DNA of 64,000 nt, taken from contig JANSXA010000006.1 in the NCBI GenBank assembly GCA_024743175.1, positions 186,001-250,000 on the forward strand, written 5' to 3'. The notes beneath the pieces were generated by a model. That model made no database searches and was not told the DNA's origin. It saw nothing but the letters and a program-made list of their open reading frames with translations. This document shows, piece after piece, positions 1 to 64,000 of the stretch (position 1 is its first letter; each line of letters starts with the position of its first letter). The DNA is from Pseudomonadaceae bacterium. Its GTDB lineage: Bacteria > Pseudomonadota > Gammaproteobacteria > Pseudomonadales > Azotimanducaceae. The position numbers were made by a program, and so were the translations under genes.

Positions 1-1
1 A

Positions 2-1417
2 GCACGTCAAACTGCCGAAAGAATGGTCAAGGCGAGTGCTGGCTACGATGCCGCGGGTGTCGGTCGCCGCCAGATCCACCGTGGCTCAGACTCTTCAGCA
101 AACGTTGAGACGCGTGGAGTGTTAGCACTGCTGCGTGCAAACCAGCGCGAACTGGTGAGGAACAACGCATATGCAGCGATTGCTGTAAACCGCGTTGCTG
201 TATTGAGCGTCGGTACCGGAATCGTACCCAAAGCGCGACATCCTAATAAGCGCAAACGACAGCAAGCTGACAACTTAATGCGCGAATGGATGCGCAGCGT
301 TAACTGTGATTTGGACGGCCGCAACAACCTGTTTGGGTTGCAAACTCTCACTGCCAGAACGGAAGCCGAGAGCGGCGAGGCATTGGCAGTCAGAAAGATC
401 ATCAATGATCCGAATTTACCGATTCCGCTCAAGATCATGGTAACTGAGGGTGACATGATCGATCACTCCAAAGACACTGTTGCGACGTTTGGACCCAGTG
501 TCGCTGGAGAAAGAAACGTACAAGGTATTCGCTTTGACGCAACCGGTCAGCGTGATGGTTATTGGATGTACAAAGAACATCCGGGCGAGCGAGGATTCCA
601 TCAGCTACAGAGCGAGGTGATTCCTGCCTCACAAATCGGCCATGTTTATCAGGTCCTTAGGCCTGGACAGGTGCGCGGCATACCGCGCGCTGTTGCGAGC
701 CATCAGCATAGCCGCGGACTTTACGATTTCAGAGACGCGAGGATCGAGCAGCAGAAACAAGCGGCAAACTTCGTCGGTACGGTTTCAAGTCGAGAGGATG
801 TTGAAACCCCTGTTGACGGTGATGTTTTACCGGAAACCATGGAGCCAGGATTTTGGGCGCGTTTGCACCCGGGTGACGAGGCTAAGTTTAACCAACCACC
901 TACGGTCTCTGGGCAGGGTGAATTCACTCAGTCCGAGGAGCAACTCATTGCTTCAGTTTGGGGCATAACCTACGAGGAGCTCACAGGTGATTATTCCCGG
1001 GTAAATTTTGCGAGCGGCAAGCTGGCGCGCCTGGCGATGTATCAGAACATCAGGAATTGGCAGGACAACATGCTAATTCCTCATTTCTGCAAGACGATCG
1101 AACGTTGGTTTATTCAAGCCGCAGCGCTTCGTGGTATAGATCTGAAAGGAGTCACTTTTGACTGGCGTCCGCCCAGAAAAGAAATCCTGGATATTAAAAA
1201 CGAACTGCCGGCGATTATTCGCGAGATTCGTGCTGGGTTGAATTCTTGGCAGAACGTCCTGCGTGAACGCGGAATAGATCCAGAGGAACTTGCCCAGGAT
1301 TATAAGGAAGACAATGAGATGTGGGACAAACTCGGTCTCATTCTCGATGTTGATGGTCGAAATGTGACATTCAACGGACAAATTCAATCTACGGAGGGTT
1401 CCAGTGAACCAGAATAA
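2..1417 (+). CDS. Phage portal protein, lambda gpB family (5' partial)
   Basis: The portal forms the dodecameric ring at the capsid vertex through which DNA is packaged and to which the tail machinery attaches. The segment LVRNNAYAAIAVN, followed by VGTGIVP, is the typical N-terminal signature of lambda-family portals, and the central part (EGDMIDHS...YQVLRPGQVRGIP) also fits the family. The frame is open to the left edge; an internal ATG lies at 23, but family members usually have about 20 more residues before the YDAA motif, so the true start is probably outside the window. The 3' end overlaps the start of the next gene by 14 bases, which suggests translational coupling. Confidence 0.9.
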   Translation, partial: ARQTAERMVKASAGYDAAGVGRRQIHRGSDSSANVETRGVLALLRANQRELVRNNAYAAIAVNRVAVLSVGTGIVPKARHPNKRKRQQADNLMREWMRSVNCDLDGRNNLFGLQTLTARTEAESGEALAVRKIINDPNLPIPLKIMVTEGDMIDHSKDTVATFGPSVAGERNVQGIRFDATGQRDGYWMYKEHPGERGFHQLQSEVIPASQIGHVYQVLRPGQVRGIPRAVASHQHSRGLYDFRDARIEQQKQAANFVGTVSSREDVETPVDGDVLPETMEPGFWARLHPGDEAKFNQPPTVSGQGEFTQSEEQLIASVWGITYEELTGDYSRVNFASGKLARLAMYQNIRNWQDNMLIPHFCKTIERWFIQAAALRGIDLKGVTFDWRPPRKEILDIKNELPAIIREIRAGLNSWQNVLRERGIDPEELAQDYKEDNEMWDKLGLILDVDGRNVTFNGQIQSTEGSSEPE

Positions 1418-3599
1418 CAATACGGCTAACGCACAGGTTGCTGGTCTCACAGCTGCGCAAAACTCTATCGGCGCATCAGGAGAACTCTTACTGTACGGCG
1501 TGATTGGGGATTGGTGGGATGACTTGGATGTCGCCACGATTGTTAATCAGTTAGAGCAGGCTGCCGGTGATGAAATCGTCATTCGCATTCACTCCAAAGG
1601 CGGCAACGTCCTGGATGGACTGGCAATCTACAATCGATTAAAGAGCTCCAACAAGCGGGTTGTTGTCTACAACGATGGCATGGCGCTGTCGATTGCCGGC
1701 GTGATTATGTGTGCCGGTGATGAGGTGATCATGCCGGACAACGCTCTCTTCATGATGCATAAGCCTTGGAATTTCATTGAAGGTAATGCAGATGAATTGC
1801 GCGAAGCAGCTGACGGCTTAGACATGCTACAGCGCAGCCTCGTACCTATTTATATGGGTAAATCAGGGCTCGATGAAGAAACCGTAAATCAGATGCTCGA
1901 GGGATCGGGCACCTGGCTGAACGGTGTTGAGGCAAAGGAACATGGATTTGCCGACACCGTTATCGATTCGATACAGGCTGCCGCCAGTGTCGATCTCTCA
2001 AACCTCAGTGCACCGGCAGACAAGTTGGCCGCATTGTTTAAACCCGCCGATAGTTCGGCAAATTCAGAGGAGGTGCCAGTGGAAACTGCACAAGCGAACG
2101 CGGCGGGTAACCCAGCCGCAGAAAACGAAGCGATCACTCAAGCCGTCGCCCAGGAGCGCCAACGCGTTCGTGAAATTCGGGCAATCGGTACTCAGGTGAA
2201 CGCGTCTGATGAAGTCCTTAACGGATGGCTGGAGTCTGACAGCAATGTGGATGAGGTTCAGGCACAAGCACTGGTTTATGCCCAGGAGCAGTCCCAGGGG
2301 TCTGGTCAGAGCCCGGAGGCAGATCCAGCGCTTGCTCAAGCAGCTGCAGCAGCTGTTGCTGCGGAACGCCAGCGAACGCGTGACATCCGCGAGATTGCCA
2401 CCCAGGCGGCTGTTACCGACGATCAATTGAACACATGGCTCGAGTCTGAATCGGAGATCGGTGAAATTCGTGCTCAAGCTTTGTCGTTGGTTGCTGCGCA
2501 GGACGCAAGTGGCGTTCAGCGTCATCACGTTCGGGTCGAAGCTGGTAATGCCGCTGCTCGAGCAGCTGTTGAAAATGCTTTGGCGCACAGAGCGAATCCT
2601 ACGCGTAACCAGCTTGATCCGAGCGCTCACGACTTTGCAGGTCGCCCTCTGATGGAAGTTGCTCGCGCCTATCTTGCTTCGACTGGTCATGCATCCGCAT
2701 ATGCACTGACTCAGCTGCAGCTGGCGCAGGCTGCCTTCCAATCGAGCAGTGACTTCCCGCTGATCCTTGCCGACGTGATGAACAACAACCTCCGTGCTGC
2801 CTACACGGCAGCGCCGCGGACGTTCGCACCCCTCGGCATCCGAGCAACCGTGAATGATTTCCGGATGAAATATCTGTCTCAGCTTGGTGAAGGTACGAAC
2901 CTTTCCAAGGTCAATGAGAATGGCGAATTCAAGCACGGAAAGATGAGCGAGACTCGTGAGTCGTACAAGGTTGATACCTACGGCGTGATCTTTACGTTCA
3001 CCCGCCAGATGTTGATTGACGATGATCTCAGCGCATTCACGCGGTTCACTTCTCAAGCCGGTGGTAAAGCAGCGCAGCTGGAAAGCTCAATTGTTTGGGG
3101 TCTCATCGAAGCCAACGCAGCGATGGCGGATGGAAACAATATCTTCTCTGCTGAACACAGTAACCTGATCGCAGGTGGCGCAGGCATCACTGTTGCTCGC
3201 TTGAATGTGGGCCGCAAACAAATGCGCAAACAAACCGGTCTTGATGACGGTGAGCCACTGAACCTCACTCCAGCGTTCCTGGTGGTTTCTGCTGAGCGCG
3301 AAACTGAAGCACAGCAGATCATCACTTCGATTACCCCGAATGCTGCCGGTGATGTAAACCCGTTCCAAAACTCCATGCAGATCATTGTTGAGCCACGCTT
3401 AGCTGATGCGCCATGGTATCTCTGGGCGGATCCATCCATGGTCGACACATTTGAGTATGCGTATCTGTCAGGTAACGAAGGCGTGTACACAGAAACGGAA
3501 GTTGGTTTCGAAGTGGACGGCATGAAGCTGAAGGTCCGCCATGACTTCGGTGCCGGCATGATCGATCACCGCGGCGTCCAGAAGAACAACGGCGTTTAA
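1404..3599 (+). CDS. ClpP-like prohead protease / major capsid protein fusion
   Basis: A 731-aa two-function head protein. Residues about 25-200 form a ClpP-type serine protease domain with IHSKGGNVLDGLAIYN, the probable nucleophile Ser96 in ALSIAGV and His119 in MMHKPW. Residues about 240-370 are an Ala/Gln/Glu-rich, probably helical linker that may act as scaffold. Residues about 400-731 are the capsid subunit. In known fusions the protease and scaffold are removed during prohead maturation. The linker holds two similar copies of an (R)ERQR.R(D/E)IR...W.ES....E..AQAL unit, near residues 247 and 317. The GTG start at 1404 follows a GGAGGG ribosome site. Confidence 0.9.
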   Translation: MNQNNNTANAQVAGLTAAQNSIGASGELLLYGVIGDWWDDLDVATIVNQLEQAAGDEIVIRIHSKGGNVLDGLAIYNRLKSSNKRVVVYNDGMALSIAGVIMCAGDEVIMPDNALFMMHKPWNFIEGNADELREAADGLDMLQRSLVPIYMGKSGLDEETVNQMLEGSGTWLNGVEAKEHGFADTVIDSIQAAASVDLSNLSAPADKLAALFKPADSSANSEEVPVETAQANAAGNPAAENEAITQAVAQERQRVREIRAIGTQVNASDEVLNGWLESDSNVDEVQAQALVYAQEQSQGSGQSPEADPALAQAAAAAVAAERQRTRDIREIATQAAVTDDQLNTWLESESEIGEIRAQALSLVAAQDASGVQRHHVRVEAGNAAARAAVENALAHRANPTRNQLDPSAHDFAGRPLMEVARAYLASTGHASAYALTQLQLAQAAFQSSSDFPLILADVMNNNLRAAYTAAPRTFAPLGIRATVNDFRMKYLSQLGEGTNLSKVNENGEFKHGKMSETRESYKVDTYGVIFTFTRQMLIDDDLSAFTRFTSQAGGKAAQLESSIVWGLIEANAAMADGNNIFSAEHSNLIAGGAGITVARLNVGRKQMRKQTGLDDGEPLNLTPAFLVVSAERETEAQQIITSITPNAAGDVNPFQNSMQIIVEPRLADAPWYLWADPSMVDTFEYAYLSGNEGVYTETEVGFEVDGMKLKVRHDFGAGMIDHRGVQKNNGV

Positions 3600-3640
3600 T
3601 CGCTAGCGTTCTAAAAAACCATTAGATAGGAAAGTTACAA

Positions 3641-4006
3641 ATGCAAAATTATGTGCAAAAGGGCGATACGCTCGATTGGGTGAATGACACGGGCTCAGAC
3701 GTTGTTTCTGGCGCCGTTGTTGTTCTCGGCGATACCGTTGGTATCGCAATGGGTGATATTGCCGACACAGAAACCGGTTCGGTCCTGGTTGAAGGCGTTG
3801 TCGAGATTGCAAAAGTCGACGCCGCAGTTATTGCCGCGGGTGAGCATGTCAACTGGGATGCTTCAGCTGGCGAGGTGGATGATAAAAACCACTCGCCCGC
3901 CAGTGGAGACGTCGCTGACTTTGGTGTTGCTGTAGAAAGCAAAGGTGCCACCACGGGTGAAACCATCAAGGTCAAACTGACGCCTGGAGCTGGAACGGTT
4001 AGCTAG
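3641..4006 (+). CDS. Capsid decoration/cement protein (DUF2190-like)
   Basis: A 121-aa protein rich in Val, Gly, Ala and Asp, with the beta-rich profile of DUF2190 capsid cement proteins (start MQNYVQKGDTLDW, then VVSGAVVVLGD, later GEHVNWD and GVAVESKGAT). Such proteins sit on the outside of the expanded capsid and stabilise it, like lambda gpD. It lies just after the capsid gene, the usual place, and its last base overlaps the next start (GTG at 4006). No catalytic motifs are visible. Assignment rests on sequence pattern and position. Confidence 0.8.
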   Translation: MQNYVQKGDTLDWVNDTGSDVVSGAVVVLGDTVGIAMGDIADTETGSVLVEGVVEIAKVDAAVIAAGEHVNWDASAGEVDDKNHSPASGDVADFGVAVESKGATTGETIKVKLTPGAGTVS

Positions 4007-4323
4007 TGAGTTTTGACTCGCTTGTTAGTGAAGTTGATCGGATCGCCATGCGTGCGCTTGGCGATCCGGTTTCCTACTACCGGAATGGTGTTCGATTTGA
4101 GATCGAAAACGCCGTCAGAGACGTCGACGTTGAGGTTATCGGAGAAGCCGGAACAGTTATTTCGAAGGCAACTGTCTACCATCTGCCGGTCGAAGTTGTA
4201 GGCGATACGAACCGTGGCGAGCTGATCCGCGATTCGCTCGGAAATTTTTGGCAGGTCCTTTACCAGATTCAAAATGATGGATTCATGGTATCGGTGCAGG
4301 TAGCACCTCATGACCCTGGATAG
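4006..4323 (+). CDS. Phage head-tail joining protein (gpFII-like)
   Basis: A 105-aa protein between the cement protein and minor tail protein Z. Size, position and the beta-rich profile with a central EVVGDTNRGELIRDSLGNFW segment fit head-tail connector proteins of the lambda gpFII/gp7 type, which join the neck to the tail tube. It starts at a GTG overlapping the previous stop and overlaps the next gene by 14 bases. The family match is moderate; position carries much of the weight. Confidence 0.65.
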   Translation: MSFDSLVSEVDRIAMRALGDPVSYYRNGVRFEIENAVRDVDVEVIGEAGTVISKATVYHLPVEVVGDTNRGELIRDSLGNFWQVLYQIQNDGFMVSVQVAPHDPG

Positions 4324-4867
4324 AGATCTTGCTCGGCTCGGTCGAAAGTTGCGGCGTATCAGTAATGTTGAGCTACCTCGAGCAAATGCGCGCGCCTTGA
4401 ATGATTCAGGTGCCAGGGTAAGAACCCGCAGTGTGCGTGGTATCTCCGCTGAAACAAAACTTAAACAAAAGGCCGTGCGCAAGAGGTATTACCTCAAGCG
4501 GGCGACCGCAAAAAAGCAAACCGTCCGCTTAACCGTTTACACCCGGGATGTGAGTGCCATCTCTCAATTCACACCGGCTAGACGTAGAAAACTTGTTCCT
4601 GGACGCGGTACAAATCGAAGGGGTGTCACTGTTGCTGGTCGCCAGATCAGCAGTGCATTCATTGCCGAAGGGAAAGGCAATCTGCAGGTGTTTAAGAGAA
4701 GAGGTGACCGCCGTTTACCCATTGACTCGATTAAGTTCCCAATTCAAAAGCCAGCGGTTCGAATCACTGTGCGAGTAGCCAAACGCGTCATGAAAAGCCA
4801 ATACCCCCGGATTCTTGAGCGAGAGCTAAAGTTTCGAATCAATAAGGTCGCCAGTGCCAACGCGTAA
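4310..4867 (+). CDS. Minor tail protein Z-like
   Basis: A 185-aa, very basic protein (many Arg and Lys) whose N-terminus (ELPRANARALNDSGARVRTR) matches the prophage minor tail protein Z family; the C-terminal half carries a long run of Arg/Lys-rich strands. In lambda, Z is needed for DNA to be correctly positioned in the tail and for ejection. It overlaps both neighbours by 14 bases, as in a tightly coupled tail operon. Confidence 0.8.
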   Translation: MTLDRDLARLGRKLRRISNVELPRANARALNDSGARVRTRSVRGISAETKLKQKAVRKRYYLKRATAKKQTVRLTVYTRDVSAISQFTPARRRKLVPGRGTNRRGVTVAGRQISSAFIAEGKGNLQVFKRRGDRRLPIDSIKFPIQKPAVRITVRVAKRVMKSQYPRILERELKFRINKVASANA

Positions 4868-5243
4868 ACAAGTCAGAGACCAAGCTAAGTCACAAATAGA
4901 AGCGGCCTATACCGGTACCGGAAAGGTTCACTCCGGACGGCTTCTGCATACGGCCGGTCAGGTCGAGTTTGTTGACGTTTTTTTTGAAGAAGGTGAACAC
5001 GAACAGGATGGTTTGCAGACCTATGTCCAAGCGCTTTTCGTCGTCGGGATCCACAAGACGGGCATAGTCACTGACGACGAGCTCGACGCCATCGGTGATG
5101 AGTGTGAACAGGGGCTTTATTCCGACCCGACGCTTGGTGGAATTGTTCACGGAATAACTGAGGCGGGTTTTGAATATTCGCCTCGAGGCGAGACGCAGTA
5201 CGACATCCTCTATCTGCGGTATTTAATCACTTACGACCAATAG
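4854..5243 (+). CDS. Tail terminator-like protein (gpU-like)
   Basis: A 129-aa protein, close to the 131 aa of lambda gpU, in the place of U (after Z, before the tube protein V). Lambda gpU caps the tail tube, ends polymerisation and provides the head-binding surface. The start is a GTG at 4854 preceded by AAGGT. The assignment rests on length, order and overall composition; no invariant motif was used. Confidence 0.6.
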   Translation: MPTRKQVRDQAKSQIEAAYTGTGKVHSGRLLHTAGQVEFVDVFFEEGEHEQDGLQTYVQALFVVGIHKTGIVTDDELDAIGDECEQGLYSDPTLGGIVHGITEAGFEYSPRGETQYDILYLRYLITYDQ

Positions 5244-5254
5244 GAGGGTCCGAC

Positions 5255-5503
5255 GTGGACTTAATGGTTAATGACAAGGTCGACGTACACATCGACGCAG
5301 TTCCTGAACGTGAGCGTCAAGCTCAAGACTATAAGGATGCGACGGTGATTGCTGTGCAGCACCAGAAGGATACGAAGGGTAACTACCTGCGCGGAGTCGA
5401 AAAGATTCTCTATCAGGTTGAAACCAAAGAAGGTCTGCGGATGTTTTGTCGTGCGGATCAACTCAAAAAGGCAGGTAAGCCTGCTCAACCTGCTGGAGAT
5501 TAA
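5255..5503 (+). CDS. Small prophage tail-cluster protein, unknown function
   Basis: An 82-aa charged protein between the U-like and V-like genes. A strong GGAGGG site at 5243-5248 places the start at the GTG at 5255; an ATG follows at 5264. The predicted order is beta-rich (DATVIAVQHQ, KILYQVETKEGLRMFCRADQL) with a Pro-rich end. I do not recognise a family. Its tight placement (2 bp before the next ATG) indicates co-translation with the tail genes. Confidence 0.7.
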   Translation: MDLMVNDKVDVHIDAVPERERQAQDYKDATVIAVQHQKDTKGNYLRGVEKILYQVETKEGLRMFCRADQLKKAGKPAQPAGD

Positions 5504-5505
5504 GC

Positions 5506-5934
5506 ATGCCAGGTTCAATTGTCGCGACGATCGGCGCCGGTACCGTATTGTCATATGAAGATCCTCTGAATGCCGGAACTTACGTCGCGCTTCCCAATGC
5601 GCTGGAGATTGGTGAGGTAGGCGAACAGGGTGAGTTTTCTGAAACTACACCCATCTCCTCTGTGACCCGTGAGTACATTGCTGGAATGGACACGCCGCCT
5701 GACAAGCAAATGGTGTTCAACGATCTGCCGGGCAACGCCGCATGGGTGGCCTATCTTGCAGAGGTCGATGCTCGTAACACGGTTTCACACCGTGTCTTGT
5801 ACACCAACAACCATCAGGCGACATATGATGTTGTTCTTGCTGGCCGAACGAACGCGAGTCCTGAAGGGTCAACTCAAATCAAGACCAATATATTTGGCAA
5901 ACAATCAGGAGCTGCAGTATGGGCAGTGATCTAA
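5506..5934 (+). CDS. Phage major tail tube protein (gpV-like)
   Basis: A 142-aa protein starting MPGSIVATIGAGTVLSYEDP, with the segments IGEVGEQGEFSETTPISSVTREYIAG and a C-terminal TNIFGKQSGA typical of siphovirus tail tube proteins. These polymerise as hexameric rings around the tape measure to form the tail tube. The gene precedes the G/T chaperone genes, as in lambda. The 3' end overlaps the next gene by 16 bases, and that overlap contains the next gene's ATG. Confidence 0.82.
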   Translation: MPGSIVATIGAGTVLSYEDPLNAGTYVALPNALEIGEVGEQGEFSETTPISSVTREYIAGMDTPPDKQMVFNDLPGNAAWVAYLAEVDARNTVSHRVLYTNNHQATYDVVLAGRTNASPEGSTQIKTNIFGKQSGAAVWAVI

Positions 5935-6386
5935 ATATGGATGCAGTTGACGTCGACCTGGACGACTTATTCAGCATGGATGGTCAGCCACTGACGCGGT
6001 TGCACACACATGTGATAAGCGGCAAAAAGTTTAAGTTACATGAATTGTCGGCTGGAGCTATCTGGTCACATTCTGTCGAAATGGCGAAGTTGCGATCGGA
6101 CCTAGAGATTGTGGAGATTAACGTCTCATCGCATTCTGACCCTGATCGCGCAGTCGCCGGCGACAGTAGCGCTGAAAGAAGCATGAATGATACCGTCACG
6201 TTGAACCGCGCTTACACCGGTATGGTTGTTCGCTTCTTGCAGGGTGAAGATCATGAACCCACCGAAGAAGAAATAGACATTCTTACGCGGAAGCTCTCTT
6301 CTGAGCAGATAGATGCACTTTACACTGCCGGCATGACCTACAACGGTGCCAGCGCAACTGCATCGGAAGCTATCGCAAAAAACTGA
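5919..6386 (+). CDS. Tail assembly chaperone G, frame-0 product
   Basis: A 155-aa acidic protein between the tail tube and tape measure genes. Tail assembly chaperones of this position (lambda gpG) coat the tape measure protein during tail assembly and are absent from the finished virion. An AGGAG site sits just before the ATG at 5919. The reading frame ends with codons gcA AAA AAC followed by TGA, a textbook -1 slippery heptamer, so a minority of ribosomes should continue into the T frame (see the separate frameshift entry). Confidence 0.8.
   Translation: MGSDLNMDAVDVDLDDLFSMDGQPLTRLHTHVISGKKFKLHELSAGAIWSHSVEMAKLRSDLEIVEINVSSHSDPDRAVAGDSSAERSMNDTVTLNRAYTGMVVRFLQGEDHEPTEEEIDILTRKLSSEQIDALYTAGMTYNGASATASEAIAKN
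6377..6383 (+). other. Programmed -1 frameshift site A AAA AAC joining G and T
   Basis: In the frame of the upstream gene the sequence reads gcA AAA AAC TGA, an X XXY YYZ heptamer placed directly before the stop. Slippage by -1 makes the next codon CTG at 6383-6385 and then ATG at 6386, in frame with the 67-aa T ORF. The fusion would be 223 aa (155 + Leu + 67). A conserved -1 shift between these two genes is known across long-tailed phages (G GGA AAG in lambda). Confidence 0.85.
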
Positions 6387-6589
6387 TGCAGCATCCGGAG
6401 ATCTTTCTCCGGATGCAGATAGCTAACGATGTCGGATGCACGATGGAAGAACTCGGATCGCGTATGAGTGCCTTTGAGTACAACGTCCGATTTGAAGCTG
6501 CCATTTACCACGCCGATCCCAAAGCCTACCGCCGCGAACACCTTACCGCTGATCAGCAAGTCGCTGAAATGAAACGAGTAATCCATTGA
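6386..6589 (+). CDS. Tail assembly protein T-like domain (made as G-T by frameshift)
   Basis: A 67-aa ORF that resembles the minor tail protein T family: a helix, then CTMEELGSRMSAFEYNVRFE and a short charged end. In lambda the T part exists only as the G-T fusion, where it binds the tail tube protein. Here the ORF begins at an ATG overlapping the G stop, but the slippery heptamer upstream makes production as a 223-aa fusion more likely than separate initiation. The stop overlaps the TTG of the tape measure gene. Confidence 0.78.
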   Translation: MQHPEIFLRMQIANDVGCTMEELGSRMSAFEYNVRFEAAIYHADPKAYRREHLTADQQVAEMKRVIH

Positions 6590-8478
6590 CCAAGAAACTT
6601 GAAAAATTAGCGGTCGACCTGGTCGCCAACGGCGAGAAGTTCAAGAAAGAATTAGCCGCCAGCCAGACTTCAGCTGAGCGCTGGGGCAAAAGGGTTTCCT
6701 CCGCCATAACCTTAGGGTCTGGTGCTCTCATCGGTGCCGGTGTCGCAGCAACGGCATTGACCGTTAAGACAGCGAAGCTTGGTGATGAAATTGCGAAGAA
6801 CGCCAAGGCTGCCGGCATCGGCGCAGAAACCTATCAGGCCTGGCAGTTTGCCTCCTCCCAGGCCGGCGTTTCCAACGACAAGTTTGCATCGTCGATGGAA
6901 CGGGCGACAAAGCGAATTGGTGAAGCTGCACGAGGCTTCGGTGGTGCGAAGAAAACGCTGGATGACTACAACATCTCGGTTTTTGACACACAAGGGAACC
7001 TTCGGGGAACCGAAGATGTGCTTCGTGAATTTGCCGACCGATTGAAAGGAATGGAAACAGCTGCGGAACGCACCGCGGCCGTTACTGCGCTCTTTGGCCG
7101 TGAAGGGATCCGGATGGGTCTCATATTTGGCCAGGGTTCAGACACCCTCCAAGAGTTTGAGGATCAAGCCCGCTCGTTAGGGCTGGTCATTGATCAGTCT
7201 ATTCTAAACAAAGCCGAAGACGCCGTTGACCAGATGGACATCATGCAACGCGTGATCAAATCAAGGCTTATTGTTGCGATGAGCGAGCTCTTTCCGACGG
7301 TTATTTCTATCGGAAATTCGTTCGCCGCGGCTACGCCGAAGTTGATTGAGTTTACGGATGCTTTCCTGAACCTGGTTACGAACTCTGAACGTGCGCAAAT
7401 ATCCAAAGTTGTCGGAGTCGCTCGAGATCGGATTAAAGTGCTTGAAGGCGCTATCGCTCAAATCTCCATCACGGAAGGTGCGGTTGGTGATGACAAGGTC
7501 AGCCAGGAGCGATTGGCCAGGGCCAAGGCGAATGCGTTGGCTGAAATTGAAGTCAATAAAAAGATTATTGAAGACAAGATCCGCGAGCTCAGCAAGTTTG
7601 AGCGCGATCAAAGGAAAATCGCTGCTGATCTTATTGACGCTGAATCGTTACTGATAGGCGGCGGGAGTCTCAGTGCAGGTGATGACCAGGCCCAGCGATT
7701 CGCTCAGCAACGTCGAGACGCACTGCGGACTCAGGCGCTTATGGATGCGGAGGCCACCGAGCTCGAAGCCGCTGAGCGTAAATACGAGCGTCTGCAGGAA
7801 CTTGCGAAACTGCATACTGAGTTCCTGATTGAGGAAGAGGTTGGTAGAGCTGCGCGAGTCATCGAAATTGAACAAGATCTGCAAAACAATCGATTCCTGA
7901 TTGCCCAGGATGCTGCTGCTCTAATCGGTAGTTTGGCCAAAGACGGTTCGGCACTTCAGAAAGCTGCTTTCATCGCAGAGAAAGCGATTGCCATTGCCCA
8001 GGTCCGGGTTAACACGGAAATTGCTGCGATACGGGCTTTAGCTGAACTCGGACCCATTGCTGGTCCACCGGTGGCGGCATCAATAAGAGCTCAAGGCCTG
8101 GCCTCCCAGATACTCATTGGTGCTACAGCGATCGCTGGCTTAGCAGGACAAGCTCACTCCGGACTCACCAATGTACCTAAGGAAGGTACTTACCTTCTTG
8201 ATCGTGGCGAGCGGGTTGTCCAACCTCGTCAAAACGAAGACCTAACACGCTTCCTTTCACAGTCTCAGCAGCCGGCTGGCGTAACAATCAACTACATCGA
8301 AGCTCCCGGCTCGAATACTGAAAAGACGTTCAGTACCGAGATGGATGGCAATGGACAACTGCAGGTGTTCGTCCGAGAGCAAATCCGGTCCGTTATTCGC
8401 AGTGACCTTGCTTCCGGCCGCGGCGTCGGATCCACGATTGAGCAAACCTACCGCAACCTGCAACGCAGGACTTTCTAA
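6586..8478 (+). CDS. Tail tape measure protein (gpH-like)
   Basis: A 630-aa, mostly helical protein with an N-terminal tape-measure-type segment (LAVDLVANGEKFKKELAASQ), a hydrophobic stretch near residues 43-65 (SGALIGAGVAATALTV), long Glu/Lys/Arg-rich coiled-coil regions, an Ala-rich hydrophobic segment near 470-530, and a C-terminal tail with LLDRGERVVQPRQNEDLTRF, common in lambda-type tape measures. Such proteins set tail length and are ejected into the host envelope. The start is a TTG at 6586. At 630 aa this predicts a rather short tail, assuming roughly 0.15 nm per residue. Confidence 0.85.
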   Translation: MTKKLEKLAVDLVANGEKFKKELAASQTSAERWGKRVSSAITLGSGALIGAGVAATALTVKTAKLGDEIAKNAKAAGIGAETYQAWQFASSQAGVSNDKFASSMERATKRIGEAARGFGGAKKTLDDYNISVFDTQGNLRGTEDVLREFADRLKGMETAAERTAAVTALFGREGIRMGLIFGQGSDTLQEFEDQARSLGLVIDQSILNKAEDAVDQMDIMQRVIKSRLIVAMSELFPTVISIGNSFAAATPKLIEFTDAFLNLVTNSERAQISKVVGVARDRIKVLEGAIAQISITEGAVGDDKVSQERLARAKANALAEIEVNKKIIEDKIRELSKFERDQRKIAADLIDAESLLIGGGSLSAGDDQAQRFAQQRRDALRTQALMDAEATELEAAERKYERLQELAKLHTEFLIEEEVGRAARVIEIEQDLQNNRFLIAQDAAALIGSLAKDGSALQKAAFIAEKAIAIAQVRVNTEIAAIRALAELGPIAGPPVAASIRAQGLASQILIGATAIAGLAGQAHSGLTNVPKEGTYLLDRGERVVQPRQNEDLTRFLSQSQQPAGVTINYIEAPGSNTEKTFSTEMDGNGQLQVFVREQIRSVIRSDLASGRGVGSTIEQTYRNLQRRTF

Positions 8479-8831
8479 TGCCCTGGCCACTGGGACCATT
8501 GCTTAAAGACGGTCACGTCCACTCCGTCGAACCAACAACAATTAGAACCGAGTTTGAAACTGGACCTGCGCGTAAGAAGCGTTTTTCGTCTGACCAGGTC
8601 AACCGTTTGTCTGGTAGCGTTTACCTGCCGAATCAGCTTGCTGTTGAGACTTTTTGGACTCACTGGGACGGCGAAGCAAATCAGGGCGCCGACTGGTTTG
8701 ATATGCCGATAGTCACTCAGGGCGTAGAGGTTGATCACGAGGTTAGGATCGACAACCCACAGATCATTCCCTACGGGCGAGGCTATCGCCTTTCCATCGA
8801 TGTCGAAACGCGCGAGAGGAACGCGTCGTGA
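8478..8831 (+). CDS. Tail tip protein, gpM-like position
   Basis: A 117-aa protein directly after the tape measure gene, sharing one base with its stop. In lambda this slot is gpM, a distal tail component. The sequence has conserved-looking aromatic segments (LSGSVYLPNQLAVETFWTHW, ADWFDMPIV) seen in phage tail proteins of this position. I assign the role from gene order and size and do not claim a firm family match. Confidence 0.6.
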   Translation: MPWPLGPLLKDGHVHSVEPTTIRTEFETGPARKKRFSSDQVNRLSGSVYLPNQLAVETFWTHWDGEANQGADWFDMPIVTQGVEVDHEVRIDNPQIIPYGRGYRLSIDVETRERNAS

Positions 8832-9346
8832 CGTGGAGCCAAGCACAAATCGAGGCGCAGGCTCGAGCCGATAGCTCTACCGTTCTGAAGTGGGCATTTG
8901 AGATTCGGCATAGCTTATTCCCTTCGATCGTGCGCATCGTGAATCACGACCTTGATTGTGATTTCACTTTGGAAGCCACTGCCCCAGTCGATGCCGGCAC
9001 TACTCAAACCTTTGTCGGAACCTCAATTCGATTCAAAGAACCGGATCTTAATGGGGAGCCAGACCCGACCGTTAAGATCGACATCGATGGTGTATCAGGT
9101 ACTTTGCAACCGTTCATCAAACCTGCAGTCGCATCAGGTGAACCGATTTTGCTCACGCTTCGTGGCTATATGTACAACACAAGGTTACGGCAGCAGGTTC
9201 AAGCGCTCCGGATCTACAACGCAGAGATGCGGCGCGCGCTTACAAACATGACAACCATCTCTGCGACGTTCGGCTACACCAACGCCGCGACTCAAACTTT
9301 CCCCAACCAGAAATATGACGCCATCACCAACCCCGGTCTGGCTTAA
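8828..9346 (+). CDS. Tail tip protein, gpL-like (DUF1833-like)
   Basis: A 172-aa protein whose middle part (TFVGTSIRFKEPDLNGEPDP, then TLRGYMYNTRL) is characteristic of the DUF1833 phage family, found where lambda has gpL, a tail-tip hub component. Lambda gpL has a C-terminal iron-sulphur domain; no Cys cluster is visible here, so only the beta-rich N-terminal part seems to be represented. The GTG start overlaps the previous stop, and its 3' end overlaps the NlpC/P60 gene by 32 bases. Confidence 0.7.
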   Translation: MTWSQAQIEAQARADSSTVLKWAFEIRHSLFPSIVRIVNHDLDCDFTLEATAPVDAGTTQTFVGTSIRFKEPDLNGEPDPTVKIDIDGVSGTLQPFIKPAVASGEPILLTLRGYMYNTRLRQQVQALRIYNAEMRRALTNMTTISATFGYTNAATQTFPNQKYDAITNPGLA

Positions 9347-9701
9347 ACATCTCGGTAAACCTTGGACGCCCGAATTTGATTGTTGGGGTTTAGTCCGCAC
9401 CGTTTACCGTGAGGAGCTTGGCATTGATCTACCGTACACCGGAGTCGCGCCTGAAAGCCTTTTCAAATCTCTGCGATTGATTGCAAACCATCCTATCCGC
9501 GACAAGTTTTCTGTTGTCGACAATCCCAAACATCTAGACGTGGCTGAATTCAGAAGTCCGGACGCATTTGCATACCACATCGGTATCTATGTCGTGACAC
9601 CGGACGGGAAGATGATCCTTCACAACCCCAAAGGAGGTGTGGTCCTCGACCTGGTTCGAAGCGTTCAGAGCGAAATCAAATATTGGACGTACCATGGGTA
9701 A
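9315..9701 (+). CDS. NlpC/P60-type tail peptidoglycan hydrolase (gpK-like)
   Basis: A 128-aa protein with an NlpC/P60 signature: FDCWGLVRTVY carries the likely nucleophile Cys and YHIGIYV the likely catalytic His. Tail-tip enzymes of this type cut peptide bonds in peptidoglycan during DNA entry. Lambda gpK has an extra JAB metalloprotease domain, absent here, so the protein is about half of gpK. It overlaps the downstream J-like gene by 8 bases. Confidence 0.82.
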   Translation: MTPSPTPVWLKHLGKPWTPEFDCWGLVRTVYREELGIDLPYTGVAPESLFKSLRLIANHPIRDKFSVVDNPKHLDVAEFRSPDAFAYHIGIYVVTPDGKMILHNPKGGVVLDLVRSVQSEIKYWTYHG

Positions 9702-12700
9702 CGCTGTTTTTTTCCATAATCCGCTAGATCACAGCGCCTATGACGTGCTCGAATTTGAGCCTGGCCAAACGGTTGAAGCCTGGTTAGATAAATCAGGTAT
9801 GGCCGTCAAGATGAGTGCCCAGCCGATTGTGATTGGCCTGAATGGGGAGCCACTTCTCGAAAAGGATTGGGGTCGTGTTCTGGCCGCCGATGACCACATA
9901 GCGCTCCAGGCAGCTCCTCAGGCAGAAGGCCTGTTTGCAGTAATCTATTGGGTCGCTGTCTCAGTCACAGCCGCGTATGCGTTGTACACAGTGCTCACGC
10001 TCCCTGATACGCCAGAAGGTGGCTTCGAATCCTCTCCAAACAACACACTGTCAGTCCGCCAGAATCAGGCGCGCCTCGGCCAGCCGAAGCCGGTTTTGTA
10101 TGGGCGAGACATTCTCTATCCGGACGTGTCTGCTTTTCCTTTTACTCAATATGAGCAGAATGGAGATCAGATAGTTTATCTGCTGTTCGAACTATCGCAG
10201 GGGTCGCTGCAGGTCGACGAGTCGACCATGAAGTTTGAAAACACACCGCTGTCCGATTTCCCGGGCGCTCAATACGACATTATCCCGCCTGGCTCGACTT
10301 CAAACTTGTTTCCAAATGACGTGATCAATGTTGGTGCGATCTCAAATATACAACTCGATCAAGGACTCACAGCTGAATACACGGTGAATGCCTCCGGAAC
10401 GTTGATCAACCGAATATCGATCGACCTGGTTGCGCCTCGCGGTATATACCGTCAGCGCCGTGAGAGCGGTAACAAAGACCGCGTGACGATCACTTATGAG
10501 ATCCAAACCCGCCAGATAGACGATGCAGACACACCAATCGGTGGTTGGGTAACCCAGGGAGGTACCCGGACGCTTTCAGGAGCGACATCTGTACCAATTC
10601 AACGCACGGTGGATGTCAGCCTCACCGGCGGCCGTTACCAGGTGCGTATCAATCGCGTAGATCCGTACCAACCTGATACGCGCATCATTGACCAGCTGCA
10701 GTGGGCGGGGCTCCGCGGCTTTCTCCAGGATGCACTCCCGGTGACAACCACTACACGGATCGCTATTCGCATCCGCTCAAGCAATGAGATAGGAAATCGT
10801 GCGCTCAACAAATTCAACGTAGTCGCGCAGCGTCTGATTCCGACGTGGACGGAAGCTGGAGGGTGGACCGCACCGGTTGCCACCAGTAGCCCGGCATGGG
10901 CAGCTGCAGATGTACTGAGAAACACCGACTATGGCGCCGGCCGGCCGGATGCATACATCAATCTTCTCGATCTTGAACAGCTGGCTATCGATTGTGCTGC
11001 GGAAGGATATGAAACCAACGGCGTTTTCGACGTGTCTGGCACGGTATGGGATGCGCTGCAGAGGATTGGACATACCTGTGCGTCAGTACCTGTTGACGAG
11101 GGTGGTGTGTACACCCTCATCCAAGACAAGCTCAAAACGACGCCTGTGCAGATGTTCACCATGCGCAACAATCTTCGAAACTCGTTCTTTCACGATGCGA
11201 CCGGTGTGCTCAGCGAAACAAAAGACTATGTAGAGGTTCGGTTCAAAGACCAGCTGCAGGACTTCAGACAGACGACGATCGACGCTGTACTCCCGGGAGG
11301 TACCTCGAACAACCCGCTTAAGGTGGACTGGTGGGGTGTCAATAACGAAGCTCAAGCCTGGCGTCTCGGTATACTCATCGCAGCATCAAATCGGTATCGA
11401 CGTGAACGTGTGTCTTTTGAAGCGCCACTTGAGGGTCGGATACCCCGTTACGGCGATCTAATCTCAATCAGTCATTTTGTTATCGGTCAGCAGGGCGCGC
11501 CTCAAGTTTCTGGAGACGTGTTGGCTTTCGACGCAGTAGACCTGATCACTGTCAGCGAAACGCTACCAGCGTTCACAACTCCGTTTGTTATGTTACATGC
11601 ATACGACGGAACTCCGGCGGGACCTTACGCCTGCACTCGGGTAAGTACAAATCAGATCCGCATTGATGAAGCGTTTAACAATACAGGCCTCGTTTTTCCA
11701 GCGAACGAACGCAATCCGATGTTTGCAATCGGAGAAGGATCCGAATTTGCGCTGACCGCTCGTGTTTTATCTATCACACCTACTGACGGTGAAAACGTTC
11801 GCATTGAAGGATTTGTCGACGTGCCGGAGATCTACGGTATCGCGGATGGTGGGTCTGCGCCGGCACCAGCCACGCTCGAAAATCTAACGAGTTATCTTCC
11901 AACAATTACAGATTTGCGCGCTGAACTTGGTGGTGCACCTGGTGCGATCGAGGTTCACCTATCTTGGACAGGGGCCTATTCCGACCGGTACGACATCGAA
12001 TACTCTGCTGACGGTGGCACGAATTGGATTGATATGGGTGAAGATCTGCTGCAGCCGCGAGTTACCGATCGTCCGACTGCAGCGCCTGGTGTCATCGAGT
12101 ATCGTGTGCGCGGTGTATCTATATTCGAAGGGCCCTGGGCAGAGGTGTCGATAGACACCAGCGGCACAATACCTGTTGCTGCAGTGGAGCCTCCGGTCGC
12201 AAACGAACTGGATGCTCAGGCGTTGACGGATGGCGTTGCGCTGAATTTTTCAGCAGCTGGTAGTGACAGTTTCGGCGATGTTGAGGTATTCGAAGTTTGG
12301 CGGGTAACAGCCCCGGATACGCTTATTACAGACGCTTCTGCAGAGAAGATTGCAGACGTCCCAGCAATCTATGATCGCGTAAACGATCTGTTTTTCGGAT
12401 CGCGAACGGATGGGACGGTGACGGGTGGCACAAGCTATTCGTATTTCATACTCACCCGCAATCGAAATGGTCCGGCTACTGACTACTTCCCTTCTGGTGG
12501 TGTTGCCGGCGTCCCCGTCACACCCAGTTCTCCTACGACTGGTGGCGCTGGCCCTGCAGGCACTCCAGCTGTCGTTGCCGATACGCTGAGCGTCCTGCAA
12601 TGGCAGGTTGACGCAGCTGGGGTTGCGACACCAGTCGTCACGCAAGACCGGGTTATTTCCTTCAGGCGCATGGGCACGGCGACGGCGATCGCTACCCACA

Positions 12701-14322
12701 CTATTCGCGGAGTTCTGGATCCAGTAGCTGGCACTATCTCTGTTACGGATCAGGGGGAAACCGGCGAAGATACCAACATCACGCTGACTGATGGCGCCGG
12801 AACCAACAGTGTGAGAATCGAGGTCACCCATATAGCGTCCGGCGTTGTCGGAGTGGTGGCGTTTGCTGTTGGGCAAGATGGCCTGGATGGAACCGACGGC
12901 GCCTCTCTAGTCAACAGCCTGGCCTATGGCTGGGGCACAATCGACCCGCTAGTGCCTCTTGGGGTTAATCCGATTGACTCCCTAAACCCTTCGACAAGCA
13001 CCATCGAGGATGCTGGTAACGGCTATATTGGTAACGCTTGTGTGTTGGTAACCGGTGGCCCTAGTGGTGGCGGCTTTTATGGTGGGTCAGCGCAAACAGA
13101 AAACTTTCCGACTCGCATACCCCCTCAAAGAAGATGGATTTTATTAGCATGGGTAAGCTCCCCTGATGGTACTATTGAAGTTCGAGGACAGCTACAGGGA
13201 GCAACAACCCCCGGTGGTACAGGCCCTGTGTTTTTCACCACTTCTAGCCCTGTTGGCATAAATGTTGGTGCGACATATACGCGCATTGCTTTTGAAATTG
13301 ATGCGACCCTTGAAGCCACTGACCTAGTCTATGCTCGCCCGCGTTTCTTCTCCAATAATCTTGGTGACGGTGATGTGTTTCGCGCTGATGGTTTAGTGTT
13401 GGTTGATGTCACAGACTTTCCTCATATAACAGCAGCGACAGCAGATCAATATATACCTGCATACATTCCTATCGCTGAAGGTGGCCCGCCGGGAACAGAC
13501 GGCACAAACGGGACAGACGGAACGGATGGCACCGACGGTATTGATGGTGTAGACGGTGCCAGCGCTGAATTCAACTACTCGATTGATGGCTCTACTAACT
13601 GGCATCCGGTGTTTACCACTGGCGATTTGTTTGCACGCTCTCGGGTCGGAACCGGTGCATGGTCAGCTGCCTTCCGTATTGTTGGCGAAGATGGAACTAA
13701 CGGCACCAACGGTAATGATGGCAACGACGGCAGTGACGGTGCTGATGGTGATTACTTCGATGTGAGATTCCGAGAGTCTGCAACACAACCTGCCACGCCA
13801 ACAGGCAACTCCCCGGCTGGTTGGTCAGATGCACCGCCTGTATCGGCAAGTGACCCCATATGGTTTGTTCGAGGACGAAAAAACTCAGCTGGCGTCTTGC
13901 AAGGCACCTGGAGCACACCGGTCCGTTTGACAGGTTCAGGTGTGACCACGATCAGTGATTCGGATACGAGCACCTTCGCAGGGGTGGCAAGTGTTTCGCA
14001 TACTAGCCTTGGCAATGCCGTCACGATACGCGCTCAAGGATCATTGTTTGGTTTTGCCGGTGCAATTGGTCCTTCAAGTGTAACGTTGCAAATAAGACGT
14101 GGGACCACGGTGCTTGCAAGCGTCGTCTATGCCCTGGAGTGGTCCTTTGAAAGTGAACTATCTACTTGGGTTTGGAGCGCTAACCCATCGGGTCTCAACC
14201 AGGTGGTGTCAGATACACCCGGTGCTGGCACTTACTCATACAACACAACGTGGAGCGCAGGTGCTAGCGCACCGCTTTCAGTTGGGTTTCTCCTTACAGT
14301 TGAAGAAACGGCGAACGTCTAA
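9694..14322 (+). CDS. Host-specificity / tail tip protein J-like with I-like N-terminus and collagen repeats
   Basis: A 1542-aa central tail-tip protein. The ATG at 9694 (MGNAVFFHNP) is preferred to one at 9637 because the extra residues would be read inside the upstream gene. Residues about 1-110 (FEPGQTVEAW, VIGLNGEPLLEKDW, then a hydrophobic stretch) resemble an I-like ubiquitin-fold tail assembly region. Residues about 120-720 are the J core (VRQNQARLGQPKPVLYGRDI). A fibronectin-III-like module lies near 735-830. Gly-X-Y collagen-like runs sit near residues 1264-1290 and 1331-1353, followed by a beta-rich C-terminus probably facing the receptor. Confidence 0.88.
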   Translation: MGNAVFFHNPLDHSAYDVLEFEPGQTVEAWLDKSGMAVKMSAQPIVIGLNGEPLLEKDWGRVLAADDHIALQAAPQAEGLFAVIYWVAVSVTAAYALYTVLTLPDTPEGGFESSPNNTLSVRQNQARLGQPKPVLYGRDILYPDVSAFPFTQYEQNGDQIVYLLFELSQGSLQVDESTMKFENTPLSDFPGAQYDIIPPGSTSNLFPNDVINVGAISNIQLDQGLTAEYTVNASGTLINRISIDLVAPRGIYRQRRESGNKDRVTITYEIQTRQIDDADTPIGGWVTQGGTRTLSGATSVPIQRTVDVSLTGGRYQVRINRVDPYQPDTRIIDQLQWAGLRGFLQDALPVTTTTRIAIRIRSSNEIGNRALNKFNVVAQRLIPTWTEAGGWTAPVATSSPAWAAADVLRNTDYGAGRPDAYINLLDLEQLAIDCAAEGYETNGVFDVSGTVWDALQRIGHTCASVPVDEGGVYTLIQDKLKTTPVQMFTMRNNLRNSFFHDATGVLSETKDYVEVRFKDQLQDFRQTTIDAVLPGGTSNNPLKVDWWGVNNEAQAWRLGILIAASNRYRRERVSFEAPLEGRIPRYGDLISISHFVIGQQGAPQVSGDVLAFDAVDLITVSETLPAFTTPFVMLHAYDGTPAGPYACTRVSTNQIRIDEAFNNTGLVFPANERNPMFAIGEGSEFALTARVLSITPTDGENVRIEGFVDVPEIYGIADGGSAPAPATLENLTSYLPTITDLRAELGGAPGAIEVHLSWTGAYSDRYDIEYSADGGTNWIDMGEDLLQPRVTDRPTAAPGVIEYRVRGVSIFEGPWAEVSIDTSGTIPVAAVEPPVANELDAQALTDGVALNFSAAGSDSFGDVEVFEVWRVTAPDTLITDASAEKIADVPAIYDRVNDLFFGSRTDGTVTGGTSYSYFILTRNRNGPATDYFPSGGVAGVPVTPSSPTTGGAGPAGTPAVVADTLSVLQWQVDAAGVATPVVTQDRVISFRRMGTATAIATHTIRGVLDPVAGTISVTDQGETGEDTNITLTDGAGTNSVRIEVTHIASGVVGVVAFAVGQDGLDGTDGASLVNSLAYGWGTIDPLVPLGVNPIDSLNPSTSTIEDAGNGYIGNACVLVTGGPSGGGFYGGSAQTENFPTRIPPQRRWILLAWVSSPDGTIEVRGQLQGATTPGGTGPVFFTTSSPVGINVGATYTRIAFEIDATLEATDLVYARPRFFSNNLGDGDVFRADGLVLVDVTDFPHITAATADQYIPAYIPIAEGGPPGTDGTNGTDGTDGTDGIDGVDGASAEFNYSIDGSTNWHPVFTTGDLFARSRVGTGAWSAAFRIVGEDGTNGTNGNDGNDGSDGADGDYFDVRFRESATQPATPTGNSPAGWSDAPPVSASDPIWFVRGRKNSAGVLQGTWSTPVRLTGSGVTTISDSDTSTFAGVASVSHTSLGNAVTIRAQGSLFGFAGAIGPSSVTLQIRRGTTVLASVVYALEWSFESELSTWVWSANPSGLNQVVSDTPGAGTYSYNTTWSAGASAPLSVGFLLTVEETANV

Positions 14323-15050
14323 TGCCTAAATACAACGTAGTTTTATTTTTGGGAAGCGAATCGAAAGGTCATGGCTGGTATCGAGACACCGACTTCGTAG
14401 TTCGGTTGTGGGAGAAAGACGGCACTGAGATCGTCAACCAAGCCTATGCAGATGATTCTACCGCCCGGGCAGCGATCGTCACCGAGGCAACAAACTTAGG
14501 CTGGGATTCTGAAGTCGCGACTCAGGAGTTTGCTGAGCCTGTAACCCCAACGGTTAATGCGGTCGTAAGTGCACTCAATGTGTTCAAGGGAGTAGCTGCT
14601 GCAGCTCAGAATATCCATGGTGGTGTTGCTGGTTCAGTCTCAGCAGTAGGGTGGGATACAACAGTAAATGACGGCGTTTACATCGACGCCCACGTCGACG
14701 GTGATTCTGAGATCGTGTTCCTGAAGCAAGGGCAGTTTCATTACAAGGCGTCGATTGCTGCGATCAACTCCGGACTCAACAACCGAAACACCTATGCCAT
14801 GCGCATGCGCTGGTTAGATACAGACGATGTTGAAAAAGATCTATTCTACTTGGATGACACTTACATCCGTGACGATGCCGTGGACTATGACTCTGGACTC
14901 ATGGCTGATGGTGATGTGCTGATTGTTGAGATTGGCGACAAGGTGATCTTTGAGGTGGAGGTCCTGGACGAACAGACCGCCAGCGGCACGGTAAATGCCG
15001 ATACGGTAAAATCCAAAATCCGGATCGACTATGTAAGTTACGCTGTCTAA
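14322..15050 (+). CDS. Accessory tail fibre / receptor-binding protein, unknown fold
   Basis: A 242-aa protein beginning one base inside the J-like stop codon. The N-terminal 75 residues (YNVVLFLGSESKGHGWYRDT, then RAAIVTEATNLGW) could be an attachment domain. The C-terminal 140 residues are beta-rich with alternating hydrophobics (IVFLKQGQFHYKASIAAINS, DDTYIRDDAVDYDSGLMADG), which recalls trimeric C1q/TNF-like jelly-roll knobs, but this is only a guess from pattern. Position after J supports a fibre or receptor-binding role. Its stop overlaps the end of the convergent 48-aa gene by 4 bases. Confidence 0.7.
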   Translation: MPKYNVVLFLGSESKGHGWYRDTDFVVRLWEKDGTEIVNQAYADDSTARAAIVTEATNLGWDSEVATQEFAEPVTPTVNAVVSALNVFKGVAAAAQNIHGGVAGSVSAVGWDTTVNDGVYIDAHVDGDSEIVFLKQGQFHYKASIAAINSGLNNRNTYAMRMRWLDTDDVEKDLFYLDDTYIRDDAVDYDSGLMADGDVLIVEIGDKVIFEVEVLDEQTASGTVNADTVKSKIRIDYVSYAV

Positions 15051-15193
15051 TCCTCAAACGTCTCATCTTCAACAAAGCCGTCATCCTCTGGCTCTTCCGC
15101 CGGTGGTGGTGGCTCTCCAAAATCCAGCCCGAGCTTAGGCTTAGGCATGTTTCTCACAGCTGCAAAGTACCTCTCGAGGCTGCTTTCCTTCAT
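15047..15193 (-). CDS. 48-aa acidic Pro-rich protein, unknown
   Basis: A short frame starting ATGAAGGAAAGC at 15193, 7 bases after the stop of the 120-aa gene. The product has a basic N-terminal helix (MKESSLERYFAAVRN), then PKPKLGLDFGEPPPP and a strongly acidic end rich in Glu and Asp. An internal ATG in frame would give a 33-aa form. Spacing suggests one transcript with the 120-aa gene. No family recognised; the frame is short, but the codons are uninterrupted and biased towards charged residues rather than random. Confidence 0.5.
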   Translation of the reverse strand: MKESSLERYFAAVRNMPKPKLGLDFGEPPPPAEEPEDDGFVEDETFED

Positions 15194-15200
15194 TACTAAA

Positions 15201-15563
15201 CTAATATTTCAGCCATTCAACCGCGTCATCTGAATCCATGAAAACTGCCCAAGGCCATGACGTTCTCGCCGCACCCATAATCTTGTCTACTCTCGCCGAC
15301 TGAATTTCATTGTCCACCAGGAACGCCCGCTTCTGTGAGCTCATTCTAGAGGTCATCGTTCTGATTAAGTCCCCGACACCTTGTTTATAGCTCTCATCAT
15401 TTGCGATGACCTGAGCTTTCCTTAAGTCCCAAAGGATCGGGAATTCGTCTGACGAAAAGGCATCAGCTTGAATCATCGCTCGCGCTATGTCTGCCATATA
15501 CATGCTGCCTTCTACAACGTGGACGAAGAGACCTCTAGTCGCGTCAAAGTGGCTTTCTATCAT
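15201..15563 (-). CDS. STAS/SpoIIAA-like small protein, prophage accessory gene
   Basis: A 120-aa protein with the pattern of SpoIIAA-like/STAS domains: an N-terminal strand pair (GLFVHVVEGSMYMADIARAM), a central strand (FPILWDLRKAQVI), a helix and a C-terminal AVFMDSDDAVEWLKY. Such proteins often regulate partners by binding. It lies on the minus strand between the late operon and attR, a typical place for genes expressed from the lysogen. The assignment is by fold pattern only. It seems to be co-transcribed with the 48-aa gene. Confidence 0.6.
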   Translation of the reverse strand: MIESHFDATRGLFVHVVEGSMYMADIARAMIQADAFSSDEFPILWDLRKAQVIANDESYKQGVGDLIRTMTSRMSSQKRAFLVDNEIQSARVDKIMGAARTSWPWAVFMDSDDAVEWLKY

Positions 15564-15827
15564 GTCAGAGCGCTCTCAAATTTGGTTCGCCACCGTCTCG
15601 AATATACAGAACCCAAGGAGAGCGATGGCTAATCGACATGCTTAGGCCGACTATTCGAAGAATAGGACAATATCCTATATCTGCTTGAAAACTGTTTCCG
15701 TATTGTGAACTTCACCCCACACCTGCAGAGCCGTACCAAGGCGAAAAGAAAAACGACATACGTCTGTTTCTCAATGTCGGTGATTCTTTAGGACAATGTT
15801 CCAATGAAAACTAGCAACCGATGTCTT
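15564..15827. other. Intergenic stretch upstream of the 120-aa gene
   Basis: A 264-bp stretch with no convincing gene. It holds a short inverted repeat, ATAGGA-caata-TCCTAT at about 15660-15676, and the word AGGACAAT occurs twice (near 15663 and 15790). It probably contains the promoter of the minus-strand 120-aa/48-aa pair and the 3' end of the 202-aa gene transcript, but I see no clear -35/-10 pair or terminator. Confidence 0.35.
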
Positions 15828-16436
15828 TCATGGGCGTAGCCGAAAGGCCGATAAAATGTTCATCAAGCCGGCTTTTAGCCAGCCGACTCTCACCGCAAGT
15901 TCGATCGGCGGATCTATGATCAAACTAGGATAATCTCCGGGACCGCGTACCTCGAAAGTGATTCTTAGCTTGACTGTAGTTTTGCGATTAAAGCTGTCGC
16001 GAAATTTAAGTTTGCACTTGAGGCTGTTTTCAAATTCCTTCAAGATTTTTCCATCGTGTCTTCTAACGTGAAAACTATGCGAAGCTTCTTTGATGTAAAA
16101 GACTGCAAGTACTTCGCGATCGCCTGTAGCTAGATCGGGGTTTGTTTGGTGGTAAACCCAATACAGGTCGTATTTTTGCTTACCGATTATCAGTTTCGCC
16201 CCCAGCTGCTTCGCGGTGTCACCTTCAATCCGCATCCCGAAAAAGCTTTGCTCGTTTCTAACGTTGACATTGCAACTATGGACATCGCCATGTCGCTTGA
16301 TTCCGCCCCTGGTAACAATTAGCTTGGGACGGTTCATCCACCATCCCCACCAGAGTGTTAAAGCACCGCCTACGAACACCCCACCGACCGCGGCGATGAT
16401 CTCACCCAGCCAGGTACTTAGTAATTGATCCAACAT
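15828..16436 (-). CDS. Membrane-anchored accessory protein A (paralogue of 16504-17157)
   Basis: A 202-aa protein with one N-terminal membrane segment at about residues 11-34 (ending LWWGWWMNRPK) and a soluble beta-rich domain. It shares with the 217-aa neighbour the order: TM helix, (N/T)RP(K/R)(L/I), N.(Q/R)(S/T)FFG...EG(D/E)TA, a Y.L.W strand, a C(K/R)..(L/I)...RD...RK motif and a C-terminal DP......V. Prophage genes of this kind near attR often alter the host surface or block superinfection, but no function is known to me here. It is a separate minus-strand gene with a 67-bp upstream gap. Confidence 0.65.
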   Translation of the reverse strand: MLDQLLSTWLGEIIAAVGGVFVGGALTLWWGWWMNRPKLIVTRGGIKRHGDVHSCNVNVRNEQSFFGMRIEGDTAKQLGAKLIIGKQKYDLYWVYHQTNPDLATGDREVLAVFYIKEASHSFHVRRHDGKILKEFENSLKCKLKFRDSFNRKTTVKLRITFEVRGPGDYPSLIIDPPIELAVRVGWLKAGLMNILSAFRLRP

Positions 16437-16503
16437 TCTGTCACTTCCCCTCGGAGTGGGTGTTATCGCTCATTGCATGAGTGCGTATCACCGTGCCGCA
16501 AAT

Positions 16504-17157
16504 TCATCGATTGTCTGATTTTTTGAACGCGTGACAGATGCTCTCTTTAGCTGATAGTAGCCATTGGTACCTGACGCGCGGATCGATTTTGTGTTTGATC
16601 GTTAGAGTTGGCGGATTCGAGACTCGCGTTCTGTCATAGTAAATCTTAATGGGGCACTTGTACTTCCTGCCTAGTCGATCACGCAGCGTAATGACCGCTC
16701 TGCATTCGGTAGCGGTGATGTGTATGTTTTTCTCGCCTTTTTGATTAAGCACATAGTATCCGGAGGAGTCATCTGCAGACCAACCGAACAAGCAAATACT
16801 CCTGCTTTCACCTGGTGCGATATTGACTCTACCTAGTGCATCTGGTTCCCAGAATAGCGGATAGGATCTGTTGTTATGCGAAGGGTCTTTAAACGCGATA
16901 CTTGCTACTACACCTCGTGCAGTCTCGCCTTCATGTGGCAAACCAAAAAAGGTTCTCCGGTTTGAGATGCTGAGGGTCTGCGCGTTTGTCATTCCAGTTT
17001 CAGGCAATGCAGCACGGGCTTGGGATGTGTCTACGTTGATTCTTGGTCGAGTAGTCCACAGATTAAAAAAACGGCTGATTAACAGTCCAGCAAGTGTGCC
17101 GAGAATGAAGAGAGATACCTTTCCGACCGTATCTAGTGTAGGAAGCAAATCTATCAT
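16504..17157 (-). CDS. Membrane-anchored accessory protein B (paralogue of 15828-16436)
   Basis: A 217-aa protein with a membrane helix at about residues 12-33 (VSLFILGTLAGLLISRFFNL) and a soluble domain resembling its 202-aa neighbour (SNRRTFFGLPHEGETARG, SYPLFWE, VITLRDRLGRKYKC). A GAGGG site stands 10 bases before the ATG. The tandem, diverged copies suggest duplication followed by specialisation, or two subunits of one membrane complex. The orientation cannot be settled; positive charge follows the TM, so the C-terminal domain may be cytoplasmic. Confidence 0.65.
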   Translation of the reverse strand: MIDLLPTLDTVGKVSLFILGTLAGLLISRFFNLWTTRPRINVDTSQARAALPETGMTNAQTLSISNRRTFFGLPHEGETARGVVASIAFKDPSHNNRSYPLFWEPDALGRVNIAPGESRSICLFGWSADDSSGYYVLNQKGEKNIHITATECRAVITLRDRLGRKYKCPIKIYYDRTRVSNPPTLTIKHKIDPRVRYQWLLSAKESICHAFKKSDNR

Positions 17158-17223
17158 GATTGAATCACCCTCAGTCGTTCGTGAAAAGCTAAGACTAAAA
17201 ACTGTTTAAATCTAAACCCCGGG

Positions 17224-17748
17224 TTAGTGTTCTTGCCTATAACCCATCACGTAACAAGCGCTCATGAGTACTGCGAAAGTTCCGTCCGAGCTTTCTTCTA
17301 CCCAATCAATGTAAGCCTGCGCCACGACGCGCATATTCTCATTGTTTGCTGAATTCAAAACACACTGAGATGAGCAGTAGTTGAATGCAGTGTTTGCTTC
17401 CTCTTTAGCGCCACGCTTACCCTTCGGATTGGTGAGCGAGTTAAACATTTCGTTGGTAACCATCGTATTCACTCCGGCGTGAATTAACAGAAGCTGCCAA
17501 GCTGCAAAAGGGATGTCTGGACGTCCCTCAGGGTTCGCCTGTATCCACTTTCGGACATGTCTACCACCGACACCTAACCTACGGCCAGTTTCCCCCCCGG
17601 TCCAGCCTAAAAAGCTTATAACAGCTCTTATTTCCTCCGGCGATGGAGGCGTGTAGCCTGGATCTTCATTAGGAAGTAGAACCTCAGGTCTTAGTTCTAA
17701 TGTCTCTTCCATGGAGCCAGTTTTATATTTGGGATGTGTTTCAGTCAT
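17224..17748 (-). CDS. HTH-containing regulatory protein, unknown family
   Basis: A 174-aa protein. Residues about 38-85 (PEEIRAVISFLGWTGGETGR, then RLGVGGRHVRKWI and IPFAAWQLLLIHAG) look like a helix-turn-helix domain of a type common in integrative elements, where it reads like a Cro/CI-type fold with a trailing helix. The C-terminal part has several Cys residues (CSSQCVLN) and is unassigned. It follows radC by 18 bp with an AGGAAG site, so the two are probably one operon, and it could be the regulator of the palindromic operator upstream of radC. Confidence 0.65.
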   Translation of the reverse strand: MTETHPKYKTGSMEETLELRPEVLLPNEDPGYTPPSPEEIRAVISFLGWTGGETGRRLGVGGRHVRKWIQANPEGRPDIPFAAWQLLLIHAGVNTMVTNEMFNSLTNPKGKRGAKEEANTAFNYCSSQCVLNSANNENMRVVAQAYIDWVEESSDGTFAVLMSACYVMGYRQEH

Positions 17749-17761
17749 AGTATTCTTCCTG

Positions 17762-17779
17762 AGGCCTCAAATGAGGCCT
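17762..17779 (-). repeat. Inverted repeat at the radC / HTH gene junction
   Basis: A perfect inverted repeat, AGGCCTCA-AA-TGAGGCCT, which contains the radC stop codon and precedes the ribosome site of the HTH gene. It can form an RNA hairpin between the two cistrons and could affect relative expression or mRNA processing. There is no T run, so it is not a clear terminator. Confidence 0.4.
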
Positions 17780-18210
17780 TGTTGTGCGAAGCTAGTTGAG
17801 TCGTTACCAGCAACCAAGATGTGGTCTAAAAGTCGAACATCAACAACTTTCAAAATCTCTTCCAGTTGTTCTGTTAATGCCACGTCTGACCGACTTGGCT
17901 CGGCGACGCCTGAGGGGTGGTTGTGTGCAATTATTACCGCAGATGCGTTGGACAGAAGAGAAGCCTTTACAAGCTCACGCGGATAGACATTTGCCCTGTC
18001 GATCGTACCGAAGAACAGTTCCCGATACTCAATCAGTTGATGGCGACTGTCCAAGAACATTACGGCGAAGACTTCTCTTTCAGAAGCTGAGAGCTTTAGT
18101 TTTAGGAAGTTTGTTGCGTCGCTATTGTTTGTAATCTGGGTGGATTTGACGGTCAAGCGAGAAGCTAGAATCTCTAGGGCTTGGTCGATAATTTGATCTT
18201 CTTTGGTCAT
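17767..18210 (-). CDS. radC: RadC family protein (JAB/MPN domain)
   Basis: A 147-aa protein that is essentially the MPN domain alone. It has the metal-binding signature HNHPSGVAEPSRSD (H-x-H-x7-S-x2-D) and the upstream FLDSRHQLIEYRELFFGTID typical of RadC. Chromosomal RadC usually has an additional N-terminal HhH region; short forms like this are typical of phages and islands. The molecular role of RadC is unsettled. The ATG at 18210 is chosen because AGAGGA lies 8 bases upstream; an in-frame TTG at 18234 is less likely. It is transcribed from a strong promoter with an operator-like palindrome. Confidence 0.88.
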   Translation of the reverse strand: MTKEDQIIDQALEILASRLTVKSTQITNNSDATNFLKLKLSASEREVFAVMFLDSRHQLIEYRELFFGTIDRANVYPRELVKASLLSNASAVIIAHNHPSGVAEPSRSDVALTEQLEEILKVVDVRLLDHILVAGNDSTSFAQQGLI

Positions 18211-18257
18211 CAGTTTTCCTCTGGTTTCGCACAATCCGTAGTGGATGGCATAAATAA

Positions 18258-18287
18258 ATATTAGGCCATAATGGCCTAATAAGTCAA
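18258..18287 (-). promoter_or_regulatory. Sigma70-type promoter with 21-bp palindromic operator, upstream of radC
   Basis: On the minus strand TTGACT (18282-18287) and TAATAT (18258-18263) are separated by 18 bases. The spacer and the first bases of the -10 are covered by a perfect palindrome at 18260-18280 with 10-bp arms ATTAGGCCAT / ATGGCCTAAT around one central base. A protein bound there would block RNA polymerase, so repression of the radC-HTH operon is likely. The repressor may be the HTH protein or the phage repressor. Confidence 0.65.
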
Positions 18288-18312
18288 GTGTAATCTGATG
18301 CTTTGGTTGTTC

Positions 18313-19863
18313 TTACAACAATTCTGGTTTTACGTTCATACCCGCGTTGTCTTCGATCAAACCATTCTTCCGCAGCGTCGACATACCAGTGTTCCAATGA
18401 CCGCCTCGTGGTTGCATCTCAAGAACGGCTGCGAGCTGCTCTGGGGACATGCCCGGCTGATCTCGGATAGCTGCAAACATCTTGGCGGCCGGCTGCGGCA
18501 GGTTTTGTTCCAGAAGATCTGCAGGGCAGGTGGCTTCTCCCACCGTTGGTGGTGAAAGTAGAGTAACCAATCCGCCGTCTTCGTATACGACCTCATCTTC
18601 TATCAAACGCTTTTTGGTTGTGTTGAAATGCCCGCCTCGAGCCTTGCGCCCACACATTGCACAGAGTGCGGCCCAGGTAAGCCTAACTGGCCAGATCCGT
18701 GCTGCGACTTCAACGAGTGGATCCTGTTTCCCAGCTGACGGTGGTCGAGGTTTTGAAGCCGTTGACACAGGTTTGGGTGATGGTTCCTGATCCACTGGCT
18801 TCGTATCTTCAATGTGCTCCTTGTTAAGCCTATGGAAGTTATCGATGCTAGCTGCAGCTATGCCAATCGAATCGGAGAACTCATCGACTCGCCTCCGAAC
18901 GTCATCCAGATCCGCTAACAGCTTCTCTAACCCTTTAAAGGTGACGCGAACCATTGGTGGTGGTGGGGCAGCTTTAGTCTTTTTTGCTGGTGCCTCCGGA
19001 GGCGTAAACATTTTGTTCAGCGCTGCGACATCGATGTCGGCAAAATTAACCGGCTCGATGACCTGGTCGTTTTCTTCCGGAGTCCGGCCGGCATCGAACG
19101 TTTTGTTGGGAGGGAAGTCGACGAGCTCCAGGACGTCCTGTTCTGGATCCCACACCCAACCCTGGCCGCGCTTTAACTTGGCCAGCGATTGCATGACCTC
19201 ACGCTCGTTTTCTTTGCTGGCGTTATCGCTGATCCAGTCCTGGATGGCTTTTCGATCCTGGGGCCCAATTAGTTTCATAGCGATCAGCGTGTTGGCCTGG
19301 GTTAACACGTTTTTATGCAGTATCGCCGGCCGTTGAGTGATCATCATCACTCGAAAACCCTTTTTACGACCCAACCGAACAATGACCTCCATGCGATTGA
19401 GAAGCTTCTTAGTTTCTGACATGGGGTTCTGTGGGCTGAACTGATCCGCCTCATCGATGACGAGGTGCAGAGCAGTGCGATTGTCTTTGTAGATGTTCTC
19501 TGCAAACCCGATCATGAATTTGATCTGGTCTGTCTTAAACCATTCGGATACGTCGACAACGCAGGGTAAATTTTCCTTCGCTATGAATTGAGCAACCTGA
19601 GGACCAGAAGCAGGCGTAATCTCTACGTCCGCATGCCGGCCGCCGAGCACAGCTACCGGAAGACCCGGTCCTTTTCCTGAGACGCTCGCTTTCAATCCCC
19701 ACCAGTCGCCGCCCGGGTCGATTACGCATACACGCCGACCATCGCGAATTAGCCTTTCTACGAACCCTTTGGCCGTATAACTCTTTCCGGATCCAGTCTT
19801 ACCTACGATCGCAATGTGCTGGCTAAGCGAAGAGTCATTGATTATTGATTTACGTTGGCTCAT
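18313..19863 (-). CDS. HerA/VirD4-like ATPase with duplicated C-terminal winged helices
   Basis: A 516-aa P-loop ATPase. Walker A GKTGSGKS is at residues 21-28, Walker B LHLVIDEAD at about 132-140 and a sensor-like TQRPA at 176-180, an arrangement seen in HerA/DUF87 translocases. After a Pro-rich linker and a helical segment come two similar units near residues 425-460 and 480-510, each with RGGH(F/W)NT followed by L(R/I)..GLIED-like text, which read as tandem winged helices. The ATG at 19863 follows GGAGG; an earlier in-frame start would read into the divergent promoter. It probably pumps or remodels DNA; a defence role is possible. Confidence 0.8.
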   Translation of the reverse strand: MSQRKSIINDSSLSQHIAIVGKTGSGKSYTAKGFVERLIRDGRRVCVIDPGGDWWGLKASVSGKGPGLPVAVLGGRHADVEITPASGPQVAQFIAKENLPCVVDVSEWFKTDQIKFMIGFAENIYKDNRTALHLVIDEADQFSPQNPMSETKKLLNRMEVIVRLGRKKGFRVMMITQRPAILHKNVLTQANTLIAMKLIGPQDRKAIQDWISDNASKENEREVMQSLAKLKRGQGWVWDPEQDVLELVDFPPNKTFDAGRTPEENDQVIEPVNFADIDVAALNKMFTPPEAPAKKTKAAPPPPMVRVTFKGLEKLLADLDDVRRRVDEFSDSIGIAAASIDNFHRLNKEHIEDTKPVDQEPSPKPVSTASKPRPPSAGKQDPLVEVAARIWPVRLTWAALCAMCGRKARGGHFNTTKKRLIEDEVVYEDGGLVTLLSPPTVGEATCPADLLEQNLPQPAAKMFAAIRDQPGMSPEQLAAVLEMQPRGGHWNTGMSTLRKNGLIEDNAGMNVKPELL

Positions 19864-19936
19864 TTGTTCCTCCGTTCCTAGTGGATTTTCTTTTGGTGCA
19901 ATGTTTGGCACCCTCAGCGCTAAAGAAGGAGGTTTT

Positions 19937-20605
19937 ATGGAAACTTCGGCGGTAGAAAAAAAAGAGTGCAAAGCGTGTTTCGATCAAATCGATAGCAGGG
20001 CGAAAATATGTTCCTGCTGCCAAGCCCATCAAGGAATTATCGGCTGGTTCGCTAGAGTAGGAGTTGTTATCGGTGTTTTTGTGGCTGTTATTGGTGCTTT
20101 CGTCACTTTGACGAGTACCTACTTCACGAACAGTGACAGGATTGCTGCTGGAGATATTCTTGCAGAGGTCACCCAAACGCGTGCGGAGATAGAAAGGACG
20201 CGTAACGACCTTGAAAAGCAGGAGTTTGGTGGCGGAGTGAATTGGACTATGGAGGAGTTGGCGCACAGTTTCAGGACGTGTGATTCTCGAATATCTCGAG
20301 AGCTGTGCATATATTCGACGCAAAGAGTTCCCCGGGCTTTTCGTACGCTCGTAAATCATTCGATGTACAAGAGCAAAAGCGAGTTTCGCCATGCAATGGA
20401 GGTATCCGTATGTACGGCAGATTCGAGTGAAGATCGGAAAACGATAGTGATGCAAGATCTCTATGATGTTCTTCAAGGCAGGTATATTGAGAGAACATCT
20501 GAATGGCTTCGACAGTTGAGCGATGCACACGAACAAGAATTCTTGGATAACGTGGCCTCGATATCTGAAAATGTTATTAAACTCTGTCCTAACGTGTTGC
20601 TGTAA
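19937..20605 (+). CDS. Zinc-ribbon single-pass membrane protein, prophage accessory gene
   Basis: A 222-aa protein. An AAGGAGG site directly upstream fixes the ATG at 19937. The N-terminus has a zinc-ribbon-like pair, C11-x2-C14 and C25-x2-C28, followed by a membrane helix at about residues 36-63 (VGVVIGVFVAVIGAFVTLTS), a short coiled-coil region (ILAEVTQTRAEIERTRNDLE) and a helical C-terminal domain with a few Cys residues. It is divergent from the HerA-like gene and is the last prophage gene before attR. No family recognised. Confidence 0.72.
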   Translation: METSAVEKKECKACFDQIDSRAKICSCCQAHQGIIGWFARVGVVIGVFVAVIGAFVTLTSTYFTNSDRIAAGDILAEVTQTRAEIERTRNDLEKQEFGGGVNWTMEELAHSFRTCDSRISRELCIYSTQRVPRAFRTLVNHSMYKSKSEFRHAMEVSVCTADSSEDRKTIVMQDLYDVLQGRYIERTSEWLRQLSDAHEQEFLDNVASISENVIKLCPNVLL

Positions 20606-20806
20606 GCATCGGTTCAGATTGAAAGCGATTACCGATTTACCTCGGGGCCAGTTTTGTGGCAGTTGGGTAGCAAGGATGTGGGTGAGGCCGATTCGTGGCT
20701 TGCACCCTGTATGCATGGCGCTACAACCCGCTTTGCTCTGTTGCGTTAGATCAGTGGCACTGGTGTTAAACCATTGATTTACATGACTTTTGAGGTGGCG
20801 CCTAAT
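20606..20806. other. Phage-side attachment arm, no gene seen
   Basis: About 200 bp between the last prophage gene and the tRNA fragment. No gene, repeat or strong promoter is seen here. It is presumably the phage arm of the attachment site. A long minus-strand frame crosses it but is an antisense artefact. Confidence 0.5.
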
Positions 20807-20852
20807 CTTGCCAAGGTTGAGGTCACGAGTTCGAGCCTCGTTACCCGCTCCA
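20806..20852 (+). other. attR: 3' fragment of tRNA-Gly(GCC)
   Basis: The stretch from the anticodon loop (TTGCCAA, anticodon GCC) through the T arm (GAGTTCGAGCCTC) to TACCCGCTCCA matches the 3' half of bacterial tRNA-Gly(GCC). The expected 5' half (acceptor strand GCGGGTA, D arm) is absent to the left, and the 5' anticodon stem no longer pairs (TAATC against GGTTG). This is the displaced 3' end left by integration into the tRNA gene; the restored tRNA should lie at attL. It cannot act as a tRNA. Confidence 0.88.
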
Positions 20853-20854
20853 AT

Positions 20855-20888
20855 TAAAAAAGCCCGGTTTAACCTCCCGGGCTTTTTT
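20855..20888 (+). terminator. Rho-independent terminator after the tRNA-Gly fragment
   Basis: A run of A, then AGCCCGG, an 8-base loop, CCGGGCT and a run of six T. The stem is GC-rich at its base and the flanks are A/T runs, so it may work in both directions. It is probably the original terminator of the tRNA-Gly transcript, now serving the prophage end. Confidence 0.85.
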
Positions 20889-20923
20889 GTGTCCGGCAGT
20901 AAAAGCAAGGCACAATAGGTTCC

Positions 20924-21691
20924 ATGCAAAGATCTATCTCAGACTGGGGCGGTAACATTGTTGCTCTGCTTGTTGTCCTGATTGCCAACACCCTTGCCAA
21001 CGCGGTACCCCTGGGTGGCCAGACGACCGGCGAAATATCCGATAAATATCCTTCCCTGTTCACCCCGGCAGGCTATGTCTTTTCTATCTGGGGCCTGATC
21101 TATCTGATGCTGCTGGTTTTTATTGTCTGGCAGGCATTACCCGCGCAACGTGGTAGCTCGTTGTTGAAAACATTGCGGGTTCCTTTCCAGCTCAGCTGTC
21201 TGTTTAATGCCGCGTGGATCTTTGCCTGGCACTACGATCAGCTTTTCCTGTCTATTGCGATCATGCTGGGTCTGCTGTGGATGCTGGTCAGCATCTACCT
21301 CCGACTCAACCTCGAACGTACGCCCGCAAGCCTGCTCGAACGTACTGTTCTGTATCTGCCTTTCAGTCTGTATACCGCCTGGATCAGTGTTGCGGTGATC
21401 GCCAATGCCAGTGCTATTCAGATCAACTATGGCTGGGAGGATGCCGCGTTCAGTCCGTTAACCTGGACTGTCGTGAAACTGGCGGTTGCCGGTACGCTGG
21501 CAGTTGGCGTTCTGTTTCGCTTTCGCGACCCTGTGTGGGTGCTGGTTCTGGTCTGGGCGAGTTTTGGCATAGCATCCAGGCACGCGGACACGCCTGTGGT
21601 GTATGGTGCAGCGCTGCTGTTAGGTGTGCTGGGTCTTGGCCTGGTAGCACTGCAGCTGGGGTGGTCTTTCAGTCGAGCAAAGACGGGTTAA
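20924..21691 (+). CDS. TspO/MBR-related tryptophan-rich membrane protein
   Basis: A 255-aa, very hydrophobic protein with about seven predicted membrane segments. The block SLFTPAGYVFSIWGLIYLML and the later FNAAWIFAWHYDQ resemble the PxGxxFxxWxxIY and N..W...F motifs of the TspO/MBR family and related tryptophan-rich sensory proteins, which bind tetrapyrroles in some bacteria. It is longer than classical five-helix TspO (about 160 aa), so it belongs to the extended group. It is the first chromosomal gene after attR and its stop abuts the next start. Confidence 0.72.
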   Translation: MQRSISDWGGNIVALLVVLIANTLANAVPLGGQTTGEISDKYPSLFTPAGYVFSIWGLIYLMLLVFIVWQALPAQRGSSLLKTLRVPFQLSCLFNAAWIFAWHYDQLFLSIAIMLGLLWMLVSIYLRLNLERTPASLLERTVLYLPFSLYTAWISVAVIANASAIQINYGWEDAAFSPLTWTVVKLAVAGTLAVGVLFRFRDPVWVLVLVWASFGIASRHADTPVVYGAALLLGVLGLGLVALQLGWSFSRAKTG

Positions 21692-22345
21692 TTGTTCGTG
21701 TCAGACGCAGATAAAAACACACCCGCCTCCCATAAAAACAAATGGGATGAACGTTATCGGTCCACGTCACTCACCTGGTCTGCACAACCTAATGCCCTGT
21801 TTGCTGAGATTGTTAAAGATTTACCGCCGGGTAAGGCGCTGGATGTCGCCTGTGGCGAAGGTCGGCATGCCTCATGGTTGGCGGAACGAGGCTGGCAGGT
21901 TACCGCTGTGGATTTCTCTACTGTCGGGCTCGCCAAAGCACAACAGATTGCGCAGCAGCGCGACCTCGATGTGTGCTGGCTGGAACACGATGTGACAACC
22001 CCGATGGATAACCTGGGCATCTTCGATCTGGTGGCGGTGATCTTCCTGCACACGGATCCGCGCAGTCGAGAACTCTGGTTTGCTCACGTCAGAAGCTGTG
22101 TGGCGCCAGGTGGGTTGCTGGTTTACATCGGCCATGATCCAGACAATATTGGCCGTGGCAGCGGCGGTCCGGATCGACCTGAGGTTCTGCCGGATGCGGG
22201 TGAGCTGGCGGGTTTGCTGCCCGGCTTTGAAATCCTCAGAGCAGAGACTGTGGAGCGGCCGGTGACCGCTGAGCCCGGTCATGATCACCACAGTCAGGGT
22301 ACTGCTCTGGATACCGTGGTTGTGGCGCGGCGCCCTGCAGATTAA
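21692..22345 (+). CDS. Class I SAM-dependent methyltransferase
   Basis: A 217-aa protein with motif I ALDVACGEGRHASWLAERGW, motif II VTAVDFS and a motif IV-like FDLVAVIFLH, typical of small Rossmann-fold methyltransferases of the Methyltransf_11/25 type. The substrate is unknown; a C-terminal His pair (GHDHHSQGT) is conserved in tellurite-resistance-like (TehB-like) members, which may indicate a related enzyme. It begins with TTG directly after the previous stop; a GTG at 21698 is an alternative start. Confidence 0.82.
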   Translation: MFVSDADKNTPASHKNKWDERYRSTSLTWSAQPNALFAEIVKDLPPGKALDVACGEGRHASWLAERGWQVTAVDFSTVGLAKAQQIAQQRDLDVCWLEHDVTTPMDNLGIFDLVAVIFLHTDPRSRELWFAHVRSCVAPGGLLVYIGHDPDNIGRGSGGPDRPEVLPDAGELAGLLPGFEILRAETVERPVTAEPGHDHHSQGTALDTVVVARRPAD

Positions 22346-22369
22346 CAAAGTGATATTCAGGAGACAGCT

Positions 22370-23629
22370 ATGACGGTTTACAGCAATGAACTTAATCTTG
22401 TCTACACCGCATCGTCTGCAGAGTCGTTGCCACTGTTTGATGCGGCATTAACGTCGTATCTTGGTGCCCGCACAGACGTCATGGAAATTCTGGATGGTCT
22501 GCGCGGTACGGACCCGGATATGTTCATGGGTCAGGTGTTCCGCGGCTATCTGTTGAAACTTGCCGGACATCCCCAGTTTGTTGCGCCACTGGCAGATCTG
22601 ATTAACAGCCTTGAAGCGCAGGCGTCAGCGTTGTCGGTCACCAGCCGGGAACAAACGCACCTTAAGGTGCTGCAACTCTGGATCGAAGATCAAAGTGCTG
22701 CTGCATTGTCGCTGCTTGAGCAGCTGCTGTTGCAACACCCACTGGATATGCTGGCTTTACGCATTGCGCACTATCTGCATTTTTATGAGGGCAGCGGTGC
22801 TGCCATGAGTGCATCCACCGAGCGGGTGCTGAACGCCTGGCCGAAGGATCATCCCCATTTTCCCTACCTGCAGGGTATGCATGCTTTTGGTCTGGAAGAA
22901 TGTGGTGACTATGATCAGGCCTTGGCGTTGGGGCAGGACGCGGTGCAGGCCAACAGCCAGGATATCTGGGCGACCCATGCGGTGGCTCATGTGTATGAAA
23001 TGCTGGGAGAGTATGAGCAGGGCAACAACTGGCTGACAGAAACCGAACCGGGATGGCGTGACACAAACAATTTCCGTTACCACGTCATCTGGCACCAGGC
23101 CCTGTTCAGTCTGGGTCTTGGAGATCATGACAGAGCGTTGGCTATTTATGATCAGCAGCTGGCAGACAGCATAAACGACGATTTTTATCTGGATGTCTGT
23201 AACAACGCGGCGCTGCTGTGGCGTCTGGAGTTCCTGGGTGTGGACGTCGGCCAGCGCTGGCAGCCGCTGGTGGACATTTGCGCCGCTCACATAAAAGATC
23301 GCGAACTGTTGTTTGCAAATCTGCATTATCTGATACCCCTGGCGGTGACGTCAGCCCCAGCGCTTGAACCCGCTCTTGAGAACTTTTCCGATTGGGCTCA
23401 GGGCTCAACAGGCCAGGCGGTTTTATGCCGTGAAGTCGGTTTGCAGCTGGCTCAGGCTGTTGCCCAGGCACCGCAACAACCCGGCGCTGCGCTGGATTGC
23501 CTGCTTGCGGTCAAAGACGAAACCTATCGTATAGGGGGCAGCAAAGCCCAGCGTGATCTGTTCCGCCTGCTGGGTAGACACGCTGCGAAACAGAGCCATC
23601 GAGAAGAGCTCCTGTCCCAGTTAAGCTGA
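22370..23629 (+). CDS. TPR protein of the TTC38-like family
   Basis: A 419-aa helical repeat protein starting at an ATG with an AGGAGA site. TTC38-like features include HLKVLQLWIEDQSAAALSLL, a HPLDMLALRIAHYLHFYEG block, WATHAVAHVYEMLGEYEQG and RYHVIWHQALFSLGLGDHD. TTC38-like proteins are soluble scaffold-like repeats with no established reaction. It lies between the methyltransferase and a protein kinase in the same direction, with short gaps, so one transcript is likely. Confidence 0.82.
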   Translation: MTVYSNELNLVYTASSAESLPLFDAALTSYLGARTDVMEILDGLRGTDPDMFMGQVFRGYLLKLAGHPQFVAPLADLINSLEAQASALSVTSREQTHLKVLQLWIEDQSAAALSLLEQLLLQHPLDMLALRIAHYLHFYEGSGAAMSASTERVLNAWPKDHPHFPYLQGMHAFGLEECGDYDQALALGQDAVQANSQDIWATHAVAHVYEMLGEYEQGNNWLTETEPGWRDTNNFRYHVIWHQALFSLGLGDHDRALAIYDQQLADSINDDFYLDVCNNAALLWRLEFLGVDVGQRWQPLVDICAAHIKDRELLFANLHYLIPLAVTSAPALEPALENFSDWAQGSTGQAVLCREVGLQLAQAVAQAPQQPGAALDCLLAVKDETYRIGGSKAQRDLFRLLGRHAAKQSHREELLSQLS

Positions 23630-23690
23630 AGCTGGCCAGCTACCTGGCACATTGCTACATTGTCGTGGTTGGATTCAGGTACAGCCGCGC

Positions 23691-24659
23691 ATGCTAAATT
23701 TCCCACAACCACCAAAAAGCTACAGCCACGTTTTTCTGGAGGACACTGACCGTCCGCTGGCGGAAAAACTCAATCCGAATATGCGTTACGCGATGTTTTC
23801 CACCATTGCGACCGGTGGCAAATCGCTGATCAAAACCTGCAAAGACTTACACCTGTCCAGGATAGTCTGTTACAAAACGCTGCGTCCTGAATTTGCCAAG
23901 GATGAAATAGAGCAGCGCAGACTGTTGCGGGAGGCTCGGGTGTCGGCGATGTTGCAGCACCCGAATACGGTGCCAACCTACGAGTTGGGACGTGATCGCG
24001 CGGGTAACTATTACTTCACCATGAAACTTGTGCATGGTTATACGCTGCGGGAGATTCTGGATTTCCGTGAGCGATACGACTTAACTCAGCTGGTAGATGT
24101 GATTGTGCAGATCTGCCACGCGTTGGAATATGCGCATAGCCACGGTGTTGCGCACAGAGACATCAAGCCGGAGAACATACTGGTAGGCCCGTACGGTGAG
24201 GTGTTGTTGCTGGATTGGGGGCTGGCCAAGGTCTGGAATGCGGACGGATCGACTAACGCAGAAGTTGCTCAGATCGATCTCGACCCTGCTGCTAATCCGT
24301 CGATGACTTCCAGGGGGGCGCTGCAGGGCACAGCGTCCTACATGTCGCCGGAGCAAATTCAAAGAAATCCGAACATTGATGCGCGCACAGACGTTTACAG
24401 TATCGGCGCCGTTTTGTATGAAATTCTCTGTGGTTCGACAACTTCAGGTCTTGATAAAATTGAGCAGATTGTTAATGCAACCCTGAATGAAGAGCCCCCG
24501 AAACCCTCAACATTGAGTGCAACCCACATACCTGCACTGTTGGAATATGCCTGCATGCAGTGCCTGCAGAAAGATCCGGACAAACGTCTGGGCTCTATCT
24601 CGGAATTGCTGCGTCTGTTGCAGGAAGAATGGCAAGCCGATCTTGTACCCCCTGAATAG
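23691..24659 (+). CDS. Serine/threonine protein kinase, Hanks type
   Basis: A 322-aa soluble kinase. Catalytic features: ATP-binding Lys62 (VCYKTL), alpha-C Glu near residue 81, HRDIKPEN at 155-162, DWG at 175-177 in place of DFG, and SPEQ in the activation segment. The glycine-rich loop is weak (ATGGKSLIK). No membrane helix or PASTA domain follows; the protein ends soon after the kinase domain. The ATG at 23691 is preferred over an earlier TTG. It lies next to a TPR protein that could be a partner or substrate. Confidence 0.88.
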   Translation: MLNFPQPPKSYSHVFLEDTDRPLAEKLNPNMRYAMFSTIATGGKSLIKTCKDLHLSRIVCYKTLRPEFAKDEIEQRRLLREARVSAMLQHPNTVPTYELGRDRAGNYYFTMKLVHGYTLREILDFRERYDLTQLVDVIVQICHALEYAHSHGVAHRDIKPENILVGPYGEVLLLDWGLAKVWNADGSTNAEVAQIDLDPAANPSMTSRGALQGTASYMSPEQIQRNPNIDARTDVYSIGAVLYEILCGSTTSGLDKIEQIVNATLNEEPPKPSTLSATHIPALLEYACMQCLQKDPDKRLGSISELLRLLQEEWQADLVPPE

Positions 24660-24671
24660 ACAGGAGTTGTT

Positions 24672-25595
24672 TTGAAAATCTGGCAGATACTGATTGCGGT
24701 AGTTGTGCTCGTTCTGGTTGCAGGCGCTGGCTATCTCTATACCCAGGTACGTGCCCTGGAGGTTGAGCAACTCAGTGATGATCTCTGGGTATTGCGCGGT
24801 TTTGGCGGTAACACTGCTGTGCTTAAAACCCGCGCGGGCACGGTTGTGGTCGACACCATGACGCTTGGCATTCAGGGCGATCATATCCGTGAAACAGCGC
24901 GTGCACTCACCGGTATGCCCACGGTGATGATCATCAACACACACTATCATCTTGATCATACCCACGGTAATCCTGCGTTTGAGCCAGGCACCCGGGTACT
25001 GTCTACGGAGCGCACGTTGCAGTATCTGCACACAGTGGATGGTGATTTCTGGCAGGGTGGTGCCGCTGAACTGATGCCTAACGAAACTTTTTCAGATCGG
25101 CAAACACTGTTTGTTGGCGATAAAAAGATCGAGCTGGTACACCCTGGTCCCGGGCATACGGATGGCGATCTGGTGGTCATTTTTGTTGACGAAGGGGTGG
25201 CTCATCTGGGCGACCTGTTTTTCAACGGCCACTATCCCAACATCGATCTGGAGGCGGGTGGCACGGTGCAGGCATGGCCGACAACACTGGATAACGTGCT
25301 TGCGCTTAATTTTGATCGGGTTATTCCCGGCCATGGGGCGACCACCGATCGAAACGGCATCCGGACGTTTCAGCGCTTTCTGCAGCAGTTAGGAGATATC
25401 GGTGAGCAGGCTGCGGCGGAAGACTGGACGCTGGAACAGGTCAGATCAACGGCCATGCTGACCGAAGATGCCGGCTATGAGCCAATTGAATTTATTGTCT
25501 CTCTGGGCCTCGACCGCGGCTTTGTGCTGCAACGCGCCTGGGAAGAGGCCACCGGACAATTTGTCAGGCACCTCGATACTGCAGGTGCCCGTTAA
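24672..25595 (+). CDS. Exported/anchored metallo-beta-lactamase-fold hydrolase
   Basis: A 307-aa protein with an N-terminal membrane segment (residues 4-24) and an MBL-fold core: the metal site THYHLDHTHG gives His91, His93, Asp95 and His96, with a later HPGPGHTDGDLVV and PGHGATTD. The family includes many periplasmic hydrolases, and B3-like beta-lactamases share the fold, but nothing indicates drug hydrolysis here. The start is a TTG preceded by CAGGAG, 12 bases after the kinase stop. Confidence 0.82.
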   Translation: MKIWQILIAVVVLVLVAGAGYLYTQVRALEVEQLSDDLWVLRGFGGNTAVLKTRAGTVVVDTMTLGIQGDHIRETARALTGMPTVMIINTHYHLDHTHGNPAFEPGTRVLSTERTLQYLHTVDGDFWQGGAAELMPNETFSDRQTLFVGDKKIELVHPGPGHTDGDLVVIFVDEGVAHLGDLFFNGHYPNIDLEAGGTVQAWPTTLDNVLALNFDRVIPGHGATTDRNGIRTFQRFLQQLGDIGEQAAAEDWTLEQVRSTAMLTEDAGYEPIEFIVSLGLDRGFVLQRAWEEATGQFVRHLDTAGAR

Positions 25596-25615
25596 GCTGC
25601 TGTCAGGCCTGTTAC

Positions 25616-26692
25616 TTATTCTGCAGGACCGTCGCTGCCTGCAGCACTTTCATTCATAGCATCAGCTTCGAGCACCCGCGCACCGCGTAAAATGCCGCCA
25701 AGCGCATAGTTGCCCTCATGACAGGCGTACTCGTAAACCTTATCTTCGGTGGCCGGCCAGGGGTATTCGCCACCCCAGGGTTCAGCCCAGTTGGGATCAT
25801 CCACAGTGAATGCGTAACGCAGCGTGTTTTCGTCGATACGGCTGAACCTTTCAGTAACGTGTAATTCCGATGAGGCCATGAAAAGCCCAGGCTCTTCGCG
25901 GAAGTTTTTCGTTTCTACCACCAGAGTGTCACCATCCCAGTAGCCGATAGAGTCTCCCAGCCAGCTGCGTGTGCTGTCAGGCAGGTGCTCGGCATCAATG
26001 CGCACAACCCGGGCATCGTGGTTCATTTCGTTGAATATGATTACATAATCATCTGTCTGCACGATACGCTTCAGGTTGTTGTACATCACCGGCAGCGCTG
26101 GTGGTCCTGCTGTTGAGCCAAAACCGAGAATGCAGCGTTCTGCTAACGGTCTGTTTTCGGGGTTATCATAAGGGCCGACACCCTTTTCCAGCCACCAGGC
26201 GGTGCCGGTATTTTCATGAAAGTTGGCGCGCTGTGCCATGGCTTTCTGCATGCCTTGAGGTGACAGCTTGGGCAGACGACCGTTTGCTGGCTGGTTGATG
26301 ATGGAGGTCCGATACATGCCATCCAAGCGAAATTTGCTGTCGCCGATATCCACATAAAAGGCGTTATATCCGCCAACACCCCCAGCAGCACCGGAAAACT
26401 CAGGAATGTATATTTCGACACCACCTTCAGGGGGAGCGTCTCGGTCAGGGTCACTTTTGGCGTCATCTTTGGCCAGGTTCTCCGCCCAGTACTTAGCGGT
26501 GGCTTCTGCCTCTTCTTTAGTGACAAATTCGCGATCGCCGAATTCTTCGGGACGCTGCAGCGGGGTGAGCGTTGCAATGTTGTAAGTGCCTGATAAGTCT
26601 GGTTTTTCTGTTGTTGCCTGAGCAACCTGCGCTCCGCTGCTTAGCGCAGCCATACTGGCTATGAATGCCATACGAGCCGTGAATTTCTGCAT
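25616..26692 (-). CDS. Uncharacterised secreted protein
   Basis: A 358-aa protein with a signal peptide (residues 1-26, ending AQVAQAT) and a mature domain with conserved-looking blocks (PDLSGTYNIATLTPLQRP, WLGDSIGYWDGDTLVVETKN, HEGNYALGGILRGAR). Proteins with these blocks are widespread in Acidobacteria and marine Proteobacteria without a known function; they often lie near oxidoreductases or TonB receptors. It is convergent with the MBL gene and diverges from the LamG protein. Confidence 0.75.
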   Translation of the reverse strand: MQKFTARMAFIASMAALSSGAQVAQATTEKPDLSGTYNIATLTPLQRPEEFGDREFVTKEEAEATAKYWAENLAKDDAKSDPDRDAPPEGGVEIYIPEFSGAAGGVGGYNAFYVDIGDSKFRLDGMYRTSIINQPANGRLPKLSPQGMQKAMAQRANFHENTGTAWWLEKGVGPYDNPENRPLAERCILGFGSTAGPPALPVMYNNLKRIVQTDDYVIIFNEMNHDARVVRIDAEHLPDSTRSWLGDSIGYWDGDTLVVETKNFREEPGLFMASSELHVTERFSRIDENTLRYAFTVDDPNWAEPWGGEYPWPATEDKVYEYACHEGNYALGGILRGARVLEADAMNESAAGSDGPAE

Positions 26693-26810
26693 CTCTCCTG
26701 TCTCCCTCTAAATCGTATACAGCGCACATCATCAGCCAGGCTCGGAAATTTTGCAATTTGAACTAGTCTTATCGATGTAAGTGGTTAAAAAGACAGGCAA
26801 TTTTCCATAA

Positions 26811-29800
26811 ATGCGCGCGGGTGAACAGAGTTGCATCAGAGGGTTGTTGTTGGCCGTATTCCTCCTGGCAGGCGTTCCCCTGCACGCAGACATGGTTGCA
26901 CAATACCGCTTCGACGCTCAGCAGTGGAATGGCACTCCCGGTGAAGTGGTTGACAGTTCCGGCAACGGTTTTGCCGGTGTCGCGCGCAACACTGTGCCGA
27001 CGGCGGGTCTTCTGTGTAATGCAGCTGATCTGACCAGCGGCTCAACGGCCGATTATCTTGACCTGGATCATCGCGCACTCGATGGACTGCGTGATTTCAC
27101 CCTGATGCTCTGGTACCAATCCACAAATAGAGATCGCTCGCTATTGGTCAGCGCCGCCAATGCCGGCGAAGAAAAAGAGGTGTATTGGCTGACCCGGCGT
27201 GGAGATCGTTTTGAACCACAGCTTTTTGATGACAGTGACGGACGCATCGACATTGATGACATTGATGATGGGGCCTGGCATCACCTGGCCTGGACACGCA
27301 TCGGCTCGCGCAACTGCTTTTATGTTGACGGCCAGCAGCAGGACTGTAACCAGTTGCCTGGAGGGGCGTTGGATGTAGACCCTACAGGTTTTATTGTCGG
27401 CCAGGAGCAGGACGATATTGGTTACGACTTTCGGAACAACCGTGGCGTCGAAGGGTTGATCGATGAATTCTATGTGTTTGATGAAGGCCTTTCCGCAGCG
27501 GCTATCCAGAGCATTAGAAACAATAATCTGCTTGGCAATAACTGGGATGGTATTGCGCGTCGTTGCGCTCAGGTAGAACCGCGGGCGGCCTATTACTTTG
27601 ATGAACCCAGCTGGTCTGGCATAGCTGATGAAGTGCTGGACAGTAGCGGCAACGGCTTCGATGGCGTAGCTGTGAACACAACAACCACGCCGGGACTTCT
27701 TTGTCGTGCGGCGGATCTGTCTGCAACGGACACGTCGGATTATCTGAGCCTGGATTTTCAGGCGCTGAATGGCGTGCGCGATTTCTCCATTGGCTTCTGG
27801 GCGCGAACGCCCAGCGCAGCCAACAAAGCATTTCTGTCAGGGGCACGGGCAGGCCAGGCCAACGAAGTGATATTCTGGTTTGGCAGCGCCACGCGTTTTC
27901 GTCCCCATATAGAAAATAACAACCGCGACGTTGTAGTGCCAAACGTCTGGGACAACACCTGGCATCACTGGATGTGGGTCCGCAGCGGTGCAGCAAACTG
28001 TATTTATCTGGATGGCACGCTCCGGCGCTGCGTCAATTTGATTACAAACCGCATAGACCTTGATCCGGGCGGGCTGATCATCGGGCAGGAACAGGATTCT
28101 GTAGGCGGTAGTTTTGTTGCCGCCCAGAGTGTGCGCGGAGAAATGGACGAGCTGCTGATTTTTGACCAGGCGCTGACTGCCGCCCAGGTGTCTGACATTG
28201 TGACTAACAATCGTGCTGGCTTGAGTTGGGATGGGAGTGCGCGGTCCTGCCCGGTAGTTGGCGCGAATACGCTGCAGGTCATCCATGATGGCAGCGGTAT
28301 TTACTGCAGCAGCGAGTTGATAGGCGTTCGGGCGATCAATGCCTCCGGAGATGTAGTCACAGGTTATGCAACGTCGGTAACTCTGGACACCGGTAGTGGC
28401 AATGGCAGTTGGGCCTTAACAACAGGCAATGGCACGCTGCTGGATTCAAGCCCTGACGATGGACTTGCCACCTATACCTTTGATCCGGCAGATAACGGCG
28501 AAGCCTGGTTTGCGCTGAGTTATCCCACTGGTGCGCCAGTGCTGGACATCGAAGCTTTTGAAACCGCTGATCCCAATGTGCGTGATTCGGATGCGGAAGG
28601 CGCGCTGGTGTTTTCTCCTACTGGATTCACGGTAACCGCGAACCCATTGCCAAATCCACCTGTCAGTCCAGTGTCTGATCCGTTTTTAAGACAAACTGCG
28701 GGCACGGACTTTGATATTCATCTGACCGCTTTTGGCACAACAGACGATGATCCGGTTTGTGGTGTGATTGAAGATTATCAGGGTGTCCAATCTGTGCAGA
28801 TGTGGCAGGAACTGGTGGATCCGCTGAGCGGTTCAGTTCGTACGCTTGTGAACACGATTCCCGTGGGTGCAAATTCTGCTGCACCGGTCCCGCAGAACGT
28901 CCTGTTCAACGCAGGTCAGGCGGTGGTGTCTGCGAAATACAAAGATGTTGGGCGTCTGCGTCTGGGTTTTCAGTCGGGAAGCCTGGCGGGCTCAACAGAT
29001 AGTTTTGTCAGCCCACCGGCGGATCTGTCAATCAGGCGGGTTGAAAGCGCTGCTGGTGTGCTTAATCCCGGGAGTGACACGCTTGCTGGTGCAGGATTTG
29101 TCGCTGCAGGCGAATCTTTCCAGATAACCGTGGCAGCACGGGATGCAGAATCTGATCCAACCCCGAATTATGGCTACGAGTTGGCCAGTGAAGGCATCCG
29201 CGTGTCTGCCGTTGATCTGTTGCTGCCCGTTGGAGGTCGTCTGGGCAGTGCAGACGATGGTGTACTGAGCAACGATGACAGCTTTGTTCCAGCAGCCTCC
29301 CCAGGCTATTACCTGAACAACACAATCGCCTTTGATGAAGTGGGCAGCATTTCGCTGCAGGCAGAGGTAAGTGATGGCAGCTATATGGGGACCGGCAATG
29401 TGGTCAGCAGCCTCGTCGGCCCTGTAGGACGATTCTATCCACACCATTTTGAACTGGTGAATGCTGCAGTAGATACGCAGTGTACCGGGTTTACCTACAT
29501 GTCAGCCCCTTCTGTGTCGTTGACTGCGGAACTGTACGCACGTAATCAAAGCGGTCTTACGGTTGCAAACTATGATGCGCTGTTGTTCAGCGATGCTCTG
29601 GCACCGGTGAGTTTTGTTGCTGAATATCAGGACAATGGTATTGATCTGGGTTCGCGGTTTGACCATGTTGCTGTGCAGTGGCAATCTGGTAGATATAATG
29701 TGTTAGACCCAGCGGCGCAGTTCCAGCGGCTGGGCGTGGCTGATGGCCCTTATGAAATGATGGCGGTTGGCATTGCTGTCAACGATACAACTGACACGCG

Positions 29801-30320
29801 CCCGCTGACCGGGTTGGATATGAATGCACAGACGTCAGGTTTCTGCGCGCTGGGTGCAACCTGCACCGCGCAACGTATCGGTACGCTTGATGCCTTCTAT
29901 GGTCGAATGGTGGTATTACCCGGCCAGGGACCTGAAGATCAGGATTTAGACATTCGTCTGCAGGCACAGGTTTTTTCTGATGAGGCTTTTACCGCGTTTC
30001 CACGGGACAATTGTTCTACGTATCAGAACTCGCAGCTGTCCTTGAGCAATTTCGGCGGCGACCTGCAAGCTGGTGAAACCGCGGTGCTGGGGTTACCGAA
30101 TGCAATATCTCTCGTGGCTGGTCAGGTTGATCCCAATAATAGAATCTGGCTGTCCGCCCCGGGTACGGGTAACACGGGCACTGTGGACGTCGAGCTGCAG
30201 ATACCAGCCTGGCTGCGCTATAACTGGTCAGGTGCGGGAGACGAAAACCCCCGCGCACAGGTGACATTTGGCCAATATCGCGGACACGACCGAATCATCA
30301 TCTGGCAGCAGGATCCCTGA
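26811..30320 (+). CDS. LamG-duplicated MshQ-like (DUF6701) surface protein
   Basis: A 1169-aa exported protein: signal peptide at residues 1-27, a LamG-like jelly-roll domain at about 30-245, a second copy at about 256-480, Ig-like beta modules, and a C-terminal DUF6701/MshQ-type region with VGRFYPHHFELVN followed by a Cys-containing segment. MshQ-like proteins are associated with MSHA type IV pili, but no mshA-P genes are near. The two LamG copies share AAD(L/L)...YL.LD and DEFY/DELLIFD.....A motifs, an internal duplication. It probably binds surface glycans or proteins. Confidence 0.78.
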   Translation: MRAGEQSCIRGLLLAVFLLAGVPLHADMVAQYRFDAQQWNGTPGEVVDSSGNGFAGVARNTVPTAGLLCNAADLTSGSTADYLDLDHRALDGLRDFTLMLWYQSTNRDRSLLVSAANAGEEKEVYWLTRRGDRFEPQLFDDSDGRIDIDDIDDGAWHHLAWTRIGSRNCFYVDGQQQDCNQLPGGALDVDPTGFIVGQEQDDIGYDFRNNRGVEGLIDEFYVFDEGLSAAAIQSIRNNNLLGNNWDGIARRCAQVEPRAAYYFDEPSWSGIADEVLDSSGNGFDGVAVNTTTTPGLLCRAADLSATDTSDYLSLDFQALNGVRDFSIGFWARTPSAANKAFLSGARAGQANEVIFWFGSATRFRPHIENNNRDVVVPNVWDNTWHHWMWVRSGAANCIYLDGTLRRCVNLITNRIDLDPGGLIIGQEQDSVGGSFVAAQSVRGEMDELLIFDQALTAAQVSDIVTNNRAGLSWDGSARSCPVVGANTLQVIHDGSGIYCSSELIGVRAINASGDVVTGYATSVTLDTGSGNGSWALTTGNGTLLDSSPDDGLATYTFDPADNGEAWFALSYPTGAPVLDIEAFETADPNVRDSDAEGALVFSPTGFTVTANPLPNPPVSPVSDPFLRQTAGTDFDIHLTAFGTTDDDPVCGVIEDYQGVQSVQMWQELVDPLSGSVRTLVNTIPVGANSAAPVPQNVLFNAGQAVVSAKYKDVGRLRLGFQSGSLAGSTDSFVSPPADLSIRRVESAAGVLNPGSDTLAGAGFVAAGESFQITVAARDAESDPTPNYGYELASEGIRVSAVDLLLPVGGRLGSADDGVLSNDDSFVPAASPGYYLNNTIAFDEVGSISLQAEVSDGSYMGTGNVVSSLVGPVGRFYPHHFELVNAAVDTQCTGFTYMSAPSVSLTAELYARNQSGLTVANYDALLFSDALAPVSFVAEYQDNGIDLGSRFDHVAVQWQSGRYNVLDPAAQFQRLGVADGPYEMMAVGIAVNDTTDTRPLTGLDMNAQTSGFCALGATCTAQRIGTLDAFYGRMVVLPGQGPEDQDLDIRLQAQVFSDEAFTAFPRDNCSTYQNSQLSLSNFGGDLQAGETAVLGLPNAISLVAGQVDPNNRIWLSAPGTGNTGTVDVELQIPAWLRYNWSGAGDENPRAQVTFGQYRGHDRIIIWQQDP

Positions 30321-30336
30321 GCGTGGGCGCCGGTGC

Positions 30337-31086
30337 TTAGATACAGCGCCCGCCGTCAATTTCCAGAGCGACACCGGTGATCAAGCCGGCGTCATCGCCA
30401 CACAAAAACACTGCTGCAGCGCCTAAATCTGCCGGGGTAGAAAACCGTCCCAGCGGAATGCTGTTTAAAAACGCGGCGCGCTGCTCCGGCGTGTCTTCAC
30501 CCATAAACGTTGCCAGCAGCGGCGTTTCGCCTGCAACGGGGTTAAGCGCGTTGACGCGTATGTTAAACGGGGCGAGTTCTATGGCCATGGATTTTGTCGC
30601 GGTGATCACCCAGCCTTTGGAGGCATTGTACCAGGTCAGATTGGGCCTCGGGCTGACTCCGGCGGTGGATGCGATATTCAGAATCGCACCACGCTGACGA
30701 TTTTTAAAGGCGGGTACAATAACTCGTCCACAAACATAGATGGAACGCATGTTGACGTCACACACGCGTTGGAAATCGTCTGCGCTGACATCCTCCATCG
30801 CTGTGGGTGGCAGGCCGATGCCGGCATTGTTAACCACAATATCCAGTGCGCCGGCATTATCTTCCAGTAGAGTGACGGCTTCGCGCATGGAAGATTCGCT
30901 GGTGACATCCCCTTCAAGCGCAACCGCACGGCTGCCCAGCCGTTTTGCAATGTCAGCTGCCGCCGCCAGGTTGAGGTCGAGGAGCCCAACCGTTGCGCCG
31001 GCATCAATGAAAGACTCGGCAATGCCTGAGCCGAAACCTGAGCCGGCGCCGGTCACCAGCGCTACCTTGTCCTTCAGCGCGCTCAT
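30337..31086 (-). CDS. Short-chain dehydrogenase/reductase
   Basis: A 249-aa classical SDR: cofactor motif TGAGSGFGSGI, NNAG, catalytic Ser in NIASTAG, YNASK (Tyr-x3-Lys) and a C-terminal DGG. An Asp at the end of beta-2 (LLDLNL) favours NAD(H). It is the last gene of a minus-strand operon with a P1 peptidase and an M20 amidohydrolase (4-bp overlap with the latter), so the substrate may be an alcohol released from an amide or peptide. Confidence 0.88.
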   Translation of the reverse strand: MSALKDKVALVTGAGSGFGSGIAESFIDAGATVGLLDLNLAAAADIAKRLGSRAVALEGDVTSESSMREAVTLLEDNAGALDIVVNNAGIGLPPTAMEDVSADDFQRVCDVNMRSIYVCGRVIVPAFKNRQRGAILNIASTAGVSPRPNLTWYNASKGWVITATKSMAIELAPFNIRVNALNPVAGETPLLATFMGEDTPEQRAAFLNSIPLGRFSTPADLGAAAVFLCGDDAGLITGVALEIDGGRCI

Positions 31087-32369
31087 GCCTGCGCCGCGTT
31101 AAGCAGAGTGTGCAGAGATATAGCCATAACTTTGGCCGAGTCAATCATGTCCTGCACCTCAACGTATTCGTCTGGCTGGTGGGCAAGCGTTAAGATGCCG
31201 GGGCCGTAAGCAATGCAGTCGCTGAGCTTGCCTATCCGGTCTATGTGCTTCTGATCGTAGGTGCCAGGTGATACCACCATGGTTGCAGGTTTGTGCAATA
31301 CCTGTTCAATTGCCTGGCTCACCGCCTGGACAACCGGTGCATGTTCGTCTGTCATGGTTGGAATTACCTCAAACAGATCTCTGATGGTGTAGTCAAACCG
31401 TTCCCGGTCAGCACGCAGGCCATCTAACAGGCTGACAACCTCCTGTTTGACTGTGGCGAGCTGTTCTTCGATAAGAAAGCGTCGATCAATAATCATACGA
31501 CAGGAATCAGCCACCAATGGTGTAGGTAAACCCTCAAAGGCTTCTGACTCGCCGCCATGCATTGAATTGATGTTCAGCGTTGACTGCTTCGCACCGTCCG
31601 GCACCACAGGCATGTCGGTTCGTTTTGAGGCCAGGTGAGGAAACAGCTCAGACTCAAATCGCGCCAGCACAGCAGCCATATGTCGAACCGCGCAATCACC
31701 GTCAAACGGCATGCTGCCGTGAGCGATGTGTCCCTTGGTTTCTATTTCAGCCCACCAGACGCCGCGATGGCCGAGGCAGACCCGGTCTTTGTCCAGCGGT
31801 TCAGGGATAATCACATGGTCAATTCGAGGTTTTGCCATGATGCCCAGTTCAGCCAGATAGGCAACGCCGCCATAGCCGCCGCTCTCTTCGTCAGCGGTAC
31901 CGGATATCTCTATGGCGCCAGGATGGTCGGGGAACATTTCCAGGTAGGTCTCAACGGCTATGATAGACGCGGCAAGGCCACCTTTCATATCACAGGCGCC
32001 ACGGCCATAGATGCGATCACCCTGCAGCGTTGCTGCAAATGGATCCTGCTGCCAGCCTTTACCTACGGCGACAACATCAATGTGTGAATTGAAATGCACA
32101 CAGGGACCGGCGCCGCCATGGTGTCGGGCAACGATGTTCATGCGCGGATACTGATCTGTATCGCCGGGGCTGCCCTCGGCGCGGAAGTATTCAACCGTAA
32201 AATCACGCCGGGCCATGCGATCGCCGATAAAGTGTGCGCAGTCGTCGTAGAATTCGCCGGGCGGGTTGATTGTGGGAATGCGTATCAGATCCTGCGTAAG
32301 CGCGATCAGATCCTCTTTTTTTGCATCTATGCGGCGATTTATCTCGTCTATGTCGATTGTTCTGTTCAC
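31083..32369 (-). CDS. M20 family metallo-amidohydrolase (ArgE/DapE type)
   Basis: A 428-aa zinc-dependent amidohydrolase: FNSHIDVVAVG (metal His/Asp), GRGACDMKGGLAA (bridging Asp), TADEESGGYGG (catalytic Glu pair) and a lid domain GHIAHGSMPFDG. Members cleave N-acyl amino acids or small peptides; ArgE/DapE themselves are usually chromosomally separate, and the operon context (P1 peptidase, SDR) points to catabolism rather than amino-acid synthesis. It starts 13 bases after the upstream peptidase. Confidence 0.88.
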   Translation of the reverse strand: MNRTIDIDEINRRIDAKKEDLIALTQDLIRIPTINPPGEFYDDCAHFIGDRMARRDFTVEYFRAEGSPGDTDQYPRMNIVARHHGGAGPCVHFNSHIDVVAVGKGWQQDPFAATLQGDRIYGRGACDMKGGLAASIIAVETYLEMFPDHPGAIEISGTADEESGGYGGVAYLAELGIMAKPRIDHVIIPEPLDKDRVCLGHRGVWWAEIETKGHIAHGSMPFDGDCAVRHMAAVLARFESELFPHLASKRTDMPVVPDGAKQSTLNINSMHGGESEAFEGLPTPLVADSCRMIIDRRFLIEEQLATVKQEVVSLLDGLRADRERFDYTIRDLFEVIPTMTDEHAPVVQAVSQAIEQVLHKPATMVVSPGTYDQKHIDRIGKLSDCIAYGPGILTLAHQPDEYVEVQDMIDSAKVMAISLHTLLNAAQA

Positions 32370-32382
32370 GTAGCGTTCCTGG

Positions 32383-33348
32383 CTATTTATTCTGTCCGGT
32401 CATTTGTATCGCCTCAAAAACGCCACGTGCAATCGCTCTGGCCATGGTATTGCCAGCCAGCACGCCCAGATCAAGGAGCGCTTCGTCATCCGCTTCAAAC
32501 TGTCCAGTTGAAGCGACAAAAATCAGATCACCGTCCGCAGGTGTGTGGACTGGATACAACGCGCGGGCAAACCCATCGTGTGCCGCTGTAGCGATACGTT
32601 TGGCTTCTGCCGCGGTTAACTTAACGTCGGTGACGATGATGCCCAGGGTGGTGTTTGCGCCTGCGACACGCTGTCCGGACTTTGTCCGACCCTGCTTAGC
32701 ATCATCGGGCCAGGGGTGTGGTAGGCCGTAGCCGCCAAATTCGCTGTTTTCTTCAAAAGGCGCAGCCCAGAAGTGATGAGTATCGCCAACCAGAGCTGAC
32801 CCTGCTGCATTTACCGCTGCTGCAGCCAACAGACTACCTTTGCTGCGCAGTTTTGTGGCTGCCATGCCGAAGCCGCCAGGGGTGTTGGCGGTGCGCGCGC
32901 CCAGAGCGGCCCCAACCGCGCCCAGTTGAGGCTGGTCTGTTACCGCCTCTATCGCTGCGTAACCCAGCTCTCGATAGGGTGAGTATCGTCCCCAGTTTTT
33001 GTCACCTTCATTGCGCATATCAAAAAGAATCGCGCAGGGGGCGATGGGTATTCTGACCGGATCAAGAGGTATACCCCGGTTGTTTTCGCGTAGCCAGGCC
33101 TGTACACCACCTGCGGCATCAAGCCCGTAAGCGGAACCACCTGACAACACCAGGGCATCGATATGATCAACGGTAAATTCCGGGTTCAGCAGTTCGGTAT
33201 CCCGGGTACCCGGCGCGGCGCCCATGATGTGGACAGCCGCAACAGCGGGACGATCAAAAAAACAAACCGTGGTGCCGGTTAAAACGCGGTTGTCTTCAGC
33301 ATGACCAAAACGCACGCCTGGAATAGGGATTTTGAACTCTACCGGCAT
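32383..33348 (-). CDS. P1 family aminopeptidase (DmpA/BapA type)
   Basis: A 321-aa Ntn-type hydrolase. The segment VAGANTTLGIIVTD carries the autocleavage site, Asn232-Thr233, with Thr233 the predicted N-terminal nucleophile after self-processing. Upstream blocks VLSGGSAYGLDAAGGVQAWL, and NWGRYSPYRELGY are family-typical. P1 enzymes release N-terminal beta-amino, D- or L-residues. No signal peptide, so cytoplasmic. It is the first gene of the three-gene operon with M20 and SDR. Confidence 0.87.
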   Translation of the reverse strand: MPVEFKIPIPGVRFGHAEDNRVLTGTTVCFFDRPAVAAVHIMGAAPGTRDTELLNPEFTVDHIDALVLSGGSAYGLDAAGGVQAWLRENNRGIPLDPVRIPIAPCAILFDMRNEGDKNWGRYSPYRELGYAAIEAVTDQPQLGAVGAALGARTANTPGGFGMAATKLRSKGSLLAAAAVNAAGSALVGDTHHFWAAPFEENSEFGGYGLPHPWPDDAKQGRTKSGQRVAGANTTLGIIVTDVKLTAAEAKRIATAAHDGFARALYPVHTPADGDLIFVASTGQFEADDEALLDLGVLAGNTMARAIARGVFEAIQMTGQNK

Positions 33349-33438
33349 ACGCGGCTTTACCCGTTTACGTTAGTGTAGCGTGATGCGATGCAACGTCATC
33401 ATATGCTGTGAAATGCTCGGGCTCAAATCAATCGCAAC

Positions 33439-34809
33439 TCAGGTGGCGGCCAGCTGCAGAATCTTTTTGTCATGCGTACTGAGGTACCACAAGCGTAACC
33501 CCACACTGATGGCAACCAGGGACAGACCAACGGTCAATGCAGCCCAGTAGCCATACACGCCCGGTGCCAGCCCGGGTAGCAACAGTTCCTCTGACAGGCA
33601 CCATCCCAGAGGCACGGCGATAAACCAGTAGCCCACGAGGCTGATGTACATAGGAAACTGGGTATCTTTGTATCCGCGCAATGCGCCAACCGTTACCGCC
33701 TGGCTGTCGTCAACAATCTGGTACACGGCAATAAACAGCAGCAGGGTCACCGCAATCTGCGTCACTGCCGGATCAACGGTGTAAATGCTCACCAGGTGAT
33801 AACGCAGTAACACCAGCAGCACGCTGACCACCAGGGCATAGCCGATAGAGAACTTATATACGGTGACTGCGGTTAAGCGGGCAGCTACCAGATCGTCTGC
33901 GCCAACATGGTATCCCACGCGGATACTTGCAGCGGCGCCGAGGCTCATCGGGATAACATAGGTGAGCCAGTTGATGTTGCCGGCAATAGCGTTTGCCGCC
34001 ACCTGTTCAACCCCCAGGCGTGCAATCAGAAAAGCAATGACTGAAAAAACGGCCATTTCCAGGAAAATGACCAGACCAATAGGTGTGCCGATTTTAATGA
34101 TCGACTTGATGGTGCCTGCAACAGGCCACTCGAAGCGTTCAAACAGACCGGTAGCTTTGAAGTAGGGGCGTTTTATCACCACCAGCATCATCAGGAGCTG
34201 CAGCCAGAAAATGATTGCGGTTGCGTAGCCGCACCCGACACCTCCCAGTTCAGGTAGACCCCAGTGACCGTAAATCAGGCCATAATTCAGAACTACATTC
34301 ACCGGCAGCATACTGCCAGCAATAACCATGGGGGGGCGTGTATGTCCAAGCCCTTCACTCGCATGACGCAGTGCGACATAAAATACCAGCGCCGGGATGC
34401 CCCAGGCGACCGCTGCCAGATAGTCTATGGCCACTCGTGCCACCTCCGGTTCAAGCCCGGTAAGCGTGAAAATTGCCTCTGCGTTGGAAAGGATGGCAAT
34501 CAGAAGTGCACTGGTGGTCAGACAGATCCACAACCCCTGGCGTATCTGATGTCCAACCTGCAGCAACTGCTTGCGCCCCCGCAACTGGGAGATTATCGGT
34601 GTCAGGGCCATGGTGATGCCGGTCAGCATCAACATGAATGGCCACATGACACTGCCACCCAGCGACACACCAGCAAGATCAGTTGCGCTGTAACGTCCGG
34701 CCATGGCCGTGTCCACAAATCCCATGCCCATGATGAACAGCTGAGTCAAAACCATGGGCCAGCCCAGCTGCAGGACAGTTTTAAGTTCGTTTGCGGGTTT
34801 GATGGTCAC
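33439..34809 (-). CDS. MATE family multidrug/toxin efflux transporter
   Basis: A 456-aa inner-membrane transporter with about 12 predicted helices in two related halves, typical of NorM-like MATE proteins (early GWPMVLTQLFIMGMGFVDTA, then GRYSATDLAGVSLG; second half VEQVAANAIAGNIN). Such transporters export cationic compounds using Na+ or H+. It starts with GTG. No adjacent regulator; the yhcB-like gene diverges upstream. Confidence 0.9.
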   Translation of the reverse strand: MTIKPANELKTVLQLGWPMVLTQLFIMGMGFVDTAMAGRYSATDLAGVSLGGSVMWPFMLMLTGITMALTPIISQLRGRKQLLQVGHQIRQGLWICLTTSALLIAILSNAEAIFTLTGLEPEVARVAIDYLAAVAWGIPALVFYVALRHASEGLGHTRPPMVIAGSMLPVNVVLNYGLIYGHWGLPELGGVGCGYATAIIFWLQLLMMLVVIKRPYFKATGLFERFEWPVAGTIKSIIKIGTPIGLVIFLEMAVFSVIAFLIARLGVEQVAANAIAGNINWLTYVIPMSLGAAASIRVGYHVGADDLVAARLTAVTVYKFSIGYALVVSVLLVLLRYHLVSIYTVDPAVTQIAVTLLLFIAVYQIVDDSQAVTVGALRGYKDTQFPMYISLVGYWFIAVPLGWCLSEELLLPGLAPGVYGYWAALTVGLSLVAISVGLRLWYLSTHDKKILQLAAT

Positions 34810-34943
34810 GGTTTAAATTTTCTCTGCCAGCCTGGTTTTGATTCACTTTTTACGAAAATCCGGTCAAAAAAACCGAAGTGGAGATGTTGAGCGGCGATGC
34901 ACCGGAGTATCATAGTCGTAATCTGGTGAACGGTAGAAGTTTT

Positions 34944-35549
34944 ATGGTCATAGAGTGGGTTGTTGGGATTGCGGTTATCAGCATGCTGGTTGGGGTAGCT
35001 TTGGGCTATTACCTGCCGTTGGGTAACGCCAAGAAAGCCAGGGTCAGTGAGTTGGAAACTGCGCTGGACAGCGCGCAGCAGGAACTCGCAGATTATAAGA
35101 GTGAGGTTTTCAGTCAATTTGCCACCACTGCAGAGAAGTTTCGCAACCTTGACGAAAGTTATCAGGCGTTGCACCAGCAACTGGCGAGAAGCTCGGTAGA
35201 TTTGTGCGGGGATGCAGCAACACCGCTTTTGTCTGCAGCAACGGTTTCTGCGCTTACAGAAGAGTCAAGTGACGCTGCTGCACAGGACAACAGGTTTTCT
35301 GAAGAAGATCTGGACGCGCAGACGCCAGATGTTGATGAAAATGCGACAAACCAGAGCAAAGCCCATGATATCGAAGATGAGATACTGGTGGCCGAGGCTT
35401 CCGCCGGGCTGCAGGCAGGCGTTACCCAGGAGGATGTACCCACGCTTACAGAGCGGGATGCGGACTTCACTTCTGAGGTGAGCAGTGAGGTTGAAAGTCA
35501 GTTGGACAGTGAGGATGCTGAACCGGAAGCTAAGCGCGAGCGCGCTTAG
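34944..35549 (+). CDS. YhcB/ZapG-like (DUF1043) cell envelope protein
   Basis: A 201-aa protein: an N-terminal membrane helix (IEWVVGIAVISMLVGVALGY) followed by a coiled coil (KKARVSELETALDSAQQELA) and QFATTAEKFRNLDESYQALH, the hallmark of YhcB/ZapG. Family members help coordinate cell division and envelope growth. The C-terminal third is an acidic, low-complexity extension longer than in E. coli YhcB (about 130 aa). The ATG at 34944 is chosen because the family starts directly before the TM helix. Confidence 0.82.
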   Translation: MVIEWVVGIAVISMLVGVALGYYLPLGNAKKARVSELETALDSAQQELADYKSEVFSQFATTAEKFRNLDESYQALHQQLARSSVDLCGDAATPLLSAATVSALTEESSDAAAQDNRFSEEDLDAQTPDVDENATNQSKAHDIEDEILVAEASAGLQAGVTQEDVPTLTERDADFTSEVSSEVESQLDSEDAEPEAKRERA

Positions 35550-35554
35550 CTTCC
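35525..35554. terminator. Long hairpin across the yhcB-like stop codon
   Basis: A perfect 12-bp inverted repeat, GGAAGCTAAGCG / CGCTTAGCTTCC, with a 6-base centre that can extend pairing further. It contains the TAG of the yhcB-like gene and lies 18 bp from the end of the convergent dioxygenase gene. It lacks a T run, so it may be an mRNA 3'-end stabiliser or a factor-assisted stop for both transcripts. Confidence 0.5.
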
Positions 35555-35572
35555 CACACTGGCAGGTTGTGA

Positions 35573-36418
35573 TCAGGCCGCGGGGCGTTCGTTCCCCAGA
35601 ATAGATACCCGCTCACCATACCGGCTGTGTGGGTAGTAATCCCAGACCGCGTGGTGCTGGGTGCAACGGTTGTCCCAGAACGTCAGCGTATTTGGACGCC
35701 ACTGCACCCGGCAGTAGAGACGTTGCGTCTGAGCAATGTGGTCCAGCAACGCGCCCATCAATGCTTTGCTTTCCCAGACGTGCAGACCCTTGATGTGTGA
35801 AGTAAAACCACTGTTGACGTACAAAACTTTTTTACCCGTCTCAGGATGGGTTACAACAACGGGATGTTCATTGCGTGGGTATTTTGATCCCTCAGGTGGT
35901 GATACCTGATACCCGCTGAGATAGGGGATAGCGCCGTCATGCACGGCAACCAGCCCATCCAGCATGTCTTTCATCTTTTCGCTGAGTAGCTCATAAGCCA
36001 GGTACATGTCGGCAAACAAGGTGTCTCCACCACCGCCCTCGGGGGTTTCAGTGATGTATAACATGGAACCCAACGGAGGTATTTCATCGCAGGTGACGTC
36101 GGTATGCCAACCGTTACCGGCCGTGTATTTTGAGTCCTTGGTGGTTTTCACGCGCAGGATTTCCGGGTCGCCGCCATAGCTGTGCTGCATGGGATGCACA
36201 TGCAGCGTGCCGAATTTGCGTGCAAAAGCTTTGTGCTGTTCCTGATCAATCACCTGGTCGTGGAAGACTAAAACCTTCCAGTCTAACCAGGCCTGGTAAA
36301 TTTCACTGAACTGTTCATTCGAAAGTGGTTGTGCCAGATCGACACCCTCTACTACAGCACCAATGTGCGGGGTAATGCTGTCTACACCGATGGTTTCATA
36401 TCTGTTGATCTGCGCCAT
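35573..36418 (-). CDS. TauD/TfdA family Fe(II)/2-oxoglutarate dioxygenase (copy 1)
   Basis: A 281-aa dioxygenase. Metal ligands: WHTD (His, Asp) near the middle and a distal His in TQHHAVWDY, with the 2-oxoglutarate-binding Arg in SRYGERVSI. Family members hydroxylate taurine, alkylsulfates, phenoxy acids and related compounds. The ATG at 36418 follows GGAG by 6 bases and matches the usual length. It is downstream of the acyl-CoA dehydrogenase in one operon. A second TauD enzyme lies at 42945. Confidence 0.9.
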   Translation of the reverse strand: MAQINRYETIGVDSITPHIGAVVEGVDLAQPLSNEQFSEIYQAWLDWKVLVFHDQVIDQEQHKAFARKFGTLHVHPMQHSYGGDPEILRVKTTKDSKYTAGNGWHTDVTCDEIPPLGSMLYITETPEGGGGDTLFADMYLAYELLSEKMKDMLDGLVAVHDGAIPYLSGYQVSPPEGSKYPRNEHPVVVTHPETGKKVLYVNSGFTSHIKGLHVWESKALMGALLDHIAQTQRLYCRVQWRPNTLTFWDNRCTQHHAVWDYYPHSRYGERVSILGNERPAA

Positions 36419-36443
36419 TGTCGTCTCCTTTAAATCCGCCAGT

Positions 36444-37625
36444 TTATTCCGGTAAACCCAGCACCCGTTTGGCGATAATGTTAGCCTGGATTTCGTTGCT
36501 GCCACCGTAGATGGTTGTCGCTTTGCTGCCCAGCCAGTCGCTGGCTGCGTCCAGCTCAGCCTGGGTGAAGCCATTCGGGTCGTGTGCCCCCAGACCACTG
36601 AATCCCATTAACTCACGCTTCAGCGCAGCACCATCCTGTTGCAGGGCTGCCCCGTACAGTTTGAAAATTGAAGTAGCCGCACCCGGTGTGCCGGATTTGT
36701 TTTCGGCGTTGGCTCGCGCGGCAGTAAGCTGGAACGCCGCGCGGTTCATATTCAACGTTGTAATGGTCTCGCGCAGGGCTGGATCAGCAATGCGACCATT
36801 ATCTTCACCGACATATTTTTTTGCCGTTTTGACAAGTCCGGCGCCGGGTTGAGCCTGTCGCGCACCCCCGTTGAGGCCGCCAATACCGGATCGTTCAAAC
36901 TGCAGCAGGCGTTTACCTACCGTCCAGCCTTTGTTGAGGTCACCCAGCAGATCCTCTTTTTCAGCGACGGCATCATCAAAAAAAGTTTCGCAGAAAGGTG
37001 ATGTGCCGGAGATCAGGCGAATAGGTTTTACCGTGACACCGGGCTGATCCATGGTCATTAACATGAAGCTGATACCTTCATGTTTAGGTGCATTGAAGTC
37101 CGTACGCACCAGAATGAACATCCAATCTGCAGTGGCCGCACCGGACGTCCAGATCTTCTGACCGTTGATCAGATAATGATCACCTTTGTCTTCGGCCTTG
37201 GTGTTTAAAGCGGCCAGATCAGAGCCTGCATTGGGTTCTGAGTAGCCCTGGCACCATTGAATTTCACCACGAATGATTTTTGGCAGGTGCCGTTCTTTCT
37301 GCGCATCATCGCCATATTCGAGCAGGGTTGGACCGATCATCGACATGCCCATGCCGACCAGCGGCGAGCGCGCGTTGATTTTGCCCATTTCCTCAAACAG
37401 TACCCGGGCGTAGTTCTGACTCATTCCACCGCCCCCGTACCGGGTTGGCCAGGTTGGCGCGGTAAAGCCTTTTTCAACGCAGGCTTCCAGCCATTTGGCA
37501 ACGTCGGGTTCGAGGGTGATTTTGCTGGAGCCGTTGGCAATCTGGCCAGGTCCGCGTGCGCCTGCTGGACAGTTTTCGGCCAGCCATGCGGCGGTATCTG
37601 CTCTGAATTCGGCTAATTCGCTCAC
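36444..37625 (-). CDS. Acyl-CoA dehydrogenase
   Basis: A 393-aa flavoenzyme: N-terminal helical domain, FAD-binding QGYSEPNAGSDLAALNTKA, then KIWTSGA, and a C-terminal IYGGSNEIQANIIAKRVLGL close to the usual YGG..EIQ.N.IA. signature. It oxidises acyl-CoA to 2-enoyl-CoA. The start is a GTG at 37625 with GGGGAGG upstream, which gives the family's standard length; a much longer in-frame extension would run into the divergent operon. It is followed by a TauD dioxygenase. Confidence 0.9.
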   Translation of the reverse strand: MSELAEFRADTAAWLAENCPAGARGPGQIANGSSKITLEPDVAKWLEACVEKGFTAPTWPTRYGGGGMSQNYARVLFEEMGKINARSPLVGMGMSMIGPTLLEYGDDAQKERHLPKIIRGEIQWCQGYSEPNAGSDLAALNTKAEDKGDHYLINGQKIWTSGAATADWMFILVRTDFNAPKHEGISFMLMTMDQPGVTVKPIRLISGTSPFCETFFDDAVAEKEDLLGDLNKGWTVGKRLLQFERSGIGGLNGGARQAQPGAGLVKTAKKYVGEDNGRIADPALRETITTLNMNRAAFQLTAARANAENKSGTPGAATSIFKLYGAALQQDGAALKRELMGFSGLGAHDPNGFTQAELDAASDWLGSKATTIYGGSNEIQANIIAKRVLGLPE

Positions 37626-37713
37626 AATACCTCCCCAATATTTGTGCGAAACCAAAACTGTACTCGGTATAGTAGGAAACTCAAGTTCGTCAGGTGCAGG
37701 AAAAACACAGGTC

Positions 37714-39297
37714 ATGAATATAACGGTGCCGCCTTTTTCGTTAAGCAACAGTCAGTCTGAGCAGGTTAGTTTTCCGTCTGGTAAAGCCAGTCTGGTCTGT
37801 TTCATAAAAGAAGACTGCCCCACCTGTCGGGAAGTGATACCTGTGCTGGCTGCCATGGCTGACGCGGTGGGAGATACGCTGGACTTTCATGTCATAGGCC
37901 AGACCCAGGCCGGTAATCAGACGCTGCTGGAGACGTTTGTTCCACCTTTCGACATTCTCGACGACAGTTCCCTCAAAGTGTCGTATGCCAGTGACATTGA
38001 TACTGTTCCGACGCTGGTCTGGTCCGATGGTCAGGGAAAACCCTCACAGACACTGATTGGTTTTGTGAAAGACGAGTGGCGGGCGTTAACTGAATCCCTG
38101 AACGCAGAACAAGGTGTGCCTGCGCCGGCAGTAGATTGGCAGAACTTGCCGGATTGGCGACCTGGATGCGGTTCTCTGTCGGTGGATCCGTTGATTGCTG
38201 ACCGGTTACGTGCCGAAGCAGAAAATTCTCCCCTGCGAGCCCGTCGTATAGACATCGGAGTTGCTGACGACGAAATTGAATTCATGTTCGACCAGGGGTT
38301 TTCTGATGGCCTGCCTCTGGTGCCACCCACCCCGGAACGCGTCATGCGTATGCTGGCAGGCACCCGGCGGGATCCTCAGGATGTACTGGCTCAAATGCCC
38401 CCTAACATGGGTGACGTGACGGTAGAAAAGGTTGCCATCAACGCAGTGATGGCTGGCTGCAAACCAGAGTACATGCCGGTGATCAATACTATTGTGCAGG
38501 CCATCTGTACAGACGAGTACAACATTCATGGCGTCATGGCGACCACCATGGGTGCCAGTCCGGTGGTTGTGGTAAACGGCCCGATCCGTGAGCGTATTGG
38601 CATGAATATGCAGCTTGGCGCGCTTGGCCAGGGCAATCGAGCCAACGCCACCATCGGTCGCGCGGTACGCCTGATCATCCGTAATGTCGGCGGTGCCAAA
38701 CCCGGTGGCACCGAGCGTTCGACACTAGGTAATCCGATGAAATTCACTATGAGTTTCCCGGAGTGGGAAGAGCGCAGTCCCTGGTCCCCGCTGCACGTTG
38801 AACGCGGCTTCGCGGAAGAGGATTCCGTGGTATCGGTGTTTACCATGTCCAGCGGACCGACCTTGATCGTCGATCAGGATTCCAGAAGCGGTGCGGGTCT
38901 GGCGGGGACTATGGGCCTGTCGCTGGAATCGGCGTTTAACCCCAAGGCTCACTACGCAACAGACTGCCTGCTGGTGGTGGTGCCGGAGCATGTTGATACC
39001 TTTGTCAGGGATAACTACAGCAAGGCTGACATCCGCGCGCGCATTCAGGAAGTGACCGCTAAACCCATCGGGCAGTTGATGGCTGATGATATTTCCGGTG
39101 CGGGTTTTAAGCCGGAGATGGTGGAGAAAATGGGGCCCGGTGCTATGGATAAAATGATGCCGAAATTTCGCTCGGAAGATGATATTCATATTGTTGTGGC
39201 GGGTTCTCAGGCAGGCAAGTTTTCAGGCGCTTTTCATGGCTGGGCATCGGGAGAGATTGGCTCTATCCCCGTTTCGCGTAAGATAGATGAGCTGTAA
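37714..39297 (+). CDS. Thioredoxin-like/UGSC-partner protein
   Basis: A 527-aa protein in an operon with the UGSC selenoprotein (20-bp gap). Residues about 20-130 form a thioredoxin-like domain with a CPTC redox pair (Cys35, Cys38: IKEDCPTCREVIPVL). The remaining 370 residues form one conserved domain (FSDGLPLVPPTPERVMRML, then GDVTVEKVAINAVMAGCKPE, ATTMGASPVVVVNGPIRERI) that I know only as a partner of UGSC proteins, with no assigned reaction. The ATG at 37714 follows an ACAGG-type site. Possibly a reductase or carbon-sulphur enzyme using the partner as redox relay. Confidence 0.7.
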   Translation: MNITVPPFSLSNSQSEQVSFPSGKASLVCFIKEDCPTCREVIPVLAAMADAVGDTLDFHVIGQTQAGNQTLLETFVPPFDILDDSSLKVSYASDIDTVPTLVWSDGQGKPSQTLIGFVKDEWRALTESLNAEQGVPAPAVDWQNLPDWRPGCGSLSVDPLIADRLRAEAENSPLRARRIDIGVADDEIEFMFDQGFSDGLPLVPPTPERVMRMLAGTRRDPQDVLAQMPPNMGDVTVEKVAINAVMAGCKPEYMPVINTIVQAICTDEYNIHGVMATTMGASPVVVVNGPIRERIGMNMQLGALGQGNRANATIGRAVRLIIRNVGGAKPGGTERSTLGNPMKFTMSFPEWEERSPWSPLHVERGFAEEDSVVSVFTMSSGPTLIVDQDSRSGAGLAGTMGLSLESAFNPKAHYATDCLLVVVPEHVDTFVRDNYSKADIRARIQEVTAKPIGQLMADDISGAGFKPEMVEKMGPGAMDKMMPKFRSEDDIHIVVAGSQAGKFSGAFHGWASGEIGSIPVSRKIDEL

Positions 39298-39317
39298 CTC
39301 ATTATTAGAGAGGGTTT

Positions 39318-39836
39318 ATGACAACCATTTTAGATCCCACTGATGAACGCGTGCCGGTCGCACGCTCAATCAGTCCTCGACCCGAAGTGATTGAAGGTAG
39401 CGTTGCGCTGCTGGATATCTCAAAACCGCGCGGTAATGTGCTGATCGATCGGCTGGAGGAACTGTTGCAACAGCGGCTGCCAAAAGTTGAGTTCAAACGA
39501 TATGCCAAACCAACCTTCACCAAACCTGCGCCGGATGAACTGCGCCAGCAGATCCAGCAGAACAATGACTTTGTCATTGAGGCGCTGGCTGACTGAGGAT
39601 CCTGTACCACGTGCAGTTTGCATGACACGGTATGGTTCGAAATCCAGGGCACCCCTGCGGTTTCGATTGCATCGAGTGAGTTTGTTGATGCCGCGACCAC
39701 CCAAGCCCAGGCCCTGGGTATGCTGGATGCGCAACGTGTGTTCGTTGATCACCCGATCCAGGATGCTAACGATGAAGAAATGCGCGCGAAGGCAGATAAA
39801 GTTGTCGATCAGATTATCGCTGCACTTACTCGTTGA
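39318..39836 (+). CDS. UGSC family selenoprotein (in-frame UGA = Sec93)
   Basis: A 172-aa protein that reads through TGA at 39594-39596. Before it: MTTILDPTDERVPVARSI ... NNDFVIEALAD; after it, in the same frame: GSCTTCSLHDTVWFE and AVSIASSEFVDAATTQAQAL, ending in AALTR. The UGA lies in U-G-S-C, the diagnostic motif of UGSC (seleno)proteins, where Cys-containing homologues have CGSC. An SECIS-like hairpin follows the UGA at the right distance. GAGAGGG precedes the ATG. The neighbouring thioredoxin-like protein suggests redox or C-S chemistry. Confidence 0.92.
39602..39635 (+). promoter_or_regulatory. Bacterial SECIS-like hairpin after the Sec UGA
   Basis: CTGTACC (39602-39608) pairs with GGTATGG (39629-39635), and CGTGCA (39610-39615) pairs with TGCATG (39619-39624), leaving a GTT apical loop and a small internal loop. 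Two G-U pairs are used in the lower stem and one in the upper. The loop begins 20 bases after the UGA with a G at its first place, within the range reported for bacterial SECIS elements that bind SelB. Confidence 0.75.
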
Positions 39837-39884
39837 GTGTTCTGCGTTAGTTAAAATAACTCTGCCTGTTTCAGAGCCGATGGC

Positions 39885-41669
39885 TTGAACACCGGCATAG
39901 CTGAGGCTGCCGCCTGTCTGCTGATCGTCGGGGTGAGCTGCGTATATGTTCTGGCAAAAGGCTCACCTCGCTTCCTGGCAGCCTATCTGCCGTTGGCTTG
40001 TGTCAGCGCGGTTGTTTATTGCACCGGGCATTTGACCCATCGCATTGTTTCAGAGCCGCAAAGCTTCGCACTTGCATTGTATGTCCTTTATGCCGGCTTA
40101 ATGGGCACGGTCACATTCTGGTGGGTGTCGATCCTGGATGTCGCCCAACATTACCGTTATGTGCCTGCCGGCATCACTAAACCTATCCAGAAAATTTCGC
40201 TCAGCGCGATGTTGCTGCTGCTGTTGGGTTTGATCACAAACCCCTGGCACGGACAGTTTCTTGTGCCTAATCTTGTTGGTTTAAGCGAGTTCAAGCTGCT
40301 GTGGTATTTGAATGCCGGGATACTCTGGTTGTTTATCAGCTGCGCCTGTCTGCTGGCGATTTACTGTGCAGGTAAAACCCAGGTTCGAGCGGACCGGGTG
40401 CAGATGACCCTGTTAGCTCTGGCGATGCTCATCCCTGGGCTGTTCAACGGATTGTATCTTTCTGGCGTGGCTAACATTGAAGGCGACCCTACCGCAATTG
40501 GTCTGGCATTCAGTTCAACGGTTTTCATTTATGCCATATTCCGCGGACAACTCTATGTGTTGTCAGGTGTCCGTATCGATCAGTTTATGGACAATCTGAA
40601 GCGTCCAGGCATTCTTGTTGACCGCCACTATCGATTGGTTTATATGAACAATGCAGCCCGTGAAACCTTTGGTGATCTTCCTGTGCACACACCGGTAGCC
40701 CCGGTGCTAGCGTCCAAGCTGGTCTCTGGCTCTGCCGACGCGTTAACACCAGAGCGAATTGAAGAGTCGCCGGGGGAGGTGTTTCAGGTTGTCGATCAGC
40801 CTGATACCTGGAGTAGTATTTCTGCACAACCTATCCTTACCGGGCAGAAACAGATCGGTTCCATGTGGCTGTTTGAAGATGAAACGTCAAAGGTGCGGGC
40901 TTCCCGGCAGTTTGCAGCTGACCAGCGGCTGGACAGTTTGCGTATGATGGCTGCAGGTATTGCCCATGACTTTAACAACCTGCTGCAGGGGGTGATTGGC
41001 AACGCAGAACTTGTTGAGCTGAACCTGCAGGGAGATGTGACCCATGCAAAGGATTTGCTGACTAAACTGATCAGTGGTGCACAGCGAGCAGCTGGGTTGT
41101 CGCAAAAGCTGCTGGCGTATTCGGGTCGAGCACAGATCAAAGTAGAAAATATAGACCTCAATGAACTTGTGCAGGATGTCCTGACGTTCATGCAGATTGA
41201 TCTTGCACCCAGCGTGCCCATAAATGTGGCATTGTCAGAGCAGCAGATACGGGTGGCGGTAGATCCCGTGCAGGTTGCCGAGATTGTGTTCAACCTGCTG
41301 ACAAATGCCTATGAAGCAGCGCACGGTCAGGAGGGTTCAATCTGGTTGTCCAGCGGGCAGGTTGAGCTGGATCAGAGTGCAATTGACGCCTGTCAGATTG
41401 CAACAACCGCGGTGCCCGGGCTGTACTGCTTTCTGAGTGTGGCCGACAGTGGCTGTGGCTTGACGCCGGACACGATGGCCCGGATATTCGAACCCTTTTA
41501 TTCCACTAAAGAGCTGGGCAGGGGTTTAGGTCTGGCGGCGGTGTCAGGCATTGTTGCCACTCATGGCGGGGCGCTGCGCGTATTCAGCCCTGCCGGGACG
41601 GACGAGCAGATAGATAACAAAGGCCGGACTGAATTTATCGTGTATTTCAAAGCCCTGGATGCCGCATAA
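39885..41669 (+). CDS. 7TM sensor histidine kinase with PAS-like domain
   Basis: A 594-aa sensor kinase: seven or so membrane helices at residues about 5-235 (histidine-kinase N-terminal 7TM region), a PAS-like segment near 240-345 (GILVDRHYRLVYMNNAARET), the phosphoacceptor His361 in AAGIAHDFNNLLQGVIGNAE, and an HATPase domain with NLLTNAYEA, DSGCGL and GRGLGLAAVSGIV. No response regulator is adjacent, so it is an orphan. It starts with a TTG at 39885, 48 bases after the selenoprotein gene, with no clear ribosome site. Confidence 0.87.
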   Translation: MNTGIAEAAACLLIVGVSCVYVLAKGSPRFLAAYLPLACVSAVVYCTGHLTHRIVSEPQSFALALYVLYAGLMGTVTFWWVSILDVAQHYRYVPAGITKPIQKISLSAMLLLLLGLITNPWHGQFLVPNLVGLSEFKLLWYLNAGILWLFISCACLLAIYCAGKTQVRADRVQMTLLALAMLIPGLFNGLYLSGVANIEGDPTAIGLAFSSTVFIYAIFRGQLYVLSGVRIDQFMDNLKRPGILVDRHYRLVYMNNAARETFGDLPVHTPVAPVLASKLVSGSADALTPERIEESPGEVFQVVDQPDTWSSISAQPILTGQKQIGSMWLFEDETSKVRASRQFAADQRLDSLRMMAAGIAHDFNNLLQGVIGNAELVELNLQGDVTHAKDLLTKLISGAQRAAGLSQKLLAYSGRAQIKVENIDLNELVQDVLTFMQIDLAPSVPINVALSEQQIRVAVDPVQVAEIVFNLLTNAYEAAHGQEGSIWLSSGQVELDQSAIDACQIATTAVPGLYCFLSVADSGCGLTPDTMARIFEPFYSTKELGRGLGLAAVSGIVATHGGALRVFSPAGTDEQIDNKGRTEFIVYFKALDAA

Positions 41670-41674
41670 CCGTT

Positions 41675-42955
41675 TTGTTATCTGATACTGAAAATCGCCT
41701 GTATTTCGGCTACTACCTTATTTGTGCAGCCTTTATTGCCCAGTTCATTTCTATCGGCATGTACAGCTACGTACTTGGTCCGTTCATGATTCCGATGACA
41801 GAAGATCTGGGCTGGAGTCGAGCCGATTTCACGGTAACCCGTACGCTAGGCCAACTGGTGATGGCGACCGTTGGTGTTTTTGTCGGCGCCCGCGTTGACA
41901 GGATCGGTGGGAAGCCAATTATGCTGGTGGGCACCACAATTCTATCCCTCGGCCTGATCAGTCACAGTATCATTGAGCAGTTGTGGGTCTGGTGGCTTCT
42001 GAATGGCGTTATTCTCACGGTAGGTTGCGCCATGGTGGGGAATCTGGTTGTTAATGTCACCCTGTCCAAGTGGTTTGTGGTGAATCGTGGTAAAGCAATC
42101 GCCTTTGCCGCCATGGGTGTATCCTTCGGCGGCGTGGTGTTAACCCCTCTGGCCACCTGGCTTATTGATACCATCGGCTGGCGAGAAGCCTGGATCTGGT
42201 TAGGTGTTTTGGCGGCGATATGCCTATATCCGGTTGCTCTGTTCATGCGTCGCGCACCTGAAGATCATGGCCTTCATCCTGATGGACTCAGCGATGCGCA
42301 AGTTGCGGCAGGTGGCAGCCAGCAGGCTTTGGCAGAAGAAGCGCGCGCCTACACCCGGCGTCAGGCGCTGCGCACATTTTCCTTTTATGCGCTGGTTATC
42401 GCTTTCGGCTTTTTTTCCATCAACATCGTTGTGCTGCTGCTGCAAACGGTACCTTTTCTTACTGACAGTGGCTTCAGCCGCAACGATGCGGCTCTGGCGA
42501 TGCTGGTTGCCTCTGTGCCGGCGATGCTGTCAAAACCAGTCTGGGGTTATCTGATTGATCTCAGTCCGGCTAAGCCGTTGGCGGCAGTGTCTGCCTCGGT
42601 TACCGGTGTCGCCCTTTTTCTGATTGTGTTTGCAGTCGACAGTCATCAGCTGTTCTGGGTCTATGCAGCCTATGTCGTTCTGGGATTAGGCTGGGGTGGC
42701 ATGATCCCAATGCAGGAAGTTATCTGGGCGTCATTTTTTGGACGCCGGCATATTGGTGCAATCAGAGGTGCTGGAATGCCTTTTGCGCTGGTCCTTGGCG
42801 CTGCAGCGCCATGGCTTGTGTCGTACTATTATGATCAGGTGGGGAGTTATGATGGCGCTTTGATGGTAGTGGCTGGCTTGAATGTGTTTTCAGGCCTGCT
42901 GATTTTTATGGTGCCACCGCCGGGTCAAGCGAGGGGAGAAGAAAATGAAATATGA
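41675..42955 (+). CDS. MFS transporter
   Basis: A 426-aa major facilitator with 12 predicted helices; the loop 2-3 motif appears as GARVDRIGGKPIML. N-terminal and C-terminal halves are linked by a soluble loop near residues 195-230. It resembles the monocarboxylate/oxalate-formate antiporter group. It starts with TTG, 5 bases after the kinase stop, and overlaps the next gene (TauD) by 11 bases, so it probably takes up the substrate of that enzyme. Confidence 0.88.
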   Translation: MLSDTENRLYFGYYLICAAFIAQFISIGMYSYVLGPFMIPMTEDLGWSRADFTVTRTLGQLVMATVGVFVGARVDRIGGKPIMLVGTTILSLGLISHSIIEQLWVWWLLNGVILTVGCAMVGNLVVNVTLSKWFVVNRGKAIAFAAMGVSFGGVVLTPLATWLIDTIGWREAWIWLGVLAAICLYPVALFMRRAPEDHGLHPDGLSDAQVAAGGSQQALAEEARAYTRRQALRTFSFYALVIAFGFFSINIVVLLLQTVPFLTDSGFSRNDAALAMLVASVPAMLSKPVWGYLIDLSPAKPLAAVSASVTGVALFLIVFAVDSHQLFWVYAAYVVLGLGWGGMIPMQEVIWASFFGRRHIGAIRGAGMPFALVLGAAAPWLVSYYYDQVGSYDGALMVVAGLNVFSGLLIFMVPPPGQARGEENEI

Positions 42956-43784
42956 GAATATTGTTGTGTCGCCAAACGCGGGTGTTGGTGCGTTTGTCAG
43001 CGGTGTTGACCTGTCCAGTTTTGATGATGTCAGCCTGATTGAGCTGAAGAACGCGTTTGCTGAACATGGGGTGTTGTTTTTTCGAGATCAGAAGCTTGAT
43101 GAAAGCCAGCATATTGCGTTAGCAGAACGTTGGGGTGAGATTAACATCAATAGATTTTTCACACCGGTGCCAGGCTACCCTGAAATAGCTCAGGTACTCA
43201 AGGAACCCGAGCAGCAAACCAATATCGGCGGAGGTTGGCATACCGATCACTCCTACGATCAGGAGCCGGCATTGGGATCTCTGCTGTACGCTAAAGAAGT
43301 GCCAGAGGTGGGGGGAGATACCCTGTTTGCAAGTTGTGCTGCTGCGTACGATGCGTTATCGGCGGGTATGCGGAAAATGCTGGCCGGTCTCCGTGCAGTA
43401 CATTCATCTCGTCATGTGTTTGGTGAAAGTTCAGCCTACGCGGAGGATATGTCGGGGCGCCTGAGTAACGCGCAGGCGGCCACGCAGGATGCGGTGCATC
43501 CGGTTGTTATCAAACACCCGCTCTCAGGTCGTAAAACACTGTACGTTAACCCTGCCTTCACGCTCCACTTCGAAGGCTGGACAGCAGCCGAGTCCATGCC
43601 CCTGTTACAGCAGCTCTACAATCATATGATGCGAGCTGAGTTTACCTATCGTCTGCATTGGGCGCCGGGCACGCTGGCATTCTGGGACAACAGGGCAACC
43701 TGGCATTACGCACTGAACGACTATCAGGGGCAGCGACGACTGATGCACAGGATCACCCTTGATGGCGGGCGTATAGCTGCCTGA
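42945..43784 (+). CDS. TauD/TfdA family dioxygenase (copy 2)
   Basis: A 279-aa Fe(II)/2-oxoglutarate dioxygenase with WHTDHSY (His, Asp), a distal His in TWHYALNDY and the Arg in GQRRLMHRITL. It is only distantly similar to copy 1 at 35573. The reading frame starts with ATG at 42945 inside the transporter gene's end, so translation is coupled. Likely substrate: an organosulphur, aromatic-acid or betaine-type compound brought in by the neighbouring MFS protein. Confidence 0.88.
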   Translation: MKYENIVVSPNAGVGAFVSGVDLSSFDDVSLIELKNAFAEHGVLFFRDQKLDESQHIALAERWGEININRFFTPVPGYPEIAQVLKEPEQQTNIGGGWHTDHSYDQEPALGSLLYAKEVPEVGGDTLFASCAAAYDALSAGMRKMLAGLRAVHSSRHVFGESSAYAEDMSGRLSNAQAATQDAVHPVVIKHPLSGRKTLYVNPAFTLHFEGWTAAESMPLLQQLYNHMMRAEFTYRLHWAPGTLAFWDNRATWHYALNDYQGQRRLMHRITLDGGRIAA

Positions 43785-43789
43785 TTAGA

Positions 43790-45733
<1,944 letters not shown>

Positions 45734-45748
45734 CAGCGCTAACCTGTA

Positions 45749-46882
45749 TTACAGACTCTCGAAACAGGCGCGTACTTCTGCCACATATACGTCAGGCTGT
45801 TCAAAGGCTGCGAAGTGGCCGCCTTTGTCTTTCACTGACCAGTAGAAGATGTTGGGATAAAGCCTCTGTGCAAATCTTTTGCTGGTGCGAAAAATCTCCT
45901 TGGGGAAAATAGTACCACCGGTAGGCACTTCTACCTGGCGGCCAGCCAGGGCGCTGCCAAAACTCTCCCAATACAACCGTGCACTGGAAGCCGCTGCTGC
46001 ATTCACCCAATACATCATGACGTTATCCAACAGATCATCAAGGCGGATGACATTTTGTGGATCACCGTCACAGTCAGTCCACTGATAGAATTTTTCCAGA
46101 ATCCATGCGGCCTGCCCAGCCGGGGAATCAACCAACCCGTAACCCAATGTCTGCGGGCGTGTGCTTTGTTGTTTTGAGTAGCCGGAATCCCAGTCCTGGT
46201 AAAACTTCAGCCCTGCCAGTGCAGATTGTTCCTCGTCGGTGAGGTCGTCTGCACTGGCATCAGGTGGGGAGACAACCATGTTGAGGTGAATGGCTTTGCA
46301 ATGCTGCGGGTCTTCAATGCCCAGCGCGGACGTGACGATGGCACCCCAGTCACCGCCTTGCGCAAAGTAGCTGTCGTAGCCCAGTCTGGCCATCAGCTGT
46401 GCCCAGGCTTTTGCGGTTTGCTGGGTACTCCAACCTGTTGTTGTAGGTTTGCCGGAAAACCCGTAACCGGGCAGAGACGGAATGACCAGGTGATAAGCCT
46501 GGGCATCGTCAGCGCCGTGTTGATCGGGTTCGCTCAAAGGATCTATGACGTTTAGAAATTCCACCACAGAGCCGGGCCAGCCGTGTGTCAGCAACAGAGG
46601 TAGAGCATCTTCATGGCTGGAGCGAATGTGCAGGAAGTGGATGGATAGCCCGTCTATGTCGGTGGTGAAGTTTGGCCAGGCGTTCAATCGCGAAGCCAGG
46701 CGCTGCATGTCGTAGCTGTGCAGCCAGTGATCAACCACTTTTTGGGTGTACTCAAGCGGGATACCCTGGGACCAGTCTGGTGTGGTTTGTGCTTCCGGCC
46801 AGCGTGTGTTCTGTAGTCGGCGTTGCAGATCTTCCACGCAGTCTGCCGGGATCGTGGGTGTAAATGAATTGATGTTCGACAC
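45749..46882 (-). CDS. Epoxide hydrolase family protein (EHN-type)
   Basis: A 377-aa alpha/beta hydrolase with an N-terminal EHN domain (IPADCVEDLQRRLQNTRWPE) and the hydrolase core: oxyanion motif HGWPGS at about 100-105, nucleophile Asp178 in GGDWGA, and the catalytic His in KGGHFAAFEQP near residue 357. Such enzymes open epoxides to diols. It starts with GTG at 46882 and lies between an SDR and acetoacetyl-CoA synthetase genes, so a pathway that passes through an epoxide, diol or ketone is plausible. Confidence 0.87.
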   Translation of the reverse strand: MSNINSFTPTIPADCVEDLQRRLQNTRWPEAQTTPDWSQGIPLEYTQKVVDHWLHSYDMQRLASRLNAWPNFTTDIDGLSIHFLHIRSSHEDALPLLLTHGWPGSVVEFLNVIDPLSEPDQHGADDAQAYHLVIPSLPGYGFSGKPTTTGWSTQQTAKAWAQLMARLGYDSYFAQGGDWGAIVTSALGIEDPQHCKAIHLNMVVSPPDASADDLTDEEQSALAGLKFYQDWDSGYSKQQSTRPQTLGYGLVDSPAGQAAWILEKFYQWTDCDGDPQNVIRLDDLLDNVMMYWVNAAAASSARLYWESFGSALAGRQVEVPTGGTIFPKEIFRTSKRFAQRLYPNIFYWSVKDKGGHFAAFEQPDVYVAEVRACFESL

Positions 46883-46915
46883 TGCAGCCTCCGCCTGGTC
46901 AGTTTTTAATGCCTG

Positions 46916-47689
46916 TTACAAAGATGCGCACACATGCCCACCATCAACGGTGAGTATTGAGCCGGTCATATATTTGGATGCATCGCTGGCGAGCAGCAGA
47001 ATCGGTCCATCAAGGTCGTCAAAATCCCCGAAGCGGCGCATCGGAATACCTTTGACAAATTCGCCAGCGCCGTCACTTTCAAGCAGCAGGCGACTGACAT
47101 CCGTGAGAATGTAACCTGGCGCCAGCGCGTTCACGCGTATGTTGTATCGTGCTGCTTCCAATGCCATGACTTCAGTCATTCTTGTCAGACCACCTTTGGA
47201 CACCGCGTACGGGAATTGACCTTTAATGGTCCGGGTGTCGGTTATGGAAGAGATCATAATGATGTTGCCGCCACTCTGTTTGTGCGCGCCAATCTGTTCG
47301 GTATAGATTTTGCTGGTTAACCATGCACTTTTAAGGTTCGTGTCGAGGACAAAATCCCAGTCGTCTTCGTCAATCATGGCGTAAGTTTTGGCGCCCGATT
47401 CGACACCGGCATTGTTGATCAGGACGTCCAGCCGTCCGTACTGTTCGAAGGCATGGTTGATGAACTGACTGATGCTGTCTTTTTCGCGCACATCCAGCGC
47501 ACACGCCTGAGCCTCAAAGCCCGCCTGTTTTATCTCCTCAACACGCGCTTCGAGCTTGTCCACGCGCCGAGCGCCTAAAACAACTTTAGCACCTGCTGCT
47601 GCAAGTACACCGGCAAAATGAGAGCCGAAACCCGATGATGCACCGGTAATTGCGACAACTTTGCCCTGCAAATCAAATGGTTGATCCAC
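46916..47689 (-). CDS. Short-chain dehydrogenase/reductase
   Basis: A 257-aa SDR with TGASSGFGSHF, NNAG, catalytic Ser in MISSITD, YAVSK (Tyr-x3-Lys) and C-terminal VDGG. The Arg-rich loop after beta-2 (GARRVDKL) suggests NADP(H). The GTG start follows a GGGGGAA site. First gene of the operon leading to the epoxide hydrolase and acetoacetate-CoA ligase. Confidence 0.88.
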   Translation of the reverse strand: MDQPFDLQGKVVAITGASSGFGSHFAGVLAAAGAKVVLGARRVDKLEARVEEIKQAGFEAQACALDVREKDSISQFINHAFEQYGRLDVLINNAGVESGAKTYAMIDEDDWDFVLDTNLKSAWLTSKIYTEQIGAHKQSGGNIIMISSITDTRTIKGQFPYAVSKGGLTRMTEVMALEAARYNIRVNALAPGYILTDVSRLLLESDGAGEFVKGIPMRRFGDFDDLDGPILLLASDASKYMTGSILTVDGGHVCASL

Positions 47690-47793
47690 GCCTGATTCCC
47701 CCTGAACTGATCACGTTTTATCCTATCACAGGCTGGATCAGGCGCAGCTGTCAAAGGCAGAAATCCGGAGCCTGCTAATCAGGCCATTGGAAT

Positions 47794-48525
47794 CTATGCA
47801 GCTCGATGAAGGAGGGCGACGCGGTTGCGGCCTTGTTGCTTCGCCATGTACATGGCGTCGTCTGCGGCTTTGAACAACGTCGGAAGATTGCGGCTGGTGT
47901 GGGTATCCGCAATACCGCAGCTGACTGAAAACTCAATGATGGCGCCAGGTTCCATTAACGGATTGGCTGATATTTTCTTCACCACGCGGTTGGCAAGAAT
48001 ATTCGCTTGATCTGCATCCATTCCGGACACCAGAACTGCAAATTCTTCGCCCCCCACGCGGCACAGGAGATCGTTATGTCGAAAGCTGCTGCGCAGGATG
48101 TCGGCGATGGCCACCAATGCTCGATCACCTACGGCGTGACCATAGGAGTCGTTAAGTTCTTTGAAATGATCGGCATCAATGACCATAAGTGAAGCGGGTA
48201 CTGTCTGTGTCTCCAGCATGGCATGTGCCTGGCGGAAAAACGATCGTCGGTTCGGTAATCTGGTCAGATCATCGGTTTCCGCAAGCAGGCGCAGTTCCGC
48301 TTGTGTTTGGGTTAACTTAAGACTGGTGCAGGCAACGTAGTAAGTGATGGGGCTGGCAATAACTATCGGCAGAACCGCCGCCATAGCAATAACGTTCTGC
48401 AGATGAAAGGCCTCCACACCCGCTACCAGGTAGAGACTGAGCACGCCGGTGAGGGCGCATAAAACTGATATCAGAACGATACTGGCCGTGCAGATCCAAA
48501 CGTCTTTTTTTGTGCGTATACGCAT
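47794..48525 (-). CDS. Diguanylate cyclase (GGDEF)
   Basis: A 243-aa protein: two membrane helices (about residues 10-60), a short linker, and a GGDEF domain with DDLTRLPNRRSF, and the active-site motif GGEEF in RVGGEEFAVLVSG. It should make cyclic di-GMP. An inhibitory RxxD site is not visible at the usual distance. It is alone on the minus strand and diverges from the CitE-like gene by 152 bp. Confidence 0.9.
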   Translation of the reverse strand: MRIRTKKDVWICTASIVLISVLCALTGVLSLYLVAGVEAFHLQNVIAMAAVLPIVIASPITYYVACTSLKLTQTQAELRLLAETDDLTRLPNRRSFFRQAHAMLETQTVPASLMVIDADHFKELNDSYGHAVGDRALVAIADILRSSFRHNDLLCRVGGEEFAVLVSGMDADQANILANRVVKKISANPLMEPGAIIEFSVSCGIADTHTSRNLPTLFKAADDAMYMAKQQGRNRVALLHRAA

Positions 48526-48677
48526 CGCCTTGCTGCGGCTGCATCCCTGCGTGTGGTTTGCAACATGTTAGAAATATTGCCTTGTTCAATGTGTGTTGCT
48601 CCGCACATATTCAAACCTGCTACAACGTTCTATCATCCCCGGATGTGTAAATTTGGCCACCAGGGAGAATAAACCCG

Positions 48678-49538
48678 ATGACGCGTCCGAGAAGATCTGT
48701 TTTGTACATGCCCGGCGCAAACACGCGCGCCATGGAAAAAGCTAAGTCTCTGGATTGTGACACCGTGGTTTTTGATCTCGAAGATGCGGTTGCGCCAGCG
48801 GCCAAAGCCCAGGCGCGACAACAGGTAGCAGAAGTGGTTCAGCAGGGCGGTTATGGGTATCGGGAAATTATTGTTCGCTGTAACGGCCTGGACACAGAGT
48901 GGGGTGCCCAGGATATTGCTGAACTGGCGGCACTCAATATTGACGGTATGTTGTTTCCAAAGATTCAAAGTCGCTCTCAAGTGGATGATATTGTTGAAAA
49001 AGTCAATCAGGCTGGCGCGCAGGAGTTACCCGTCTGGGTGATGGTGGAAACGCCTCAGGGGGTAATGGATCTGGCGGCCTTTGCAGATCACCCACGTGTC
49101 GCAGCGCTGGTGATGGGTACCAGTGATCTGGTGAAAGAGCTGCGTGCGGTGCATGAGCCTTCCCGTCTGAATATCGCCTTTGCCCTGCAGTCTTCGCTGC
49201 TGGTTGCGCGACGCTTTGGTAAAGAGATTTTTGATGGTGTTCACCTGGACTTCAAAGACAGCGCCTCGTTTCATCAGGCCTGTCTCAATGGTCGGGAAAT
49301 GGGCTTTGACGGTAAGACCCTTATTCATCCGAGTCAGATTGACATTGCGAACGAGGTGTTTGGATACTCCGAGGCGGATATCAACGAGGCTAAACGTTTG
49401 CTGAATGTCTGGGAGGAGGCGCTACAGGCGGGTAAAGGGGTTGCCGTTCTCGACGGTAAACTTGTAGAAAACCTGCATGCAGAAGAGGCGCAGCGCGTGG
49501 TTGCTTTTGCTCAGGCCATTGCTGCCCGCGACACTTAG
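48678..49538 (+). CDS. HpcH/HpaI aldolase / CitE-like lyase
   Basis: A 286-aa TIM-barrel lyase: N-terminal RSVLYMPGANTRAMEKAK, metal and CoA site residues in VVFDLEDAVAP, IIVRCNG, ETPQGVMDLAAFA, MGTSDLVKEL, and GKTLIHPSQIDIAN. This pattern is shared by citrate lyase beta-like, malyl-CoA and citramalyl-CoA lyases. Only one gene is present, without citrate lyase alpha/gamma subunits, so a CoA-ester lyase role is more likely. A GGGAGA site precedes the ATG. Confidence 0.85.
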   Translation: MTRPRRSVLYMPGANTRAMEKAKSLDCDTVVFDLEDAVAPAAKAQARQQVAEVVQQGGYGYREIIVRCNGLDTEWGAQDIAELAALNIDGMLFPKIQSRSQVDDIVEKVNQAGAQELPVWVMVETPQGVMDLAAFADHPRVAALVMGTSDLVKELRAVHEPSRLNIAFALQSSLLVARRFGKEIFDGVHLDFKDSASFHQACLNGREMGFDGKTLIHPSQIDIANEVFGYSEADINEAKRLLNVWEEALQAGKGVAVLDGKLVENLHAEEAQRVVAFAQAIAARDT

Positions 49539-49598
49539 CAGTTTTCAGCTAGAACACGACACGAGCGAGCGGCGTGTGTTTTCACCCTGGGAGGTCAC

Positions 49599-50396
49599 TT
49601 GGCTTTTGCACAAACCCCTGACATTAAACTCTATTACGAACGCGCCGGTGACGGTCCGCCGCTGCTGTTCATCAGCGGGAGTGGCGCGGATTTGCGCAAC
49701 AAACCGAATCAGTTTGATGCGCCGATAGCCAGATCGTTTGAGCTCATCAGTTACGACCAGCGAGGTCTCGGTCAGACAGAGCAGCCGACAGGTGTCTATA
49801 CCATGGCCCAGTATGCAGATGATGCAGCTGCCCTGCTGGACTATCTCAAGTTAGACCGGATACCGGTAATGGGCGTTTCTTTTGGTGGCATGGTGGCGCA
49901 GGAATTTGTCCTGCGGCACCCTGATCGCGTCAGCGCCCTGGTACTCGCCTGCACTTCGTCCGGCGGGGTTGGTGGTGCATCTTATCCGTTGCACGAGTTG
50001 CAGGACCTTTCACCCGAGGAGCGTGCTGCTGCTCATTTGAAAGTTGCAGATCTGCGCCATACAGACAGCTGGATCAATGACAATCCCGAAGCCTGGCAGA
50101 AGCGCCTGGCGTTAACCATGGCTGGCCAACAGGGCCTTGGCAATGAAGCGGGTGCCCGCGCTCAACTGGAAGCACGCCGCTGGCATGATACCTATGAACT
50201 TTTAGGCACTTTGTCTTTACCGGTTCTGCTTGCTGGAGGCCGCTATGACGGGATTGCGCCAGTGTCGAATATGCAGGCGTTGCAGGACGCAATTGTCGAC
50301 AGCGAGCTCAAGCTGTTTTCCGGCGGCCATATGTTCTTAATCCAGGATCGAGAATCATATCCCTATATAATTCAATGGCTTAAGAGTAATATATAA
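49599..50396 (+). CDS. Alpha/beta-fold hydrolase
   Basis: A 265-aa hydrolase with HG-like region replaced by ISGSGADLRN, nucleophile elbow GVSFGGM, acidic residue in GRYDGIAP and catalytic His in SGGHMFLIQ, an arrangement typical of small esterases and lactonases of the PcaD/3-oxoadipate enol-lactonase type. It starts at a TTG preceded by GGGAGG and follows the CitE-like gene by 60 bp. Confidence 0.83.
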   Translation: MAFAQTPDIKLYYERAGDGPPLLFISGSGADLRNKPNQFDAPIARSFELISYDQRGLGQTEQPTGVYTMAQYADDAAALLDYLKLDRIPVMGVSFGGMVAQEFVLRHPDRVSALVLACTSSGGVGGASYPLHELQDLSPEERAAAHLKVADLRHTDSWINDNPEAWQKRLALTMAGQQGLGNEAGARAQLEARRWHDTYELLGTLSLPVLLAGGRYDGIAPVSNMQALQDAIVDSELKLFSGGHMFLIQDRESYPYIIQWLKSNI

Positions 50397-50405
50397 AGTA
50401 GTCCT

Positions 50406-50732
50406 CTATTGGTAGGGATGGCCTTCAGGCTCTTCATCAACAAGTAGAGGGGTCGTCGGAGGCTGTTGTCGATAGATTGCAGCACCCAGGCTGGGTCTGA
50501 AAAGGACGTAATAACTCAACAGGTGGGCAACCACCACAAGCGCCAGTGCCCAGATGATGGGTTGCCAGAAAGTGGCTGAGGTCAGCAGCAGAAAACCCAC
50601 CAGAACACAGAGGCTGGCAACCAGACGTAATGCGGCAGGCGCTCGCTTTGGCTCGTCAAAAACACAGCAGATATTAGCCAGCAGCCAGACGCTGAAAGGC
50701 AATGCACAGATGAAAATCAGAGCGTTGATCAT
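50406..50732 (-). CDS. Small membrane protein, unknown
   Basis: A 108-aa protein with about three predicted membrane helices and a Pro-rich C-terminus (PPTTPLLVDEEPEG). Its ATG overlaps the stop of the PEP-utilising enzyme (ATGA-type), so it is translated with that gene. No family recognised. Confidence 0.68.
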   Translation of the reverse strand: MINALIFICALPFSVWLLANICCVFDEPKRAPAALRLVASLCVLVGFLLLTSATFWQPIIWALALVVVAHLLSYYVLFRPSLGAAIYRQQPPTTPLLVDEEPEGHPYQ

Positions 50733-53197
50733 AAGAGGGTAATGGTTCCTGCTGTTGCGTTTAGGTGTAGTTTCTGTCCAGTTTGTATCAAGCGGGTACA
50801 GTCCTGCACATCGACCAGACAGGGCAGCTGCAGCTCGCGCGCAATTGTTCCTGCGTGAGACAGGAAGCTACCTGTGGCGACAATCACACCCGCAGCTCGA
50901 GGAAACAAAGGTGTCCACGCAGGGTCGGTGTAGGGTGCGATGAGGATCTCTCCCGCACACAGCGTGTGTGCCTCGGACAAGCTTGTCACAACCCGCGCAA
51001 CACCCTGTATGTCTCCCGGGCTCGCACACTGTCCACTCAGATCACCACGAGCAACCTCAACCGGCCTGTCGATGTTGAGGGTCAGCGGTGCGGCCAGGCG
51101 GGCCTGGCGTTGCCAGTCCCGACGACGTTTTCTGATCAGGGTATGCGCGTCGGTTGCGCTGATTTCATCCTGCTGCAGGTCGCCTATTTCTGCTTCAGTG
51201 AGGAAAAAGATATCTCCAGCGACGCGCAGCTTGGCTTCGCGCAGCAGCTGGTGTTCCAGCTGCAGTACCTTCTGGCGCAGGGTATCAAAGCCCATGATAT
51301 GAAAGTGCCGGGTGTTTTCCCGCAGCGCCATGTAATGGCAGATTCTGCCAATCAGGAAGCTGGTGATGCGGCGCTGCCATGGTTTCAGATGCTGGTTCAG
51401 CGTGTCCCGCGCAGCCAGGTGATTGCCATGGATCTGGTCGACACGGGCCTCGCGAGGTGGGTTGTTGTAGAGAAGCTTGAGCAGCTCCGTCGGCGTTTCC
51501 CGCCAGCTGGGAGAGGCCAGTTCCAGTTCCTTTGGGCCCCGGTGGCCAAAACCCTGCAGGAATGTTTCAAAAGCGAGGGCAAATTCGGAATCTGAAGGCA
51601 GCTCGCTGGCGTTACCCTTGATGATCTTCGCAACTTTATCGGCCAGCTCCGCGTCGGCTTCGAGGCTTCGATACAGCAGGGCGGACAGATAATCCGTCTG
51701 CTTCAGCAGTTCCATCGACTGCATGTCGCCGCGACCGTGGAATGTGGTGCTGAGCTGTTCCTGAGGAAAGTCCGGCGCGTAACGCCGGGTAAATGCCTTC
51801 AGTAGGCCGATGTAGGCAAAATAGCGTCCCGCCGAAACATTGGTGTAGAAGATCCGGAAGCCGATAGGTTCAAACGGCCAGCGGCCCCAGATCAACTGGC
51901 GTGCAGCCTGCTGCAACGTCAGTTTTGTATTGTTCTTCACGGCCGCTGTGAAATCAGCGTAGCGGGCAAGGGCAGCGTAAGACGCGCGCTGGGTGCGTAA
52001 CCAGTGGGCACCGTCGAACAGAAAAGCTAACCCGAGTGCAGGCAGGATCTTCAGCAGTTTCTGCCAGGAGATATGCAAGCGATCCGGCAGGCCGCGTAAC
52101 AGTGCTGCATCGACAAGCTCGGCCTCGCTCAGGTCAAAGACATTCAGCTTCTGCAGCTTGTCGAGGTTGAGATAGAGGCGGCCTTCATAGAAGGCGCCAA
52201 TCTTCGGCAGCACGCTGGCCATCAGATCTTCAGTCAGCGGTGTCAGAGGTTCGGTGAAATTTTCTGCCAGCGGTTTGAAAATAACCAGTGGCTCGGTAAA
52301 CGTGTGCTCCCGGGCAAGGCTGGTGATAGGTCGGCTCTGTAACCAGAATAACTCATCATCTACAAAAGCCCACTCCACATCCTGTGGCGCATCAAACAGC
52401 GTTTCCAGCTGAGCGGCGGTATTGCTTATCTGGTAAGCCTCAAAGGTGCTGAGTACTGGCGCGTTGCGCTGGTCCTGGCCAATTTCCTGTAAACGGGTGG
52501 CTGCCTGGTTCTCCGCGCTGACACTGACCTGCATGCGCTTATCGCTGACGTGGTAGCTGTATAGCCCCTGGTCTTCGTTGATGCGCACATGGTCCGGTGT
52601 AACGCGCCCATCCACCAGGGCTGCACCTAACCCCCAGGTGGCTTCGATAACACAGTCCGTGCTGTCCGCAACAACCGGGTCAGTACTGAACACCACGCCT
52701 GAGCGGGTTGCCGGTAACATCATCTGGATGATGACAGCCATACGCGGCGTTTCGCCACTACTGACCTCTACCCAGCCACTGCGACGATAGGCTATAGCTG
52801 CCCTGGACCATAAAGACATCCAGCAATCCAGGATAGCCTGATCAATACGGTTCGGTGTGACAAAGTAGTATGTTGAATGCTGGCCGGCAAAGCTCGCCGG
52901 CTGACCGTCTTCGTCCGTGGCAGAGCTGCGTACCGCCAGCTCGCCGGCGTCCGGTAGATAAGTCAGCAGGGCCTGCATGACGTTGTTCATCAGTTCAGCC
53001 TGCAATCGCGGCGGCGTGGGTTTCACCAGCGGATCTGTGACTTCGCCGAAGTGGCTGATGAACGCGTCAACGTCGATGACAAAACCCGGCGGAACGTTAA
53101 AACCCGCGCGCATCATTGCGCCCAGGTGGGCAGCTTTGGCGCCGACACGATCAATATCGGCTAGGGACAGTTCGCTAAGGGGGGCAATCCAGTTCAA
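50729..53197 (-). CDS. PEP-synthase / rifampin-phosphotransferase-like enzyme
   Basis: An 822-aa three-part enzyme. N-terminal ATP-grasp domain (IDRVGAKAAHLGAMMRAGFN; VRSSATDEDGQPASFAGQHS; VVFSTDPV), a central helical region (about 320-700) without the usual PEP/pyruvate barrel motifs, and a C-terminal swivelling domain with the phosphoacceptor His in FLSHAGTIARELQLPCLVDV. Without a clear TIM barrel it resembles rifampin phosphotransferase more than PpsA. It begins at a TTG, and the downstream 108-aa membrane protein is coupled to it. Its real substrate is unknown. Confidence 0.78.
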   Translation of the reverse strand: MNWIAPLSELSLADIDRVGAKAAHLGAMMRAGFNVPPGFVIDVDAFISHFGEVTDPLVKPTPPRLQAELMNNVMQALLTYLPDAGELAVRSSATDEDGQPASFAGQHSTYYFVTPNRIDQAILDCWMSLWSRAAIAYRRSGWVEVSSGETPRMAVIIQMMLPATRSGVVFSTDPVVADSTDCVIEATWGLGAALVDGRVTPDHVRINEDQGLYSYHVSDKRMQVSVSAENQAATRLQEIGQDQRNAPVLSTFEAYQISNTAAQLETLFDAPQDVEWAFVDDELFWLQSRPITSLAREHTFTEPLVIFKPLAENFTEPLTPLTEDLMASVLPKIGAFYEGRLYLNLDKLQKLNVFDLSEAELVDAALLRGLPDRLHISWQKLLKILPALGLAFLFDGAHWLRTQRASYAALARYADFTAAVKNNTKLTLQQAARQLIWGRWPFEPIGFRIFYTNVSAGRYFAYIGLLKAFTRRYAPDFPQEQLSTTFHGRGDMQSMELLKQTDYLSALLYRSLEADAELADKVAKIIKGNASELPSDSEFALAFETFLQGFGHRGPKELELASPSWRETPTELLKLLYNNPPREARVDQIHGNHLAARDTLNQHLKPWQRRITSFLIGRICHYMALRENTRHFHIMGFDTLRQKVLQLEHQLLREAKLRVAGDIFFLTEAEIGDLQQDEISATDAHTLIRKRRRDWQRQARLAAPLTLNIDRPVEVARGDLSGQCASPGDIQGVARVVTSLSEAHTLCAGEILIAPYTDPAWTPLFPRAAGVIVATGSFLSHAGTIARELQLPCLVDVQDCTRLIQTGQKLHLNATAGTITLL

Positions 53198-53287
53198 CGC
53201 TTTAGACGGCAGTTAAGCATGCGCGCATAGAGTAGCCAGTTGGTCGGGTAAATGCACGACCGTCTGGCTCGGTTTTGTAAAGGAATC

Positions 53288-56200
53288 TCAGCCGGCGGAG
53301 GAGGTGCCCAGGTTGGCGTCGTCACCCCCTTTGAAACGCTTCTTCAGCATCGTTTTGATGCGATCCATGAGGTGTTTAGCCTGGTGTGGCAAAGCGAGCA
53401 TGGCAGGTGTTGCCACCAGCGTCAGCAGCGTGGAGAACGTCAGTCCGGAAACAATCGCCTGGGACAACGGTACCCAGAAAGACGACAACATGCCGCCATA
53501 AACTACCGTACGGTTGACCAGGTCAATACTCAGATTACTGGCCAGAGGCAACAGCCCAAAAACCGTTGTAATGGTGGTCAGCATAACCGGACGCAGTCGT
53601 TGTGCGCCGGTGCGCACAATCAGCTGGGAATAGTCCAGGCTCGGATGTTCTTTGCGCAGATGGTTATAAGTATCAATGAGGACAATATTGTTGTTCACAA
53701 CGATACCTGCAAGAGCGACCACCCCAACTCCTGTCAGGATCGCGCTGAAAGGGCTGCCGGTGATTAACAAGCCCAGTAACACGCCGGCGGTGGATAACAC
53801 GACAGCAAACAGGATCAGGAATGCCTGATAGAAACTGTTGAACTGGGTGACCAGCAGGACAAACATCAGAAGTAGCGACAACATGAATGCAACGCCGACA
53901 AACGCCATGGATTCAGCCTGTTCTTCGTTAGCACCGCGGAATTCGATTTTCAGGTCAGGGTGCCAGGTTTGCGTGTCCAGCCAGGCCTGCAGTTCCTTCA
54001 CTTTGTCATCAGCAAGTACGCCTGGTGCTACGTTCGCCCGTATCTGCTCTACAGGGATGCCATTAATACGCTGAATGGTGTCAACGTTAGGTGTTGCCTG
54101 TTTGGTGACAAAGTTAGACACCGGGACAAGGCCTTTGGGTGTCGCGATTTTCAGTTCATTCAGAGCGTTAATACCACGCGCATCGCTGGGGTAGCGTACG
54201 CGGATGTCTACGGCGTCATCTGAACGGTCGGGACGATATTCGCCCACTTTCACGCCGTTGGTGATCAGCTGTACAGCGATGCCGACCTGGCTCACATCGG
54301 CGCCAAAAATTGCCGCCTGGGCTCGATCTACCGTGAGTTTCCATTCCACGCCGGGTAACGATCGCGAATCATCGATGTCGCGTATTCCGGTCATGGATTC
54401 TTCCATGTACTGCACAATTTTCGTTACAGCGGGCTCTAACAGATCTTTATTGTGCGAGGAGAACTCCAACAGAATAGGTTTACCGACAGGTGGCCCCTGT
54501 TCCATTTTTTCGATTTCTACGCTGATGCCTGCGTAGTCTCTGGTGCGTTCACGGATGATTTCGAAAATTTCGGTACCGGTAACATCCCGCTGATTTTCGT
54601 CCAGCAGTTCAAGGAACATTCGTCCGATGCGGTCCATGCCGCCATCGCGTCCCGGCTGGCCGGTTAACATGGTTGTAGAATTGAGGCTCTGAATGCCTTC
54701 AACCTCAAGTATTTCGTTTTCTATTTCTTTCAGCAGCGCGTTGGTTTCATCAACACTCAGGTTGCCGCGAGCGCGCACGGAGACATTGGCGTATTTCGGC
54801 TCTGAATCAGAAAAGAAGGTGAAGCCGCGACCGTATTCACCATATGCCCAGAACGTCGTGAACAGTACGCCGATGGTAATGGCCATTGTGACAAGCGCAT
54901 ATCTGGACGCATAGCTCAGCAATCGCGCATACAGACCGGTAAGTGATCGCAGAGTTCTGGGGTCGCCATCTTCAAGCTGTTTCAGTGTTTCCATGGATTT
55001 GGCATCGCGGCTGCCGGCTTTGCCAAACAGAGAGCCCAACACAGGACCGAATACCAGTGCGTAAAGAAGTGAGCCGCTGAGGACGGTAAATACCGTTACC
55101 GGCAGGTATCGCATAAATTTACCTGATACGCCGGGCCAGAACATCAGCGGTAGAAATGCTGCCAGGGTTGTGGCAATGGATGCGGTGACCGGCCAGAACA
55201 TACGTTTGGCAGCCAGCGCATATGCGCCACGACGGTCATAGCCCTCGGTCATTTTCCGGTCTGCGTATTCGGTAACCACGATGGCGCCATCAATCAGCAT
55301 GCCGAGGCCCAACAACATGCCGAACATCACCATGAAGTTGAAGGTATAACCCAGCTGGTAGATGAAGATAAGAGAGAACAGAAAAGAAACGGGAATACCC
55401 AGGCCGACGATAAGGCCACTGCGGAATCCCATTGCGGCGACGATGATAATCATTACCAGGCCCAGGGCGGTAAAGATATTACCCTGAAGTTCAGTAACCT
55501 GGCCTTGTGCAAATGGTGCCTGGTCTGTTGTGTAAAAAATTTCTACTCGACCGGGCACATTCTGTTTGAAGTCTTCAACAACAGCTTTGGCTGCTGCAAT
55601 GGTGTTCAGAATGTTGGCGTCAGCGCGTTTGACCACCTGTAGTGAAATGGTTGGTTTTCCGTTGACGCGTGCGTAGTTGGTGCGGTCTTTGAAAGTTCTG
55701 CGCACCGTTGCCACATCACTCAAGGTAACAACCGTATCGCCATCGGTGCGCACCGGCAGATCGAAGATGTCCGATGCCTCTTCAATGATGCTGGGCACCT
55801 TGACCGAAAATCGACCTTCGCCGGTATCCAGACTGCCGGCAGGGATCAGGCGGTTGTTGCGAACAATGGTGTTGATCAGCTCTTCAGAAGATATCGAGTA
55901 AGCTTCAAGCTGATTGGGATCGATAACCGCTTCCAGCAACTCTTCCCGATTGCCAAACATGTCTGCGGACAAAACGTCTGGTATCGCTTCGACTTCCTCG
56001 CGCAGATCGATGGCAACGTTGTACAGCATGCGCTCGGGCACATCGCCAACAATGTTGATCTGCAGGATTGGAAAGTCGTCTACGCTTGCTTCAGTAACAA
56101 TAGGTTCTTCAGCAGTGCTCGGCATTTCGGCTTTGGCGCGATCTACGGCTTCACGCGTGTCCATCAGGGCTTTGTCGAGGTTGTGGTCAGCGTCAAATTC

Positions 56201-56482
56201 AACCATCAGGGTGCCAGCGCCTTCTGAGGCAAACGCTGTCATTTCTTCAACACCTTCGACGTCACGCATCTCTATTTCGAGTGGCATCACCAGCAGGCGC
56301 TCAGCATCTTCCGGCGAGATGCCTTCGTGCACAACAGTGATCACAAAGAAGGGCACGTCGATATCGGGGTCGTTGGCAACAGGAATAACCGCCCGGGAAA
56401 TCAGCCCGGCGATAATCACCATTGTCATGACAAGCATGGTGGTGCGTGATCGGGCAATGGCAGCGTCAATCAAGGAAAACAT
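53288..56482 (-). CDS. RND superfamily efflux permease
   Basis: A 1064-aa inner-membrane pump with 12 predicted helices and two large periplasmic loops, family-typical in motif blocks (early NDPDIDVPFFVITVVHEGIS; TM4 GLGMLIDGAIVVTEYADR; second half GVVALAGIVVNNNIVLIDTY). In TM4 the AcrB Asp pair is Asp398-Gly399, a D-G form found in part of the superfamily. It is downstream of its membrane-fusion partner (14 bp gap); no TolC-type gene is near. Substrate cannot be told. Confidence 0.9.
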   Translation of the reverse strand: MFSLIDAAIARSRTTMLVMTMVIIAGLISRAVIPVANDPDIDVPFFVITVVHEGISPEDAERLLVMPLEIEMRDVEGVEEMTAFASEGAGTLMVEFDADHNLDKALMDTREAVDRAKAEMPSTAEEPIVTEASVDDFPILQINIVGDVPERMLYNVAIDLREEVEAIPDVLSADMFGNREELLEAVIDPNQLEAYSISSEELINTIVRNNRLIPAGSLDTGEGRFSVKVPSIIEEASDIFDLPVRTDGDTVVTLSDVATVRRTFKDRTNYARVNGKPTISLQVVKRADANILNTIAAAKAVVEDFKQNVPGRVEIFYTTDQAPFAQGQVTELQGNIFTALGLVMIIIVAAMGFRSGLIVGLGIPVSFLFSLIFIYQLGYTFNFMVMFGMLLGLGMLIDGAIVVTEYADRKMTEGYDRRGAYALAAKRMFWPVTASIATTLAAFLPLMFWPGVSGKFMRYLPVTVFTVLSGSLLYALVFGPVLGSLFGKAGSRDAKSMETLKQLEDGDPRTLRSLTGLYARLLSYASRYALVTMAITIGVLFTTFWAYGEYGRGFTFFSDSEPKYANVSVRARGNLSVDETNALLKEIENEILEVEGIQSLNSTTMLTGQPGRDGGMDRIGRMFLELLDENQRDVTGTEIFEIIRERTRDYAGISVEIEKMEQGPPVGKPILLEFSSHNKDLLEPAVTKIVQYMEESMTGIRDIDDSRSLPGVEWKLTVDRAQAAIFGADVSQVGIAVQLITNGVKVGEYRPDRSDDAVDIRVRYPSDARGINALNELKIATPKGLVPVSNFVTKQATPNVDTIQRINGIPVEQIRANVAPGVLADDKVKELQAWLDTQTWHPDLKIEFRGANEEQAESMAFVGVAFMLSLLLMFVLLVTQFNSFYQAFLILFAVVLSTAGVLLGLLITGSPFSAILTGVGVVALAGIVVNNNIVLIDTYNHLRKEHPSLDYSQLIVRTGAQRLRPVMLTTITTVFGLLPLASNLSIDLVNRTVVYGGMLSSFWVPLSQAIVSGLTFSTLLTLVATPAMLALPHQAKHLMDRIKTMLKKRFKGGDDANLGTSSAG

Positions 56483-56496
56483 TGTCGATCCTCGGT

Positions 56497-57675
56497 TTAA
56501 ATCGTTAAGGCGTTAGCGGCGGCGATTGAACTGCTGGGATTGACTACCTGGGCGTCTGCAGGATCAGGTGTTTCTGCTTTCAGGGTACCATCGTTCTGGA
56601 ATACTGGATCAACGCGCTCACCAGCTGTTACCAGTTCCTGCCCGACGGTAATGACGCCAGCGCGGTTTGGTAAGCCGTGAACCCAGATGCCGTCGCTGGC
56701 ATCAGCTAGAATTTCGATGTGGTGGAATTCAACAACATTGTCTTCGTTGACTGTCCGGATACCGATTTTGCCCTCATCGTCCAGGCTGATCAGCGCCGGG
56801 CTGATCTTCTGCGCGAGAACGGTCTGTACTGGGATATGGATTTCCGTTGTGATACCGGAACGCAGTGCAAGATCGGCGTTGTCCAGTTCAATTTCGACGG
56901 CGTAGGTACGCGTGGTCGGGTCGGTGAGTTGCCCGATGAATGTGACAGGTCCGGTGACAGTTTCACCGCTGCGCAGATAACCTTTTGCGGTTTGTCCGAT
57001 GGACAGGTTCAGAACCTCCTGCTCTGAGACTCTGCCGACCAGTAGCATAGGGTCCATGTCGACAACGGTTGCGCAGTTTGCGCCGGGGCCTACGTAGTCG
57101 CCGATTTCCTGGTGCACATCTTCAACAATGCCACCAAAAGGTGCTCTGACAGCAATTTTCTCCAGATCCAGGTTGCGGCGGCTGATGTTGGCTTCAGCAG
57201 CGGCCAGTCGGGCCTTGGCGCCGGCGATCGCAGTTTCTGAATTGTAGCCTTTCTCTTTCAGGCTGAGGGCGCCACTGTATTCAATCTGTGCCTGGGCAAG
57301 TGCTGCCTGGGCTTCTGTCAGAGCCGCCTGCCGATCTTCCACGGACAGCTGGCAAAGCAGGTCTCCTTCAGCAACCAGGCTGCCGCGGTCGACGGGGCGG
57401 TCAACAATAGTGCCTGCCAGTTCAACTTTGACATCGACAGTGCGTTTGTTCTCGGTCTTGCCACGTACTTTGACCAGACGTTGCTGTGGCGTTGCCTGCA
57501 AAACGGAAACGCGCACCTTGGTGGGTGCTGCATCTTCGTCAACGCGACTCTGCTCTCGGTTCTGTTCTGCGAGGGTTGCAGGATTAGGTGTTTCTTCTTT
57601 ACCCAAAACTCCGCTGGCGAGCCAGGCTGCCAGTAACAGCGCGATAATAGTGGCAGTAATGTATGTTGTGCGCAT
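56497..57675 (-). CDS. RND periplasmic adaptor (membrane fusion protein)
   Basis: A 392-aa HlyD/AcrA-type protein: N-terminal membrane/signal segment (residues 3-22), a barrel-sandwich half (GTIVDRPVDRGSLVAEGDLL), an alpha-hairpin with QAALTEAQAALAQAQ, the other half (RAPFGGIVEDVHQEIGDYVG) and a beta-barrel with SIGQTAKGYLRSGE. It links the RND pump to an outer-membrane channel. The ATG at 57675 gives a normal signal region; an upstream in-frame ATG would add 12 non-typical residues. Confidence 0.9.
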   Translation of the reverse strand: MRTTYITATIIALLLAAWLASGVLGKEETPNPATLAEQNREQSRVDEDAAPTKVRVSVLQATPQQRLVKVRGKTENKRTVDVKVELAGTIVDRPVDRGSLVAEGDLLCQLSVEDRQAALTEAQAALAQAQIEYSGALSLKEKGYNSETAIAGAKARLAAAEANISRRNLDLEKIAVRAPFGGIVEDVHQEIGDYVGPGANCATVVDMDPMLLVGRVSEQEVLNLSIGQTAKGYLRSGETVTGPVTFIGQLTDPTTRTYAVEIELDNADLALRSGITTEIHIPVQTVLAQKISPALISLDDEGKIGIRTVNEDNVVEFHHIEILADASDGIWVHGLPNRAGVITVGQELVTAGERVDPVFQNDGTLKAETPDPADAQVVNPSSSIAAANALTI

Positions 57676-57899
57676 CGCACGGCCCTCTTGATGGTGCAGT
57701 TGACCTGTCAATCTGGGTGGCGAAGTGCCAGGCCCAAACTATTCAGCTCGTTAAATGCTACTAAAGGTAACACATTGCGAGTTGTCGGACAAAATGCTTT
57801 TTATTGACGAATCCATCAGATTATCCCGCAGTTGAGGTCAAGTTTAGGTGAAGATCGGATGAAGAGTGTGTGAGGGCGATCAAACTGCAAAGAAAGGCG

Positions 57900-57921
57900 G
57901 TTAGTGGAAGTCCACTAACCT
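57900..57921. repeat. Inverted repeat upstream of the RND operon / downstream of the GST gene
   Basis: Perfect 10-bp arms GGTTAGTGGA / TCCACTAACC with a 2-base centre, in the 281-bp gap between the GST stop and the adaptor start. Read on the minus strand it is followed by a pyrimidine-rich GCCTTTCTTTG, so it may be a GST terminator; its symmetry also fits a TetR- or MarR-type operator for the efflux genes. No regulator gene is adjacent. Confidence 0.5.
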
Positions 57922-57956
57922 GTCAGAGGGTTTGCCAGAGCTGAAGGGGCAGAAAA

Positions 57957-58571
57957 TCAGGCTGCAGCGCTGGGTCTGGCGGCCATGCGATCGTACCAGG
58001 CCTTGATATGGCTGAGGTTCTGGTCAAAAGGTTGGCCGACGGCACTTCCGAACGTCAGCATGCAGTACAACAGCACGTCGGCCAGTGAAATCTTTTCACC
58101 CGCAATGAAGCTGCGCCCATCTGCCATCAAGCCGTCCAGCCAGGCGGTTTTCTCGCTGGCAATCTGCTTCAGGCTGTCTGCCGCGGCTGGGATAGTGACC
58201 ATGCGATCTTTGAAAATAGGCAGTCCATCGGAATAGCGGAATCCATTTGCCAGGGGTTCGCAGATGTTCAGGTCAACCCTGCGGGTCCACATTCGGGTTG
58301 CAGCGCGCTCTGCGGGTGTTTCCCCGATAAGCGAAGGTCCATCGGATATTTCGTCGAGGTACTCACAGATGGCTGTGATCTCAGAGATCAGCGTACCGTC
58401 GTCGAGCTGCAGGCAGGGGAGTTGGCCTGCGGGATTGATTTTGAGGAATTCCGGTTGCCGATTGGCGCCGGACATCAGATCGATATCCTCAAGTTCAAAT
58501 TCAGCCCCAACTTCCGCAGCGTACATACGCACAACATGTGGGTTTGGGCCCATAGAGTTATAAAGTTTCAT
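57957..58571 (-). CDS. Glutathione S-transferase
   Basis: A 204-aa GST: thioredoxin-like N-terminal domain (LYNSMGPNPHVVRMYAAEVG; NPAGQLPCLQLDDG; ISEITAICEYLDE) and a helical C-terminal domain with ISLADVLLYCMLTF. The first strand has Ser5 as possible catalytic residue with Asn/Pro following. Likely conjugates or reduces electrophiles with glutathione. An AGAGGGG site precedes the ATG. It follows a glyoxalase gene by 45 bp, a common glutathione-linked pairing. Confidence 0.87.
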   Translation of the reverse strand: MKLYNSMGPNPHVVRMYAAEVGAEFELEDIDLMSGANRQPEFLKINPAGQLPCLQLDDGTLISEITAICEYLDEISDGPSLIGETPAERAATRMWTRRVDLNICEPLANGFRYSDGLPIFKDRMVTIPAAADSLKQIASEKTAWLDGLMADGRSFIAGEKISLADVLLYCMLTFGSAVGQPFDQNLSHIKAWYDRMAARPSAAA

Positions 58572-58616
58572 TAATTCCCCTCTCTTTTCTATTTTTGGTG
58601 TTGGTTCGGTTAAGTG

Positions 58617-59051
58617 TTACCACTCGCCGATGTTTTCCAGACTTTTCCAGGGTTCAGCGGGTGCAAGGGCATCCCCTTTCTGCAGCAGCTCAACGGAAAC
58701 GCCGTCTGGGGAGCGCACAAAAGCCATGTGACCGTCGCGTGGTGGCCGATTGATGGTTACGCCGTGGTCGACCAGGCGCTGGCAGGCGGCATAAATGTCA
58801 TCAACGGCATAAGCAAGGTGGCCGAAGTTTCGACCGCCGGATAAGGTTTCCGGATCCCAGTTGTGGGTCAACTCCACCTGTGCGGAACTGTCCCCGGGTG
58901 CAGCCAGAAAAACCAGAGTAAAACGCCCTTGTTCGCTGTCATAACGACGTAGCTCTTCAAGCCCCAGGGCGTCGCAGTAAAAATTAAGCGATGCGTCGAT
59001 GTCGGTGACACGCACCATTGTGTGGAGATACTTCATAGCAGATTGACTCAT
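58617..59051 (-). CDS. Lactoylglutathione lyase-like (glyoxalase I, VOC family)
   Basis: A 144-aa VOC-fold protein with MKYLHTMVRVTDIDASLNFY, VELTHNWDPETLSGGRNFGH and SPDGVSVELLQKG, covering the metal ligands (His, Glu, His, Glu) of glyoxalase I. It converts the methylglyoxal-glutathione adduct to S-lactoylglutathione. The start could be at 59051 or an in-frame ATG 15 bases later (59036), which is where close relatives usually start. Paired with the GST gene downstream. Confidence 0.85.
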   Translation of the reverse strand: MSQSAMKYLHTMVRVTDIDASLNFYCDALGLEELRRYDSEQGRFTLVFLAAPGDSSAQVELTHNWDPETLSGGRNFGHLAYAVDDIYAACQRLVDHGVTINRPPRDGHMAFVRSPDGVSVELLQKGDALAPAEPWKSLENIGEW

Positions 59052-59143
59052 AACGTGAGGTCGATGGCAGGGCGCAGTTTAGCCCTGTGAAGTGCTCCGG
59101 GACAAATCCCAACGGAAGTGTGTCCAAGGTTTTTCTGACAGCC

Positions 59144-59169
59144 AAAAAAAACCCTGCAGTTGCAGGGTT
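59144..59169 (-). terminator. Rho-independent terminator of the 59-aa gene
   Basis: On the minus strand a 9-bp stem AACCCTGCA / TGCAGGGTT (59050-based text 59150-59158 and 59161-59169, 2-base centre) is followed by a run of T (59149-59144). It lies 72 bp after the stop of the small minus-strand gene at 59242 and before the glyoxalase gene, so it ends the small transcript. Confidence 0.8.
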
Positions 59170-59241
59170 CGCGATAGGCCATCACAAGAGACTCTTTAAC
59201 GAGTCTGGGTCATTGGAGAGAAAAGAATCAGCTCAATCAGG

Positions 59242-59421
59242 CTATAAAACCGATACTGCCAGAATGCTGACAACCAGGGTGCACAGCGCTGCCACAATGA
59301 GGGCACTTTCACTGCCGCTGAGGACTTCGTCGCGCTCAGCTATGGCAATTGCCTGGGCATTGGCCTGGGTATTGGGTTGGGTTTGATTGTATTGTTGCGG
59401 TGATGTACTGACCAAATCCAT
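59242..59421 (-). CDS. 59-aa single-pass membrane protein, unknown
   Basis: A short frame that encodes a Gln/Asn/Ala-rich, probably disordered N-terminus (QQYNQTQPNTQANAQAIAIA) and a C-terminal membrane helix (ALIVAALCTLVVSILAVSVL). A strong terminator follows on the same strand. The composition is far from random, and the overlapping 99-aa plus-strand frame has no such order. Small tail-anchored or inner-membrane proteins of this size are often stress-related or regulatory. No ribosome site stands out. Confidence 0.6.
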   Translation of the reverse strand: MDLVSTSPQQYNQTQPNTQANAQAIAIAERDEVLSGSESALIVAALCTLVVSILAVSVL

Positions 59422-59624
59422 TACTGCCGAATCCGTATTTACGATAGGTTGTAAGATACGTATTAATGGTGAAGGGTGATTGCAGTATTAATGGAAGTAA
59501 AATGGAAAGAAATCGTCACTTTTCGCCGCTTCCATGTGTGCTGTTGCGTCGTCACAATAACCCGCCAGGCCGCACAATTTGTTGCAGTCTGGGTTGGAAG
59601 TCATTTGCCTGAGGATTCACTGTC

Positions 59625-61172
59625 ATGCCCCGTTGTTTGAACTGCTTACGTATTGTTTTCCTGGTCAGCGTACTGGGTGTTGCAGGATGTGTTGTCAATC
59701 CGGTCACCGGCCAGCGGGAAATTGCGCTGGTGAGTGCTCAGCAGGAAGTATCGATTGGCCAGGAACAGTATGTGCCGTCACAACAGATGCAGGGTGGCGC
59801 TTATCGCACAGACCCTGAGCTGTCAGCGTATGTGAGTCAGGTGGGTCAGAAGCTTGCCATCGCCAGTGGCGTCGATCTGCCTTATGAATTTGTGGTTTTG
59901 AATAATTCGGTACCCAATGCCTGGGCATTACCAGGCGGTAAAATTGCGATTAACCGAGGTTTGTTAACCGAGCTGCGCAATGAGGCCGAGCTGGCCGCAG
60001 TGTTAGGCCATGAGGTAGCCCACGCGGCAGCGCGGCATGGCGCCAAACGTGTAGAACGCGGCATTCTTTCACAGGGTGTGCTGCTGGCGGCGGCTATTGG
60101 TGCAAGCGGCACCGAATACTCTCAGGAAGTTTTAGGTGGCGCTGCCATGGCCACGCAGCTGTTAAATCAGAAGTATTCCCGTGATGCTGAGCGTGAAGCT
60201 GACTTTTACGGCACTGAATTTATGGCCAAAGCCGGCTACGACCCCTACGGTGCAGTCACCCTGCAGGAAACGTTTGTGCGCTTATCCGGAGCCGGTGCAA
60301 CGGATTGGGTTAACGGACTTTTTGCATCACACCCTGCTTCTCAGGAGCGTCTTAACAACAATCGCGGGCTGCTCAAGCGTTTACGTGCACAAGGCTTCGA
60401 CGGTGGCAAACTGGGTCAGCCGGACTTTGCCCGGGCGATGCAACCTCTGCTTAACGCCAAGCCAGCGTATGAGGCCTACGATGAGGCCAGAGAGCTCTAC
60501 GCACAGGGCGATTACGATGCAGCTCTGGCGAAGGTAAATCAGGCTTTGTCGATGCGTGACAACGAGGCGTTGTTTCACGGCCTGCGTGGCAGCATTCGTT
60601 ACCGACAGAACAGATATGCAGATGCAATCACCAATTTTGATCGCGCACTGGCGCGCGACGACCGCTATTTTCTCTACTATCTCAGTCGCGGCCTGTCGCA
60701 TGCGGAGCTTGGGCAGCGTGATGTTGCCCGACGCGATCTGTCGGCGTCGGTTCGTTTGTTACCTACAGCGCCGGCTTATCAGGCGCTGGGGAAACTGGCC
60801 GAAGCGGATGGCGATGTTGAACGGGCAAAGCAATATTATGCGCAGGCGGGTCAAAGTGACGGGCAGGAAGGGCAGGCGGCCCGCGCCAGCCTGGTCAGGC
60901 TTGAGTTGCCTTCACAGCCGGCGAAGTATATTGCCGCCCGGGTCAGTCGTGATGATCGTGACCGGCTAGTTTTGCAGGTTAATAACAGGGCCAGCCTGGC
61001 GCTGGCTGATATTGTGATTCAGGTTGAGCTTATGACTGAGGCAGGCGTGCGCAGCACGACCAGTCGACTGGAGCGGCTGGGGCCAGGAGAGACGCGGTTG
61101 TCGTTGCTGAACGTGGACCCTGCACAGGTGCAGAGTGTGAATGCTTATCCTGTGTCTGCCCGGTTGTTTTAG
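59625..61172 (+). CDS. M48 family metalloprotease lipoprotein with TPRs
   Basis: A 515-aa lipoprotein: lipobox GVAGC with Cys22, M48 protease domain with GHEVAH (His129, Glu130, His133) and a downstream Glu in SRDAEREADFYG, then a C-terminal TPR-like region (about 285-420: ARELYAQGDYDAALAKVNQA, NRYADAITNFDRALARDD). This is the BepA/LoiP-like layout, so it probably handles outer-membrane protein quality control in the periplasm. Start at ATG 59625. Confidence 0.88.
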   Translation: MPRCLNCLRIVFLVSVLGVAGCVVNPVTGQREIALVSAQQEVSIGQEQYVPSQQMQGGAYRTDPELSAYVSQVGQKLAIASGVDLPYEFVVLNNSVPNAWALPGGKIAINRGLLTELRNEAELAAVLGHEVAHAAARHGAKRVERGILSQGVLLAAAIGASGTEYSQEVLGGAAMATQLLNQKYSRDAEREADFYGTEFMAKAGYDPYGAVTLQETFVRLSGAGATDWVNGLFASHPASQERLNNNRGLLKRLRAQGFDGGKLGQPDFARAMQPLLNAKPAYEAYDEARELYAQGDYDAALAKVNQALSMRDNEALFHGLRGSIRYRQNRYADAITNFDRALARDDRYFLYYLSRGLSHAELGQRDVARRDLSASVRLLPTAPAYQALGKLAEADGDVERAKQYYAQAGQSDGQEGQAARASLVRLELPSQPAKYIAARVSRDDRDRLVLQVNNRASLALADIVIQVELMTEAGVRSTTSRLERLGPGETRLSLLNVDPAQVQSVNAYPVSARLF

Positions 61173-61186
61173 ACGACAGGCAGAAA

Positions 61187-61438
61187 CTATTTGCGTGACG
61201 CTGCTCTGCATGCCATTGCCGGGCTATAGTTGTGGCCGTTCTCTCGGCCGTTGCTCTGGCACGAAGCCCATATATTGCCACTGCTGTCTTTATGGAACGG
61301 CACATCCATTTTTTCCAGATAGTTTTGTAACTGGTCATAGCGGACATCAAAGTAGGCCGCCAGATCTTCATTGCCCAGCACTGTGAACTGGCTCTGTCGG
61401 CGTACCCTGCGGCGATGTAAAGGTCTTAGTAGCTTCAT
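61187..61438 (-). CDS. 83-aa probable DNA-binding protein under LexA control
   Basis: An 83-aa basic protein. Residues about 20-58 (LGNEDLAAYFDVRYDQLQNY then LEKMDVPFHKDSSGNIW) look like a compact helix-turn-helix with a wing, as in small excisionase/MerR-like or DUF4224-like proteins. The ATG at 61438 is the last base of a LexA box, so the mRNA from the promoter seen here would be almost leaderless; a downstream in-frame GTG (before LGNED) is an alternative start. Convergent with the M48 gene. SOS induction is the likely mode of control. Confidence 0.6.
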   Translation of the reverse strand: MKLLRPLHRRRVRRQSQFTVLGNEDLAAYFDVRYDQLQNYLEKMDVPFHKDSSGNIWASCQSNGRENGHNYSPAMACRAASRK

Positions 61439-61475
61439 ACTGTAAATTTATACAGTAGTTTTATTTTGCTGCCAA
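61438..61475 (-). promoter_or_regulatory. LexA (SOS) box overlapping a sigma70 promoter
   Basis: On the minus strand TTGGCA (61470-61475) and TATAAA (61447-61452) are separated by 17 bases. A 20-bp box, TACTGTATAAATTTACAGTA (61438-61457), covers the -10 region; it has the CTGT-N8-ACAG core and differs from the E. coli consensus only within the central A/T stretch. LexA bound there would block the 83-aa gene. The box is not near any other start on either strand. Confidence 0.82.
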
Positions 61476-61511
61476 GTTTTTTCTACAGGGTTTTACGAAG
61501 TCCTGAAAAAC

Positions 61512-62195
61512 CTACCTCTGGATCCACCCCCCGGAGAAGGGAATGGCCTGGCCGACAAAAAAATCGCTGTCGTTAGAGGCCAGAAACAGTGCAAAGCGGG
61601 CATCTTCCTCTGCGGTTGCCAGTCGTCCCAGTGGCACCTGTCGTTTCAGCGAAGCCTGAAATTTAGGTTGTTCGCGCAACTGTGACGGATAATAAACCGG
61701 ATTCTCGACATAATTCTGCGCGATCAGGTTAACCTGGATGTTGTGTGGTGCGACCTCGACGCCCAGGGATTGCACGTAACCCACCTGGGCTGCCCGAGCG
61801 GCGGAGTATGCGGTCACCGTTTTCATACCCCGCAGTGCCGTTGCGCTGCCGTAAACCACTATTTTGCCTGCGTTGCGGGCGATCATTTGCGGTAGCACCG
61901 CACGACACAGCCGGTGCAACGGGTGCACCATTTTGTCAAACGTGTCATGCCAGGCCTCATCTTCCAGCTCTGTTGCGCTGGTGCCGGAGTAGTTGGCCGA
62001 GGCGAGATTGGCAATGAGAATATCGATCTCCCCATTGTCATAGACGAGTTGCTCACAGGCCCCAGCAACGGTTAGATCATCATTGCTGGCGATTACCTCA
62101 GCGCCAGCTGCGCTGAATACGTCTAAGGTGGCAGGGCCCATATAATCATTCGCCTGGGTAACCAGGACGCGTTTACCGCTCAGATTCTGACTCAC
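61512..62195 (-). CDS. Halohydrin dehalogenase (SDR-derived)
   Basis: A 227-aa protein of SDR fold that has lost the dinucleotide motif and carries both halohydrin dehalogenase signatures: T13-x4-Y18-x-G20 (VTQANDYMG) in place of the Gly-rich loop, forming the halide site, and S117-x12-Y130-x3-R134 (GSATALRGMKTVTAYSAAR), where Arg replaces the usual SDR Lys. Further along, AQNYVENPVYYPSQLREQP matches the NY...YFYP region of HheC. It would turn vicinal haloalcohols into epoxides and catalyse the reverse. The GTG at 62195 follows GAGGAT. Confidence 0.9.
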   Translation of the reverse strand: MSQNLSGKRVLVTQANDYMGPATLDVFSAAGAEVIASNDDLTVAGACEQLVYDNGEIDILIANLASANYSGTSATELEDEAWHDTFDKMVHPLHRLCRAVLPQMIARNAGKIVVYGSATALRGMKTVTAYSAARAAQVGYVQSLGVEVAPHNIQVNLIAQNYVENPVYYPSQLREQPKFQASLKRQVPLGRLATAEEDARFALFLASNDSDFFVGQAIPFSGGWIQR

Positions 62196-62344
62196 GATGC
62201 TTATCCTCTGACTGCTTAAAAAATTGCTGTTCGAAGCCAAGAATACGTGACCTGGTGTTGTGCGCAATGCCACATCCCGCGACGATCTGTTAGTTTTAGC
62301 GCTACGACAGTTTTTCCATACTCAGTGAGAAAGTAGGAGCGTTT

Positions 62345-63127
62345 ATGAACAGCCATGAAGTGGACTACGAAATTTTTGGTGACGACATGCAGATCGTGGA
62401 GGTTGAACTCGACCCTGGCGAAGTTGTTATTGCTGAAGCGGGTGCTATGAATTACATGGAAGACGGCATTAATTTTGAAACCAAGATGGGGGATGGCTCT
62501 ACGCCTTCCGGTGGCATGCTGGGTTCTCTGCTGAATGTCGGTAAGCGCGTCCTCACCGGCGAATCTATTTTCATGACCCACTTTTCCAACAGTGGGCAAG
62601 GTAAGAGACGAGTTGCCTTTGCCGCGCCATACCCCGGCAAAATTATTCCCATAGATCTCGCTCTGGCCGGTGGTGAGCTGATTTGTCAGAAAGATGCGTT
62701 CCTCTGTGCCGCGTTAGGCACCAACCTCGACATCGCCTTCAATCGTCGCCTGGGCGCAGGTTTCTTTGGCGGTGAGGGTTTCATCCTGCAGCGTCTGCGT
62801 GGTGACGGGAAAGCCTTTGTGCATATTGGCGGAACGGTCATCAAACGCGAGTTGAACAATGAAGTGTTGCGCGTAGACACAGGTTGTATTGCCGCGTTTA
62901 CGCCGGGCATTGACTACGACATAGAGCGCGCCGGCGGATTGAAGTCGATGATTTTTGGTGGTGAAGGACTGTTTCTCGCCACCTTGCGCGGTACCGGTAC
63001 GGTGTATCTCCAGTCACTGCCTTTTTCACGTCTGGCTGAGCGTGTCATGCGTGCGGCGCGGCCTGGTGGTTCCAAAGGTGAGGGTTCGGCACTGGGTCCG
63101 TTGGGAGATATGTTTGGTGATAAATAG
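62345..63127 (+). CDS. AIM24/TIGR00266 family protein
   Basis: A 260-aa protein of the TIGR00266/AIM24 family: repeated beta-helix strands, [60 protein letters not shown]. Members are widespread and of unknown biochemical role (AIM24 is a mitochondrial homologue; bacterial copies are linked to antimicrobial exposure and apoptosis-like labels without firm evidence). The ATG at 62345 follows TAGGAG. Divergent from the halohydrin dehalogenase. Confidence 0.88.
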
Positions 63128-63157
63128 TCGCAGCGTACCTGGTTATGGTGGGTCGCA

Positions 63158-63487
63158 ATGCAGATTGCGGGCAGCAGGGTGAAGTATTTCCCGGTAGCCA
63201 ATATCAGCCAGGTGCCTGAAGGCCAGGCGGTTCACCTGAACGTGAACGGCCGGGCGCTGTTGCTGTGCCAGGTTGAGGGTCAGTTTTACGCGGTCAGTGC
63301 AATCTGCCCGCATGCCGGCCAGAAGCTGTACGGGGGTCGTTTACAGGGCTGGGAGGTGGTCTGCCCGCTGCACCGGGCACGCTTTGATGTGCGCAATGGT
63401 GCCTGTACGGCCGCACCTGCAGCAGAGGCTTTGCACAGCTTTCCGGTGCTGCTGGAGGCAGGCAAGGTGTCAATCGGCATGTCTTAG
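63158..63487 (+). CDS. Rieske-type [2Fe-2S] ferredoxin
   Basis: A 109-aa protein with the Rieske signature: CPHAGQKL (Cys-x-His) and CPLHRARFD (Cys-x2-His), 17 or so residues apart. It resembles NirD/BphA3-like stand-alone Rieske ferredoxins that carry electrons to oxygenases or reductases. Cytoplasmic, no membrane segment. Encoded 30 bp after the AIM24-like gene. Confidence 0.87.
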   Translation: MQIAGSRVKYFPVANISQVPEGQAVHLNVNGRALLLCQVEGQFYAVSAICPHAGQKLYGGRLQGWEVVCPLHRARFDVRNGACTAAPAAEALHSFPVLLEAGKVSIGMS

Positions 63488-63538
63488 TCGCCGGGGATTA
63501 CGTATACTAGCTGGCTTTTCCGGAATAAGACGATAGCC

Positions 63539-64000
63539 ATGACTGACAATGGAGTAACTCCCCAGAGAGTCCAGCGCGGCACACTGCAGGTCGCTGCAGA
63601 TCTAGATGCGCTGATCAAAAACGAAATTCTACCCGGTACCGGCGTTGACCTTGATGTTTTCTGGGCGGGCTTTGAGAACTGCCTGAATGAGCTGGGTCCG
63701 GTCAATAAAACGTTGTTGGCTAAACGCGATCAGCTGCAGGCTCAGATCGATGAATATCATCTGGCACGCAAAGGTCAGGCATTGGATGCGCAGGCTTATA
63801 AAGCCTTCCTTGAAGAGATTGGCTATCTGTTACCCGCGCCTGCTGATTTCAAAATCACCACTGACAATGTTGATGAAGAAATAGCAGGTACTGCTGGACC
63901 ACAGCTGGTGGTGCCGGTTATGAACGCACGTTTTGCATTAAATGCGGCCAATGCGCGCTGGGGTAGTTTATACGATGCCTACTACGGCACCGATGTGATT
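63539..64000 (+). CDS. glcB: Malate synthase G (3' truncated by window)
   Basis: The first 154 residues of a protein that matches GlcB closely: [26 protein letters not shown], and [20 protein letters not shown] followed by [15 protein letters not shown]. The full enzyme should be about 725 aa and condenses glyoxylate with acetyl-CoA to malate. Start ATG at 63539. It implies glyoxylate metabolism. Confidence 0.92.

Follow-up and report, generated by a model that had tools for sequence, protein, structure and literature searches.

A UGSC-family selenoprotein gene and its constant partner gene: a proposed two-component selenoenzyme

The window analysed here, a stretch of 64,000 nucleotides, contains a gene of the catalogued UGSC family which, judged by comparison with its relatives, is very probably a working selenoprotein gene whose in-frame UGA is read as selenocysteine (Sec). 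The gene stands beside a partner gene, and the two products together would, we infer, constitute a two-component thiol-driven selenoenzyme. A sequence-only reading, made from the window, had picked out the UGSC family itself as the point of interest, which is already catalogued, and had not remarked on the partner gene; the constant two-gene unit is the part that deserves a second look. What is added here to the catalogued family is this constant partner, a flavodoxin-like model of the UGSC protein and a weak profile similarity to GrdB/PrdB.

The UGSC family has been in print since at least 2008, according to the accessible parts of the sources. In the text available from PMC2398784, 255 Sec and 21 Cys sequences are counted, which places UGSC selenoproteins among the commonest selenoprotein families of an ocean survey; a thioredoxin-like fold is suggested for them, and a fusion of UGSC to a domain named Unknown_1 is described in ocean sequences. 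As far as their accessible text goes, the reviews PMC13188914 and PMC9312934 include UGSC selenoproteins in their lists, the former regarding the functions of such selenoproteins as largely uncharacterised, and the family is mentioned in PMC7539508 and PMC5330540. A partner gene or a relation to GrdB/PrdB was not found in the titles or abstract openings of the literature on UGSC/NF041046. Compared with the catalogued family, the gene of the window is an ordinary member, and no difference was found except that between its predicted fold and the published suggestion.

Table 1. Positions in the window of the UGSC gene, its partner gene and the elements assigned to them.
Feature	Position	Strand	Basis or remark
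UGSC-family selenoprotein gene	39318..39836	+	172 aa, terminator TGA 39834-39836; family models, relatives
UGA codon read as selenocysteine (very probable), residue 93	39594..39596	+	TGA in the best 80 of 414 relatives; Cys in G143 and G277
Candidate ribosome-binding site GAGAGG	39308..39313	+	before the UGSC start; read by eye
Bacterial SECIS-like hairpin within the coding sequence (putative)	39598..39638	+	folding, synonymous constraint, covariation
Upper stem and apical loop GUU of the hairpin	39610-39615/39619-39624; loop 39616-39618	+	
Partner gene, 527 aa, thioredoxin-like domain (CPTC) and C-terminal domain	37714..39297	+	20 bases separate its end from the UGSC start
Partner thioredoxin-like domain (ResA/StoA-like)	37714..38109	+	domain and fold searches
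UGSC partner domain (CTD), about 395 aa	38110..39294	+	invariant Cys, partner residue 249

The reading frame had been described beforehand as open from start to terminator except for a single TGA, and translation bore this out. When the TGA was read as Sec, a product of 172 aa was obtained, with the sequence ...ALAD-U-GSCTTCS... around Sec at residue 93. The split that a standard gene caller had been expected to make was also found: the plain list of open reading frames (ORFs) yields a piece of 92 aa, and a second piece, of 72 aa, would start, on our reading of the sequence, at a TTG at codon 101. The whole product matched the curated model NF041046 ("UGSC family (seleno)protein") over residues 28-171 with 169.5 bits (cut-off 125) and PF24696 ("UGSC") over residues 3-171 with 166.5 bits (cut-off 25), in agreement with the U-G-S-C motif and the family named in the sequence-only reading. 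Both halves match this one family, NF041046 scoring 57.8 bits on the portion upstream of the TGA and 90.5 bits on the portion downstream. The (U/C)GSC motif was invariant in all 20 aligned UGSC sequences, in which U was written as C.

By the established decoding route, Sec-tRNA(UCA) is delivered by SelB to a hairpin that closely follows the UGA. A search for this machinery, which the sequence-only reading had supposed to be there, was made in the host genome (4.72 Mb in 18 contigs, 98% complete). One match each over the curated cut-off was found for selA, selB and selD, and a tRNA-Sec gene with the anticodon tca scored 71.7 bits, seven other matches all remaining below the cut-off. The selA, selB and tRNA-Sec genes are contiguous (contig C7:276126-279444). 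The selD match (C7:290569-291483) lies within a 732-aa open frame, a length that would suit a SelD fusion protein.

In reference genomes 414 relatives of the UGSC gene were found, and the best 80, with 70-85% identity, were kept. TGA occupies the Sec codon in all 80, and all continue past it; the count favours the Sec form because the relatives kept are the closest ones. Among the divergent relatives in a sample of 398 genomes of the phylum, Sec forms were found in genomes G139 and G311 and Cys forms in G143 and G277, where the motif is CGSC, so that the Cys homologues claimed earlier do exist. selA exceeded its cut-off in all 12 TGA-form genomes tested (the host, G139, G311 and nine picked among the 80 relatives) and in neither of the two Cys-form genomes, the selA match of G277 reaching merely 19.3 bits. 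The Cys-form gene of G277 (C6:12789-13246) extends across two frames, with a TGA elsewhere, which reflects either decay or a sequence error. A second, divergent UGSC gene with an in-frame TGA is present in the host genome (C18:276980-277495), about 51 kb away and outside the window. For the window gene, pN/pS was 0.245 before the TGA, 0.214 after it and 0.225 after it without the hairpin codons, with synonymous differences near saturation; these values suggest that purifying selection acts similarly on either side of the TGA.

A bacterial SECIS element is recognised as a hairpin immediately 3′ of the UGA whose small apical loop carries a G close to its 5′ end. RNA folding of the window predicted a two-part hairpin with the loop GUU, its G at 20 nt after the UGA. 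Folded alone, this hairpin had a z-score of −0.34, and 61 of 200 shuffles were at least as good, so that the hairpin noticed by the sequence-only reading could, on this result alone, have been chance. Comparison with the relatives shows that it is not, and the putative element looks as a bacterial SECIS should. In a set of 82 sequences (the window gene, the 80 relatives and the in-genome paralogue), the ratio of observed to expected synonymous heterozygosity was 0.30 at codons 94-108 (14 usable columns) versus 0.93 elsewhere (101 columns), with a Mann-Whitney p of 2.9e-7 for the contrast, and synonymous variation in a sliding window of 15 codons was lowest at codons 92-106. Synonymous differences of the window gene from its relatives averaged 0.154 at codons 94-106 and 0.81 at codons 107-172. 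A G-first apical loop at +20 had been proposed; it appears in the fold of the window and, as a three-base loop, was predicted in 82 of the 85 TGA sequences, the window included, one of the 82 having an additional hairpin. The in-genome paralogue, with a predicted C-first loop, is among the three sequences without it. When the paralogue was left out, the upper stem was paired in all 29 distinct sequences, and in one of them a pair between two third codon positions has changed on both sides, from C-G to G-C, which is a compensatory change. The lower stem is looser, its pairs being formed, pair by pair, in 16 to 29 of the 29.

These data leave very little probability to two other explanations of the TGA. 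That it is a true stop, arisen by mutation or sequencing error and followed by a decaying 3′ part, would fit the ORF list, which ends the gene there, and is hardly credible against a TGA at the same codon in the best 80 of 414 relatives, similar purifying selection before and after it, the Sec machinery of the genome and the synonymous constraint on the hairpin; the sel genes and the continuation of all 80 kept relatives past the TGA thus speak against the pseudogene that had been named as the alternative. Reading of the UGA by near-cognate suppression or under a code with UGA as Trp would equally keep the frame open, and it too is extremely improbable: the genome has tRNA-Sec, selA and selB, the hairpin is conserved and of bacterial SECIS type, the terminator of the same frame is a second TGA, and Cys, the usual counterpart of Sec, stands at the site in two genomes without selA over the cut-off.

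The start of the partner gene was taken by us as the ATG at 37714; the ORF list gives a frame of 600 aa from a TTG at 37495. Its N-terminal domain is like ResA, StoA and TlpA in having a thioredoxin-like fold and a CPTC motif and, unlike them, continues into the UGSC-associated CTD. When the CTD was scanned against Pfam and NCBIfam, nothing exceeded the cut-offs and no named family was obtained. In a fold search of the whole partner against the PDB, the 50 matches listed of 1233 were thioredoxin- or peroxiredoxin-type or uncharacterised proteins; since they fit just one quarter of the model, the CTD is without a fold relative among the matches listed. Residue 249 of the partner is Cys in 17 of 17 aligned sequences.

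A homologue of the CTD adjoins the UGSC gene in 80 of 80 loci (the best 80 of the 414 relatives), and at 75 of these loci the thioredoxin domain of the partner was detected as well. At the remaining five it has probably been cut off by the start of the sequence, as the available stretch begins inside or close before the CTD. The CTD is also present in all seven further UGSC loci, which represent six gene places (two loci share one), and the thioredoxin domain was detected at two of these six; no thioredoxin domain was detected in the partner of the second UGSC gene of the host genome or in the partners of the UGSC copies in G139 and G277. In the phylum sample, UGSC was found in five of the 398 genomes, and matches covering the CTD were found in the same five and no other, 21 other genomes showing a match to the thioredoxin part of the partner only. 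Because the CTD profile includes rows from the five UGSC genomes and no more than three candidates per genome were scored, the informative part of this count is the absence elsewhere, which is not exhaustive. The partner lies upstream of UGSC in the window and downstream at the second copy in the same genome, a difference in position which indicates that the link between the two genes outlives rearrangement. In G139 (C1:4572244-4574189), two tandem matches to the partner domain were observed beside one UGSC gene. In the fusion described in the accessible text of PMC2398784, the domain Unknown_1 is joined to UGSC, whereas here the CTD is encoded by a neighbouring gene distinct from UGSC, together with a thioredoxin domain; as far as that text allows, the CTD is plausibly the same domain as Unknown_1.

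The UGSC protein was modelled with AlphaFold2 from 20 sequences, with Cys replacing Sec, giving a mean pLDDT of 92 and a pTM of 0.86. In the model strands and helices alternate, and the helix that follows the third strand begins at the Sec site. The nearest PDB folds, flavodoxin-like or of a similar alpha/beta kind, included those of the FMN reductase MsuE, lumazine synthase, AzoR and flavodiiron proteins, with query TM-scores of 0.35-0.53, and no thioredoxin was present among the 50 fold matches listed of 1753. At the sequence level, phmmer/hmmsearch comparisons with PDB entries gave 0 matches in one search and two isochorismatase matches, at E 0.79 and 1, in another. The confident model predicts a flavodoxin-like alpha/beta protein that falls outside the thioredoxin fold suggested in the accessible text of PMC2398784. 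The view that follows from the published suggestion, a stand-alone thiol oxidoreductase of thioredoxin fold whose neighbour gene is merely a frequent operon companion, accords with the redox-like UxxC motif and is quite unlikely, set against the confident alternating strand/helix model, whose neighbours are flavodoxin-like and include no thioredoxin in the 50 listed of 1753, and against a pairing of UGSC and partner that persists through changes of gene order.

GrdB/PrdB (GRDB, PF07355) is the Sec subunit of glycine and D-proline reductase, a two-protein system. On our reading, it has in common with UGSC the order strand, UxxC, helix, strand, helix, strand. The alignment of UGSC with a PrdB-like Sec domain by hhalign spanned 96 columns and placed Sec on Sec, with a score of 30.0, an E of 3.6e-4 and a probability of 37%; with the first, smaller alignments the probability was 8%. 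Among the controls, 60 column shuffles reached 26.3 at most, while the two reversed ones gave 13.4 and 12.8. Against 34 real families taken from the fetched loci, the top score, 21.0, was that of a PrdB-like fragment, followed by 20.5; another two PrdB-like fragments stayed within the noise, at 15.9 and 15.0. UGSC differs from GrdB/PrdB in that the Pfam model GRDB (PF07355) gave no match with E up to 10, in a search whose HMMER filters can lose weak matches, and the likeness is one at profile level. The PrdB-like profile, compared with PDB sequences, gave eight weak matches, none a reductase of the GrdB/PrdB kind. A GRDB match was found in 27 of the 36 UGSC-bearing genomes tested, these being 36 of the 80. 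Two PrdB/GRDB-like genes with an in-frame TGA, probably further selenoproteins, were observed in the host genome (C4:112104-112475 and C7:411059-411433), with the motifs PVUPNC and PVUPVC.

From these profile comparisons, a kinship of UGSC with GrdB/PrdB may be taken as a lead and not as a finding. UGSC could instead be a flavin- or nucleotide-binding redox protein of flavodoxin-like fold that is unrelated to GrdB/PrdB, the similarity reflecting a shared alpha/beta layout. This is a serious contender, if short of probable: FMN reductases, azoreductases and flavodiiron proteins are among the nearest solved folds, the hhalign probability is just 37%, and one column-shuffled control reached 26.3 against the 30.0 observed. 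What weighs on the other side is the alignment of 96 columns with Sec on Sec, above all 60 shuffled controls, and the PrdB-like fragment at the top of the 34 real families (21.0), though two others had 15.9 and 15.0.

For the UGSC protein with its partner, the following scheme is proposed. SelB and Sec-tRNA(UCA) would act at the hairpin, so that the UGA is translated as Sec at the start of a helix of a flavodoxin-like UGSC protein. The UGSC protein would most likely work together with the partner encoded directly upstream, whose thioredoxin domain would be likely to reduce the Sec-Gly-Ser-Cys centre and whose CTD would be the likely subunit for carrying the substrate or a cofactor. These roles are drawn from the genetic pairing and are put forward tentatively. 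Judged by the distant likeness to the GrdB/PrdB Sec domain, the leading candidate for the reaction, itself held to be rather unlikely, would be one in which a small organic substrate is cleaved reductively. It is conceivable, and on balance unlikely, that UGSC and the partner CTD form the two subunits of a selenium-dependent reductase of a class not yet described: a compact, catabolic relative of glycine and D-proline reductase, often with the thioredoxin donor built into the partner. Taken together, the constant partner, the predicted non-thioredoxin fold and the possible tie to GrdB/PrdB recast what was an "unknown redox protein" as part of a proposed complex of two proteins, one that is accessible to expression and assay.

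The surroundings of the two genes were compared in the same 80 loci by means of the genes at 35573-43784 of the window, whose names are our reading of their sequences. Homologues of the acyl-CoA dehydrogenase were found in at least 37 of the 80 loci, of each of the two TauD/TfdA-like dioxygenases in at least 32 and of the MFS transporter in at least 29; many UGSC loci are short, and the same count recovered the partner in at least 59 of the 80 loci, versus 80 of 80 by the dedicated partner comparison. The bacteria seem to be aerobic, as judged from the dioxygenase-like genes nearby, and an acyl-CoA dehydrogenase, dioxygenases and an MFS transporter near UGSC suggest a catabolic setting.
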